This document shows positions 1 to 64,000 of a DNA stretch of 64,000 bases, piece by piece (positions within the stretch are counted from its first letter, which is position 1; each line of letters begins with the position of its first letter). A program made the translations under genes and the position numbers. Source of the DNA: Branchiostoma floridae (Eukaryota; Chordata; Leptocardii; Amphioxiformes; Branchiostomatidae). Under the pieces are notes generated by a model that saw nothing but the letters and a program-made list of their open reading frames with translations, searched no databases and had not been told where the DNA came from. The stretch is taken from contig NC_049988.1 of NCBI RefSeq assembly GCF_000003815.2, forward strand, positions 17,046,088 to 17,110,087, read 5' to 3'.

Positions 1-2
1 TC

Positions 3-2233
3 AGATGCTGCTGTGCTGACCACAAAGCAAAGGGGGATGTCGACCGTACGCGTTTCCTCCCTATTGCAGAGGCCACGGCTACTGACGGCTTCAAGAATGG
101 CAATGTGGTTTGTAAGCTCTACGGACCTGCAACTACCTCAGTCTCCGATATTGGTCTCACCGACTGGTTTCATGACCCGTGAGTACATTTTTGTCTTTCA
201 TTTTGTTTTGAATAAAGATATCAGAGCTTATTTGAAACATACTTACATTACACAAAATTGGCGTTGTAGAGATTATTGATGTTGTATTATGACGACATTT
301 TTTGCTTTCTTAGGCGTACAGAAAGGGCAGACAAAAGGTCATCCGCTCATCAGAGGAGTCAAACATCAGGTAGGTGCATCAAAATATACTAGGTGGGATT
401 TTGCTCATCACGTCTTTGATCAGGACCATCAGTTAAGCAAATGTTTCCGCAATGAATAGATCGTAACATTATTTACATTGATTTGCTTTGGGCTTGGGGT
501 CAATTAAATATGAACAAGAACATACGCGAGGAAACTTAGAACAGATATTACAAGTTACATTACATTATGCGTTTTATTATTCTTAGGAAGAGTTTGTAGG
601 AAGATGCTTGGATGGAAACCGTAAGATATTTTGTTACTACAGAAACGTTTCAGAAGTTGAAAAAACTGCTAACAGAGGTGAGGGTAGAGGACGACTCTCA
701 GGCTGACACCTACACCAGACTGGCCAGGCACGTGGTTCAGTCAGGGCTGACCTTCCGGGATGAGGTGCCGAAGGACGGAAACTGCATGTTTCACGCCGTG
801 GCCGATCAGCTCTTCCGTACGGAGGGGAGACGAGTCAGCCACGGGGAGCTGCGCAAGCAAGTGGTTGACTTCTTGAGGCAGAATCCACATAATGTAAGCA
901 ATAGTTATGAGTCAAATTTGATTTTAGCAATACAAATGATACATATAGTTAGAAAGCATTTTTGTAACGATATGGAACTTGACACTAACGGGCATAATTG
1001 TTGTCTCAAAATGACATGAAAAATATGAACATGAGAGCGGAGCAAGCTAGATTTTTGTTCCATAGTCATGATGGTTACGTAGCTGATAGTTAGGCTTGTA
1101 ATCTGCAAATAAAATGCTATTTGTGAAATTTTCTACAAAACTGTATTTTCAGGGTAATGGCGACCATTTCAGTGACTTCGTCCCAGATCAAAACTGGGAA
1201 GGCTACCTGAGTACCATGTCACATGATGGGACGTGGGGAGACCACATCGTCCTACAGGCCATGGCGGACATGTTTGGTCATGACGTCAGCATCGTGTCCA
1301 GTGTAGAGGCGGAGAACTACGTCACCATCCTAACACCAAGTACCGGGACTGTGGGCAGGAGAGAACCTCCTCTGCTACTGGGGCATTATGCCGAGAACCA
1401 CTATGCAAGTCTGGATGGTAAGTTGACATTCTAATATATACAACCTCTTTAGGTCAAATACTCTTATAACAATCACTACAAAAAGGAAGACTGAAACAAG
1501 ATCAGGTCAAGGCAAAAATGTGTCCGTCGGACATTAAACTGTTACGACAATTTCTTATAAGATGTGATCTGTACCTTGTCTGCTGTATCGTGTTGGGTAG
1601 TAGAAGAAGAAGGTTTCAAAAAAATGATATAACCATCGGTGAATCGTATGGATTATCCCGCTGTTTTTGTAATGCTTTGACCATGTTGATTTGATTGATC
1701 TTCTAATTATTAGGGAAGACAAGGAAAAGGTCGGCTGGTATTGTCAGGTCACCCGACCAGGAGAAACCTGCAGCTGCGAAGCGCCGAAAGCATCACCCCA
1801 GTGCAAAGCAAGAAGAAGGAGGATTCGGACAAAATGGTACACGTCCCCTGAACAGAAAGCCACTGTCTTCCGATTGAATATTAAAAACATTATCATAAGC
1901 TAGCATTGGCTACATCTAGATGTGCCGCACTTCTTTAGAATTTTCCCCTTTTTAAACGTACATTCAATGCTCATTAGCGCGTGAAATGACGACCTCACCG
2001 TGCATAAGATGCCGTTATGATGAACTCGAAAGATGCAGGTTATTTTTTAAGCTGCTTGTTAACCTTTGAAATCATTCTTTATAGATACTTTCACATAAAC
2101 GACTACACTATTGTATGGTGACATTCTATATGATCTATAGATCTATATTTGTTGAATGGGAATGCATGGATATCTATCTATCTATTTATCTATCTATGCC
2201 TCTCTCTCTCTCTCTCTCTCAATATATATATAT

Positions 2234-2297
<64 letters not shown>

Positions 2298-4033
2298 CAG
2301 TAAGGGGGTGTAACGTATTGTTTTAGGTTATACAGATTCTCATTTGCCTGTCACTTTCTTTCTGTAGCTAACGTTACACCTGCGACGAAGAAGAGACCGA
2401 TCGCAAAGGTGCAAGCCATGTTTCTGTCAGCAGCACCATCAGGAATATGTAAGTTTAAATGTTGCTTATTCTATTAATTATATTCAATTAATGGAAAGTA
2501 TTAAAAACAGCTCATTCTTCAAAAAGAAAAAAAATCTTCATGATGGCTCTTGTTCTCTACACTACTGAAACACCTGCAAGATGACTGACATTTGAATTAG
2601 TCTGCAAGTTTGTTCATGCAGTATAAAACGTATTGATAAGCAGGCTGCTCAAAAGACACGCAAGAAAAAGCACCCCTTTTATATAGACCATCATGCGTGT
2701 GCTGCCTTTCGGCTTGTTGACTAACTGTGAGCATTTTGACAGAATATGCATATATCAAATTATGCAAATAAGTCCCTAATTTGCAGATTTAATGTAAACG
2801 TGCCATAAGCCTTATAATTGGTAAATGATTTGACAATTAACATTGTGACCGGTGAAAGTTATTTAAAGGTGTACATAACAAAACATAGTTTATGTAAATG
2901 TGGAAGTCATTTACATAACCAGACTACTTCATGGAGATAGGAGGTCTCCGAACTGTTGCTTTTTTTTTCCTTTCAGATTTATCAGATCATTCTGGCGATT
3001 CTGAAGAAGCACCATCAGAAATAAGTAAGTTGATATGCTGCTTAGCCGCAATTAATACAAAGTATGGAAAAAACGCAGCTCAGTCTTCAGAAGAAAAGTC
3101 TTCATGATGGCTCGTTCTCTTCAGCTACTGTAACGTGTGCAATAGGACTGGCATTTAATGTACTCTGCAAGTTTGTTCATACAGTGTAAAAAGTATTGAT
3201 AAGTAGGCTGCTCAAAAGACGCGCAAATATCTTGCAAGAAAAAAACACCCCTTTTTATGGACCATCATGACTTTGCTGCCTTTTGGCTTGTTGACTGTGC
3301 GCAATTTTACCGATATATATACCCGATTGTCAGCCCCAGTCATCACAACCCACATCCCGACTGAAGAAGCACCATCAGATTTAAGTTGAAATGTTTCTAA
3401 GCTAAAGTATGGAAAACAGCTGTCTTCAAATAAACAGCAAATATTGATGATGCCGCTCTTGTTCTCTTCAGCTTCTGTACAGCCCACAGCTTCAGCACAA
3501 CCCACATCCCCGACTGAAGACGCGCCACCAGATATACGTAAGTTGAGATGCTGCTTAGCCGCAATTAATACAAAGTATGGAAAAAACGCAGCTCAATCTT
3601 CAAAAAAAAAGTCTTCATGGTGGCTCTTGTTCTCTTCAGCTACTATAACGCGTGCAATAGGACTGGCATTTAATGTACTCTGCAAGTTTGTCCATACAGT
3701 TTAAAACGTATTGATAAGTAGGCTGCTGAAAAGACATTCAAATATCTTGCAAGAAAGAAACACCCCCTTTTATGGACCATCATGCTTGTTGACTAACTGT
3801 GAGCGTTTTCACAGAATATACATAAACCCAATTGTCATAGTTCACCGTAGGAATGTTGAAAGGTATACTCGTATGAACCATTGCTGTTGCAACTATAAAC
3901 GTAAACATAAACTTGAGGAGCTTAATACTTGTATCCGTTTCCTTATTTAGAAGATGTTTGCTTTCTTTTCCTTTCAGGTTCATCAGAGTTCTCTGACGAT
4001 TCTGACGACTTTGTATTAGTATCGCCTGTTTAA
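3..4033 (+). CDS. OTU-domain cysteine protease (deubiquitinase-like), 3' part of gene
   Basis: Nine exons chain in frame with GT-AG borders: about 3-178, 314-369, 643-893, 1153-1417, 1714-1836, 2368-2448, 2977-3024, 3472-3537 and 3978-4033 (TAA stop). Exons 643-893 and 1153-1417 encode an OTU fold: the Cys-loop motif PKDGNCMFHAVADQL, then WGDHIVLQAMADMFG, then the His-containing end GHYAENHYASLDG, so the catalytic Asp, Cys and His positions are present. OTU proteases cleave ubiquitin chains; which linkage cannot be read here. The tail is a basic NLS-like exon (1714-1836, KRRKHH), then small Ser/Asp/Glu/Pro-rich exons ending in SSEFSDDSDDFVLVSPV. The upstream exons (ending TSVSDIGLTDWFHDP) match nothing I recognise. 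The gene's start is outside the window. Every tail intron is phase 1, so exons could be skipped without frameshift. Family call strong; exact tail usage uncertain. Confidence 0.8.
1714..1836 (+). other. Basic linker exon of the OTU gene, homologous to an exon of the FADD-like gene
   Basis: This 123-base phase 1-1 exon encodes a Lys/Arg-rich stretch containing KTRKRSA, SPDQEKPAA and KRRKHHPSAKQEEG. It aligns residue by residue with exon 7120-7245 of the neighbouring FADD-like gene, which contains SGRRSAV, SSDQETPAK and QRKQHLGAKQQEG. The DNA also matches, for example GGTCGGCTG and CCGACCAGGAGA in both. It probably acts as a flexible basic linker or nuclear localisation signal; that role is inference. 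Confidence 0.65.
2171..2294. repeat. Compound microsatellite (TCTA)n-(TC)n-(TA)n
   Basis: The sequence changes from TCTA repeats to TC repeats to about 70 bases of alternating TA, inside an intron of the OTU gene. The open frame across it is only repeat translation. Confidence 0.95.
2449..3780 (+). repeat. Tandemly amplified exon-intron units in the OTU gene tail
   Basis: Intron sequence starting at three successive donors (2449, 3025 and 3538) is the same block repeated. Each carries TTGCTTA or CTGCTTAGCCG, then a TCTTCATGATGGCTC-like stretch, GCATTTAATGTACTCTGCAAG, GTATTGATAAG and GGCTGCTCAAAAGACA. Units are about 576 and 513 bases apart. A shorter truncated unit lies at 3386-3471. The small acidic tail exons appear to have multiplied with these blocks. 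Confidence 0.8.
3345..3385 (+). pseudogene. Dead tail-exon copy with lost donor site
   Basis: The stretch CCCACATCCCGACTGAAGAA followed by GCACCATCAGATTTAAGTTG repeats the end of exon 3472-3537 (CCCACATCCCCGACTGAAGA, then CGCCACCAGATATACGTAAG). The GT donor seen in the live copy is missing (TTTAAGTTG replaces ATACGTAAGTTG), and one C is lost, which shifts the frame. It reads as a decayed duplicate exon. Confidence 0.55.
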
Positions 4034-5194
4034 GGTAGTCAAGAACGTAAAAGGTATTACAATATGTACCTTGAGGTTGTACAAAGAGCTTGAATACTAG
4101 AGGGCCGGGGGGGGGGGGGGTACAATCGCTTCGTTGCTTGGTCCCTTGGAAGACGATGCTAGATTTTTGTCAAAGGTCATGAGAAGTAATGTAGAGATAA
4201 GTAAGAGCCCCTTCTTCCCCTGATTCCATCAAAATTGCTATGTAAGCAATGGGGATGAACTATTAAAACCGGATATGTAAGATTGTAGACATAATTTTCC
4301 CGTCAATTTCTGACCAATTGCTATGATATGAAATGTATTTTTTCTGCTGTAAAAAGGGTTTTAGTAACACAGTGGGTTGCCATTGATTTGATGCGCTGAC
4401 TCTTCATTCGTGCCACCATATATGTAAATAGCCTGGAATCAAGAAGGTTTCATCAAGAACCTCGTTGCTGGAATCAAGCCGTAAAAAGCTTCCGAGTCTC
4501 TTTTGTCCTCTCTGCATATACGCGGGGAGAACAGATGAGGCTCGGGACCAAGCTACGGCTGGATACCAAGCTATTATTTTGTTTTTGATGATGTTGTGAA
4601 ACATTCCAATGGTGCCTTGTTTCGAAGGCAGCTATTAATTCAAAAGAACAAGTACGGGTGAAAATGCTGTTAAGAACGGTCTAAGTAGTACACCTGTTAG
4701 TAGATCGATTTGATTAGGTTTTTCGTACCGTTGGTTTGTATGTTGTTGTTTTTTTGTTGTTCTGTTTTGTTTAAGAATGTAAGACAAGCTTAAACCAAGA
4801 TCTAGATACATGATCAAATGTCGTTGGTTAGACAAATTTGCAACAAAAAATGTAAATCTTAGTTACACAATGACACCGCTATTGTATAAGTTGTCGCTGA
4901 TCTTTAATTAATATGTATGATTCTGAATATACACCTTGCCTTACACTTGATGTTATTACAATTGGTTATTGACATGGCAGGTACATGTATTATATTTTTG
5001 TGGTGGCTGTTTTGTAGACATCAGGAAGAATTGTAGAAATCCGGAAGAATCTTAAGAGTGCGTGTGTACGCATTTGTAGAACTTGATAATAACCTGTGGC
5101 TATAGCCAGTTAGAAAACATTGGCTGTGAATTGCCATGAACACCAGTGACATTTGTTTCGCTTAGAATATTTAGAATTTTTTAAATTGAGATTG

Positions 5195-5200
5195 AATAAA
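5195..5200 (+). terminator. Possible polyadenylation signal (OTU gene)
   Basis: AATAAA lies about 1.16 kb after the TAA stop, in AT-rich sequence followed by TGTTTGATT. Assignment to the OTU transcript is by position only. Confidence 0.35.
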
Positions 5201-5368
5201 TGTTTGATTAAGTAAAAACATCTCACCATATTGTACACGTCGTTTTATAGAACCAACTTACCTTCATAACACTAATTCTAGGCCAGAGCAGTGCCTGTGA
5301 AATAGTCCATGAAACTGCACGGAGGCCTCTGTCGAGTTGACCGGAGAGAGTGAGAGTGTAAATGAGTG

Positions 5369-5500
5369 AGTGTGAGTGAGTTAGTGAGTGAGTGAGTGAG
5401 TGGGTGAGTGAGTGAGTGAGTGAGTGAGTGAGTGAGTGAGTGAGTGAGTGAGTGAGTGAGTGAGTGCGTGAGTGAATGGGTGAGTGAGTGAGTGAGTACG
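5369..5500. repeat. (TGAG)n microsatellite
   Basis: About 130 bases of near-perfect GAGTGAGTGAGT. The minus-strand frame reading Leu-Thr-His-Ser repeats is only this microsatellite. Confidence 0.97.
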
Positions 5501-6482
5501 TAACACATTTGTGTTGATCACGTCTTATAAATTTGGAAAAGTATTTGCATTAGAAGCCGAGGGCAAAGATTAAAGAAAACACGGAACCTAGAGAGAAAGA
5601 CTAGAAACACCGACTATCCAAGTTAATTTTCAATGGTAGGCCCTATTCTCAAAACGGGTTGAGCCGTGGAGATATCAGTGGTCGGGATTTTTTTTACCGG
5701 TTCGCTCTCCTCACTTCTGCCTCAAAACGCACAAAACGACTTGCTCACTTGTGTCAAGATCTCATCTTCATCTATCTTGGGCCTCCGTACAACTTGTAAG
5801 GTGTAGCCGATCAAAGGACTGGCGACTCTTCTTAACTGGACTTTCTTCGATGGGCTATTTTGACTTGACACCCGGTAGTTAAGTTACATGCGAACATATA
5901 AGACGAACCTATAAATACCCAGTAAATGGTTTTGTTTACAAAGCGGCAACGTTATTGTGCGTAAAGACACAAACTCGATCGTTTCCTCTCAAACCCCACC
6001 CCTACAAAGTCCAGACCGCGGCGATTGGATAAAATGAGACACAAATGACTTCCAAGTTCGTTTGCACAGAGTTTAATCATAGGATTTCCTTCATATACGG
6101 TACAGTAGACAACACTAGCCAGGTGTAACGGTACAGTCTTCCACCTTTGAACCCCTCCCGTGATCTACCTGTCTGACACGTCCTTGAGTAACAATTGGGC
6201 TGTACCAAAATATCCTAGGGGTGACGCGTTACATTACACTTATATTTCTACAAAGCTCTCCTGCTGTATCTGTATACAATGTCTTGTTGTGGCGTCCACA
6301 TTTTACTTCGCAGTAGATAGGATAGCTCGTAAGTGAAAAACAATGAGAGAAAAGATGTAATTAAACATTAGAAAATGACCCCCTGCCGACAGATGATCAA
6401 ATAGGCTGGCCCTCTTTGCCAGTACTGCTGGGGATTTCCGCTTGTTTCAGCAGGTGTATTAAAGTGCCGTACAATTCTCCAA

Positions 6483-8056
6483 ATGGCTGACAATCCTCGC
6501 CAGGATCTGTACCTGGAGATTTCTCGAAACCTGGTAGATGTAGAACTTACCAATCTTCGTAACTATGTCAGCGGTGCAAAGATTTTACCAGCAAGATTCG
6601 TCGAGAAAGCCGACGGTCACCAGATCTGCAACCAACTTGAGAAAGAACAGAAGTTGAAACCAGGTGATCTCTCTCTTCTGGCAAACATCTTAAGAAAAAT
6701 CGGCAGACATGACTACGCTGAGCAGGCGGAGAATGTTGCTGAGAATGAAAGGAAAGGTATGTATGTTTTTAAAGGACTTTTCTTGAAGGACTCGATAAAG
6801 TAAGTTCTAAGTACATGTATATGAAACGCTAATAGCGGTAGATACAAACGTAGTAGACAGGGAAAGAAACTGTGATGATTTCTTCATCTTATTTCAAGGG
6901 GTAGTCAAGTGCGGAATTTTAAATTGCATTCTCAGTCCTTAGTTGGGGGTATTGCATACGAGATCTTACATAATACTAAACGCTATACTAAAGTTCTACG
7001 GCATATTTAGTACTAGCTTCTTCTCTCTTTTTAAAACAAATGCCAACATAATAACGGTTACACACGTCCATTAAATTGCTAACTTTATTCTTGGGTCAAA
7101 TGTACTTTCTAATGATCAGAACAAAACAGCGGGAGAAGGTCGGCTGTTTGCGACAGTTCATCCGACCAGGAGACACCTGCCAAGCAACGAAAGCAACACC
7201 TTGGCGCAAAGCAACAAGAGGGACGGTTCCAACGGAAGACGAAAGGTACGTTTATCAAAGATATTGATATCGTTGTAAAATATTCAATCTTTATATATAT
7301 TTTGTGCATGCCGACATACTGTAATAATAGATGATTTGGAAAACATAAATAAACTCTACCTTGATGGCCAGTACAGCAATGAAGACGCATCATATTACAT
7401 GTAGTGACTTCTGTAGTTGGTCCATGTAGCACGTTTTTAAAACATGATTATAAGTTATACCTTTAGTGGCAGCAGTATTTTAGGCTAATGCGACATTTAC
7501 ACCGATTAGTTGCGTTTGTCAGGCCATGATGGCATGATTCCTTGGTTTCCCAAATGGAAATAGTGTTCTTTTGCGTTTATATTGCCGACTGCACTATCAT
7601 CATGCGACATTTTGTATGATTTCTTGTTGTTTCAGTTGACGTGTCGAAGTATTTCGACAAAGTCATCCATGATGTCAGCGCCGATTGGGACGACTTGGCG
7701 CGAGAGCTGAAATTCAAGAGAAACGAGATAAGAGGAATAGAGGCCATGGAACGTGACATCGACAGAAGATGTAGAGAGATGTTAGAAAGGTGGAGAAACA
7801 GGGAAGGAAAAGCTGCAACTCTTCAAGCTCTGAAGAGGGCTCTCGTCAAGATTAATCACAAACTCACTGCTGAAACATTGGAATTGGAAGGTATATAAAA
7901 ATCACAATCTGTGTTAGATCGTAATGAATATGAAATTGCAAAAAAAAACTTAAAAAAAATAAATTACAGATGTATGGTTTAATGCATTTCTGTAGATCGA
8001 TGATTGTTTATTTTTGGATTTCAGATTCATCAGACTCTGAGTCTTCAGAAGACTAG
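6483..8056 (+). CDS. FADD: FADD-like death adaptor (DED + DD)
   Basis: Four exons join in frame, all through phase 1 introns: 6483-6756, 7120-7245, 7636-7890 and 8025-8056 (TAG). The product is about 228 residues, close to vertebrate FADD. Residues about 5-80 are a death effector domain: YLEISRNLVDVELTNLRNYV opens it and LLANILRKIGRHDYAEQA closes it with an RxD-type motif. Residues about 92-133 are a basic linker. Residues about 136-215 are a death domain: SKYFDKVIHDVSADWDDLAR, then WRNREGKAATLQALKRAL. DED followed by DD is the FADD layout; by family it would link death receptors (via DD) to caspase-8-type proteases (via DED) in the cytosol. The C-terminus DSSDSESSED is acidic and serine-rich. 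The ATG at 6483 is the first codon before the DED. The basic linker exon is an addition relative to vertebrate FADD and is shared with the upstream OTU gene. Another DED-DD adaptor paralog is possible. Confidence 0.85.
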
Positions 8057-8654
8057 TACCCCGCAGGCTGCCCTTGGTTGCCGGCTGCAGCACAAGTAGA
8101 CAGCGGCTCGAGAGAACAGGATTCTACATTTTCATAATTTCTTTTGGTGTGGTTTGTTGAAGATGTGTAGACTAGTATGTACTGTTTCCACACTCACAGA
8201 TTTGCTATGAAGACAGAAGAGACCCGATACAGACTACCCTGTTAGTGTATATCTGTCATTGACATTTGCCAATATAATTTGAAGCAGTGCCTTTGTCTTT
8301 CAAGGCAGCTAATGTTGAACTTTTGGTAACTGAGCAGTGATCTGTTACAAGTGAAAAAAGAATTTCGTCAAGTAGTTTATCAAATTACACTGACAACGAA
8401 GAGTGTAATAGATGAATACAAGGAAATACATGTAACAACGCTAAATACTAAGCCCATGGCCGAATAGTGTTTCTGCAATACTCAATTAGGCCGCATGAGG
8501 GCAATTGGTGACTACTGTTGCTGGGTTGGGCTTTACTATACGTGTCTATAGGCGGAGCTTTTGAGTACTAGTAAGTCCCAATCCAGTACAGTTGCTCTTC
8601 TGTTGACTATCTTCAAGAAGATATAGAAGATCAAGCAAGAACCTAACGTTTCTG

Positions 8655-8660
8655 AATAAA
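8655..8660 (+). terminator. Polyadenylation signal of the FADD-like gene
   Basis: AATAAA occurs about 600 bases after the stop at 8056, the first good hexamer in the downstream 3' UTR. Confidence 0.5.
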
Positions 8661-9126
8661 GACCCACAAGCGGAACCCGGAGTTGAGAGACGTTACGACT
8701 TTGCCTTTCTGTAGCTACTACGACTCTAGAAGATTAGGTTTGTCTACATTCAATAGAGAAGAAGGGTCAAGGAGTGAAGTTGCAAAAGCGAGATAACAAA
8801 GCTAGGGGGGAGGTTTATTAAACCTACTTTGTCAAAACTATAACAGAGCTAAATAAGGTATAAAGGACGGAATGATTCCGTGAGTGAGTGAGTGAGTTCC
8901 GATGAACAGGAATTCAAACACCTGACACGGTCTGCTCCAGCCATACCCACAGACAGTAACTGTGCGTTTGAGAAGATATTTCCTTATCAGGGAAAGATAA
9001 CCATCAAGATGAAAGCATCCATTTAATGGCTGAACATAAAAACAACTAATTTGTGCCACATGAGAACATGGCATGCCTTGCCAGCTGTTCCCTGTGGCTT
9101 ATGCAGTCCATCTCCCATTTTGTCTC

Positions 9127-9249
9127 CTCGGCTCCAGAGCCAACATGCCCCCAATGAAATTTTGCCACACTCGGGCCGGGCTGAGTTTGACTATTGCTCA
9201 GGGGGGTGAGCCAAAATTTCGTCGGGGGCATGTTGGTTCTGGAGCCGAG
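9127..9249. mobile_element. Hairpin (foldback) element
   Basis: The left arm starts CTCGGCTCCAGAGCCAACAT. The right arm, 9212-9249, is its inverted copy and ends GGTTCTGGAGCCGAG. The arms are about 38 bases with few mismatches around a 47-base loop. This is typical of a short non-autonomous foldback or MITE. Its family is not identified. Confidence 0.7.
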
Positions 9250-9505
9250 AAGCTGGTCTGTGCAGACTCGGGGACCAGTCTTGGGATCCAGATTACATAC
9301 ATGCTTTCCTATAACTCAGTGTAAGATGTCACATCAAAGGGTTTGAGTCTTTGACTTGACCGTCACATGGCCCAGAGTGGCTACCGCACCGACACGCTTG
9401 GCTCCCCACATATCAAGATTATCAGGCTTGTAACATGTCAGATGTCAAGGGAGTACTCAGGCGAGGGAAGACGTGGGCTGGAGTTCCGTTCTAGCATGGC
9501 AGCGA

Positions 9506-9605
9506 NNNNNNNNNNNNNNNNNNNNNNNNNNNNNNNNNNNNNNNNNNNNNNNNNNNNNNNNNNNNNNNNNNNNNNNNNNNNNNNNNNNNNNNNNNNNNNN
9601 NNNNN
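9506..9605. other. Assembly gap (100 N)
   Basis: Exactly 100 N bases, a conventional placeholder; the real size is unknown. Frames crossing it are artefacts. Confidence 0.99.
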
Positions 9606-12600
9606 GAGAGTAAGAAAGAGGCAGGACAATGATCCTTTACCCTCGGTACCATCCTCCGTAGAAACAAAACAACCACTGGCTCTGTTCGCTGGTTGGCTCA
9701 TTTAATAATAATCATTGCTTTGCTCATTCTTTTCGCCTCGCCGTTTAGCCTTGATACGTTGGTTGGAAAAATCGTGACCTTTTCCTTTCATAATTTTTTC
9801 GATTGGCGAATTTTAACCGCGAAAAAAAAATTCGCCAAGGTTCCCAGAGAGGTCGGTGAAGGAGACTACATTCAATCAAGCAATAAAGAACATTATATTT
9901 TCAAACACTCTATCCTTGTCTGTGCCAGGATTTTGATAAGTCTTTTTGTATTCTTACCACCATGGTTCACAGAACAGCAGTTTCCAGCAAACAGATATAA
10001 GATCATATAAACACACGAAAGTCATTTCTAAGAAATACTAGCTGATTTATATTTTGTCGTTGTGTGGTCAGCTTAGCAAAACCGACACAGTGTGCGCTGT
10101 AGGGAGGCGCCTCGGATGAAAATGGAAAGGTGTAACGCAAATTTGTCAGTTTTTGTCCAGAGTATAATTTAGCAATTAGCATATTGTCGAAAAAAGATTA
10201 TCGTAGCATGCTGGTGTGTCCCACCCGGACCGTCCCACCCCTCCCATTTTCTCTGTGTGAAGTCATTAGGGGTTGTAAACTTCAAGCAGATATTAGAGGG
10301 TGAAAGATGGTTATGTTTTCGATCTGCTGGTAGCCATAGGGCGGACCGGGCTTTTCTGATGACATTCTGGAATCACAAAACGTCATATTTCATCCCAACA
10401 TCTGTTTGGAGATCTTGTAACTACTAACTGTTAATGTTAGACGAATAAAGAATGATTGAAGACCCTTATTACACATTTTCTACACACTAGAACTCACTCA
10501 CGTCCTCCCTCTTCTGCCCTGTTCACGTCACGACAAAAAAGATGTAAAATGGAAATAACTTTTCCTCGCTTTTTTATAGCTGGAAATGGTAAAATAGGTA
10601 TGTTTTCGATAGGAGGCTTGTCTAGCTGCATTTGGGAAATTACAATTAACGTTATAACGTTACTTATAGAGAAATGTTTCGTTTACTAACGTTAATAGTT
10701 CTTCTTCTTCTTCTTCTCTTCTCCGTTAGCTCCCCTGTTTTCCCTGACTGATAACGGTTGTGTTTCAGGAAAAGAGGCAGATTGACAGAAAAAAATTCCC
10801 ATACCAGCATATGTCGGGAACCGAACAACAGACAGGATTCCAAGTTAATCTGGTGATGGAAAATGAACCACCGAAAAGAGTCACAATGGCCGGATGGTCT
10901 TAAAGACGGTCACTTGTTACGTTACAGGTTATCTGTATCAGTTAGTATCCAAAGCCAGATTGTCATCACGAAAAGATTGAAAGACGAACTTTTTGTACAT
11001 CATCATTACCCATTCGTGTAAACCTGACCGGTACGTTAAGCCGTTGCCCCGGTAACACCTGACGCAAGCATATGATGAGATCGTGTGGGGTGTCTCCTTT
11101 CAAAAATCAAAAAGAACCTGCATTACATCATAATATATGGTATAGAACCTGAAATTTGCAAAGCATTGAATATGATGATGGAGGTTTATCAAATTATTTG
11201 TGGAGAAGTTGAGCAAATCAGACCTGTTTTTCTGACGAATTCTGTGTTGTTCGTTCCAGACAGTGCCATCACTGTCGTCATTCTAGACTTTGGAATACTG
11301 TGACATCTTGGCAGTACCATTAGTGTGGAGGGGTCAGTAGATATTGGGTCAAGCAAAAGTAACTTCAAAATCTATCTACATGCGACGTTTTCTTCTTTCA
11401 AACCTATTAAACATATATACAATAAATACAATTTTTTGTTATGGTGTCTTTATGTAGAAGTACGTTTGATATTAGTTTCGTTTTGTAATAAATTTACCCG
11501 CCTTCATATGGCCCCGTCCATATTTTCCCGCTCTTTTGACATGTCAGTCATAATGTATCTAAGGACAACCGTTTCAGACGACCGTTTTGTTGTAAAGTGA
11601 CTTGTCCTGTTCTGTGCCGTCTTCGTCTGTTTTTACTCGGTTTTCCTGTAAGAAATTCCTCAACATTTCGTTCAGAATGGTGAGTATATACCCATAGGAA
11701 CCGTTAGAGAGCGCAGTTCTTCCATGTGTGTCACGAATTAGCGGGAAATTGGACGACAAGTGCATGTCGTCTGCGAGGCATGTCACGGTCAGCATGGGGG
11801 TTGTAAAAACTCGTAAATTTGCCACAGGGGAGCGAGAAATTTGGATTTAAACGTTTCAACCTACTCCATGGACGACTAAAACGTTTAAAAGGCATGGAGA
11901 TTTCAATTTATTTGCAGTACAACAAGTTTTAAGGGTTGTTAGGTCCAAGAAAGCGGGAAACGTTTGGCTTTTCCTCTCAGATTCAGACATTTGATATTCA
12001 CGGACAACTGTTTATCTATTCATAAAGACAAGAAGATCAAGCGACGAAGGTCATAATTAATACATAAAAAACTATAAATCCATGCGTTAGGTTTTTATTG
12101 ATATCACAAGAATTCAGAAGAAAACGTCCTAATGCAACTTAACTCACTGAGCTTTTATAACTTAACGTTAATGTGTTTTTTCAATCGTGATTTCCTATAC
12201 TGAACGAATTCTTGCATTGGATTAGAAGAATTATTCTGAAGGTCAAATGAAATTGTAGTCCCTAAAAAGTTAAGAACAGTTCAGATATTTTTTATGTAAC
12301 GTAAGGAAATAAAGAAATCAAGGAAGAGTTGATTTTACGAAGGAGCTTTCATTAATTTACATTCGATTCCCACGAAAAATTGGCTACTTGAAGTTGAATT
12401 TTCTCAGCCAGGCAATGGCTTCTGTAGTATGGCTTCTGCTATAACTTATGACTTTTTTTTCACTTCCTCCTTTCGTTCTGTCAAGGAAACTTCAAAGACA
12501 AAGACGACAACTTGATTCATGACATTCGTGCATTTGTCCTACTCCCAAAATAATTAGCGGGGTGAAGTTTTCGTTCCGGTTGGAGCGCCGGGGTTAGTCG

Positions 12601-13346
12601 GGGGCGACATGCGGGGGAAGGTGCGTGGGTCCCCGAGGGGACATTTTGTCGGTCCGCGCATCGTGTTTCTTCCCGAAAAATCCCCAAATGTGCTCCTAAA
12701 ATTCCTTACAAATACCTAGTTTACTTAACACCATAAGACTAGGTCCCATGGCGAAATTCAAGCACCGACACGTGTAGATTTCATGGAGAAAATCTCGTTG
12801 TAATACCGCCGGACCATAGTAGCCGGACCAAGGACCTTGGCCGGACAAAGCGGATTTCTTCCTCGGGCATGGGTGGCCTGTACCACCGATGAGTTGACAA
12901 ATGTTGCCCGGTTGTTTTCCGAGTCAGATCTCGGCCATGCACGTGCTCACCAGATGCGCTGAATCTAAACCATATGCTTCCCACATAGTGCAGGTGTTTT
13001 TGATGCAAATGAATGCTCTAGAGGTAGATCTCAGGAAACATGTAGTCCATTCATCAAAATTACCAGAAACTGAGAAAGGCTTTGATAAGGAAAAGAAATT
13101 GTTTGCAAATATTTTCAGGGGTGAAACTTGACTTCAGTTTTTTCTTGGGTACACAGATGACACAAGATTGTGATCAAAATCAGCATGGTGTTTTCTTGTT
13201 TTGTGACATATTAGTGAACAATATGATAATACATGAAAGAAAAACAACCTGGGACAAGCATAAATGAAAGGAATTCACAATCTGGGCCTACAAACCATTT
13301 CCGAAAACCTTTTTTGTTTTGCAGCAAGTCCCTTCAAACTGGTATG

Positions 13347-14587
13347 AGGGCCCCCAAGGGGGGGTACCGACAACGCTCTACGCTAAATTCGGGAGGCCGG
13401 CTACGTAATACGCTAAATTATGGACGCTTCATTACGCTCTACGCTAAATTACGAAATTTCATAATGCATTATGCAAATATTTATTGTCTTTTGGCTGAAC
13501 TCCGCCGACGGCAGAACATGTGAAGATGATATTTAAACAAAACTGATAATTCCATCAATAAGATTAAAACTTAACTTCTAAAGACGTCTTGCTGGCCAAA
13601 GGCGGCGACAGCAAATTTCTTATGTGACGTAATTTTCAGCACTTGTAGCACCGAAAGCGGAGGCGCGACAATCCTAGGGCGTCCGGGGGCATGCTCCTCC
13701 GGGAATATTGTGAAATCTTGACCCTCTAAAACGCCATTTTAAGCATTTTGAAGGGCGAATTTTGCTCACAGACTAAGCTAAGTTAAATAGCATCCAATTA
13801 GAAATTCACATGGTTTTAACTTTAAGCTGGGCAACGCCCCCAAACATCATTTTCAGATTTCGAGTGCCGAAAGCACGAACAGTCGAACTGTCGCAAGGTA
13901 GGTACGGGAAAATTTGGAAATTTTTACCCTCTGAAACACCATTTCCTGCATTTTGAGGGACAAATTTTGCTGGCAGACCATATGCTCAATGTAATGACAT
14001 TTCTGTCAGAGAAACGTCTTTGAGGGCGACGAGCGCCGGAGAATCGTGAGCGCCGGAGGCTAGGCCCAAGCCGTCGCAAGCCTTGGCAAGGTTCGCCCGG
14101 CGCCCGGAGAAAAATTGAAATCTCGACCCTCTGAAATGCCATTTCCTGCATTTAAGGGGCACATTTTGCTTGTTAACTAAGCTAAGGTCGGTAAAAATTT
14201 CAACTAGTTGGGGGGACGACGCTCCTGCAACATATTTTCACCATGTCCAGTGCCGAAGTGTTGAGCCATAGCAAAGAATGTCCGGCGAAATTTTGAAATC
14301 TGGACCCTTTGAAACGCAATTTCCAGCATTTTCGCGGGTAAAATTTGCCGGTAGACTAGTTAAGTTTAATGAAACTTTGATTACGCTTGACGAAAAATTA
14401 ATATGAATTACGTTTTACGGTAAAATCCGGTTAGCTTCTACGTAATACGTTAAATTAAAGGGGCCAATATCGCTCGACGCAAAATGCACCGATTACGCTC
14501 TACGTTGAATTCGAGCGGTCCCGCTACGGAGTACGTAGAATTAAAACCGCCGATTACGCTCTACGGAAAAGGGCTTTGGGGCCCCCT
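13347..14587. mobile_element. Non-autonomous DNA transposon (hAT-like?) carrying four copies of a ~190-bp module
   Basis: The element begins AGGGCCCCCAAGG and ends GGGGCCCCCT, imperfect inverted termini flanked by GGTATG on both sides (13341-13346 and 14588-14593; possibly CTGGTATG, 8 bases). Subterminal sequence on both ends is full of CTCTACG, CTAAATT and TACGTA motifs in opposite orientation. Inside, a module starting CCCTCTGAAACGCCATTTCC-like recurs near 13722, 13930, 14118 and 14303. No transposase frame is visible. The hAT assignment rests only on the possible 8-base duplication and is weak. Confidence 0.65.
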
Positions 14588-14738
14588 GGTATGTACCCAT
14601 GTTGTGTGGGCAGGAACTAAGGCTAATTGATGAAGCTAAATCAGAGCTAAGTATTCACCATAAAATCAGTTCCAGGTTCTGAAAAAGCCATCCTCTACAG
14701 GCCGAAGGAAATAAAAACTGTGTTTGGAACCATGTTAC

Positions 14739-14918
14739 AGTGGGTTTCAAGCACCATCAATGTCAGTAGAAAGTAGAAAGTCTCGTGGCTCCCGGGAATC
14801 GAACCAAGGCCACCAGATCACAAACACAGTCAAAAGGGTCAGACCCATTTGGCATGGTCAGTTTGGTGATGCTTAACTCTACTCTACTCTACTCTTAACC
14901 TCCTTGTTGAAACCCACT
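14739..14918. mobile_element. SINE/MITE-like relic with tRNA B-box
   Basis: AGTGGGTTTCAA at the left and TTGAAACCCACT at the right form an inverted pair. The reverse strand near 14783-14806 reads GGTTCGATTCCCGGGAGCCA, which resembles a tRNA B-box. This suggests a tRNA-derived SINE or a composite. There is no intact tRNA cloverleaf. Confidence 0.45.
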
Positions 14919-15382
14919 TTTTCACCTGTATTAAAGAAAATATGGATTTCCTGACAGAATTTCAATCATTGGAATTATTCATTTGACAAGTTAATTTAAT
15001 TGATTGACTTGCCGGCTTACGTACTTCTGCAAGAAATGAATGCAGCTTCCTATCCATTTTGTACAACAAATTGCTACTATTTCGACAGCATTTCAACCAA
15101 CATTGCTTCCTTTTGGTATTATCTATCGACTGAACAGATCCGGTCAAGAAGAAAGATTTCATAAGACTGTAAACAATGAATTACCCTGAGTTTGCCTTCT
15201 GAAGGAAGAGGTTGATATCCTGCTGAGAACCCCAGACAGAAAATGTGGTGGTCTGTTGGTTCCAAAGTGACAAATGAGTGCTCCCAATTGTCACAGTTAC
15301 ATCAAGTTACATTTCCTGTTTCCATGTCAGGATTTAGGACAGCTTTCCTTGGCTTGAAAGAGGAAGTGTTGCCTGGAAGTAC

Positions 15383-15486
15383 TAGCCTGGTTACCAAACC
15401 CCAGCCCGATCTCAAGTATCTATCGTGTATCGTGCAGGGCCAACACGAAAGATATATCTTGAGGTTGGGGTATGGAATCCAGGCTA
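15383..15486. mobile_element. TAGCCTGG-family MITE with perfect 9-bp target duplication
   Basis: The element starts TAGCCTGGTTACCAAACCCC and ends ATCCAGGCTA, its inverted match. TGGAAGTAC flanks both sides exactly (15374-15382 and 15487-15495). Related copies are at 27348, 27866 and 29448. A 9-base duplication is typical of Mutator-like elements. Confidence 0.8.
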
Positions 15487-15997
15487 TGGAAGTACATGCA
15501 GCTACATTTAGCTCACAGCTTTGCATTCAAAGGCACAGACATTGCCTCACAACACTGTGTCACACTTATCTAAAAGAATTTAATTTATACAATAGGTAAG
15601 GTGTAAAGTAAGGGCACAAGATTGGTCAGTGACACGGAAGCCAGATTCGTCCCTAGACCTCTTCAAGTTCACATATGATGAATAATGATGACAATAGGTA
15701 AAACAAACAAACAATGTAGCCAATGCCTAAGCTATGATTCTTAGAATCAAGGATATTGCAGGTCCGAAAGTGATGAAGTTTCGGTTTCAGCAATGAGGTT
15801 TCATTATGTTTGCATTAGCTTTACTAGTACATTTGTAGTATAGTATAGTAAAATTTGTTTATATCTTTACTAAAGTTAACCTCCTTGAGGAGAGTTAGTT
15901 GTTTTAGAAGGATATCATCACTGAGCAGAAAATGGCAAAGCTCTCTTCGCAAATCTATAGGGCAGTAGTCTGGCAGACTGTCACTATGTTTGCATAA

Positions 15998-17555
15998 GGG
16001 ACTGTACGATATTTATCAGGGGGGGAGGGCTGGTGCATTAGGGGGGGAGGGCCATGTTAATTTTTTTTGAGGTGGGGGGAGGGCCATGTTAATTTTTTTT
16101 GCGATAGGGGGGAGGGCCATGTTAATTTTTTTGAAAGAATTGTTTATACTATTTTTTGTTTTGATATCTTGACATGGCCCTAAAACTGATAAAATAAGCC
16201 TTCTGAATAGCCTAAAATGCAAGAGCTTCCGGGGGGCTTCGCCCCCCTAGGTCCCCCAAAGTGGCGCTGCCCTGGACCAGCGTTCCTGCCAGGCATACGT
16301 CATTCCGTCTACGGACTTATTTTTTTCTGGAAAGACGCACTCGGCACGGCTGAGTTTCCCCAAATATTTAAGTTACAAAAGCGGTGCGCGGTAAATATGT
16401 GAAGAATCCAAAACTATACACTTTATTTTTTATTTACAACATTTCTTTTGTTTCAAAAGGACAAAATTTGCGGCAGAAAAGGGGCCGCAATATTGTTGTC
16501 AAGCGTCGATCGACAGCACATGGCGCGGCACGCCCCCCTCCCCAGACGGACTGTCGATCGCACGCACGTTGGGACGTCTTTTGGCTACTCCTTCGAGGCT
16601 AAACCGGCACTGATCACTGCCAAAGACGCAGCAGATCACCCTCCTTCGTATAATGTATAACGTTCTTGGTCTACTCTACTCTATGTCAAAAGAAATCCAG
16701 CGGTGAGCAAAAGATTTCACGCCGAAAACGGGGTTACCTGAGGTCGCACGAAACAAACGCACGCTCCTGGAAAATGACGGCGCGGCCTTGTAAAACCCGA
16801 CCGATTCGATAAATGATAAATTTGAGTAAAATCATCGGGCAAAATAGAAAAAAGAAAGTAGAAAAAAACACAAGGTGTGATGGCGCCGTCATTCTATCCT
16901 CTGGAAAAACTGATTTGATGCGGGAGGGCGCAACATCGATCGCACGAGGTAGGCATTTTTTATTCAATGCCGGAAAAAAATTGGCAGGATTTTTCCATGG
17001 GCTGACGAACTCACTGGCTAGAGCCCTGTTTGGAAGCATCAAAAACCCAAAATTTTCATATAGACATGACTGGACAAATAATACCCGGGCCAGATCACGG
17101 ACTGCTGATTCCCCGAGCTTATAGTAAGTTATAACGTATTTTGGGGGAGAGGGCAGACGTCGATTACTGAAAAACGGGAGTAAAAAAGGCAACCGGCAAC
17201 CAATCTCGAGCGCATAATTTTCCTCTCAAATTGCAGGAAATTCTGTTTTAGAGGGTCTGAAAATCCAAATTTTCCCGGGGAGCCCGGACCCCTGCCCTGA
17301 CGCTGTGAAAAAATCCAGGTGTGGCAAGAACACTGGCGCCCTTGTGCCCTGACGTCGATTAAGATTATTTCATCGGTTGTTTTTCTACCCGTTTGATTTT
17401 GCCTGTCGGGGGGGAGGGCCATGTTGATTTTTTTGAGGTGGAGGGGGAGGGTCACGTTAAATTTTTTTGAGATGGAGGGGAGGGCCATCAAAAATTTTTT
17501 TGATCAGACTTCCAATGCACCAGCCCTCCCCCCCCAATAAATATCGTACGGTCCC
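15998..17555. mobile_element. Non-autonomous Harbinger-like transposon
   Basis: Left end GGGACTGTACGATATTTATC and right end ATAAATATCGTACGGTCCC are inverted copies, and the similarity continues through GGGGGGAGGGCTGGTGCAT. TAA flanks both sides (15995-15997 and 17556-17558). A 3-base TWA duplication and GGG-starting ends fit PIF/Harbinger. Subterminal GGGGAGGGCCATGTTAATTT repeats occur three times at each end. The interior has no recognisable transposase; its open frames are overlapping and motif-free. Confidence 0.7.
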
Positions 17556-19250
17556 TAAGCTGGTGGTTTCCCTTTCTAATCTTTCTAATCCCATTGAAGT
17601 TTATGTAAACCCAATAACGTTTACTTTCCCCAAGTGCCCAAAGGGCATTTGATCAGTTCGCACTGTGGTACCAAACCACTAATGAGGTTGTGAGCAAACC
17701 GTGCCTCTTGTCACCCCCTGTTTGATCTGTAATGAAGTCAGCTCCTTATCAGGCTCACAAGTGTTACATCACACTCCACTGTTGACTGAGGTCCTTGGGA
17801 ACTGCAGGGGCAAAGGCTGACGTTATTCTATTGTGGGGTTTTAGAAGAGTTTTACTGGGAGAGTTTCACTGGGAGAGTATGGAAAAGTTCAACTCATACA
17901 GCGATCAACTACAAGCTCCAATTGTCCTATTTTTAAGTTTGTTTATTTTTAAGTTTGTTTACTTTTGAGTCAACCATTTCTGTATCATTTTGGAAAATGG
18001 CAAATGCAGCAAAACCTCTAGGCCTAGCCAGTCTAGGTCTAATTATATATCCAGGTCTAAAAATACTTATTGCCCGTGCTTGTTATAGCCATATAGGGAC
18101 AAGATTGACATAATATCAAGGTAGATTTTGTACCAGAGCACATCTAGGAGTGCTTTGAAAGTTTGAGGTTTTTTTCCTGTCAACAGGCTGAAAAATTGTG
18201 TGTTGCTATGAAACAATAATTGATTTGGCCTAGACAAAAGGAAACAAACCTCTGTCTCCAGTTTATTCTAAGAGCCTATCATACATTACTCTAGAAGCGT
18301 TTCTATAAGAATAGCCTCAATAGGGTACTGAAATTAGTGAAAATACTCCATATGGATTAGGCACATATTGAAAACCTGAAACCAAGCCTTTGCCTTGATT
18401 GAGTTGTTTTTTAAAACCTATCAGGACAACAGTTTTGTTTGTGTCAAACATATTCCCTTTCAATTATTCTACAAGTTACTTTGTTCAGCTTGCTTTGCCC
18501 TTTCTCTCCTAAATTCTGGGTCCATATGGACCTATGGATAGGGGTCCATATGGAAAAGCTGAACTCCTGTGGGAACCTGAGGTGCTAACCACCTGATTGA
18601 TCTCTGCTCATCCCAGATCATCCATTTCTCACCTAGGTGCTGAGATCCCTTCTGTAAAGAGGCTTTGCAAACTTGCTTTCTCCTGGGGTATTGTTTTTCC
18701 TAAGCCATGAAAGATATGAATTACAAAGCAGTCTCCCCTATTGTCTTCCATATTTCACAAGGAAATAAAACTGAGTACAGTAGACAGTGGATCTTCAAAC
18801 TGCTTTCCTTTAGAAAGAAATAGGCTGAAGAGCCTTTTACTGTTTTGAAAGTTTCCTGTATGACTGTCAGAGAATTCTACTTTGAACTTTCTTGTACAAA
18901 ATACTGTGTACAGCTGAAGATGGTAGAAAATGAAGTCATAATATTTATTTTGCCTCCATATTCTTCCTGGTGCTTCCACCTATTCCAAGGAGCTTTCCTT
19001 GCCTATTCCAAGGAGCTTTTAACTGATAAAAGCTCCTTGCCTATTCTAAACATTTGAAGCTTAAAAGTTTGAGACTTCTAGATTTTGACATACCCAGCAC
19101 TGCTCCTTCTGAAGTTTGTAGGTCTTTGTTCTGAAGCAGGCTTGTCCTAGCTGTTTTCATTTCTCCATCCCAAAGTTGATGAATAGCTTGATCCTGACCC
19201 AGATAAGAGGGTTTTTCCCAAGCTGCACATAAAATGAGAGGGGTGTCATT
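17556..19250. other. Intergenic region upstream of the boule-like paralog
   Basis: AT-rich sequence without a supported gene. Small local tandem repeats of CCAAGGAGCTTT and TTGCCTATTC lie near 18985-19045, and a short ATGG/CCAT mirror near 18520-18555. Confidence 0.5.
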
Positions 19251-19444
19251 AGGGGCGGAGTCACCATCTGGAAAACAGGCTGCTTGTGTGGGCGATGATT
19301 GGCTGTCACACGGTCCCTCCCTTCTGCTCAGCTGCAAATTTCAGGGTTCACTCCTGAGCAAGAAGCGCTGTGGAGTGGTTGTGTGTGGAGCTGTGCTCTA
19401 GTTTTGGAGGGAAAACCTGTAGCCACTTGTCCCAAGCGTCCATC
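19251..19444 (+). promoter_or_regulatory. Probable promoter / 5' UTR of the boule-like paralog
   Basis: A GC box (GGGGCGG, 19252-19258) and an inverted CCAAT box (ATTGG, 19298-19302) lie 140-190 bases upstream of the first ATG. They are the only such pair near this gene's start. Promoter activity is inferred. Confidence 0.4.
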
Positions 19445-19792
19445 ATGCCTGCTGCCGCCTGCAACGTGCCTGTTGTGTGCACTGAAGTTCCCAGCAAGAC
19501 TGATGTACTTGTGTGTAGTGAAATAGTTCCCTACAAGAGTAGTGATGTTCCGGCTTTTTGCAATACCGAGAAAGTTCCTGGCTTGAAAGTTCCTGCCAAA
19601 ACAGAAGTCCCTGTGCATTACGAGAAAGTTCCGGTTGATGTGAACAACAACTGTGCCGTTGACGACCTCATCAGCTCTATGAGCGCACAGTTGAACATTT
19701 CCGAGCCTTTGAACATTTCCGAGCCGTTAGCCCTACCGCAGTATAGCAACTATTCGCCGTACCACTATTACGTGTATTTCCCTTACTCTCCG
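19445..19792 (+). other. Unusual first coding exon of the boule-like paralog
   Basis: It encodes 116 residues with no counterpart in the neighbouring boule gene. The first part has imperfect repeats such as VPSKTDVLVCSEIVP and VPAKTEVPVHYEKVP. Next is the direct duplicate LNISEPLNISEP, then a Tyr-rich end YSNYSPYHYYVYFPYSP. It splices in phase 0 to the exon holding RNP2. Function unknown; it is probably disordered. Confidence 0.7.
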
Positions 19793-22700
19793 GTGAGTTT
19801 TTCTTTTCTTTTTTTCTTTTACGTTTCATTTGATTTGCAATGTAGCCAGCTTTGTTTTCCTTTTGTTCACTAACTTGCTTCGAAGGTAGAAACATGCTGA
19901 AATTTTTCTTGCCCACTTTTTACATAAATTCATACAGTGGCCAAAAGGGTTGGGTTGAAAGAAAGAGAAAGTATAGCAGAGTAGATCATGTTGGCCAGGT
20001 AGGAGGTTTTGTCTCCATGAGCACACTTGTTAATGTCTACTTTTAAAGTTTGCTGAAACCAATGAGGTTTTGCTGAAACTTTTCAATTACTTTTTGGTCA
20101 GTCTTTTACAAGAGACCAGCTTGTTCCATGCTGATGGATTTTCCTTTAGTGCTTGTTTACATTTGCCATTGTTATTGAGAGGTGTTTGGATTTCAATCCT
20201 TTTCTTTCGTTTTCTGCCTCATGAATACGAAGGGCTCTCTTTGGGCCTTCCTCTCTTCACATGCTGATTTATGGCAGGAAATGCTTTTCTGTTAGGATTC
20301 AAAAGTCCCAGTGATCTGAAAATTTAGGAACAGGTTTTTGTTTGAGAGGCAAAACTACGAAAGCTTCACCGTCCTTTTTCAGCACTCGGTTCCAGTGCTC
20401 AAGATGGCTTCAGCACTGGATTTCCAGTGCTGAATGTTCGTCAGCACTGGTTTTCCAGTGCTGACGCTCTCTCAGCACTGGAAAAGCCGGCGTCAGCACT
20501 GGAAACCGAGTGCTCGGACGATATCCCGTGCTGGTAACTCAAGTCATTTCCAGAAGGGCTGTAATTATGATTTGAAATCACACACAATAAATTTTGCAAT
20601 CCATTTTTAATGACATTCTATCTTTTATAGATATATAATCCAATTCCTACACGTTACACAACAAATGCAATAACTCAGATTTGGACTTTTGATGAACTTG
20701 GACCATATCTATATTAGAATTTTTGCCAAGTACTGCTCTCAGTACTTTTACAAAATTATATCTAACTCGTATACATTATACATATGTCAAGTTTCAATTG
20801 CACATCTGCACAACTTCGGTTTCTTGGCATCAGGTTACTTATTTTTTTATGCGAATCTTCACCAAGTACCGCTCTCATCACTAGGACACTGCAATTCTGG
20901 AAAGACTTCAGCACTGGTTTGAAGATCATTCCAGTGCTGAAAAGACGTCAGCACTCGTTTTCCAGTGCTGAAGATCCCTCAGCACTAGTGTTCCAGTGCT
21001 GAAGTGTCCCTGAGCACTGGTAAATCCAGTGCGGAAGGTGAAGCTTTTGTATATCAGCACTCGGTTCCAGTGCTGACAGCGATTTCAGCACTGGGTAACT
21101 AGTGCTGACGGCAGTCTAGCACTGGAAAACCAGTGCTGAAATGAGTTTAGCACTGGAAAACGAGTGCTGGAACAGTATTCAGCACTGGAATTCCAGTCCT
21201 GACGGAGCTTCAGCACTGGAACAGAGCCATTCAGCACACTGGAAAACCAGTGCTGAACTTTCTTCAGCACTGGAAAGCCAGTGCTGAGGGGGCTTTGAGC
21301 ATTGAATCAGCACTGGAATACCAGTGCGGAAGGTGAAGCTTTCGTAGACTTGCGTTTGAGAGGATATCTGTGTGAGGTACTGAGGTATTCTGAGAAAACG
21401 GTTGAAAGACACTTTGTCTTGAACTGTCTAGTTTTTTTAGCCATACCATCCAGTTTTTTAGCTATAAGACAGTTGAAAGAGGATGTGTAGTTTAGGGTTA
21501 AATTATTATGTAGGAAGGTGTTTTTTTTTTTCAGAGATAGACTGAAGTGAAAAAGAGAACTTTTTATTCCCATTAAAAACTTATATTACACTGAATGAAT
21601 GAGGTTTGATGGATCTAAATAAACCTTTTTTTCTTGTATTCTCTTCCCATTGAAAACTTTTTTTCTACTTTCACTTGTTGAAAATGAAAGACTGAGAGGA
21701 AAGTAAGTGAAATATAATTTTCATTTACACGAACAAGAGAGCTGCTTTTTCAACTTTCAGTCAATGATACTTCACCTAAAATGCTCTTGCTTGTCAGTTG
21801 CTGGTGTGCTTCGTATGAATTTTCTCCTTTAACTATTACAGTTATGATAATTGGTGTATTTTTGGACATATTTTCCAGACTGACTCTGTGCAGGGCACTT
21901 CACCAATCCCAGCCTCGACACCCTCCACCGAGGTGACGTCCCCCTCCACTGGACCCAACACTTACAAGTACAAGATCCCCTCTGGCACCAAGATAGATGG
22001 ACGTATCTTTGTGGGAGGAGTGACAGCTGGGGTAAGTACTAGCAACCTCCTTGGTACTAGTACCCACACCTTGCCATCTCAACAGTGATAAAAACTCTGT
22101 TTCATGTTGTACTTAAGTAATCTTCAAAGAGATCCTACGGTAGCATGAGATAGTATAAAAAGCTAGCCTGGTATCCATATTTTTTGGAGAGGACAGAAGA
22201 GACTCTGACTCTGAGCTATGACTTATAAGTATAACATGGCTGGAAACTAGGATTATCAAAAGCTGCCAGAGGAGTGAAGCCCACCAAGGACTGTGTATGC
22301 TACCCCAGTGGCTGATGACTCCCTTTGGCCAGCTGTACTCCTTGGCCAGCTTTGATACTATCTTATGACACTGGTAAATCTGCCTGGAGATTAATTAGTT
22401 GTACTCAGCAAGAGACATCCTTAATACCATCTCTGGAAAGAGAGGCCGCCTGTAGTATCTCAAGCATTTTATGTTTACCTAATTTTAATTTTGCCTTGAT
22501 AGTTTTTCTTTCCACTCCTGACTGCAGTAGAACATTCTAGTAATAGAAGTCTGCCCTCTGAGTTTGTTCCTTGTTCTTCTAGGGTAGTGTTTGTTTGACT
22601 GTGAAGTCGTACCTTTTTTTCATATATTCCTACAATATTATGGTCTATTTTGATTTTAGCCTTTCTTAATGCTATCTCTGTTTAACTTTTTAGTTTGAGC

Positions 22701-25700
22701 TAAAATATATATTTGTTTGTTGTTGTTGTTGTTGTTGCACTTCTGCACCATGTCCCTGAGTTACCGAAATTTTATATATGCTGCCATTTGCGTTGTAAAA
22801 ATGCAGCATTGTAAAATTCCGTTAACTCTGAGACACTTTCTTCTCTGCATATAGCCTTCTCTTGTGGCAAGTACAAAATGGGTGCACACGTACGATTGAG
22901 TCTAATTTTCTGTGAACTTTGATTTTAGCTTTGTTTGCCTTCTGGGAAATGGAAGTCCTATAGTTGTCATGGCTTTTGGGTAAACTTGGGTCTCACTGTA
23001 CCTTGTTAACTGCAGCTCCCATCCTCTCAGTTACAAGTTGTTGTAGAAAAGTAACTACATATGTATATCCTTTAGATTTGAGACAGTCGAGCCACCAAAA
23101 CATGTTGTTCTTGTACATTTATGCTTTTGTAACAAGCTAAATATTGCTGGCCTTAGTATCAGCATTGTTAGTTTACTGAAACTGAATATGGGAGCTCTGG
23201 CTGTTGTGTGAAGATAGCAGTCAAAATCAAATGTACAGATAGTTACATGAGAATGTGGTATGCGCACAGGTTCAAACAGCTGTTGAGAAAATCTGGACGG
23301 ATGGATCTTATCTTCTCATCTGTTCTGTATCCCTCCAATGTGTTATTATTGTGTGTACCTGTGAAAGATTTACTGCCGTTTTATCTACCCTATGCTGGGG
23401 AGACAAGGGTCATCGCAAGTTGGTCATGTAGGCTTGATTCAGAACAGATATGTCACCCAAATGGCAGGAAATTCCACCAATTCGTTACCCCTCTTCAGCT
23501 CATTTGTCTTCCAGGACAAGTCCAGGGACAGAAATTTTGCTTCTCGACATGGTTTTGAAAATCTTAGAAAGTTATGCTGCCCATCCCAAAAGTCTGAACT
23601 TCATGACTTGAAATTCTAGTACATAGATGAAAAAATTAATTTTAAAGAATTAAGAGCATGATCTCCCTAAATAAGTAGGACAGAAAAATATTTTAAGCTG
23701 GAGACAGCTCTACCTGTACACAAGACTGTTTGCAAGGGTGTTTCCATGGCTTACTGTTTTATATATACTCTGCTCTACTCTCTACTTTATTTATAGGCCA
23801 GCTCCTTGGCTTCCAGGGCCTACTTGATCTAGAGTCTTAGTCCACTTGCTAATGTTGAGCTTCAGCCAGCAGTTACTATGGACTCACTGGAGCATGGTAC
23901 CCAGGCTATAGCAGTCCGAGCAAGGAGGTTTTATGCTTACTCAGGGGGCTGCCACTAACTTTCTTGGTGCCATGTTGGCCATGAACTTAAGTTAAGGACT
24001 CAGAGCTGGCCTGTGTGTGCCCTGAGAACAGCCTGGCATCCAAGCCAATTTGTAGAACTTTTAAGTTTTAACAGCTGAAAGGGCAGTTAACCAGGATTCT
24101 CATGTGGCACAAATTAGTTTTATGTTTGCCCATTAAATGGATACTTTCATCCTGATAGTTATCTTTGATAGATAAGAGAGTACTACTAGTCCCTTCTTTG
24201 TTGGTGTGTAAGTGCGCAGTTGAGTGAATGAGTGAGTAAGTGAGTGAGTGGGCAGATGAGTGGGTGTTTGAATGACTGACTGAGTGAGTGAGTGAGAATT
24301 TAAAAGACAGATAAAGGTTCTGGCTATGTTTTACTCATTTTGCCACATTTTGTAGACGTTTTTTTTACTAGAGGTTATGTTTTCAGCTCCGTGTTTTAAT
24401 GTTGTCTCATACTCAGCTCTCTTGCAAAGTGGGGAGAGAATATGGGAGCCTCAGTAAGCTAACTAGGATGGTACCAAGGCAAGTACTAGTATGTAGCACA
24501 GCTAAAAAGTTCGAACTCACAGGTAATAATATGACATGTCATTTTTTGTTCAGACCTCCGAGCAGGAGCTGAAGGGCTACTTTGGTGCCTACGGGACTGT
24601 CAAAGATGTAAAGATCATATTTGACAAGCAGGGATTGACCAAGGGGTAAGTCATAGTCACATTCTATTCTCCAAGCAGAGGTTGGGTCGCAGAGATGGAA
24701 GTTGTAGGAAAGCGAGCCAGTAATGATCCTGACGACAACTATTACTGCGACCCAACCTCTGCTTCGAGAATGAAAACATACATGTACAGTTAGTAACTTA
24801 CACCTGTACCAGTGACAACCTATGTATGTCCTTATACATAGGTTGTCATGATGGTTATAAGGACAGTTTTCTCCATACACACAAGCATCATTCAAGAATC
24901 CTGTTTAGTCACAGACTACCTTTCCACATAGACCAAATTTCATTAGTCCCCTGATAGAGATAGCTTATAAGTTGCACCACTGTAAGCTATTAAATGCCTA
25001 CTTAGCAAGCCCAGGAAGTAGATTTCTTCCAGAAGGCAAATAAACAGAATGGTAGGGATCTGTAGTGATCTGAAACCCCTTAGATCTGGTTTCAACATAC
25101 ACAAGTTGTAAGTTGCTACGTGACAACAAGAGAATTGAGAACTTCCCTAGTTTTACAGAGACTTAAAAGTGTGGAACGCACGTAAGCTATATGTTTTACA
25201 CACAGTTATAATGAAATCAGGGTTAATCTGAACAGCTTGTGAAGAAAAACTTGTGAAGAAAACAGCTCTTCAGGTATTAAACAGAAATTTGATCTAGAAA
25301 TAGCCTGAGTGTTCCTGGTGACTGCCTGCGCATGCTCTATCCAAAGCAATTTGCCAGCAGTCACTAGAACTGAGGGTGGCACTCAAAACTAATCAGGAAA
25401 ACCTACAACTTACAAGAACATGCAAGGTGGATACTACTGACAGGAAAGTTGTTAACCCATGTGCTCACCAGGAGCTGGCCTGTGTTGGCCCTGGCAAGTC
25501 TGGAACAGTGACTTGCAGGCTACTGTTACTGGTCCCCTACTCTCCAAGCAGGGATTGGGACCTGGATATCATATGTTTCTGACGTTTTTTTAGGTTTTTT
25601 TTTTTTGTTGGACAAACTGCCAGCTGACATGAAGAAAATAAAAGAAAATTTGAAAGTCTTTTTGATACAAGTTTTTTATGTTTTCTTCCAGGTATGCCTT

Positions 25701-28700
25701 CGTCACTTTTACTTCTAATGAGGAAGCCACCAAGCTGATCAAACAGGTACAACAAATCTTTTGCCTTTGGGTGAAATAAGGTTTTGTCAATGACATAGAT
25801 GTAGCTTTTTTAATGACAGCTTTTTATGACAATGACAATGACAATGAAGTTTAATGACAATGACAATGAAGTTTATTGCATATTCATGCCCTCCTAGGGC
25901 TAAATGCAGTAAGTCGCATACAAAGAGTCTGATAAGTTAGCTATTCTATGTTCTACTTACAACAATATTTCTACATGCTTCCTCCCTCTTCTTAAAACAT
26001 GTGAAGACGAACTTACAGAGTTCTTCTATCAAATCATAGTTAACTGATGTCATTATATATTTGAAAAAGTCTTCTTTTGTTAGTTGTGCATATTTCTGTT
26101 TTGCAAGCGTAGTACTATTAACAAAGGTATTGCGTATATCTTTATACAGCGAGCATTCTAGAAGAAAGTGCGCTTCATCTTCTATATACCTATTGTTCTT
26201 ATCACAAAACATACATAATCTATCATGAAGAAGGATAAGTAGAAAGTCGACTAGTAGAAATGTAATCTACTTCATTAATAAGTTCATCTATGTTTTGGAT
26301 TGTCATTTGTCCCTGTGTCAGATCATCATGTATCAACTTCCTCGGAACTCAACAAACTCACTTGTCGAGGAAAGTAGGGGTTATCCTTTGGTGTGCAGGG
26401 CAAATTCTTCAGGTCAACGCAGACCCATGCCTTTCCTCATCCTACACCTGAAAGACATGTTCACAGAGATCTTCATTGTTCAATGTGTCAGCTGCAAAAT
26501 TCCCCTCCACATTCCTACAATGCTACCTGATACTTCTGCAGTGCTTGTGGTCCCACACACTGCACAAGCCCATGTGTCAAAAATGGAGACATTGGGTAAT
26601 TTCCCCTTCAGCTGGTAGCTCAAGGGTGGATAATAAATGTGCCCCAAGAGAAGACCAGGGGCAGGGGGCACTCTCCTGTCAGTGTGTTGGTGGTGATAGA
26701 TGAACTGTACCATCTGGGGTTGATCTACAACCAAATGGACCACTTATTAGGTCTCTCACCACTTCCTTTGTGTCAACTTGCTCTTTCTTGTAACTGATAA
26801 CTATCTGTCTCCAAGCCTTGTTTTGCCACATTTTGGATGTCTATCTTATTCTAGTCTAGAACCCATGGTTTCAGCTCTTCAGTGTTAACTGCGGAAAAAA
26901 GTTATTATACATCTTTGCTGTGCAAAATTTCATTTTGAAGAGAAGTAATCTATTGAGACAATTGAAGAGTGCTGCACATTTATTAAGGCTCACCACTTCC
27001 TTTGTGTCAACTTGCTCTTTCTTGTAACTGATAACTATCTCGTAGCAGTTGTTGGCATGTAAGGTTTTCTGTGTTGTCTTTTTCTGACAGTTGGGGTTTA
27101 ACTTTTTGTTACAATCCCTCCTTACAATTACATACATTTGTAGGTTTAATTTGTATTGTTTGTTTTGTTTGCTTTTTTGGTATCCGGTAAACCACATCAG
27201 GTTTGTGCAAGCTGTTTATCCAGACAGGTTTGTTGATTTTATAGAGGGAAGGTTCCCTACTCTTTCCAATAAGTGTGGTGAGTTTTCAAACATACTCAAG
27301 ATTTGGCTGTCCACACTTGACCTTTTTTTAGGAGGAAGGGACTTTGGTAGCCTGGGTACCATACCATTGAGGCGCTCTAGTTGCTCTTCGGCGGTGTAGG
27401 GGTGGCCGGCCGCCCGTGCAGTTAATTGCTACAGGCCGCGGGAGTTCTTACAGGGTTAGGTTAATTTTGTGGCACCCCGACGCTGGCGGAGTAAACTCCA
27501 AAGGCCGGCACCCAAAGCCGACCAGCGGAGAATGGTACCCAGGCTAGGACTTTGCCAAAGCTAGGTACTCAATTACACCTGAGTTATTTCAAGTGAGGAT
27601 ATTGAGCTGTCCAAGAATCTGTACCATCACCTGCAGGTTTTGAGTCAGCAACCCTAACCACAATCCCACCATACCACCCTTAGCTACATTTCTGAGATTA
27701 ACTTTTTAAAACCTGTAAATGTATTTTCATTCCACTTGCAGGCAGATGCAGGCCAGCTCTTTCTCTTCAAAGAGAAGAAGCTGAACATCGGTCCAGCCAT
27801 CAAGAAAAGAGTGAGTTTGTTCCCAGTGTTCAGATGAAATGGTATTGCTTCCTCCCAACCCCACCTAGCCTGGGATACCAGACCCCAGCCCTATCTCAAA
27901 AATATCATATCATCGTGTCCCAATATGATAGATATTTTTGTGATAGGGCTGGGGTCTGGTATCCCAGGCTAAATTCCACCCCCATTATTTTGCTTGGTGG
28001 CTTTCAGTGTTATTCACCATATATTTCTACAGTTAGTGTTGTAAGCCCTGAAATGTATGATACGCTAGTTAAATGTATGATATGGTATTTGGCAGGATGC
28101 TTACTCTTCTTTGTTCAGGGCTGGTAACAGACCTTNNNNNNNNNNNNNNNNNNNNNNNNNNNNNNNNNNNNNNNNNNNNNNNNNNNNNNNNNNNNNNNNN
28201 NNNNNNNNNNNNNNNNNNNNNNNNNNNNNNNNNNNGTACTGGCAACCACATACCTTCCTATGTTTAAATGTCACTCATTGCGTTATGTTCATGGTATGGC
28301 ATTTTTAGTACATTCGGTTGTGGCTCTCCAAACTTATTTTTGTTCTAGTAGATACATTTGTATCTCTTGTTCAAATTGAGAGGGACAAAAAAAAACATTG
28401 GTTCATCAGTTTTGTCCCTCCTTGCCTTGATGGAAACCTGTGATGTCTCATGTTTGGTTTTCCTGTTTTGTTTTTTTTTTCTCAGCTGACTTTGTGGTGC
28501 CGGGAGCAGGAGGGATGGTCTACAATCCCTACCCCGGCTACGCCTACCAGAATGGGGTGGCCTACTTCACCCCCGAGGGTGTGCCACAGGTAGGTGTCAA
28601 CATTATGTCCTAAGCATTCACTGCACGGCTGTCTCTAGAACCTTTCCTTCCGTCCAGGGACGGAAACCTGCTTGTTGTGACAGAAAGTAATCATGCCTCA

Positions 28701-31700
28701 TCCCTCATGAAACTTGAAAATGTACTCAGATAAGTTTTAGATGACATTTTTAACCAGGAAATTCAACTACATGCCCTGCTGGGTAAACTTTCTAATCTGA
28801 AGATTTTGAAAGATAAATCTAGCTGCAGCCATCCATTGATTGTCTTTCCTAGTCACTCTCACTGAGTCTCAGATTTTCTCAGAATTCAAGTAATGATTGC
28901 ACGCACAATCAGTTTTTTTGACAACATAAACTTGCAGGGCTTGAAATTCATTTTTGGGATTATTAAGTGCACTGATGCACCCAGCTTAAAAAATTGGGCG
29001 ACCAAAAAAATTTTGGGTGCACCACTTAAGTTTAAGTAATAACCTAATAATAAAACTTAGTTACAAGCTATCAAATTCTTAAACAAGTACCATGACAGAC
29101 ATTTGATGTCAAGAATATGATGTATACTAGTATACTTTGACATCTTTACATACATAAACGTAAGAAGATATTTGGGTGCACAGCTCCAATTTTGGGTGCA
29201 CCTGGGTGCACATGCACCCAGTATTTCTAGCCCTGACTTGTATGTCATTGTCTCCTGTTGCTTCATGTTTTCAGGCCCCACCCTTCCCTCACCAGGCTCT
29301 GCTGGCCATGCCATACGTGCAGCCACAACAACACTACGCTCCAGCAGCTTACAACACTCCATCTGTGAGTAAAGAACTTTTTTTTCTTAGAAGGAATAAA
29401 GTGGAAAACAGAGAGAGTTGCTATTTCAACATATTCATGTGTCTCTGTAGCCTAGATACCAGACTATTGCCCAATCTCAATAATATCTATCGTGTTGTAG
29501 AACTTACTTGTGAGCTTGTTGGCCCTAGAGCCGAGGAGTTAAGCTCTATAGGCCCTGGAAAAAGTCTGGCATCCAGGCTAGTTTCTCTGATATCCCATCA
29601 TTGATGATGATCATAGGGCGAACACGAGGCAAAAAAATGACTTGTCCTGAAAATGTCCTACTACGACATTCAACGCTTTTTTGGCAGTCTAAAAACCTCC
29701 GCAAGAATGTGTCCTAGGACACATGCCGCACATTGAACATCGTAGGACATATTTAGGACAGGTCATTTTTTTGCCTCGTGTAAACCGGGCCTTAGACCTA
29801 GGAACTACTGAAAATCTATGCTTGGGGGACTCAACATGTAGGGTACTCACAAGATTAATGGTCCACAGGGGTGAAGGTCTGACACATGTTGGCAGGGTGC
29901 TTCAAGAAATGGCAGGGTGGAAGTGTGAGCTTTCAGGGGGTCATGGTGAAACAGGAGGGTTTAGAATAACAGGTTTGATCATGCACATGTAGCCTCCTTA
30001 GCATGCTGTATGATTCTGGCTTTGATAGACTTGTAATTTGTGTTTTTCTGATGACGAAAAGGGGAAATGTTTGCTGGGCTTTGATTTTTCAGTAGGAAGA
30101 ATTTGGATTGTTCGGTTTGGTTGTAAAGGTTTTCGTGGGCTGCCTCCATATCTGATATGCCATTAGAAAAAGTGCATCATAAGCAAATAAACACTTAAAG
30201 AAATGCCTTATGTATTCGTGATATGGTGCAGAAGGAAGTCTGACAAGTTGTACTTGTACCTGTATGTCTCCAATAATATTTTCTGAATTTCAGACTGGCC
30301 AACAGTGGGGAGGCCAACAACAATGGCGCTGGGCTGGACAAGTAAGTCTAAAGAGAATAACTGTTTGTGTCTGTGTTTGTTTTATTGTGTGTGTTTTTTT
30401 GTATTTTTATGTTGACATGTTAGTCCTTCGAAACTTTATGATATGTTTGTATGCCTTCCTTGTAATAGTATGCTTTCCTTTTACCATAGTTTTTTTCATA
30501 AAAATTTTGATGAAATCTGGTGTGGAAAGGGCTTAAAACTTACATGTATAAAGACTAAAGAGTGTCCACAATTGTGTTTACAGAACCCTGCTGTGACCCA
30601 GGCTGCACCCACCTATGGCAGCCCCCCTGCATATGGAGTGGAGTACTACCCCTCCCCTAACTACCCAGCAGAGATGGGTGGCATCATGGAGGCTACTCCG
30701 GCTGAGGTGAGTCTTCAAGAAGTTCATGATATTGTTTGTGATTCTGTTAATTTGCAAGGAGATGCAACGGTAGCAACTAGCATAAGATAGTATCAAAAGC
30801 TGGCAGAGGAGTGCGTTACGGCCTAGGGGTGTGTTACGGCCTAGGAGTGTGTTACGGCCTAGGAGTGTGTTACGGCCTAGGAGTAGGAGTGTGTTGCGGC
30901 CTAGGAGTGTGTTATGCTACCATTGCCCATTTGACTCCCTTTGGCCAGCTTTGATACTATCTTATGGCACAGTAGGATCTGCTTGGAGATTAGATTCTGC
31001 AACAGTAGGGCTCAAGGCAGTCAAGCGCTGCCAAACCAAGGAGCTTATAAGCTCCTTGGCCAAACTGATCATGCTAAATGGGTCTGACCCTTTTGAGCTA
31101 GGAGACTGTTAATAGTGGGGTTCAAGTTCTTGGCAGGTTTGAATCCCCGGAGCCAGGAGACTGTTTATGCTCGCCTCTAACAATTCCTAATTTTATTTCA
31201 CGGTATTTTATTTCACGGTATTTACATGTACATTGTTTTAATGGTGCTGTCCAGAGTCCTCCCCAGAGGATGGAATAACGGAGGCCCTCCACTATACTCC
31301 TAGCCCAGCTCCACTATACTCCTTTTGAAATTGTGTTTCTTCCCTATTTTCTTGGTTAGTTTTGCTAAAATTAATAAGAATTCACAGATTTTTGTGCGGG
31401 CATCACTTTTCCAGTCAGCATTGTCTGCAAAAACTTTTGAATGGGCGATGATCAAAACAATTGATATGTTTATTGCAAGTTCTTGCCCGAGGGCTAATTG
31501 CAGGTACAAACAACATGTAAAATAAGGAAAAATACAAAGGTGCTAGGAACTACATTCTATGACTATGCTATGCTAGTGTACAATAGTCTTTTTGCCACTT
31601 CATAACAAAGGAATATTATAATATATCATACTTTTAGTATTTGACACCATCTGCATTTTCATGAAAGCTCAGCGTTGGTTCGTGTTTTTTTTTTCCTGCC

Positions 31701-34700
31701 CCTCCACTATACTAAAAAATTCTAGGGAGAACCCTGCTGTCTGTACCCTGATATACCTCATCCTTTCCCACAACATGTACAGCAGTTGCCAAAATGATGA
31801 CTCAAACAAACACAGTTGAACATTTATTCCACAAGCACAAATTTGTGTTATTCTTTGTCACTTGTTTTATCAGAAATACTCTAGTATGTTCAAGATTAGT
31901 AGTACCTTACAAATACAATTCACATTGTTAACAGTCGGACAGACAACTCTTGAACAATTATCTACAAATTTGCCAAATACTAGTACCCTACATACAAGCA
32001 GGGGTCTAACTCATGGGGTCAATATTTCGTTTTGGGCTTGTTGGCCCTAGAACCAAGGAGCTAGTCAATGGAGACCCTGAAAACAGTTTTGTTACCTAGG
32101 CCAACCTAAAATTGACAAAGGGATCCCTTTTTTCAACCTCCTTGCTCTTACTTAGCAGTCTTACTACAAGGGATACTTTGGGGAGGGAGGGGGGCAAAGC
32201 TTGACTGTGAACAGTTTGGATTACAATGACTACATTGACCCAAGGAAAAGGAATAAGATTTGTCACACTTAATGGTCTTTTGAAACCCAACAGCTGTGCT
32301 AAGTTTTGATCCTTCTTGTCTGTTGAAAATACTGGTTTGTCTATCGACTCTATGAAAGTGTCTAATGTACGTACACACCATGTATTCAGGGTCACAGCAC
32401 CACACCCGCATCTCATTATCATATTTCCCAGCAGCCTTTGTTCTCAGTGGCGGCATATACAAATGAATGTTGCAGTTCAAACTTTCAGTCAAATATTTGC
32501 AGGAATAGAGAACAAAATCTGATAAATGTGTTCATGTGAAAAATTAGAATAAGCTATTCCCAAAATGATTAAGAGATTTTAATGCACCTTGGTCTTATAG
32601 ATTTTGTAGAGAAAGGATTTTGTGTCAGTAGTTTTGCCACAAAAGGAATTTGTGACTTGTACCTAGTCTCAAAATTGCAAGCCTGCTTCAGATCACTCTG
32701 GTTTCCCTTCAATCCACCACGCACAAATCTTTCGCCTTTTACTAAAGATTTCCGTGGAGGGGAACAATCAATGAGTCTATAAACAATTTTTCTCTGCCCT
32801 GCCTTGTGCAGGGCTCCTAATAAACCAAAGAAGTCCACACCCAACACACCTTTGCTAAGCCTAAGATTAGAACCAGTACACAAGAGTAACTACTTTTTGG
32901 CGAATACAAAAGAGTGGCGTATACAAAAGAGTGTATGGTGTATACAAAAGAGTTAGTACAGAAGAGTGAAATATAAATTGCCCAGACCCCAACAAAAACT
33001 GTGATAGAACAGAAACTAGCAACTAAACTTCCACCTGCTGTTAATTTTGGTTTTTCTACCTCTGTTTGTGGGATGTAGGTCCTTTGGATGCTAAAGAGCC
33101 CACCACAAACCATGGAATTTTGCTTCCTGGGACTGAAAAAATATAACCCTAGCTGTCCAAATAATTTGAATTTCATAACAGGAAAATAACCATTGAGGTT
33201 TTAAACTGAAAATGACAGATTCAACCAGGAAAATTAACAACCTAGGTTCCCTAACAATGTATGAGACTAAGGGAAAAAATTACTGACACACTTAAAGAGA
33301 ATACCGGTAGAAAGGGTAACGCTGTATAAAGCGAGTCATATCACCTCACCTCACTTATCCCTTGGCCTTCTACTTCTAGCACATAGTATTAGCTGTTTGA
33401 TAAAGCATCATTCTTAACCTCTGTTGAGGATGACTTCTTTATCTTTACCTTTGTCTACCTTCCCACCTTCCCCAGGTGGCGCCCATGATGCCAGCCTTTG
33501 ACCCGGCCATGCAGGCGAACGTGACCTACTCTGTCCAGACTCTACTGGGAGATTACATTGCTCCTCTTTCTTTACCTTTGTTTACCTTCCCATCTTCCGC
33601 AGGTGGCGCCCATGATGCCAGCGTTTGACCCAGCCATGCAGGCAAACGTGACCTACTCTGTCCAGACTCCGGTGCCGGCTGTGGACTACACCAGGACCGC
33701 TGGCATGGTCAGCTGGAGGTGAGTTTCAAACCTCAATAATACCTTAGTCCTAATCTCCAAGCAGATCTTACAATGGCATAAAATAGTACCAAACTGGCCA
33801 AGGAGTGTAGTCAGCCAAGAGGTGCACATTTGCCATGTAAAATCTGCCCCCAGTCGGCTAGAACAAAGGCTATTAACATCCAATTGTTTCCCATTCAAAC
33901 TGTGTTTGCAGTGTAGGTGCTAATTGCCCTCCTTCCTGTTTGGTGCTAACTTCCAACTGGGACATGTGCTGGTCAAAGACTTTGTCTCAGTGTAAGTTGC
34001 TCGTAAAATGATTAGCACATGGCAACAGGGAGGGGCAGCAGCACCATCGCTGAATAGAAATGCTCCTCCCTGTTTCAGTGCAGGCAGATCCCCGGTAGCC
34101 AAACACACTCCTAACCCGGCTTCACTCCTCTGCCAGCTTTTGCTACCATAGGATCTGCTTGGAGATTACCTTAGTCCTACGTCACATTTCCAAACCTCAA
34201 TAAGCTCTTTCACATAGGTCACGATGCACATGCTCCATGATTCAGCAGCTGTGTTTTAGATTATCAAGAAAGCTAAATTTTGAACAGGACATACAGACTG
34301 TTGAAAGGACAGGTCCTTTGTCCCAGGGTGCAAATTTGCTTGTTGAGACGGATAAAAAATTCACCCCATCCGTCCAAAAGGTTTATGACATGAAACTGTT
34401 GAAATTAAAATTGTATTTCAGGAAGCAAAAAATTACAGATTTAGCAACAGTAGGCTCCCAAACAATAAGTGGGATGGGAATAAAATCAAAGCTGGAGACA
34501 GCCCAGCAGGACATACATGTATCCATGCCTCACCTATCTCTTGACCTCTTAATGGGTTGTTGAGGCACCAGGACTTGTCTTTGTTTGATTCACCACAAGT
34601 AGACTTCTCAAAAAGTTGGCTGATTGTGTAGTTTAGGGCTCATTTAAGTTGACAGGTTGCGTTTTATTTTACCGCTAAGGTAGTAATGGGCACTTCTATA

Positions 34701-34892
34701 CTTTAAACACTGTTCTGGGTACAGTTATTGCATGTGGTTGTTTCACGTAGGAAGCCAGGGACGCCACGTCGGTACGGGAAACCTCTAATGGGGCGCCGGC
34801 CGGCCATGCATCACAACAACGGCGTGGCTGTGATGGACAGCAAAGACGGGGAAGAGAACATGGCTATGAGCGCCCTGCCAGCAGATGAGTAG
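19445..34892 (+). CDS. Boule/DAZ-family RNA-binding protein, divergent paralog
   Basis: Exons in frame: 19445-19792, 21879-22031, 24554-24645, 25692-25746, 27742-27810, a small one hidden near the 28136 gap, 28486-28589, 29275-29364, 30294-30341, 30584-30706, 33603-33718 and 34751-34892 (TAG). About 450 residues. One RRM spans exons 2-5: RNP2 RIFVGGV, RNP1 KGYAFVTF, ending KKLNIGPAIKKR, the DAZ/boule signature. After it come Tyr/Pro/Gln-rich segments (YNPYPGYAYQNGVAYF) and a basic end (RKPGTPRRYGKPLMGRRPA). DAZ-family proteins bind mRNA 3' UTRs and promote translation in germ cells. ATG 19445 is the first in-frame ATG. Phase shows a missing exon: 27742-27810 ends in phase 0 while 28486 needs phase 1. 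It faces the canonical boule gene tail to tail, with corresponding RRM exon structure, and is more diverged in the RRM. Confidence 0.85.
20349..21353. mobile_element. ~1-kb transposon carrying an array of CAGCACTGG palindromes
   Basis: The ends GCAAAACTACGAAAGCTTCA and its inverted partner ending TCGTAGACTTGC are flanked by GTTTGAGAG on both sides (20340-20348 and 21354-21362), a 9-base duplication as in Mutator-like elements. Inside, about 16 units of the form TCAGCACTGG-nnnn-CCAGTGCTGA occur at 20379-20520 and 20907-21330, spaced about 30 bases. They surround a unique core at 20520-20905. There is no transposase frame. It sits in intron 1 of the boule-like paralog. Confidence 0.8.
22118..22393. 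mobile_element. TAATCTCC-family MITE (copy 1)
   Basis: The left end, TAATCTTCAAAGAGATCC followed by AGATAGTATA, and the right end, TTTGATACTATCTTATGACA...GGAGATTA, are inverted. Same family as 30748, 33751, 57694 and about 59732. Located in an intron. Confidence 0.65.
24226..24295. repeat. (GAGT)n microsatellite
   Basis: A degenerate GAGTGAGT run in an intron of the boule-like paralog. Confidence 0.85.
24665..24771. mobile_element. Short MITE with CCAAGCAGAGGTTGGG termini
   Basis: The left arm ATTCTCCAAGCAGAGGTTGG and the right arm CCAACCTCTGCTTCGAGAAT are inverted copies of about 27 bases. It inserted about 20 bases after a boule-like exon donor. A related but longer element is at 57885-58079. 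Confidence 0.7.
25815..26260 (-). mobile_element. LINE 3' end (truncated)
   Basis: The minus-strand frame 25946-26212 encodes the C-terminal zinc-knuckle region of a non-LTR retrotransposon protein (MFCDKNNRYIEDEAHFLLEC and CFKKREEA). It is followed by a tail of (CATTGT)n repeats at 25815-25870. This is a typical 5'-truncated insertion in an intron. Related to the fragments at 55442 and 58133. Confidence 0.75.
26758..27040. repeat. Duplicated 50-bp intronic segment
   Basis: CACCACTTCCTTTGTGTCAA, followed by CTTGCTCTTTCTTGTAACTG, occurs at 26758 and again at 26991, 233 bases apart. Confidence 0.8.
27348..27546. mobile_element. TAGCCTGG-family MITE (199 bp)
   Basis: Starts TAGCCTGGGTACCAT and ends ATGGTACCCAGGCTA, inverted. 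Flanks GGACTTTGG and GGACTTTGC match at 8 of 9 bases. The interior is GC-rich, unlike the surrounding intron. Confidence 0.8.
27866..27971. mobile_element. TAGCCTGG-family MITE (106 bp, near-perfect palindrome)
   Basis: TAGCCTGGGATACCAGACCC at the left and GGGTCTGGTATCCCAGGCTA at the right pair over nearly the whole element. Flanks AACCCCACC and AATTCCACC match at 7 of 9. Confidence 0.8.
28136..28235. other. Assembly gap (100 N) that may hide a micro-exon
   Basis: The gap lies in the intron where reading phase demands an extra exon (phase 0 in, phase 1 out). In the paralogous boule gene, that position holds a 31-base exon (44452-44482). Confidence 0.9.
29448..29580. mobile_element. TAGCCTGG-family MITE (133 bp)
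   Basis: Ends TAGCCTAGATACCAGAC and GTCTGGCATCCAGGCTA are inverted. Flanks GTGTCTCTG and GTTTCTCTG match at 8 of 9. Confidence 0.7.
29616..29790. mobile_element. Palindromic MITE with CGAGGCAAAAAAATGAC ends
   Basis: Left CGAGGCAAAAAAATGACTTG and right AGGTCATTTTTTTGCCTCG are inverted. Inner segments AATGTCCTAC and GTAGGACAT also pair. Confidence 0.7.
30748..30992. mobile_element. TAATCTCC-family MITE with an internal 21-bp satellite
   Basis: The outer ends are TAATTTGCAAGGAGATGC and GGATCTGCTTGGAGATTA, flanked by GATTCTGT and GATTCTGC (7 of 8 match). Inside, 30811-30910 contains about five copies of GTGTGTTACGGCCTAGGA, a satellite expanded from the element's own sequence. Confidence 0.7.
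32880..32965. repeat. Short tandem repeat TACAAAAGAGTG
   Basis: GTATACAAAAGAGTG-like units occur four times in an intron of the boule-like paralog. Confidence 0.7.
33476..33541 (+). other. Tandem duplicate of the penultimate exon (extra copy)
   Basis: These 66 bases repeat the beginning of exon 33603-33718, including the preceding pyrimidine tract and AG acceptor, 127 bases upstream. The three differences inside the coding part are all third-position and silent (GCC/GCG, CCG/CCA and GCG/GCA). It encodes VAPMMPAFDPAMQANVTYSV. No strong donor follows; a weak GT lies within TCTGTCC. Confidence 0.7.
33751..34168. mobile_element. TAATCTCC-family MITE (418 bp)
   Basis: Left TAATCTCCAAGCAGATC and right GATCTGCTTGGAGATTA are exact inverted ends. 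CCTTAGTCC flanks both sides. It lies in the last intron of the boule-like paralog. Confidence 0.85.
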
Positions 34893-36540
34893 AGATAATC
34901 TGTCGCACACTTTGTGTTTCCTGGTGTAGTGTTGGTACCATTGATGTTCAGAATCATTCCTCTTAGTTTGTGTCAAACCAGAGTTTTGACATACATTTTA
35001 CCTTTCCCTGTTACGATCAACTTATTGAGTTGGAAAAGTTTCTACAAATGCTGAAGGCATTGTTCTTCAGTTAGGTGAATAGTCATAATGGTGAGCCTGA
35101 AATGTTAACCTAGAAGAATTGTCTGTATTTCAAGCCCAGGTTACTGACATGTTAGTTTCTTGATTGTCTGTCAAACATCTCCCTGCCTTAGATAGGATCA
35201 TATCCTTATACAGCTGTCTGCCATAGGCCAACAGTATGTTGTCCTAAAAGAATGATTTAGTCCATTACCTGAAGAGACTGTTATCTTGGTTGGTACAGTT
35301 GGAGGAAAATCATGGAACAGATCGAACACACGTTGGTTGTTCTTTAACATGGGTGGTTTTCTAATACTGAGGAGAGAAATAGGGTTTTTCAGAAGAAGTT
35401 TTGGTACATTTTCGCTTTTTTTCTTGATTCTGAACTTAAACGGATGCCAGCTATACCATCTTACACAAGTGTGACGTCATCTAGACATTAGATAACTACT
35501 TAGAAAGTAGACAATTTTTCTACCTTTTAGCGAGTACTCTCAAGTAGACATCTTTCATCCTATCAAACTAGCCATAAGTAAGGATAATTCACTATTGAAA
35601 TGATAATATCAATCACTAGGACCAACGTTAACTGATAATCATTATCTTTTGCTGCTCTAAAAAGTACATAGTCTTGATCAATCTGTATATAATGCAATCG
35701 TTAGATACTTATAATTAGTGATTCACAGTGATCTGAATATTATTAGAGGAATATAACTTAGTCTGAGCCTTTTCATAGGACATTTTAGCAAAACCTTTAA
35801 TCTAGAAACAAGGAAGAAATGCCATTTTAGGGAGCGAAAGCAGCTTCATTTTACAAAGTCACACTTTTAACAGTCAGTGCCTTTTGTATTGAATGTAAGA
35901 AAGAGCCACTAAGATATACAATTGTTACTATTTTGGTACAGTGAATCCAGGTATGCACATTGTGCTAGTACTCAATGTTCGAAATACATTTTTTTTTTAC
36001 ACGTAACTTTCAGAACAACCTGCACCAAGCAAATTTTACCTGCATCATTTAAAGCATATTCGTCCATAAAAAAATGTTGACTTGTGGACCTGGTTTCATC
36101 ATAAATCTGCTACTACATTTAATACATACAAGGATACTACTTTAACTGGTGCAGGGTTGGTGTAGGTAGATATAAGGAAAAGGTGCTCAGCTTCAATAAT
36201 ATCAGCCCTTACTTGTGTTAGTGTGTATTTTGAGCTTTGAGTACCACTGGATTGGTGGGAATGTTGTGTGGAAAGAGAACTGGCCATATGTTGTTGGAGA
36301 AGAGGATACCTTTTTTTTAATAACTCCATTCTCCAAGAAATGGGTGAATGAATGCTGCTTGCTTTTCTAAGAAGGAAGACATGTAGACAAATAGCATTGT
36401 ACCTTTGTATAAATCGTTCTCTATGTAATGGAGCTTAGGAATCACATTTTTTTTCTACCTCTTTTGTAAAAGAAGCCAAGAGCTTCCGTGTTGTACAGGT
36501 GATTATCAAGTGATTGTCAACAATAAAAGTAAATTTAGTG
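34893..36540 (+). other. 3' UTR of the boule-like paralog
   Basis: AT-rich sequence with no coding potential, from the stop codon to a polyadenylation hexamer at 36522-36527. It contains TGTATATAA (35684-35692), matching the Pumilio/PUF consensus UGUANAUA. Confidence 0.6.
36522..36527 (+). terminator. Polyadenylation signal of the boule-like paralog
   Basis: AATAAA in ACAATAAAAGTAAATTTAGTG, followed shortly by a T/G-rich stretch (TGTTGCTGTTTTCTTTTATT). Confidence 0.65.
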
Positions 36541-36727
36541 TGGAACAAGGCTGTTGCTGTTTTCTTTTATTTGACTAATTTAAAAGTTGAATTTTAAAAG
36601 ATGTAAGGAGTCAATGTAGTTTAGCAGCTATATACTATTACTGAGCCAGCTCTTGGTAGGCTCTATGGGTCAGGCTTTTGGAGGCTTACGAGTTTTAGGA
36701 AACCAGGTGGTATCAGAAGACAGTGAT

Positions 36728-37238
36728 CATGCCCGTAGCCAGGATTTTGGTTGGGGGGGTTCTTTTTAGTAATAGTGGGACCATCGAGCTAGGGGGGTCC
36801 GGGGGCATGCTCCCCCGGAAAAATTGAAATGTTGACCCTCTGAAACGCCATTTCCTGCATTCTGACGGGCAAAAATCGCTTGCGAAGTTTAATGGAATTT
36901 CAATGACAAATGACAAGGCATTTGCGTAAGTCTTTGAGGCCAACTCTCTCGACATATTTTCACCATGTCCGACACTAAAGGCGCGAGGTGTCTCAATGGA
37001 GGTCCGGGAAATTTTGAAATCTGGACCCTCTGAAAAGCCATTTCCTGCACTTTCTGGGGCAAATTTTGCTGATAGACTCACTACGATTGGCTGAAATGTC
37101 TATCAGGGAAAAATGCAAATCAGTCATGCCTTTGAAAAAAAAATCTTGGACATGAAAAAGTGGACCTTCGAGCCTGAAAAAGCGGACCTTTTGAGCGTGT
37201 GGGGGGGTTCTTCCGAACCCCCCCTGGCTACGGGCATG
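36728..37238. mobile_element. 511-bp element with CATGCCCGTAGCCAGG ends and 5-bp target duplication
   Basis: Left CATGCCCGTAGCCAGG and right CCTGGCTACGGGCATG are exact inverted ends, flanked by GTGAT on both sides (36723-36727 and 37239-37243). Inside, the ~190-bp module CCCTCTGAAACGCCATTTCC occurs at about 36836 and again at about 37026. The same module is found in the element at 13347. Confidence 0.85.
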
Positions 37239-37243
37239 GTGAT

Positions 37244-39130
37244 ATAAAATCAGCCCCCAAAGACATAAGCCCCCTAATAAGCCATACGCATAGAGACATT
37301 TAAGGAGGTTAATGTTAGGCTAGTGTGGTCTCTTTATACCAGACTGGAAAAGAATAGAAATTGGCTAAATAGTCATAACACACTGGAGGAGCTAGCCGTC
37401 TCAAAGCAGATAGCTCCCTTTGTCATTCATTACCTGTAGTTTTTGATTGGCAAACTCCTTTGGTTTGTCATTGGTTTATTTGCAATTCCCACTACTTTCT
37501 GTAGCCTGGCAAGAGGCTAGACTAGTGAACTGTATTCCATATAGGGCTCAAAGTTGTAATTTAAATGCACAGAATCATAAAACGAAGGTATGGCGTGCCT
37601 CCCAGCTTGCAAGAATACATATAAGTGAAAGAACAAAAACCGTGACACTGATAGAGGCTTATAGTATTCTTCTTCAACTAATATTTATTCAAATGTTTCA
37701 ACCATTCTCAGAACTTTTCTTATACTTCTAGACTTTAATTTTTCCATAAGTCTTAGAAGAGACATCTTTGGCACATTGCCATTGACAAAATGACTGTATT
37801 TTATTCATTATGTTGTCATAAAATATGGCTTAAATAATCACTAAAATGAGAATGGATCGTAATATAAATATCTATATCAAAAGTTTGATGTCATTTTGTG
37901 AGCTACACATGTACATGTGCACATAAACAAGGACTGCTCTCAAATTTCTTGTTCAATCAAATTTGTGATGAAGAAGGGAATCTAAAAAGCTTCTTGTATA
38001 CAACCTTACAGAGCTTATTCTATTGTTACAAGGAAGACAGGCTATACTATTCCATCCAATGTATGACTTCTGGTTACTAGAACATTTAGATGCTTTGAGG
38101 ACTACCATATAAATGACCATGAAACTTAACCCATTCCTCACACTTATATACCACTTGGCCATATACCACTTGGCCATCCAACTAGATGCTAAATTCAATT
38201 AAAGCTAAATTCAATTAAATGATTGATATTACTACTAAGGGATTTGTTTTATATATCATTTACAAAGAACATGAATCCCTATGAAATTATATTTTCATGC
38301 ATTCATTTATACCTAAATTTCCTATGAAGATTTTTGAAGAAAATATTTGCATCATCATTCATACTGTAACAGTAAAGTTGGTATCTCACTGCACTTGGGG
38401 CATGGGTGTGGCACTGCGGGGTTCGTTCACTGCAGCACTGTTGTATCAATTTCGCCTATTTCTTTGTAATTTAGATATTGCGTAATACGTTAAAAGTATG
38501 ACTTAGAAGGCAACAAAATATGCAATACGTAAAAAAATTAATTCTCTGAAAGAAGTTGAGTAATCTTTCAAACCTTGCAGTGCCACACCGGTGCCCCAAG
38601 TGCAGTGAGATACCACCTTAAGATTACCAATACTAGAGAGTATATGGGTAACATGATCTGAACATGAACTTTGCTATTAGATATGTGTATAGCAACAACA
38701 AAGACTATTTCTACAACGAGGCAGGCTTGTGCTAATTGATAGCACTGAGTCGAAATGCAGACAAACAATTGTCTGTACGTACTGTAAATATCCTAATGTC
38801 TATTTCCTAAGTTATGTACCTCAAGCGTAAAATAGTGGAGGTAAAGTATGCTTCTAAGATACTCCCATGTGAAGGCACCTATTTTGAAGGCACTTTGACT
38901 TTTTTCATAGTCACAGAATACAAAAGTGATACTTATACTGCCACATACATGTACATAGGCGGAAAACTCTTACTGAGGTTTTGTGCATTAAGGCATGCCC
39001 AGGCACTGCATGGCGTATTTGATTTGTATCAGGGTCACAAGATACAAATTTGCAAAGTTTTGAACACGTAATATTGACACACTTGAATGTTAAGTAACAC
39101 TGGTTATGCCAAGCCAGCATACAAGAAGAC
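37244..39130. other. Intergenic space between the two convergent boule-family genes
   Basis: No coding exon supported. It contains an inverted-repeat element at 38380-38615 and the far 3' UTR side of both genes. Confidence 0.5.
38380..38615. mobile_element. MITE with GGTATCTCACTGCACTTGG ends
   Basis: GGTATCTCACTGCACTTGGG and CCCCAAGTGCAGTGAGATACC are inverted, with GTGGCACTGC and GCAGTGCCAC just inside. The element at 62331-62590 has a related CTCACCGCACTTGC end. Confidence 0.7.
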
Positions 39131-39135
39131 CAACA

Positions 39136-39141
39136 TTTATT
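39136..39141 (-). terminator. Polyadenylation signal of the boule gene
   Basis: TTTATT on the plus strand is AATAAA on the minus strand, about 207 bases after the TAG stop at 39348-39350. Confidence 0.5.
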
Positions 39142-39347
39142 TTGAAATGCAGAGCGAAAGCCAGAAAAAAAACTATTTGTTGTTGTCCCAAACATGTCCT
39201 AGTTGTTGATTCACACTTACTTTAAATGTTTGGTAACACACATCATTCTGGCTATGCTAAGCCAGCATACAAGAAGACCAACTTTTCACAGAGCAAAAGC
39301 CAGTAAAAAAAAAGGTCCCAACCACAGAACAATGACAGTACAAAGCC

Positions 39348-42300
39348 CTAGTTGTTGATGGAGGGGGTAGGGGTTGGTGGGGGGGTCAGGGTCGGCACTG
39401 GTTGCCCCTCCTGAGGGGCTGGCTTGCCCGCATCCAGCACTGGTCGTGCGGGCAGGGTGCGCGGGCGTCCCGTGCCAACTCTCGCAAACCTGCGTGCCGG
39501 GGGAGGTCCGTGGAAGGTGGTGGGTCTCCTCGTGTGCTGTATGGAGAGAAGTTACCATTTGGATGTAACAAAGGAGCTTAGCAAATTCAAACATGTCCAA
39601 CACTTAATAAAAAAATCTAGCTGTATTTCTTGAAAGGCATTTGGAGAGACCTACCTACCAACATGTACCTACCTAGTCCCTTGACCTCTAGGTCGTTGGG
39701 GGGACAAGGTAATTAAAGTTAAAGGAAAAGTTTAAGTTTAAGTTGCCCGTGCCTCTGTAACAGATGCTTAGGGATAGCGCTTATCTCCAATTCTGTAGCC
39801 CTTGGGCCACACATTTGTGCAAGCCAATGCAGCAGGGGGTTTGTCCACTGGTACTCTGGTAGTGATGTGTTTTTAACTACCAGTCTCTTCCTCATTAGTG
39901 CTGAGTGCCAAGCAGTTTGATGAGAGAAGTGAAAGGACACAATTTGGATGTGACAAAGGAATGTAGCAAATTCAAACATGTCCAACACTATCTAATAGTA
40001 TTTCTTGAATCATTTGGCAAGTCCAGCCCACTTGCTGATCATTTACATAGTGTGACTGCTGCAAACTATCTCTCTTTTAATAATCGTATCAAAACATCAT
40101 GTCATAATACTTCCTTTCAGTATGGTGAGAAGAAAAACTTTTTGGGTTACCGATACTTGATTTCAAGTGCAAGATTATCACACAATTGTCACTGTGATTC
40201 TGGATTTATTTATCTGTAGTGGTGTCAACTGATGCGTCATTTAAATCAACAGCTGTCCAGACCTGTAGTGCCTAAGCGTTCAGGTCCAGACCTGTACCTA
40301 AACAATTTTACAGGTACAGGTACAGGTATACTAATTGTTAAAGTCCAGACCTGTGCCCAAGCATTTAGGTCCAGATCTGTAACCAAACAACTTTACAAGT
40401 ACAGGTACAGGTTTTTTGGCACATAGCCCTAGCAAAGAAGGACTGAAGTTGTTACCTGGGTATAGACAGGAGGTGGTGGGGGTTGTTCAGGTGGGGGGTT
40501 CACTTCCTGTACCTGCTGCATGATGGGAACTCCTGACATCGAGATGTACCCAGAAGCCTCTGGAGGCAGATTCGGTGCCGTCATCACAACGCAGCCCTGT
40601 GGATAAGAAGGCTGGACAAGAAGCAAACAAAAATGAACGCCAGCGCAGTGAATCAGACATCTGATGAAGGTTGGCGAGATCCTCTGAAAAATCATGGTAA
40701 GTGTCTTCCTTGTGTTGGAAAACTATGGATTCTACCAAAATAGATGAGGTTTCATTCGAAAATGAAAACCTGACTTGTTCTTTTCAGACGAGACAAATTA
40801 TAATCATAGAATGAGGAAGGGATTAAAAGAAAAAAAGAGAGCGAGGACTAAAAGAAATAAATCAGTCATCACAATACAGCCCTGCCGATATAAGGGCTAG
40901 ACAAGAAAACAAATAAAACTTGTTCTGTTACCCAGATAAGACAAATCATGACCATTGTATGTTGAGAGCGTGAGATAAAAAGACCTGAAGAACAGTCATC
41001 ACAACACAGCCCTGGGGATAGGAAGACTGGACAAGAAACAAAATGAAAACTTGCATGCCTGTCCTTGGTGCTGAACTACCATCACAAAGCAAAACTATGG
41101 CCATGGACAGCTCTATTGTCTTCAATACCTACCACCCAAGGATTATGACCATAACTTTTTATGAAAACGAGACAGAAAAACTGGGAGTTCTTCATCAGTG
41201 CCAAAAGGAGGGAAGCCAAACAAGCCCCTGACTACAAGAGATAGTGTCATACTTTATTCTTGGTAATAAAGGTCTTACCATCTCCACAGGTACCATCTCC
41301 TGGTACACAGGACCGTAGCCATCAAAAGTCATGGGCTGGGGTGCCTGCATGGCTGCTGGTGGAGACTGGGAAAAAACAAGACAGGGAGTGAAATAGTACA
41401 TCTTCAAATAAAGCAATCAGAGATGGAGGACTTCAACACTTCATGTAGATTGGAGGTTGGAGTCATGGAGATAGTAGAAGTCTGGTCGGGACTTTTTACT
41501 ATCTTCGTGATCCCACCCTCTGCTTGGAATTCTGCAGGAATTTGTGCAGGAATTGAAATACTAGTAGTAAGCATTCAAACAAAGTGTGGGGATGGCAGAC
41601 TTCATCCTGAAATGTAGGTCACGAACACAAGATAAATAGGTATGCCAAAGATGGTACCTCAGTCCCCTTGTGGCAAAGTTACTGAGGCTTCATAAGTTAA
41701 CAATTTTGTAAGCACAGATGCCTGCAATCGAAACACCATCTTCATAATGGTATGTTAGGGAATCATGGGTTTGTAGTTGTAAAGTCTACCTGAATTTAAA
41801 ATGAAAAATGATGTATGATGCATTTGACCTTTCCCTACTCTTTCATCACCTTAATTAAAGGTATATGGTAGCCCCATTTGAGTTTTAATGACATAAACAA
41901 AGTTAAAGACACAAACAAACAAACATCACTTCTTGACAATCAATAGTGGTGTTTAACATTACCTGAGGAGCCCACTCCCTGCCAGATGTACTGTACTGCT
42001 GTCCTGCAGCCTGGAAAGAGCCATCAGCAAATGAATTAAGAGACTCTTTTAAACAACCACAACTTTATGTTCACCAACGTTTCGGTGACCGTCTGTCACC
42101 TTCCTGAGGGCAATTCTGACTGGTTTATATAGTACTGCAGCAATAAGTATCGCTGCTTACAGATGTGGTCACAAACGTAAATTATTTACATATGCTGCAT
42201 ACAGTGGTTTTAGAGTTTACCATGTGATTCCAAACATTAAGGAGTGTGATACTATATGGCAGTTATAAACTACTGTAAATGCAGAAACTTTCGCGGTGGC

Positions 42301-45300
42301 TTAATGTTCGCAATCTTCATGGTGGCCGCTTCACAACAAGCTTAAAACCCAAGTTAACATTTTTCTATTGCAGTAAGAGACTACAGTGCATGGTGCTACC
42401 TCAAACTTAAAATCACCGCAAAAAGTCCTTTTTCCCGCTACCGCGAATTTAAATCCCCGCGAACTTAAATGCATTTACAGTACTCATGGAGGCCAACAGC
42501 AAAGTTCATCTTCAAACTCTGGGCACACAGAATCTTGCATGCAATAATGCCTGCCTTGTTCAATTCACTTGGAAGCGAATGTCTGAAAACTAACAAGGCG
42601 AGTCTTGGAGTCTGAGAGCAGGTTCACTCCCCCAGTTTGGTGAAACAAGTAACCCCAATTAGCCAACAAAGGTCTTATTCAAAGCCAGCTTAACGTTTTG
42701 CCTGCTTGCAACTTTCACAGCTGACAAAGATGTATTACCGGTGACCTCGCTTTCATGAGAGGTTATGGGATAAACTTGTTGGTTCACTTGATGTGATAGG
42801 TGAAACAAAATGTCCTTGTTAACAATTGTCATGTACCACATTTTAACCCCTGGCAGAGTTGACCAGGGTTTGGTTAAATGGTCCAAGTTGAGTATCTGAG
42901 TTGACTGCCCCAGTTGGCAAAGGGCTGAATCATCCTGATGGGCCCATTTTCTTAGCCCGGGTAACTTCCTACTTTTATCGGCCACTCCTTGCATTCACTG
43001 CACTAAAAAAGCCCCGGTAGAAATAGGATGGTACCCAGGCTACCACTTTCCAATACTGTACCAAACACAATGCATAACAACCCAATGGCCTCTAAAAGGT
43101 TATTACATTACGGAACCCATGATAGTAGGACTGGTGTGCTATATACTTACAGTGTTTGGGTAGTAAGACTGGTGTGCTATAGGACTACCTATATTACTAT
43201 ACTTACAGTGTTTGGGTAGTAAGACTGGTGTGCTATAGGACTACCTTCTCTATACTTACAGTGTTGGGGTAGTAGGACTGTTGTGGTGGGCCCTGTGGCA
43301 TGTACATGTTGCAGGGTTGGTGGGTCGGTGGTCCAGCCGGCAGCATGATCGGGGCGGGGCTCAGCGATGGAGGCACTGAGGGACCGACTATTGTCTGTGT
43401 CAAGAGAAATGTAAACATTTGGTTGAACTGAAGTGTATGTAGCACAATATGTAGTAGTATACATTGTACTAATATCTAGACAAAGATTATACTGCTGCTG
43501 GGGTCCCTGACATGGGTGGGCAGCAGTCAGCTAGTCCTCACACTTTCATGGTTTACACTGGAAAGGCCGCATATTGATGTCCTTCGCAACACACTCCTTC
43601 CAAGATTTCCTTGGTCTACCACGATCTCTGTTTCCTGGTAACTGCAATTTAAAGATGGTGTTGATACAGCCACTGAGTCGTTCAGCTTCAATAATGTTTA
43701 AGGTCAAATAACTGAAACAGTGCACAACTTGTCGACTGGTCAGCTTTTTGTTGTGGCGGAAAAACATAATTTGTAAAAAGTTGGTGTCGGAGAGAATATT
43801 AAGTAACAATGTGTAAGATGCCAAACAAAGAATTCTAGAATTTACCTGTTGAGGCAGGTAGCTATCTGGGCACATGTACCCATACGGCAGACTCCAGTTG
43901 TTAACAAACGAAGTACTGGGACCAATATCCGCCAAGTAGGGCGAACAGGAAGACTCTAGAGAAAAACAAGCAAAAACAGTGCATAAAAATCCATCCAGTG
44001 GTACAAAATTTTTGTTATTATGGTTTCATATCTTGGTTAACTTCAGTTCAGTATCTCTACTTTTTGATAATTAAAAGGTACAGCAATGTTATAGAATGGC
44101 ACATTTAACAAGATATCAAAAACAGAAGTTCTGCTGCAGTACCTAGGAAACTTGACAGGGGGCCCAAATTCTAAGCATGAGCATCTTCATTTTGCCGACA
44201 TGTGAAAAATGAAATATCCCTCCAGAACTTCTTATGAGTTATGCTGTTCACAAACAGACTAGCAGGAGCACACATAAAGATATAACATTGTATCGGATGT
44301 CCACTGGTCTTGGACCATCATAGGGTTGCATAGCACAAAAATTAGATACTACATACTCTAGGGTAGTTGCATACAACATAGGAAATCATATGAATGTGTA
44401 TTAAAAGATTTTACTTAAAGATTCATTCAACTTTCAACAAGTGATGCTCACCTGGACGGAAAGGTGATGGAAGGGAAGGAGACTAGAAAAAAAAAGAAGC
44501 AAAGAAAATGCTGAGAGATTTTCAACAATACATTTCATCAAGCAATACAAAAATAACACATTTAGGTTAGCTAACCTCTTGGTATTCTGAGTAGAAGTAC
44601 AATTTAAAATATTAAACGAAGAGAGAGAAAAAAACCTTGACACTATTCTATCATTTTTGAAGTTTCGAGAAGTTACAACATAAACCATTTAATGGGATGA
44701 GAAAAATACTTGACGCAATGCTATAAGTCCAACATTAAACATTCAATGAGAAGAGATTAAAAAACTTGACACAATATTGATAATGCTATTAGTTCTTTAA
44801 GTCTTTATATGTTATACTTAGATTTGACACATTATAAGATGTTCTATTTCTTCCTGCCTGGTCAAGAAAATATACATGTCACTTCATAGGTAGTTGTGAA
44901 ATTCCACTTACCTGCTTTCTGATGGCCGGGCCTACATTCAACCTTTTGTCTTTAAACATCAGGTTGTCGTTCTGTAAAAAAAGTTACAAATGTCACAAAA
45001 ATACAGGTAAGCAATGCCTTAAATAATTTATGACAGAAAATACATGGATTACTTCAGCTTATATATTGTCATTGTGGACGAAAAAAATGACCGGACATTT
45101 CAATTCACCTGCTGTGCCTTGTCAGCTGCCTCCTGGCTGTCGAAGGTCACAAAACCATAGCTGTAGGAAATAAAGATGCACCAAAGATGTTACCAAAACC
45201 CTGTAGTCTTCAATCAAAAGTCAAAGGTCCCATGTTTTAGGAGAACCACAACTCGCACACCTTAAGAACCCACCAGGCCACCACACTTATCAAAAATAGT

Positions 45301-48300
45301 AGGCTTGGGTCCTTCCTGGTGTGAGTGGATCAAACCCTTTAGCTGATCTTACACAGTATACTTACAAAACTGGTGTGTTTAGCTGTTGACAGGGCTGGAC
45401 AAGTTTTCTTAAATTCCCTTGTCGCATGAGGCAAGCACTTGGACAAAAGGGCAAGTGGACTTGTCCAACCCTGTGTAAAGCACAACAGTTTTGTACCTAA
45501 TGGCTATTACTCTAAAGGGTTGATTTACTGGTTGTGCACAACAAGCAAACAAACAAACAAATAAATCTGAAATGTGCAGGTTGAGGGTGACTAATTTATC
45601 CATCTCTATCTACATGTATCATGTTATTTTTGAGATGGGGCTGGGGTCTGGTATCCAGGCTATGTAACTGTAAGACCAGATGAATGCTTACAGACCTGTA
45701 ACCATGCCATTAGTCAATGACATGTAGGCATTAGTAACACAAGAAGTCATTTCACGGATCATTACCCTTAAGGGTGCTGTAGATCTGGCTCTCTTCAGGA
45801 TTTACCTCTTTATCTGGGACACTAAATGGATCTGTACCTCCCCACACATGTATCATGTGTAATGTGATCTAGTGGACAATCTTCTAAAACAACTGGCTGT
45901 GACCCTAGCTAGAGACACCTGTTGTTTTAGTGTCTTTTGGTGCCTAAAGACACACAGAGAGCAGCAAATTCCTGAAAATACCTTTGAGTTCAGGATGGTT
46001 TAATTTTGCCAATACGCCATTTGGATACAAGTTAATAGAAACATGAAAGAATGAAATTTTAAATGCAACCTCTGGCTCTCTTCAGGACTTACCACTAGTA
46101 CTTTATCTTTTCATCTGGGACACTACATGGACCAGTACCTCCCCACACATGTATCAGGTGTAATGTGATATACTAGTGGGCACTCTTCTAAAAGATAAAG
46201 ACTTCAACAAACTGGCTGTGACCCTAAGCTGAGGACACCTGTTGTTTCAGTCACATCAGTGTTTTTTTTTCTTTTTCTATATTCAAAAACACATAACAAG
46301 GACAATGTAGCGCTGCACTCAAGTTTAATATCTTATTTTAACTAATGAACTTAGGTAACTTAGGTCAACATAAATAACTGTGCGCCATTTCCCACCACCC
46401 CAAGACATAAAGTAGTTAGTATCAATTAGCCTAAGTGAGTACATATGAAAAAGAGAATTAACAAAAGTAGATTTGGGACTTCTATATCTACTTGACTGAT
46501 ACAGTCAAACTTATGCCTATGCTTACATCAGTGTTGTTCCACCTTAGAGAACACTAGCCTGATTAAATCTTGCTTATAGCAGCCCGCCAATCATGGGCCA
46601 TCCTCCTGTGATGGTGGCCAGAACTCAGTGAAGACCTTTCTTTATTCCCTGCCCGGTCTGAGACGGGCTCCACTCCCTTCTCTCAACCTGCTCGGTGCGG
46701 GACTCTAGCTTTACTCTCTTCGGACCTGCTCGGTCTGATACTCGCGCCAAATAGCCCCCACTCTCACTCCACTCTCCCCTTTATAATGTTGAAATGTTTT
46801 ATTGCAAATTCATGCCCATAGGGCTTATTGCAAGTGAACAAAATCAAATACTGTACATGGAGTGATTGAAAATTGGTAAATAATCTAAATTCTAACATAC
46901 AAAGATTAACTGATTGAATGTGCATACAGAATATCGACTATGACTATAAAACCTACATTACTATTGTGGGGTTTGACTTCTTTTCATATCCCCCGGTTGT
47001 TACCTCTGCCAACTTAATTATCTTTGTCGGCACAAGCTATGCCCATCTTTTCCTTTGTCGGCACTGCAATGTATGTCTGCATGAGCTATGACCATCTTTT
47101 CCTTTGTCGGCACTACAATGTATGTCTGCATGAGCTATGACCATCTTTTCCTTTGTCGGCTCTGTGTAGGCACTGTAGGAGCTGTGTACTGTTGTCAACA
47201 CTGAGGCCAAAGCTGAAGTGCCCCCTACTGCTCTTGGTCAGACCTAAGGTCAGCCTTAATTACCTTTTGTCTCAACTGGACGTTGGGGTCAGTCCTAAGG
47301 TCAACTGTAATTACTTATATCTGGCGTTTTTAGGACATCATCAGCTCAAAACAAATATCGTTCCCGTGGGAAAGTAAGATAGTTACCTACCGCTCTCATG
47401 GGAAGTGCTAGAAAGGGTTACAGATAGCAAAAACTAATATGTTATACACATACTAGTTATGCTACTTCAATTCTCCGTGTTTTCTATTCCATGACACTCC
47501 CTCTCATTATCTTTCAGCATGTCTTGTTGTGACCTGTACTTAGCCCTGTGTGGCAAAAATGTACAATAACGGTCTTCATTCTTCATTATCCAGCTAGCTT
47601 CCTAAGGGGAAGGGCCAGTTACAGACCTGGACAGCAGAGGTTGTGTTACACCAGGACTGTCTCCAGTTAATTTTCCATCCCACTCATTGTTTTGAGAGCC
47701 CATGTTGTTGATTATGATGGTATTGAATATGTCAGTTTAAGCTTATGATAGTACCTTTTCAACAGCTTCATCTTTGAGACAGAATTTCCGTCATGGGATG
47801 GAAGGATGAGTCCTAGAGACAGCTTTGTGTTACACAGATCAAGACTAAGAGAACACTGCCTTAGACACAGGTGGAATTTATGAAGCTGGACAGGTGAATT
47901 TCTGAAACTCACCCCTTGCTGACTCCCGCTCTATCAGCGATGATCTTCGTGTCCCTCACGGCACCAAACTGGCTGAAAAAATCCCGCAACTCCTGCTCTG
48001 AACACTGCAGTCAGGAAGATACAACATGGCACAAATCAGTAAACAATACATCAATGGTTAATTTCATTTATATTATGTATGTATACACAAAAATATGTAA
48101 ACATTGGTGTCATATATGCCTGTATGGTCTGGACATAACACAATATGAATTAATTCATTCTTTCATTCGACGAGCGACGATACGACGACGACGACGACAT
48201 TCATTTGTTCACTCATCTATTCACTTAATTATTGTATTTCGATAAGAAAAAATGTAAACATAAACACTTTTCAGTTTTAAGTGATTTGTGAATTACTTGT

Positions 48301-51300
48301 ATTATTTTGCTATGTAGAAAAGGCCAGTCTACCCAACAAGTTTTTAAACCTAGGTATACCATATACTTTTAATCTGCTGACATTACAAAGTTTTGACTAT
48401 GAGGATAGTTACATCTGTGTGAAAGCCCCCTAACGAAGACCTGAAGGCCAGACAGTCGCAAATTTTGGCAACGTCAACTCTCATACTTCTTCCAGGTATA
48501 ACAATTATAAGACTCATTTTGTAGCTGCTTTGTACAATTTGCTTTATGGTCAAAACATTTTTTTTTTGTGTAAATGAATGAAAATTTATGTGTGTGTGGA
48601 TGTTATCCATGTAATCAAATGAATATGATCTCTCAAACTTTATACAGCTCAATTTACTTACGTCTGGGTCAAAACCCCTGACAAAAACCCGATCCCTGAA
48701 GAGCGTTCCGATTTGCACGTGCTGGTAGTGCCACCAGGGGTACACTGGTGTGGCCAGCTGCATGGGGCCGGCAGGTGTGCATGCGTGCGAGGTGGGCAGG
48801 GTGGCGGCCGAGGCACTGGCATCCGCAGGCAGGTCGTTCTACATGCAAGCATGCCATTATATTTGTTAAACATGCTAATGTGTAGTCTCTACCAGACTCC
48901 GGATCGCTGGAAAAATCGTAGAAATGCAACGAATAGAGGAGTAAGCCGGCCAGAGGAATATAGATCGCGTGCTGTTCCCTAGCCGGCTATATTCCTCTGG
49001 CCAGATTACTCCTCTATTGGTACCATTTCTACGATTTTTCCAGCGATCCGGAGTCTGGTAGAGACTAGCTAATGTGAATGATGGTCAAACATGCAGCTTG
49101 AAACTTGGAGCTGTGCAGGTGTTTCTGATGTCTACCTGCACTGGTCCATGTACTGGGAATATAAGCTGGTGTGTTATGCTGAAAGGCAGTCATACCAGCT
49201 ATAAAGATATGTGAGAAAGGGTTAGAAACAGTCTTGTAATTCCCATGATTCGTATCCGGGTCGCCAGACGATCACAAACCCAGATGCTAAACTGTTACGC
49301 CAAAAGGCTGACAGCCATTTAGCAAAGTTGGTTTGGCAGTCCTACTGTTATAACAAGTTCATGCAGATGTTGTTCCCTGTTCAGCAACTTCAAGGGATTA
49401 AAAAATACATCTTGTTAGAGTGTCAATCTGCTTTTATATTAATCCATCCCAACAGAAAAACCTGAAGTGCGTTCTCATACATACACTCACTCACTCAGTC
49501 CCAAAGCTCATACACACATACATACATACATACGTTATACGCTATCCCGCCCACGAATACTCTGTTTGGGATAACGGTTCCGTAGAGCGGGGCTTTAGTC
49601 ACGTTGCTGGTGGAACAGGTGGAGTTTGCAGGGGATATTGAAGTAGACCTCTGAGGTGTGGGGAGGGGGGCAGGAGAGTTGGACGTGGAATGTTCACTCT
49701 GGCGGGAAGAGAGAGAGAGAAAGAAGAAAAAGTAGTGAGAAGGCAGAAGTTTTACAGTTTGAAAAAGGAAGGGAAAGATATGCTGGTAGTTACCGCTTGT
49801 TCTCAATGTTTGCTTGCTACCATGATATAAGCAACTGAGAGAGAGAAAAGTAGTGAGATGGTAGAAGTTTTACAGTTTGAAAAAGGAAGGGAAAGATATA
49901 CTGGTAGTTGCCACTGGTTCTCCAGTTTTGCTTGTTACCATGAAAACCAATCGCAAAGGCAGAACGAATGTAAAAGTGATCTCGATCCAGTTTTACAGTT
50001 TGAAAAAGCTCTGTAGTTCATACTGTTTTGTAATATTTTGTCTTAAGTTTTTACTTGCTTGTAATATTTCCCCAATAAAAGAACAAAATCAACCTCATAC
50101 AAGTATGCCCAAATTGGAATACAAATGTAACTTAGTTGACCAAGTGTTTTTACATGTTTTGAAAATATTTAAACTGAATATCCAAACTTAAGCTGAAGAT
50201 TGTTACTCTTAAACAACAGTGTGTAAGTACTGATCATCATCATATTTCATTACGTATTGTCATTTAGGGATAAATGTACATTTGATGGTCGTATTTTATC
50301 ATGTATTGTTTATTAAGAATATTCTTGTACATGTATTTTGAATGTTGCAATAGAGTATTCAGCCTCTTGGCAGAAAAGAAATGGAAGAGACAGCAGAAAT
50401 TGCATGAGATGGTATCCAGGCTATGGAAAAGAAATGGCTGAGTAAGTTAAAAGATACAAATTAGGATAAGATAGATTAAACAAAGATAGGAAAAGAATCT
50501 GTTTTTTTCAACGTTCTAGTCGACCTTAAATTCTACAGTGCTTGGTCAATGTATGTATCTGTAGATATACACCTGCATAATACAAGAAGGTGTCTTTCCA
50601 ACAACCACTAGAAGAATTTCTGTGATCAATCATGCACCTGTAGCAAAAGCTTTTAGAGTTTTTTGTAACTTTTGTTAAATGTAGGTACCTTCCTCGGTTC
50701 CATTTGGATCTGTGAAGTCGTGATAGTTAGTTTTTGATTCCCTTTAGCCGATGCGACTCTAAGGAAAAACGTGTTCACTTGTAATACATAGACGAGGATA
50801 AAAACAACGTCTGTGTATTATTCCCCAGAGTTGCACAGGCTAGATTCCCTAGGCCTTGTTTTAATACCGTTTGTAACGTATCAGTCTAGTTTGTTCGTAG
50901 GGATCACGTTACAATCTGATTTCTGTGACAGAAAAGGACTTTGCTATTTTTGCGGCTTTTCTCCTCAGTTCAACTCTGTACCGTATATGATTATTTCCAA
51001 ACTGAGTTGTAGAGATGTGTCGACTTTCTGTACCCTCAAACCACCGTATGGGGTCAAAACTGACCCCAGGCGTATATCATTGCGTGCCATTATGTCATTT
51101 CGGGTCGAAAACAAATTTCCTTCCAGGAGTTTGTTTGTGTATATGTCCTATAACTTCTTATACGTTTTTACCAAGATTGGTTCATTGTTGATTAAGTTAT
51201 CCTCGAAAGTTTATGCATGGTCCAGTGGGGTCAAAACTGACCCCAGCATTTTTTTAAACAAACTTTTGCAACCCACACCGAAACTACTTATGGTAGGATT

Positions 51301-53007
51301 ACAAAATTTTCAGAGAATGATGTAAATGTAAGCCAAAATTATTGTAGCAACTTTTGTGCCATTATCATGTTATATGACGACATTATTACGTCATCTAGGT
51401 AAAATCGGTCGCCATCTTAGATTTTGACTGATGACGTCATCATATTAGCATAAATTATTAATATTGAGTCCTGAAATTTACGTTGTATTTTATAAGATGT
51501 GATAAACAACTGTTATTTGCCAAGAAAACTTTAAAACTTAAATGTTTAATACAAAATTAGAAAATTTCGTAATATACTTGTCTGTCAGAATTCCGTTGCC
51601 ATGGCAACAGGAAAAATTATGAACATACTTTGTTCACTGAAAGTGTTTGCTATCAACGTTTTCTATAAAGTTACCAAGTTTGGTGGCCCTAGCCTAAGCC
51701 ATTCAGGCGCTATATGGCATTGAAGCTGGTACAGGCATCAAAAACCTCCTTCCCGGTCTGAATAGCGTCGGTGCAAAATGTGGTCCTCATGATCTTTTGC
51801 ATAAATTATGATAATGAGCTAGAAGTATTCTCACCTAATCATGTCAGATTGTCCCGCATATATTAACGAAACTATACATATATACAAATCACAAAAAGAT
51901 TCACACAAAAAAAACTGTATTCGTACAAAACGTTTTGGGGTCAGATTTGACCCCATACGGTAATCTACGTCACAAAAAAGCTACGGTGGTTTGAGGGTTA
52001 ACTACATCTACAAATGTTGTTTACGTACATGTAAGGCAGAAAAAATCGTTGTAAAATAATACAGGAATAAAAAAAACTCACCTGGAATATCGCAACTTTG
52101 GAATGCGGAACACGTATCGTTTTAAAAGACAAACAAAATTTTGTCAGATCTAATGTTGGGAATAAAAACATCCAGTCCAGACGATGGTTTTTTCTTGTAA
52201 GGTTTTGAAAACTGGTCAGAGAAAACGGGAAAACGGCCGTTCAACTTTAATCAACAATCAACTACCCAGTGCAGACGACAACTAATCTAATCTAATTTCA
52301 ACAGTTCTGACAAAGTAGCTGTGAAATAACACTTTTTACACATCAGTGACATTTTTATTCCCATATCAACAAATCGAGGGTAACTTGAGTTTATCATAGT
52401 CCTACATGGCACACATTTCGTCAGTTTTAGAAACTGCTGTGTCGCACAGTTTTCTCGATCAAAGCTACGGCGATATTTTTGGTATATTTACATTTTGTTT
52501 CAGCCTTTTTCTGTCTCGGCTGGAAACGAAACAAAACCAAAATCGTCCACAATATCTAGAGGGAATTTTGAAGCGACTGCAAGCACCTGTTTCCAGGGCT
52601 GAGCCGGAGTCTATTTTTATCGCACAGTTTCAAATATGGCTCTGCCCGCCCCGTGTTACCCGTGTCCGACATCACACAAGCATGGCTTCACTTCCATTTT
52701 CTCTCAGATGTTCCCTCAGAAATCTACAACTTCTGCACAACATCTCGCCACGAATTTTGTCAGATTTTGCCGACGAAGATGTAAGGGACGATTTCCGATC
52801 GTCAGCGCAAAATCTCTGACAGACAGATGATCACAAATTCCGTCCGAATCATCACAACATTGGTCCACATTTTGCAACTGCGCTCGGCGATTTCAAAAAT
52901 CGTCACTCACACATGTGTAGCACCTACATCGTAAGAACGAAAATCGCCCAGCCAAACATACCTAAAACATGCTCTCTTACAAAAATTGAGGAAAGGATTC
53001 TTACCAT
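39348..53007 (-). CDS. boll: Boule (DAZ-family) RNA-binding protein
   Basis: Minus-strand exons in order: ATG ending an exon at 53005-53007 (or alternative start exon 50689-50758), 49534-49698 or 48662-48838, 47913-48004, 45109-45160, 44912-44971, 44452-44482, 43846-43955, 43260-43394, 41963-42010, 41279-41365, 40456-40596 and 39348-39536 (TAG). All phases agree. About 370 residues. The RRM opens with YGTVIPNRVFVGGI (RNP2), has RNP1 KGYGFVTF and ends KRLNVGPAIRKQ, the canonical boule form. The remainder is Pro/Gln/Tyr-rich (MYMPQGPPQQSYYPNT, EVNPPPEQPPPPPVY) with an Arg-rich end (HTRRPTTF, ARRFARVGTGRPRTLPAR). By family it acts in germ-cell mRNA translation. RRM exon lengths correspond to the paralog (92 and 92; 52 and 55 bases), so the pair arose by gene duplication. 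Which start exon is used is undecided. Confidence 0.88.
40250..40430. repeat. Two-copy ~80-bp repeat (TCCAGACCTGT / ACAGGTACAGGT)
   Basis: GGTCCAGACCTGTACC...TTTACAGGTACAGGTACAGG is followed by a second similar unit in a boule intron. Confidence 0.7.
40580..41041 (-). repeat. Triplicated acceptor region of a boule exon
   Basis: CATCACAACGCAGCCCTGTG at the 5' edge of exon 40456-40596 recurs as CATCACAATACAGCCCTGCC (about 40867) and CATCACAACACAGCCCTGGG (about 40997). The flanking intron GGCTGGACAAGAA is also present each time. Only the copy at 40596 keeps the frame and a clean CCACAG acceptor. Confidence 0.7.
42271..42482. mobile_element. MITE with TACTGTAAATGC ends
   Basis: TACTGTAAATGC at the left and GCATTTACAGTA at the right are exact inverted 12-base termini around an interior with CGCGGTGG and CCGCGAA motifs. 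Confidence 0.75.
43140..43260 (-). repeat. Triplicated donor region of a boule exon
   Basis: TACTTACAGTGTTTGGGTAG, followed by TAAGACTGGTGTGCTA, occurs at about 43143 and 43199. A third version at 43254 (TACTTACAGTGTTGGGGTAG) is the real exon end. On the minus strand, each copy presents CCAAACACTGTAAGTA, an intact-looking 5' splice site. Confidence 0.8.
45789..46260. repeat. Tandem duplication in a boule intron
   Basis: GGCTCTCTTCAGGATTTACC...ACACATGTATCATGTGTAATG...GACACCTGTTGTTTTAGT is repeated about 286 bases later with small changes (GGCTCTCTTCAGGACTTACC). Confidence 0.75.
46785..46850 (-). mobile_element. LINE 3'-tail fragment
   Basis: TTTTATTGCAAATTCATGCC...GGGCTTATTGCAAGTG matches the tail of the element ending near 58133 (TTTTATTGCAAACTCATGCC). 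Confidence 0.55.
47025..47165. repeat. Tandem repeat, ~55-bp unit, three copies
   Basis: TTTGTCGGCACTACAATGTA, then TGTCTGCATGAGCTATGACC and ATCTTTTCC, repeats in a boule intron. Confidence 0.8.
47515..47590 (+). mobile_element. LINE 3'-tail fragment
   Basis: GTGACCTGTACTTAGCCCTG...TGTACAATAACGGTCTTCATTC matches the tail of the LINE at 55442-55915 (GTGACCTGTACTTAGCTCGG...TACAATAAAGGTCTTCATTC). Confidence 0.65.
48662..48838 (-). other. Candidate alternative RNP2 exon of boule
   Basis: A 177-base exon with a TGTAG acceptor and a GAC|GTAAGT donor, phase 0 at both ends. It encodes a Pro/Ala-rich lead (NDLPADASASAATLPTSHA), then PVYPWWHYQHVQIG and the strand LFRDRVFVRGFDPD. Joined to exon 47913-48004 (CSEQELRDFFSQFGAV) it completes an RRM just as exon 49534-49698 does. 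The two look mutually exclusive. The pyrimidine tract before its acceptor is weak, so it may be a minor isoform. Confidence 0.7.
48883..49067. mobile_element. Palindromic MITE with 9-bp target duplication
   Basis: TAGTCTCTACCAGACTCCGG at the left and CCGGAGTCTGGTAGAGACTA at the right are exact inverted ends. Pairing continues through ATCGCTGGAAAAATCGTAG. GCTAATGTG flanks both sides (48874-48882 and 49068-49076). It sits between the two alternative RNP2 exons. Confidence 0.9.
49534..49698 (-). other. Canonical RNP2 exon of boule
   Basis: A 165-base exon, phase 0 at both ends, with a strong pyrimidine tract (CTCTCTCTCTCTTCCCGCCAG) and an AAC|GTATGT donor. It encodes SEHSTSNSPAPLPTPQRS, continuing to LYGTVIPNRVFVGGIAYN, the signature of boule across animals. 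Confidence 0.88.
49700..50005. repeat. Tandem duplication upstream of the canonical RNP2 exon
   Basis: AGTAGTGAGAAGGCAGAAGT, then TTTACAGTTTGAAAAAGGAA, is followed about 119 bases later by AGTAGTGAGATGGTAGAAGT and the same continuation. A third partial copy (TTTTACAGTTTGAAAAAG) is near 49991. The block borders the exon's acceptor. Confidence 0.8.
50689..50758 (-). other. Candidate alternative start exon of boule
   Basis: A 70-base exon with a TTTTTCCTTAG acceptor and an AAG|GTACCT donor. It contains ATG GAA CCG AGG AAG (50703-50689), ending in phase 0, compatible with the next exon and giving MEPRK-SEHSTS. It could be a second start downstream of exon 53007, which supplies only the initiator Met. 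Confidence 0.5.
51033..51997. mobile_element. Non-autonomous piggyBac-like element
   Basis: Left CCCTCAAACCACCGTATGGG and right CCCATACGG...CGGTGGTTTGAGGG are inverted. Each is followed inward by GGGGTCA/TGACCCC pairs, as in many piggyBac ends. TTAA follows the right end (51998-52001), but the left flank is TGTA, so the duplication is not intact. No transposase frame. Confidence 0.5.
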
Positions 53008-53400
53008 CTTGTTGTCAGTAGAGTCTGTCTACGTATTTGGAAAGCACAGCTGTGTGGAAAATGTCCCATGGGCCTGGAGTCTGGTCGTCTGAGCCTGGGA
53101 TTTGATTGACAGGGCGATTGGGCGTCGGTTGGAAGAAACCACTTATGGTGTAGTTCGCTACATTACTGCTTGACAGTAAAACTTTCCCTTTTCTGAGTGT
53201 GACAATTATTGTAGCTCCAACAGAACTTTATTCTGACCAAATATGTCTGTCCAGAACAATTTTACGAACAGCTTCCGCCACCATAAGGTCGTCCGAGAAT
53301 TTGATTGGCAGAACGTTTGAGCGTCGGTTGGGAGAAACCACTTACTGTTCGCTAAACACTTGATAGTAACACTTTCTCTTTTCTGTCATCTGTTATCTGA
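53008..53400 (-). promoter_or_regulatory. Probable boule promoter with duplicated block
   Basis: Upstream of the ATG exon, two similar blocks occur: TTGATTGACAGGGCGATTGG...GCGTCGGTTGGAAGAAACCA at 53104-53145 and TTGATTGGCAGAACGTTTGA...GCGTCGGTTGGGAGAAACCA at 53300-53341. On the minus strand they contain CCAATC boxes. Promoter role inferred from position. Confidence 0.4.
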
Positions 53401-53756
53401 CGTGCAGAACCTATCATAACAGAAGTAGAATTTGTTATCCGCTTTAAAAAAAAAGATTCTAACCATATTTATCTAGAGTAAGTTTACATACAGTGTCCCA
53501 TCCCATTGAACTATCAGTAGTATTCCTTTGAAAAGTATTTATTCTTTTTCTTTCGTTACTGCTTTAAGGATGGAAAGGACAGAAGAAGAAGCTTAGGCGT
53601 TAGGTCACATTTCCAAACTGGGTTTCGGGAAAGAGTATGGAAGTTGAACACACACCACTACCAGTGGACTAGCCCCCTGCTGTAGTGATTGCGTTGTGTG
53701 GCCCAGGGCTAAGGAAACAGAGATGGACGCCGCCCTATGCGCCATCAGGCGCTTCC

Positions 53757-53938
53757 AAAGTGGCGCCCGGCCGGGGTGTCTTAAAAAACGAAAAATCAAA
53801 ATGTATACCTAGAAATATACACATATCATGCCCATGGATCTTACTTTGACATTTTGTCTTTCCGATATCATTGCATTCTTTTCGCTCCAGAAAGCTGGCC
53901 GTCCGGGCCCCGGTTTGGAAATGTGACCTGTGCCTAAC
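53757..53938. mobile_element. CCCGGCCGGG-family MITE (copy 1)
   Basis: Left GCGCCCGGCCGGGGTGTC...AAAAACGAAAAAT pairs with right TTCGCTCCAGAAAGCTGGCC...CCGGGCCCCGGTTTGGAAA. Similar copies lie at 63247-63432 and 63747-63950. Confidence 0.55.
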
Positions 53939-55440
53939 AGGGGTTACTCGCAGTGCGCATGTTGTTAGCAACGAGTGATAACGACCAATAAACATCGGGA
54001 AAATAACGGTAAACACTAAAGGAACATAAACAGCTGATTTCTGGGTCCAGGGGACAATATTTAATTCTGATATCACCATCAAATGCAATTGCGAGTTCAT
54101 CTACATCAATTACTTTTCTAGCTTTTTTTCTAGCTTCGTTCTGTACAACAGAATGATTTTGAACTTGAATGTCGTGGTGTCCCCGAGTTCACCCTTGGCT
54201 AACAGCAATGCCGATCGTGTTTTACAGTTGCACGCTGTTACACGCCGCAGTTGTGCTTGGCCTCATCACAGATGTCAGGTGGTGTGGGCCGGTTCAGGAT
54301 AGCTAGTAGTAATTCGTCTAGATCCCCTCCCAGACTGAATTCTCGCAAAGATGGCTTTTATTTCAGTGTGGTGTGTGTGTGTGCGAACGCTGATTTGCGA
54401 TTTGGAATTGTTAGGGCATGTTGATTTAATTCTATGGATGGCATCCCCTGGAAACCTCAAAAGTTCAAAACTGATGCGAGAGCGCGAATAAAGAAAAAAA
54501 AGGTCGGCCCGAAAAAGTTGGCTTCATTATCTAATTAAGTGGTCAGGAAGATTGAGCAAATGACTTTTTAAACACAATGAGTACAGCTGCAGTATACCGG
54601 AAAATAGATTTGTCATTGTTGTTCTTTCACGTCTTCTTCTTTGACTAAGAATCTGCTGTGGCTCTTTGATGTTAGCATCTATTTTCCAATGTCTTTTTTT
54701 TTATTACCGGTATACACGTGTGTAGTTAATTGTATATGTGGTCATTTTAGCTGATTTGTACGATTAATAGTATGTATGGTTGTTTTTTTTCAACGCACGA
54801 AAATTGATGCGCACTTGATGTTATCCATATAACCAAATCAACACGGCCTAAGTGTTGAGAACTTGAAATGTTTCCCGCGTCTATGGGTAATACGGTTAGA
54901 CTTTAGTGGCGATATCCGTGAAATTCAAATGATACCGAGAAGTGGGGTGAAATTTTGGATCACCACACCCCCTCCTTTTCTCCAAAGACGACCACACTGA
55001 CTTGATTCTATGAATGACCCCAAAAGTTAAACTAATGTGCGAGGGCAGGGCAAAAAAATGAAAAATCCAGCGAAAAAATGTGCCGCTAAACCACAGGAGT
55101 AAACATCCAGTCCATTCTTTCCCAGGCAAGTCAGTGTGGCTCAGTTCAAAATATTTTTCTAGCCCGAAAATATCGATATTGCCCTGCCATTGCATTTCCT
55201 TTGCATTTCCTGCCCTGCCCTGCCATTGTATTTCCTGCTACCGGTCTTGCTGCTGTCTGGCTGTCACTTGTCATGTACTGTTTGCATTCCCAACAAATGA
55301 AATTGCAGTTGTCCGGGAAATGAGGCAACTTGGCTTCGCTACGGCTTGCATTTTGCGGTCCAGGTGTAAGGCGCACGTAACATTTCCAAACCAGCCGGTC
55401 CTGGCCTGGCAGCATTCGGGAACGAATATTATGAGCAGTA
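53939..55440. other. Repeat-derived intergenic sequence
   Basis: No supported gene. Two diverged copies of one repeat, on the minus strand both reading IHRIKS in a short frame, are at about 54410-54480 and 55000-55060. A small CCTGCCCTGCCATTG repeat lies near 55190-55245. Confidence 0.45.
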
Positions 55441-55441
55441 T

Positions 55442-55915
55442 TTGAAAATTACAAACATTCGGCATAGAACTACCATTGCTAAACTAAGAATCAGTTGCCA
55501 CCGACTACGAATTGAATCAGGAAGACACAACCGCACTCCTCTAGAACAAAGAGTCTGCCAATTTTGTACCTCAAACATGGTAGAAGATGAAGTACACTTC
55601 ACTGTTGATTGCGATTTGTATGCGAATGATAGAAATACTCTATTTAGTTGTATAGAAAGTAGATTCCCTCATTTTAGACACATGAGTAGCACTGACAAGT
55701 TTATATTTCTCATGCGTTTTGACAAACCGACAATAGCGAAACCCATACAGTCCTACATTTTCACTATTACCAAGAAGCGAGAAGAAGCCGAACTTTTGTG
55801 TTAGACTAGATTTGTGACACTTTTATATGTATATATCCTGACTTATTGTGACCTGTACTTAGCTCGGTTGGGCAAAATTGTACAATAAAGGTCTTCATTC
55901 ATTATTATGATGAAA
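55442..55915 (+). mobile_element. LINE 3' end
   Basis: The frame 55442-55804 encodes the C-terminal part of a non-LTR retrotransposon protein: RVCQFCTSNMVEDEVHFTVD with the CxxC...H...C knuckle, then FIFLMRFDKP and TKKREEAE. It ends in a conserved noncoding tail TACAATAAAGGTCTTCATTC. Truncated at the 5' end. Confidence 0.8.
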
Positions 55916-56427
55916 AGACACCAAACTGCACAAGATATAAAGAGAACAGTCGTGGACGTGTATATTTTTTGCACACACGTTTCCATATTTCGGTTTCACA
56001 AACAGCCCGGTAGGACCCTGTTTGGAAATGTGAGTGACGTTAGCCTAACATACGGCGGGCTGGCTACCTCATGGGCCGCCGAATAAACTTGCTAGCTGAC
56101 CGATCCTGTCTGGCACCCATCACCCAGGTGCCCATCACCCATATGGTACACATGGTAGGGTAGCGGCTGCATAACTGCCTAGTTGCGTGATACGATGTTG
56201 TGTTACTAATGTTGTGTTAGGGGGCCCGGGAAAAACTCAGACACTGACCCAAACAAACACACCAAAAACAACCCCTGTGTTTCAATATTGAGGCCACGTC
56301 TAGCGAAATAATAGACGTTAAACGAGGACAACAACAATAACAACAACAACTATTAAAAGAAAGTGGAGTACCACTGCACAGCAAGGAAAGGGGTAAGAGT
56401 TTTTGTTTAACTTTCATTTATTCGTCA

Positions 56428-57360
56428 ACATTTCAAAGAGCATACAAGAGATGAAGAAGAAAAAAGACTGATGAAGTTTTAGAAGACTGGACATTAGATT
56501 CCCCCGCCCACAAGTTGCATGCGCAGTTTCGCTGAGCTGTGCTTCTCAACATTTCAAAGAACATACAACAGATGAAGGAAAGAAAAGGCTGATGAAGTTT
56601 GGAACACTGGACATCGAAAATCCCCCGCCCACAAGTTGCAGTTTCGCTGAGCTGTGCCCTTCTCTTCGCTCCTGTCGCTCCTCACCTCACACCTCACCGG
56701 TCCCATAGCCTCACCGGCCGTAGGGGCAGCACATCCATCAACATAAGTTTTCCACCCTTTTCTGTCCTCAGCCAAGGTTGCAAGATGGTTGACTGTTTGT
56801 CCTGACCAGTCTTTCAAATCACTAGTCCAAGTCCGTCGTGGACGACCCCTAGGTCTTGCACCCTCCGCCCTTCCTTGGAGTATAGTGTGGGTCAAAGTAC
56901 CCTTTGCTCTTGTAGCATGGCCAAACCACTGTAGTTTCTTCTTTTTCACTAGTGACAGGAAACTTGGACGCGGGCCTACTAGGGACTTAACACGCTGCAT
57001 GACTTCTCTGTTAGAAGTGTGAGTTGACCAGTGGACACGAAGTAGTCTTCGGTAGCAGTTCATCTCGAATGCATTTATCCGTTTCACAATCTCTGCATTT
57101 AGAGTCCAAGACTCAGCGCCATACAGGAAGATTGATAACACAAGGGAACGTAAAAGTTGGATTTTTGTTGGCGGGGAGATGTTGTGACTGTTCCAGATGT
57201 GCTTAAGTCTCGACAGTACGGAGGTTGCCTTGGCTATCCTGACCTTTATCTCTCTCACAGAACTGCAGTCCTCTGTCTGAAGGGATCCCAGGTATGTAAA
57301 TTCGCTAACCTGTTCTAGGTCAGTGCCTCTCACTGTAACCTGTACTGTCGCTCCACACAA
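56428..57360 (-). mobile_element. LINE ORF2 C-terminal fragment with duplicated tail
   Basis: The minus-strand frame 56554-57360 shows a typical reverse-transcriptase-downstream region: VSEFTYLGSLQTED, LRSLVLSIFLYGAESWTLNA, NCYRRLLRVHWSTHTSN, LQWFGHATR and GRPRRTWTSDLKDW, as in RTE- or Nimb-type LINEs. No catalytic core is present. Its tail is tandemly repeated (CAACATTTCAAAGAACATAC units at 56428 and 56549), and a third copy of the tail is near 57480. Confidence 0.75.
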
Positions 57361-57693
57361 TTACAAATCCAAAAGATCCTACAAGCAGCACACACACGTG
57401 TCGTGTCCCACTTCCACCCACTATTCTAATGTTTTTGGATTTTCTTTTATATAATTCTTTGGGCTTTCTTCAATTTTGATCTGATGAAGTTTTGAAGAAA
57501 GGTGGACAACAAAACCCCCCGCCCACCAGTTGCAGTTTCGCTGACCTATGTGCACTTCTGTTCGCTCCTGTCCGTGGGAACAGACCTGCCAACACGTGGT
57601 GACACCCACTCCTTCCGTCTCAGGTTCCACAAGCTCATACCGACCATTACATGATCTTACATATATCAACAGCAGCGGGGACCAGGTGCGACA

Positions 57694-57829
57694 TAATCTC
57701 CAAGCAGATCCTACGGTGCCATAAGATAGTATCAAAGCTGGCCAAGGAGTGTAGCCGGCCAAGGGAGTCAAACGGGCACCGGGAAGTTTGATACTATACA
57801 TTACGCACCGTGGATCTGGTTAGAGATTA
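57694..57829. mobile_element. TAATCTCC-family MITE with perfect 8-bp target duplication
   Basis: TAATCTCCAAGCAGATCCTA at the left and GGATCTGGTTAGAGATTA at the right are inverted. GTGCGACA flanks both sides exactly (57686-57693 and 57830-57837). An 8-base duplication fits the hAT superfamily. Confidence 0.85.
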
Positions 57830-57884
57830 GTGCGACAGGCGTCAGCAGGTTTGACACGAAGCGCTCATTGACAGTCATGACAGT

Positions 57885-58079
57885 AGCTACTATCCAAGCA
57901 GAGGTTAGGCTCCGGCTGTTTTTTTGAATGTATTTTACAGTCGTTTTTATCGGGCTTTCTATTTTGTATTGTATCTTGTATTGTCAGTTTGGCTGGAAAT
58001 AGAAAGCCCGATAAAACGACTAAAAAAAACTTTAAAAAACAGCCGGAGCTTAACCTCTGCTTGGAGGGTAATAGTAGCC
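57885..58079. mobile_element. MITE with CCAAGCAGAGGTTA ends
   Basis: CCAAGCAGAGGTTAGGCTCC at the left and GGAGCTTAACCTCTGCTTGG at the right are inverted. The flanking TAGCTACTAT and ATAGTAGCC also pair. Confidence 0.75.
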
Positions 58080-58132
58080 GCTCATGCGACCTGGAGTATC
58101 ATGCAGACATACAAAAAACGTTACAAATTAAT

Positions 58133-59125
58133 AATAATAATAATCTTTTATTGCAAACTCATGCCCGAAGGCTAATTGCAAAAATACATGTGTGAAAGTA
58201 CATTGATGATAATGATACAATAACAAAGTGGACATAGGGGTCAACAACTAGTGATACTTCTAATCTAAAATGAATGCTATTGGGTTTGATTTCTTTTCTG
58301 TATACAGTGGAGGATGAAATTTCCGACATTTTGGGAGACATATGCATTGGGTGGTGCTAACAGGAAGGCAGTTTTTTGTAGTTCGTTACGATGTGCAAAG
58401 CTGGGAAAAAAGTTGTTAGCTAGTTTAAATAGTTTGTCTCTTTCGGTACTGTAGTGAGGACAATGACAAATAAAGTGCATTTCATCTTCCACTGCTTTTC
58501 CTGTACAATATTTACATATTCTCTCGTTAACAGGTAATTGTTTGTATCTACCTCTTTCGACCTCTAACGTATGTGCGCTTACTCTGAGCTTACATATAGC
58601 TGATCTTACTTCAAAGTCTTTGGTGTGTAGATAATTTTCCATAGTGTACACAGATTTGAGATGCTTATACAATCTTAGTTTACCAGTATCAACAGATAAA
58701 TTGTGGAGAAAACTTTGAATATACATGTCAGAGAGTCTTCTTCTAAGTAAAGTACAAATATGTTGCCTATCGAGGTCAGTGTTGTCGTTATTCCAAATAA
58801 AGGACAAGCCGCTATTGTTAAGTATTTCTTTCACATGAGATAACAGATTTTTCTTGTTGCTATATGTATTAAGCATATGTTTTTGATATAATAATGCGTC
58901 AGCTTGCAGTGGATGTGTATTGGTATCCAGTTGTCTAAGCCTTAACCAGTATTTGACTAAGCGAACCGATATGTCTATGTCTAGAGACAGTCTACCGAGT
59001 TCAGCTTTACATGCTGCATTGCTTGCGTTTCTGTGTACACCAAGAATGTTTTTACAGAAGCGATTGTGGACATTTTCTATCGGGCAGTTGGCATTTTGGT
59101 AATCTTTCCCCCAGATAGCCTCCAA
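58133..59125 (-). mobile_element. LINE ORF2 C-terminal part and tail
   Basis: The minus-strand frame 58277-59125 encodes 282 residues of a non-LTR retrotransposon C-terminal region: FCKNILGVHRNASNAACKAE, then the knuckle RICKYCTGKAVEDEMHFICH. The tail runs to a (ATT)n repeat near 58133. It is related to the pieces at 25946 and 55442. 5' truncated, with no RT core. Confidence 0.8.
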
Positions 59126-59574
59126 GACGCGTCAGCTAGATGAAAAGAGAAGAATGTTGCCAAATAGACTGCCGATCGATGTTGTAATTTCAACCACGCC
59201 CCCGTCCCAAGTGTTGGCGCCACGCGTTGGCGGTGTTACGGTGTGGCGACTCGGAGCCGTCAGATCAAGGAGGTCCCTGGGTAGATTAATTACAGGGAGG
59301 TCAAGTGTTATCTCTTAGTCCTTTGTACAACACTTCTAGTGTACACGAGAAGATTATCTCTCGGTGCTTGTTCGGCTTTGTAAAAGATATTTACAGTGTC
59401 GTCAAGTGTTATCGCACGGTCCTTTGTACAACGCTTTGGTAAGATTATCCCCGATCGCCGCCGATTAGTTAGTGTACCGGATAGAAAGCCAAGTCCTTGA
59501 TAAAACCACCAGACAAGTAATCTCCGAGCAGATCTACCGATGTGAAACGCACAAAGGCGAGTTGAACAGTTTTA

Positions 59575-59700
59575 CGGTACCCCAAGCTCGCTCCCAGGAT
59601 TCGAACCCGCGACCTATCGCGACGGACCCGGGAAGCCAAGCACCCACTACCAAGCACGCTACAGATGTCTCCACAAAAGCTCAGAGCTCCTTGGCAAGGG
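59575..59700 (-). mobile_element. tRNA-derived SINE relic
   Basis: On the minus strand GGTCGCGGGTTCGAATCCTG contains a perfect RNA polymerase III B-box. A weak A-box-like GCTTGGTAGTGGGTGC precedes it. There is no foldable acceptor stem. Confidence 0.45.
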
Positions 59701-59731
59701 CGGTAGACGGTACTTGAACCCCACTGTTACA

Positions 59732-59892
59732 GGTGCCATAAGATACTAGTAGTATCAAAGCTGGCCAAGGAGGACTATAGCCGGCCAAAAGGGAGTCATC
59801 AGCCTCCGGTCGCAAACACACTCCTAGGCCGGCTTCACTCGTCTGTCAGTTTTTGATACTACTAGTATCTTATGCTACCGTAGTCCCGTAGG
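59732..59892. mobile_element. TAATCTCC-family MITE (diverged copy)
   Basis: The core GCCATAAGATACTAGTAGTA and the inverted TACTACTAGTATCTTATG bracket the family-typical GGCCAAGGAG and CTCCTAGGCCGGCTTCACTC. Confidence 0.6.
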
Positions 59893-60256
59893 AGATCAGG
59901 AAACAAAATCCTTTGATAAGGGTGGTAAGAAACATCGCAAAAACTTGAATCAGAGATGTTTATGTGTTAAAAATAGTGATTGTCTAAATTTATTGTATAT
60001 TCATATACTACCGGGATAAGTACAGGTAGGCATACAGATACAGATTTGAAATTTTCAACGTTAGCTATGTTCTCTTGTGCCGGGATAGGAGTTTGCCGTG
60101 GAAACGTTTGAAAACCGCGAACCAACAGGGGGAGTTAGCGTCGTTCGAGCGACTTCTATCGACTATGCTAAGCAATACAGCCAACTGTCCAATGCGAAAC
60201 AATCATTTGTATTCAAACTGCATCAAGGCATATAGAAACCTTTAATTTCAGGTGCT

Positions 60257-60523
60257 TCAGTGTAAACACGCATATACGTATACAGGCTTTTTACTGACGT
60301 CATGATATTCATAACTTGGAATCCATGTTGGTGGGTAATTGGAAACCGCTTGCTTCAGATTGGCAAACATTGAAATATCGCTAGAGGTCGCTCTTGCACG
60401 GGCAAATACGACGTTTGTGTCCGACAGGTGTAATGCATGTAGGTGCAATGTCGTAAAATGTTTCTGCTTCAGAAGTTGACTGTTATATCGGTAGAGGAAT
60501 GGTTCATCTGGACGAACAATAGC
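60257..60523 (-). CDS. Unidentified minus-strand terminal exon (hypothetical)
   Basis: A 267-base open frame follows a good acceptor (TTTTTTCTAG) and runs to TGA. It encodes about 88 residues: AIVRPDEPFLYRYNSQLLKQ, later SDISMFANLKQAVSNYPPTW and a Tyr-rich end. I do not recognise a family. No upstream partner exon was found before the MMP gene on the opposite strand, so it could be the remnant of a pseudogene or a chance frame. Confidence 0.3.
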   Translation of the reverse strand, partial: AIVRPDEPFLYRYNSQLLKQKHFTTLHLHALHLSDTNVVFARARATSSDISMFANLKQAVSNYPPTWIPSYEYHDVSKKPVYVYACLH

Positions 60524-60949
60524 CTAGAAAAAAGACAAAGTAACGTTACATAAACTAGCGGTGCAAAACTTAAAACTAAACATACTGTTTTGAAACTATC
60601 TTCAGAAAGTCAATGATCGAAAATAAAGAAGCTTATACTAAACTCGGCACAAAAAGTTTGGAATATCAACTTTGGCTGATGATATTTCCGTTGTTTCTGC
60701 ATCAATTTCAATTTGTTATTTATCAATAAAAAGCATGTATAATTTTCTTTCACATGGTATCAAACTTTTTATGATCATAAATTCGTGGAACGAGCACGAG
60801 GGCTGTGTTCAACACTGCATCATACATATATGTTTTACATTCAAATTTTTCCATTTACTAAGCGCCGTTTTGTTCAGGCTACTGTGTGTTGAAGTTGATA
60901 TATAGCTAATTCATTTTGAAACGTACGGATTTAAAGTATGCAAATGTCA

Positions 60950-61150
60950 CAACGCCAACGCACCGTGAGCAACAAATATCACCTAAGGGCCATCGTCACA
61001 CGTGAAGTGACAACCGGTTTTTCTACTTCCGGTGTTACCGATCGATATTGCATGTAACAGAACAACAGACGAGCCCCTGCGTCCTGCTCCTGTTCTCCCT
61101 GACTGTTTCTGTTAGCTGTGTTCAACTGGACAACGTTACATATATACAGC
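60950..61150 (+). promoter_or_regulatory. Probable promoter / 5' UTR of the MMP gene
   Basis: An ETS-type site ACTTCCGGT (about 61025) and a TATATATAC stretch (about 61139) precede the ATG at 61151. Function inferred from position only. Confidence 0.3.
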
Positions 61151-61910
61151 ATGGACCCTACGGTACGTACTACTGTATATCTCCTTCACACTGTGTTTTT
61201 TAACCTCCTTGGGTAGAGGGAGAGTTTTGGAACGACTATATTGGTAAATCGCAGATATCAGGGTCAAACGAACTGCATACAGGTGCCTAGGGGTATGGTC
61301 TAGGTAACTCGAAACCTATTGTCGTAGACAACTACATGGATATTGTATGTGACACTGTATGTGGGTGCAACGCTCTCCTACATTAATATTTGTACTGTAG
61401 AGACCGTATTTCAATGCTAGAACTATTGTGCATTAAGATACAGAGAATTTGGGGACGAAACAGACACACGACACATAGAGTCCAGGGTAATTTTTGCAGG
61501 TGATTTAAGGGTATCGGTTTCAGCATGGATCCTACGGTAAGTACTACGTATACGTACGTATATCCCCTTCGGACTGATAGCTAAGCTTGTGGCTTACTGT
61601 AGAGAGAGCGAGTTTTGGGATAACCCTACTGGTAAACCGCATATTTCAGGGTCAAACCAACTCCACACAGGTGCCTAGGGGTATGGTCTAGGTAACGCGA
61701 AACCTATTGTTCTATGTCGTAGACAACTGCAATTTATGTGGGTGCAACGCCCTCTCTGTATATACATGCTGCTTACTATAGGGACTACTAGTATTTCAAT
61801 GCTAGAACGCCTGTACTTTACGATACAGACAAATTGGGGACGAAACAGAGACACGACACATTTGTGTCAAAGGTAATTTTTGCAGGTGCCTTAAGAATAT
61901 CGGTCTAGGT
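61141..61910 (+). repeat. Tandem duplication of the MMP first exon and intron start
   Basis: CAGCATGGACCCTACGGTAC (61148) and CAGCATGGATCCTACGGTAA (61522) begin two copies. Downstream both contain CAGGTGCCTAGGGGTATGGT and GAAACCTATTGT. A third, shortened copy begins near 61873. Either copy supplies the same start peptide MDPT and a donor. Confidence 0.8.
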
Positions 61911-64000
61911 AAAAGAGCAAGAAGTGAAACCTATTGTTCTCAACAGTACTATATATAAAACAATTTTTGAGCACCCCTCCCACCCATATCTTATGCTGAT
62001 GACTTTGGGCTGGTAAAACGTACTAAAACATTTCAAAACCATGAACGTTGACTTGTGCTGTTAATGTTAGCCCAGTTTGCGTGAGAACCCTGAGAGCCTA
62101 CGCCCCCGGGTGTTCATTCCTAGCTATTTCCTGTAACAACACTGTATAATAGTAGTGGTTGCACCACGGGAGACCAGCGTATTACAGGTATAGGGCGCAC
62201 GTACACATTAGACTGTTGTTGGCTCAGATTATATAGTATTACGCAGGCGTTCATATTGAATGTACTCTAGTAACATACCAATGTCGTTGAAATACGTATC
62301 ATTGATACATTTAAGGCAATTAGATGATACTAAAGGTGCGCTCTCACCGCACTTGCATCAAGCTTGCGTCACTGCGGGGTTCGAAAGATACACAACGAGT
62401 TTCAGACACAAAGAACAAATTTTCTTACTTTTTCTGTAATTTTCTAAGTCATACTTTTGTCAAAGTCTAAGTCATACTTTAAGCAATATCTGAATTATAA
62501 AAAATCGGAGAAAATAACAAAACAGTGACGCAGTGAAAGATTCCCGCAGTGACGCATGCTTGACGCAAGTGCGGTGAGAGTGCAGCTTTAGATATAATAT
62601 AGACGATAACCACTGTCTATTTTCTCACACCCCCAGTGTCAGAAGTACCTTGAGCATTATGGGTACCTGTGTAAGGGACAAACGGACAGGCCGGAAACGG
62701 AAGTGAGGTCAGCACTCGCCAAGTTCCAGAAAGCTGCTGAAGTTCAGGAAACAGGTAAGGGCATTTTGCACCTGTTATGCGAGGGTGACATTTCCAAATC
62801 AGGCCCGACCTAAGCCTCCTTCGCAGACAGCGGGGCTGGCTTTTACTTTATGGGCCCGCTTGAAGTCTGCAACGGAACCTAACAAAGTCTAAGTATGCTA
62901 CATGTAGTATGTACAGGTTCTACTTCTTCTCGCTTATTAAAACAGTTGTAAATGTATATGTATGTGTATATGTATATAAAAGGACATGGTTTGTCTATTT
63001 GCATAAGGAATGTAAATTTTTCTATGCTATCTATAATAGGTGAAGTTGACGACGCCACCAGCAGGAAGATGACCGAGCTACGCTGTCTCCGGCCCGACCC
63101 GCTCGCGCTCACAGAGGCACTTGCCACCACGGAACCACCGGCCACAGGTGAGCTTTTCATTCCTTTTTACTTCTTATATCTTTAACTAGTTATACTAGTT
63201 ATATGAAGTTTGTTATGCCCATGTGAAATCATATGTTACCCTGTAAGGCTTAGGCCCATTTCCGAAACGGTGCCCGGCCGGGATGTTTGCGGAAACGAAA
63301 AATAAAAGTGTTTACCAAATTATGCTCATGACTAATTATTTCCGTTCTGTGTGTTTTCTTGCCTTTTCAGTATATTTTTCGTTTCCGAAAGCTACTCGGT
63401 CGGGCCCCGGGTTGGGAATTGGCGCCTAAGCCCATGTGTGAAAGCACGTCGACCGATGATGATGATGATGAAAAAAGAAGAAAAGAACTAGGTCTGTATG
63501 TCTAACCTTCATAGACACATATCGTTCTAGTGATGGCCATTTCCTTGTTCCAGGCGTCCCCACTAGAGGCACTACCGTGTGGAACAAGCACAACCTGACC
63601 TACAGGATCAAGAACTACACATCGGACCTTCCACGGGAGGAGGTGGACGATGCTGTCGAACGGGCTCTCAAGGTACTTTCTCCTTTAATTTTTTTTGTGT
63701 GCGTGTATTTCAATAGAGCATAAACGTAGTGAAAAGTAGTGTAAAGGCTTAGCTCATATTTCCAAACAGGGGCCCGACCGGGCAGCTTTCGGGAGCGAAA
63801 AGAATGTTATAAAAGGTATCAAAATTCACAAAATGTCAACATAAGATTCATGGGCGTGATTTGTGTATACCTTTAAGTATACATTATAATTTTTCGTTTA
63901 TTAAGACATCCCGGCCGGGCCCCCGTTTTGATTTGGACCTCCTCGTGTATGACCTTGTTCTTTACCGTGTTTCCATCCAGCTGTGGTCAGACGTCACGCC
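61151..64000 (+). CDS. Matrix metalloproteinase, 5' part (prodomain and catalytic-domain start)
   Basis: In-frame exons: 61151-61162 (or its duplicate 61525-61536), 62637-62754, 63040-63147, 63554-63672 and 63981-64000, where the window ends. The protein starts MDPT-CQKYLEHYGYLCKG, the MMP prodomain. KFQKAAEVQETGEVDDATSR and KMTELRCLRPDP follow, with the cysteine-switch position. Then comes the catalytic-domain start WNKHNLTYRIKNYTSDLPRE, EVDDAVERALKLWSDVTP. MMPs are zinc endopeptidases of the extracellular matrix kept inactive by the prodomain Cys. Here the switch is LRCLRPD rather than the usual PRCGxPD: Cys, Arg, Pro and Asp are kept, while the first Pro and the Gly are lost. No signal peptide is visible before the prodomain, so an upstream or alternative first exon may exist. 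The zinc-binding HExxH lies beyond the window. Confidence 0.82.
62331..62590. mobile_element. MITE with CTCACCGCACTTGC ends
   Basis: CTCTCACCGCACTTGCATCA and TTGACGCAAGTGCGGTGAGA are inverted, with GCGTCACTGCGGGG and CCCGCAGTGACGC inside. Located just before the first prodomain exon of the MMP gene. Confidence 0.75.
62880..63035 (-). mobile_element. Small LINE 3' fragment
   Basis: Minus-strand peptides IDSIEKFTFLMQIDKP and FNKREEVEP match the C-terminal part of the LINE at 55442 (FIFLMRFDKP, KKREEAE). A TA-rich run lies between. It sits in the MMP intron. Confidence 0.6.
63247..63432. mobile_element. CCCGGCCGGG-family MITE (copy 2)
   Basis: GTGCCCGGCCGGGATGTT...GAAACGAAAAAT and TTTTTCGTTTCCGAAAGC...CGGGCCCCGGG are inverted. 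In an MMP intron. Confidence 0.6.
63747..63950. mobile_element. CCCGGCCGGG-family MITE (copy 3)
   Basis: CAAACAGGGGCCCGACCGGG...GCGAAAA at the left and ATTTTTCGTTTATTAAGACA, then TCCCGGCCGGGCCCCCGTTT, at the right are inverted. In an MMP intron. Confidence 0.6.

Follow-up and report, generated by a model that had tools for sequence, protein, structure and literature searches.

Boule and its neighbors in the window

The window, a stretch of 64,000 nt from contig NC_049988.1 of the lancelet Branchiostoma floridae, carries boule, a fertility gene, on its minus strand, for which the following exons could be assigned:

49534-49698, minus strand: exon A, the canonical boule RNP2 exon, ending GTVIPNRVFVGGIAYN; 165 nt, phase 0 at both ends
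47913-48004, minus strand: exon E, the common next RRM exon, CSEQELRDFFSQFGAVRDTKIIADRAGVSKG; 92 nt, GT/AG borders
45109-45160, minus strand: exon F, the RNP1 end, (G)YGFVTFDSQEAADKAQQ
44912-44971, minus strand: exon G, the RRM end, NDNLMFKDKRLNVGPAIRKQ
44452-44482, minus strand: 31-nt exon, after G and before the next exon

Read in the order A-E-F-G, the minus strand spells a full RRM. Exon A (SEHST...NRVFVGGIAYN) has GT/AG borders, with an acceptor at the 100.0 percentile and a donor at the 92.3 percentile of the 8002 AG and 7753 GT sites of the window; the matrix used for these and all further splice-site ranks is approximate. Excerpts of PMC2904765 name the two RNP motifs as the best-conserved part of the Boule RRM, give the Boule signature as PNRI(V)FVGG for RNP2 and DRAGV(I)SKGYGFV(I) for RNP1, and place at least two introns between the RRM-coding exons. 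The lancelet exons A-E-F encode PNRVFVGG and DRAGVSKGYGFV, in agreement with this signature, and three introns lie between the RRM-carrying exons A, E, F and G. Exon A has no in-frame ATG, and a scan for an ATG-to-donor first exon ending in phase 0 returned ten candidates, none of them convincing. A tandem repeat of period 118 (1.8 copies, 49728-49943), its units carrying pyrimidine runs on the boule strand, ends just 5' of exon A, and the E-F intron holds a second tandem repeat, of period 49 (47035-47164, 2.7 copies, 95% matches).

A second DAZ-type gene is found in the same window on the strand opposite to boule (19445-27810, plus strand):

19445-19792, plus strand: exon 1, 116 residues
21879-22031, plus strand: RNP2 exon, GTKIDGRIFVGGVTAG
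24554-24645, plus strand: exon
about 25692-25746, plus strand: exon
near 27763-27810, plus strand: further piece of the gene

Joined by hand, its RRM scores 60.6 bits against Pfam RRM_1. Since excerpts of PMC2904765 report no canonical Dazl in Branchiostoma floridae, this paralogue deserves a look. Short inverted units of the form CAGCACTGG...CCAGTGCTG are numerous in its first intron (20380-21330). Elsewhere in the window are a U5 spliceosomal RNA gene (32693-32815, plus strand; Rfam 99.4 bits) and, near the right end, a likely matrix metalloproteinase-type exon (63472-63720, plus strand; Pfam Peptidase_M10, 28.6 bits).

Exon B and its likeness to exon A

Within the 1529-nt interval between A and E, the first-pass annotation had placed another exon, able to replace A in front of E and to supply a first RRM strand of its own:

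48662-48838, minus strand: exon B in its longer form, a candidate alternative RNP2 exon, ending GTLFRDRVFVRGFDPD; 177 nt, phase 0 at both ends

The coordinates given for A and B were right, both exons are phase 0 at both ends, and both join in frame to 47913-48004. Exon B reads NDLPAD...DRVFVRGFDPD, has GT/AG borders with the donor GTAAGT, and is 64% G+C. No stop interrupts the RRM in any of the combinations A-E, B-E and A-B-E. With A-B-E in frame and 695 nt of intron between A and B, neither frame nor intron size bars the inclusion of both exons, and none of the sequence features tested bars their joint use. The open frame of B is itself weak evidence, since, of the remaining two minus frames across it, one is open as well and one is interrupted by a lone stop codon, two codons short of the end.

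The acceptor of the 177-nt form (start 48838) lies at only the 63.8 percentile of the 8002 AG sites, with further in-phase acceptors at the 94.5 percentile for a start at 48757 (96-nt exon) and at the 80.3 percentile for a start at 48721 (60 nt). Because the acceptor at 48757 is far better (94.5 vs. 63.8), exon B is more likely short, spanning 48662-48757 (96 nt, LATPVYPWWHYQHVQIGTLFRDRVFVRGFDPD); its length is a multiple of three in the long and the short form alike. The six other boule acceptors tested range from 97.1 to 100.0, and the two of the second DAZ-type gene stand at 95.9 each. The donor of B, at the 97.7 percentile of the 7753 GT sites, ranks above that of A and that of a third copy, C, described below (89.6). 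Different N-terminal leads had been expected from A and B; the lead supplied by B varies with the acceptor used, and the acceptor adopted in the first-pass annotation is the weaker one. The long form contains MQLATPVYPWW..., the in-frame ATG of which is situated immediately 5' of the short form, directly before the 94.5-percentile acceptor.

Exon B had originally been chosen by eye for its likeness to A. In a donor-anchored alignment, the final 16 residues of the two exons show 7 identities and 9 differences (BLOSUM62 score 30), a score reached by none of 100000 shuffles of B composition. Of all open donor-anchored 16-mers of the window (3335), the best-scoring are A itself (84), the RNP2 exon of the second DAZ-type gene (43) and B (30); the next scores 18. 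A score of 30 was reached somewhere in one of 60 first-order random windows; as B lies on the right strand and inside the A-E interval, the chance of such a match falls to about 2e-4 (1/60 x 1529/128000). Local alignment of the whole exons gave a score reached by 62 of 20000 shuffles, and short B against A one reached by 3 of 5000; for the leaders alone the figure was 301 of 5000, and convincing homology between A and B comprises the last 16 residues only. Tandem duplicated exons are described in excerpts of PMC9741552 as coding for homologous polypeptides seven or more residues long, a length that the 16-residue segment with its 7 identities exceeds. Both exons also share the same phase at both ends, a criterion for such exons that is our own.

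At the nucleotide level, codon positions 1, 2 and 3 agree in 7, 13 and 3 of the 16 codons, and six of the seven residues common to A and B use different codons. When A was mutated at random to equal DNA identity, the protein score was kept in 43 of 20000 runs (8104 runs hit a stop and were scored as failures), and starting from B it was kept in 21 of 20000 (7749 with a stop, likewise failures); there is some circularity in these codon-position and mutation tests, as likeness at the protein level was the reason for choosing B. Overall, B is unlikely to be a chance match to A.

Other origins of the exon were considered. A search of the genome (513 Mb, 431 contigs) gave no second copy of B among the matches listed (next E 0.118, 5 of 5 candidates scored), and a second search gave none among the 40 scored of 259 candidates; a repeat-derived origin is unsupported, with no second copy among these matches. 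Descent of B from the RNP2 exon of the second DAZ-type gene is likewise unsupported, the score being 24 compared with 30 to A, and 348 of 5000 shuffles reaching the local score; the same is true of a relationship to exon 1 of that gene, where 1947 of 5000 shuffles score as high as whole B does. Nor is there support for the copying of a gene instead of an exon, as the other convincing boule-like pieces found by tblastn in the window belong only to the second gene on the plus strand (19-28 kb).

The first-pass proposal that A and B each provide a complete first strand (GTVIPNRVFVGGIAYN and GTLFRDRVFVRGFDPD) was borne out, the RRM being completed equally well by either. Against Pfam RRM_1, E-F-G alone scores 58.6 bits, rising to 70.7 with A, 70.2 with B and 71.0 with short B; the construct with both A and B scores 69.4, and here Pfam places the RRM on the strand of B. 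Three decoy strands, which were the best unrelated donor-anchored matches to A and were joined without leaders while the A and B constructs carried theirs, gave 61.0, 60.0 and 64.8 bits. Replacing A by B lowers the best DAZL structure match from 81 to 71 bits and that to hnRNP A2/B1 from 83 to 72. The same replacement improves the match to PABP 6r5k from 100 to 118 bits summed over four RRMs (28.7 to 36.9 for its second RRM) and that to PABP1 1cvj from 52 to 60. The second RRM of 6r5k aligns its NIFIKNLHPD to the RVFVRGFDPD of B. Compared with the Boule RNP2 signature, the RDRVFVRG of B agrees at five of eight positions and thus does not carry it.

A broken third copy and the repeats around exon B

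Of the intron sequence on either side of B, the following features are relevant:

49068-49076: 9-base target duplication CACATTAGC, A-side copy
48883-49067: palindromic transposon (MITE-like) between A and B, with 81-nt arms
48874-48882: 9-base target duplication CACATTAGC, B-side copy
48513-48627: dispersed repeat between B and C; 259 candidates, 40 scored
48413-48440, minus strand: C, a broken RNP2 copy, GTCTTCGTTAGGGGGCTTTCACACAGAT, donor GTAACT; 28 nt

Where the first-pass annotation recognized two RNP2 exons, A and B, both stand, and a third, broken copy at 48413-48440 had been missed. Compared with the end of B, C has a B-like VFVRG followed by a one-base length difference, and scores 15. 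This makes it the best of 7748 GT sites for likeness to B (the count leaves out B's own donor and one overlapping site), the next scoring 12. A score of 15 was reached by none of 20000 random 700-nt strands and by one of 40 random whole windows. In the VFV segment, B and C differ at silent positions only. The upstream flanks of B and C gave no alignment, and when B was compared with the B-E intron simply as nucleotides, the result lacked significance (score reached by 464 of 3000 window pieces). C came to light in the donor-anchored test only. Inclusion of C would shift the frame and lead to an early stop. Placed in frame with the ending FHTD, C gives an RRM of 65.1 bits, which is about equal to the best decoy (64.8) and therefore no evidence that C works. 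C looks like a decayed sister of B, and it shows that copies in this intron can decay.

The palindromic transposon with a 9-base duplication, which had been reported between A and B, was found again: its arms (48883-48963 and 48987-49067, 81 nt each) are 94% complementary, and the CACATTAGC flanks are perfect. Its family, of about 185 bases, is represented by 896 candidate places in the genome; among the 40 that were scored, itself included, the other 39 share 85-92% identity with it in their better orientation. A transcript of the palindrome is predicted to fold back into a highly stable hairpin (-144.6 kcal/mol, z -20.55), the base of which lies 44 nt before the start of the long form of B. 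The intact 9-base duplication suggests that the insertion was recent. The dispersed repeat on the other side of B has its coordinates converted from query positions 241-355.

Possible origin and use of exon B

We suggest, at a probability of roughly one half and from the genomic sequence, that B is used as an alternative RNP2 exon that arose by an old tandem duplication. The observations behind this are the position and phase of B, its 16-residue homology to A, its compatibility with the RRM, the searches that found no second copy elsewhere, and the broken C adjacent to it; from them we infer a duplication origin, transcription of B, a choice between A and B, and an altered RNA preference. In this scenario, the RNP2-coding part of exon A would have been duplicated in tandem long ago, within the intron before E, one copy (B) keeping its reading frame, phase and donor and a second (C) decaying. 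Splicing of A to E would give the canonical boule RRM, and splicing of B to E a first strand RVFVRGF instead of RVFVGGI. The fourth RNP2 residue of RRMs faces RNA. With exon B, the residue two positions beyond the stacking Phe, on the RNA face, would change from Gly to Arg. Given its very strong acceptor, A probably serves as the default exon; B, with a weaker acceptor though a donor stronger than that of A, probably needs regulation and would be the regulated alternative.

Several observations count against alternative use. The acceptor of long B is ordinary, and even that of the short form, although near the two of the second DAZ-type gene, ranks lower than all six other boule acceptors tested; at three of eight positions B deviates from the Boule signature; the DAZL match loses 10 bits (81 to 71) on the swap; the neighboring copy C has decayed; a transposon sits close upstream; and the convincing homology is limited to 16 residues, with random windows matching B in 1/60 and C in 1/40 of cases. 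Some of these would also fit a relic, that is, a duplicated RNP2 exon no longer spliced in and on its way to becoming like C, as the weak acceptor of the long form, the changed signature residues, the broken sister copy and the insertion of a transposon 44 nt upstream could indicate. We regard this as possible but less likely, given that frame and phase are intact, the donor ranks above that of A, divergence has affected third codon positions but largely spared second ones, and the RRM score with B equals that with A. The likeness of B to A could also be the product of chance in a G+C-rich stretch (64%), where one further minus frame is open and an equal match turned up somewhere in one of 60 random windows; the joint agreement of position, strand, phase, donor and Pfam score, together with a broken copy in the same intron, makes this highly improbable.

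Two further readings would have B spliced in, but in another manner than by replacing A. Were B an optional cassette between A and E, the first RRM strand would be that of B, with a longer N-terminal tail ahead of it, which is consistent with a length divisible by three in both forms, the open A-B-E frame and the 69.4-bit RRM that Pfam places on the strand of B. However, the strand of A would then presumably be left as an unused tail, and the known class of tandem duplicated exons is one of substitution (PMC9741552, in excerpts), so that we consider it unlikely. Very unlikely, too, is the reading of B as an alternative first exon driven by a promoter of its own: the in-frame ATG of MQLATPVYPWW... 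in the long form, the missing in-frame ATG of exon A and the fruitless ATG-to-donor scan for a boule first exon would fit it, but the 94.5-percentile acceptor, in phase and directly after this ATG, counts against it.

To return to B as an exon substituted for A, its use might, more speculatively, give the lancelet two boule proteins differing only in the RNP2 strand and the lead, one with the canonical RNA surface of the DAZ type and the other with a PABP-like RNP2 bearing an Arg on the RNA face, so that two sets of targets could be addressed by this germ-cell regulator through a single exon choice, from an array that may once have been three-membered. If B has been kept, a rewritten second RNP2 exon would represent a natural experiment on the role of this strand in the choice of germ-cell targets.

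The resemblance to PABP is confined to RNP2, where B raises the PABP match and its strand aligns to the second PABP RRM, whereas the rest of the RRM is that of Boule, with a Boule RNP1 and end. As in other Boule and DAZL genes, A, E, F and G make up a canonical Boule RRM that is interrupted by introns (excerpts of PMC2904765); in contrast, the mouse Boule forms described there differ at exon 11 and in 5' and 3' splicing, and a DAZL splice form alters exon 8. The first-pass statement that no boule or DAZ gene is known with a swapped RNP2 exon agrees with the literature searched, in which titles and abstract openings yielded none. In excerpts of PMC3735472, Boule/DAZ is named once, in the background, and a term search of PMC5740500 returned no RRM, U2AF or DAZ.

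Substitution of tandem duplicated exons is a known class, with 236 human events according to excerpts of PMC9741552. The lancelet pair resembles these in having homologous exons in tandem, but the human events were curated from distinct coding transcripts, whereas A and B are described here from the genomic sequence. The closest known case is that of exons Ab and 3 of U2AF1 (U2AF35), alternatively spliced duplicates that change RNP2 residues of the RRM-like UHM, as excerpts of PMC5224494 describe. The UHM, however, binds a protein, U2AF65; seven residues differ between the U2AF1 exons, compared with nine of the last 16 between A and B; and the inclusion or skipping of both U2AF1 exons leads to a stop codon (PMC5224494, same excerpts), whereas A-B-E is open. 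Alternative duplicated exons and variation of RNP2 are thus already known, and a swapped RNP2 in boule would be new if B is used. If true, it would place an RNA-binding example beside U2AF1, whose varied RNP2 sits in a protein-binding domain.
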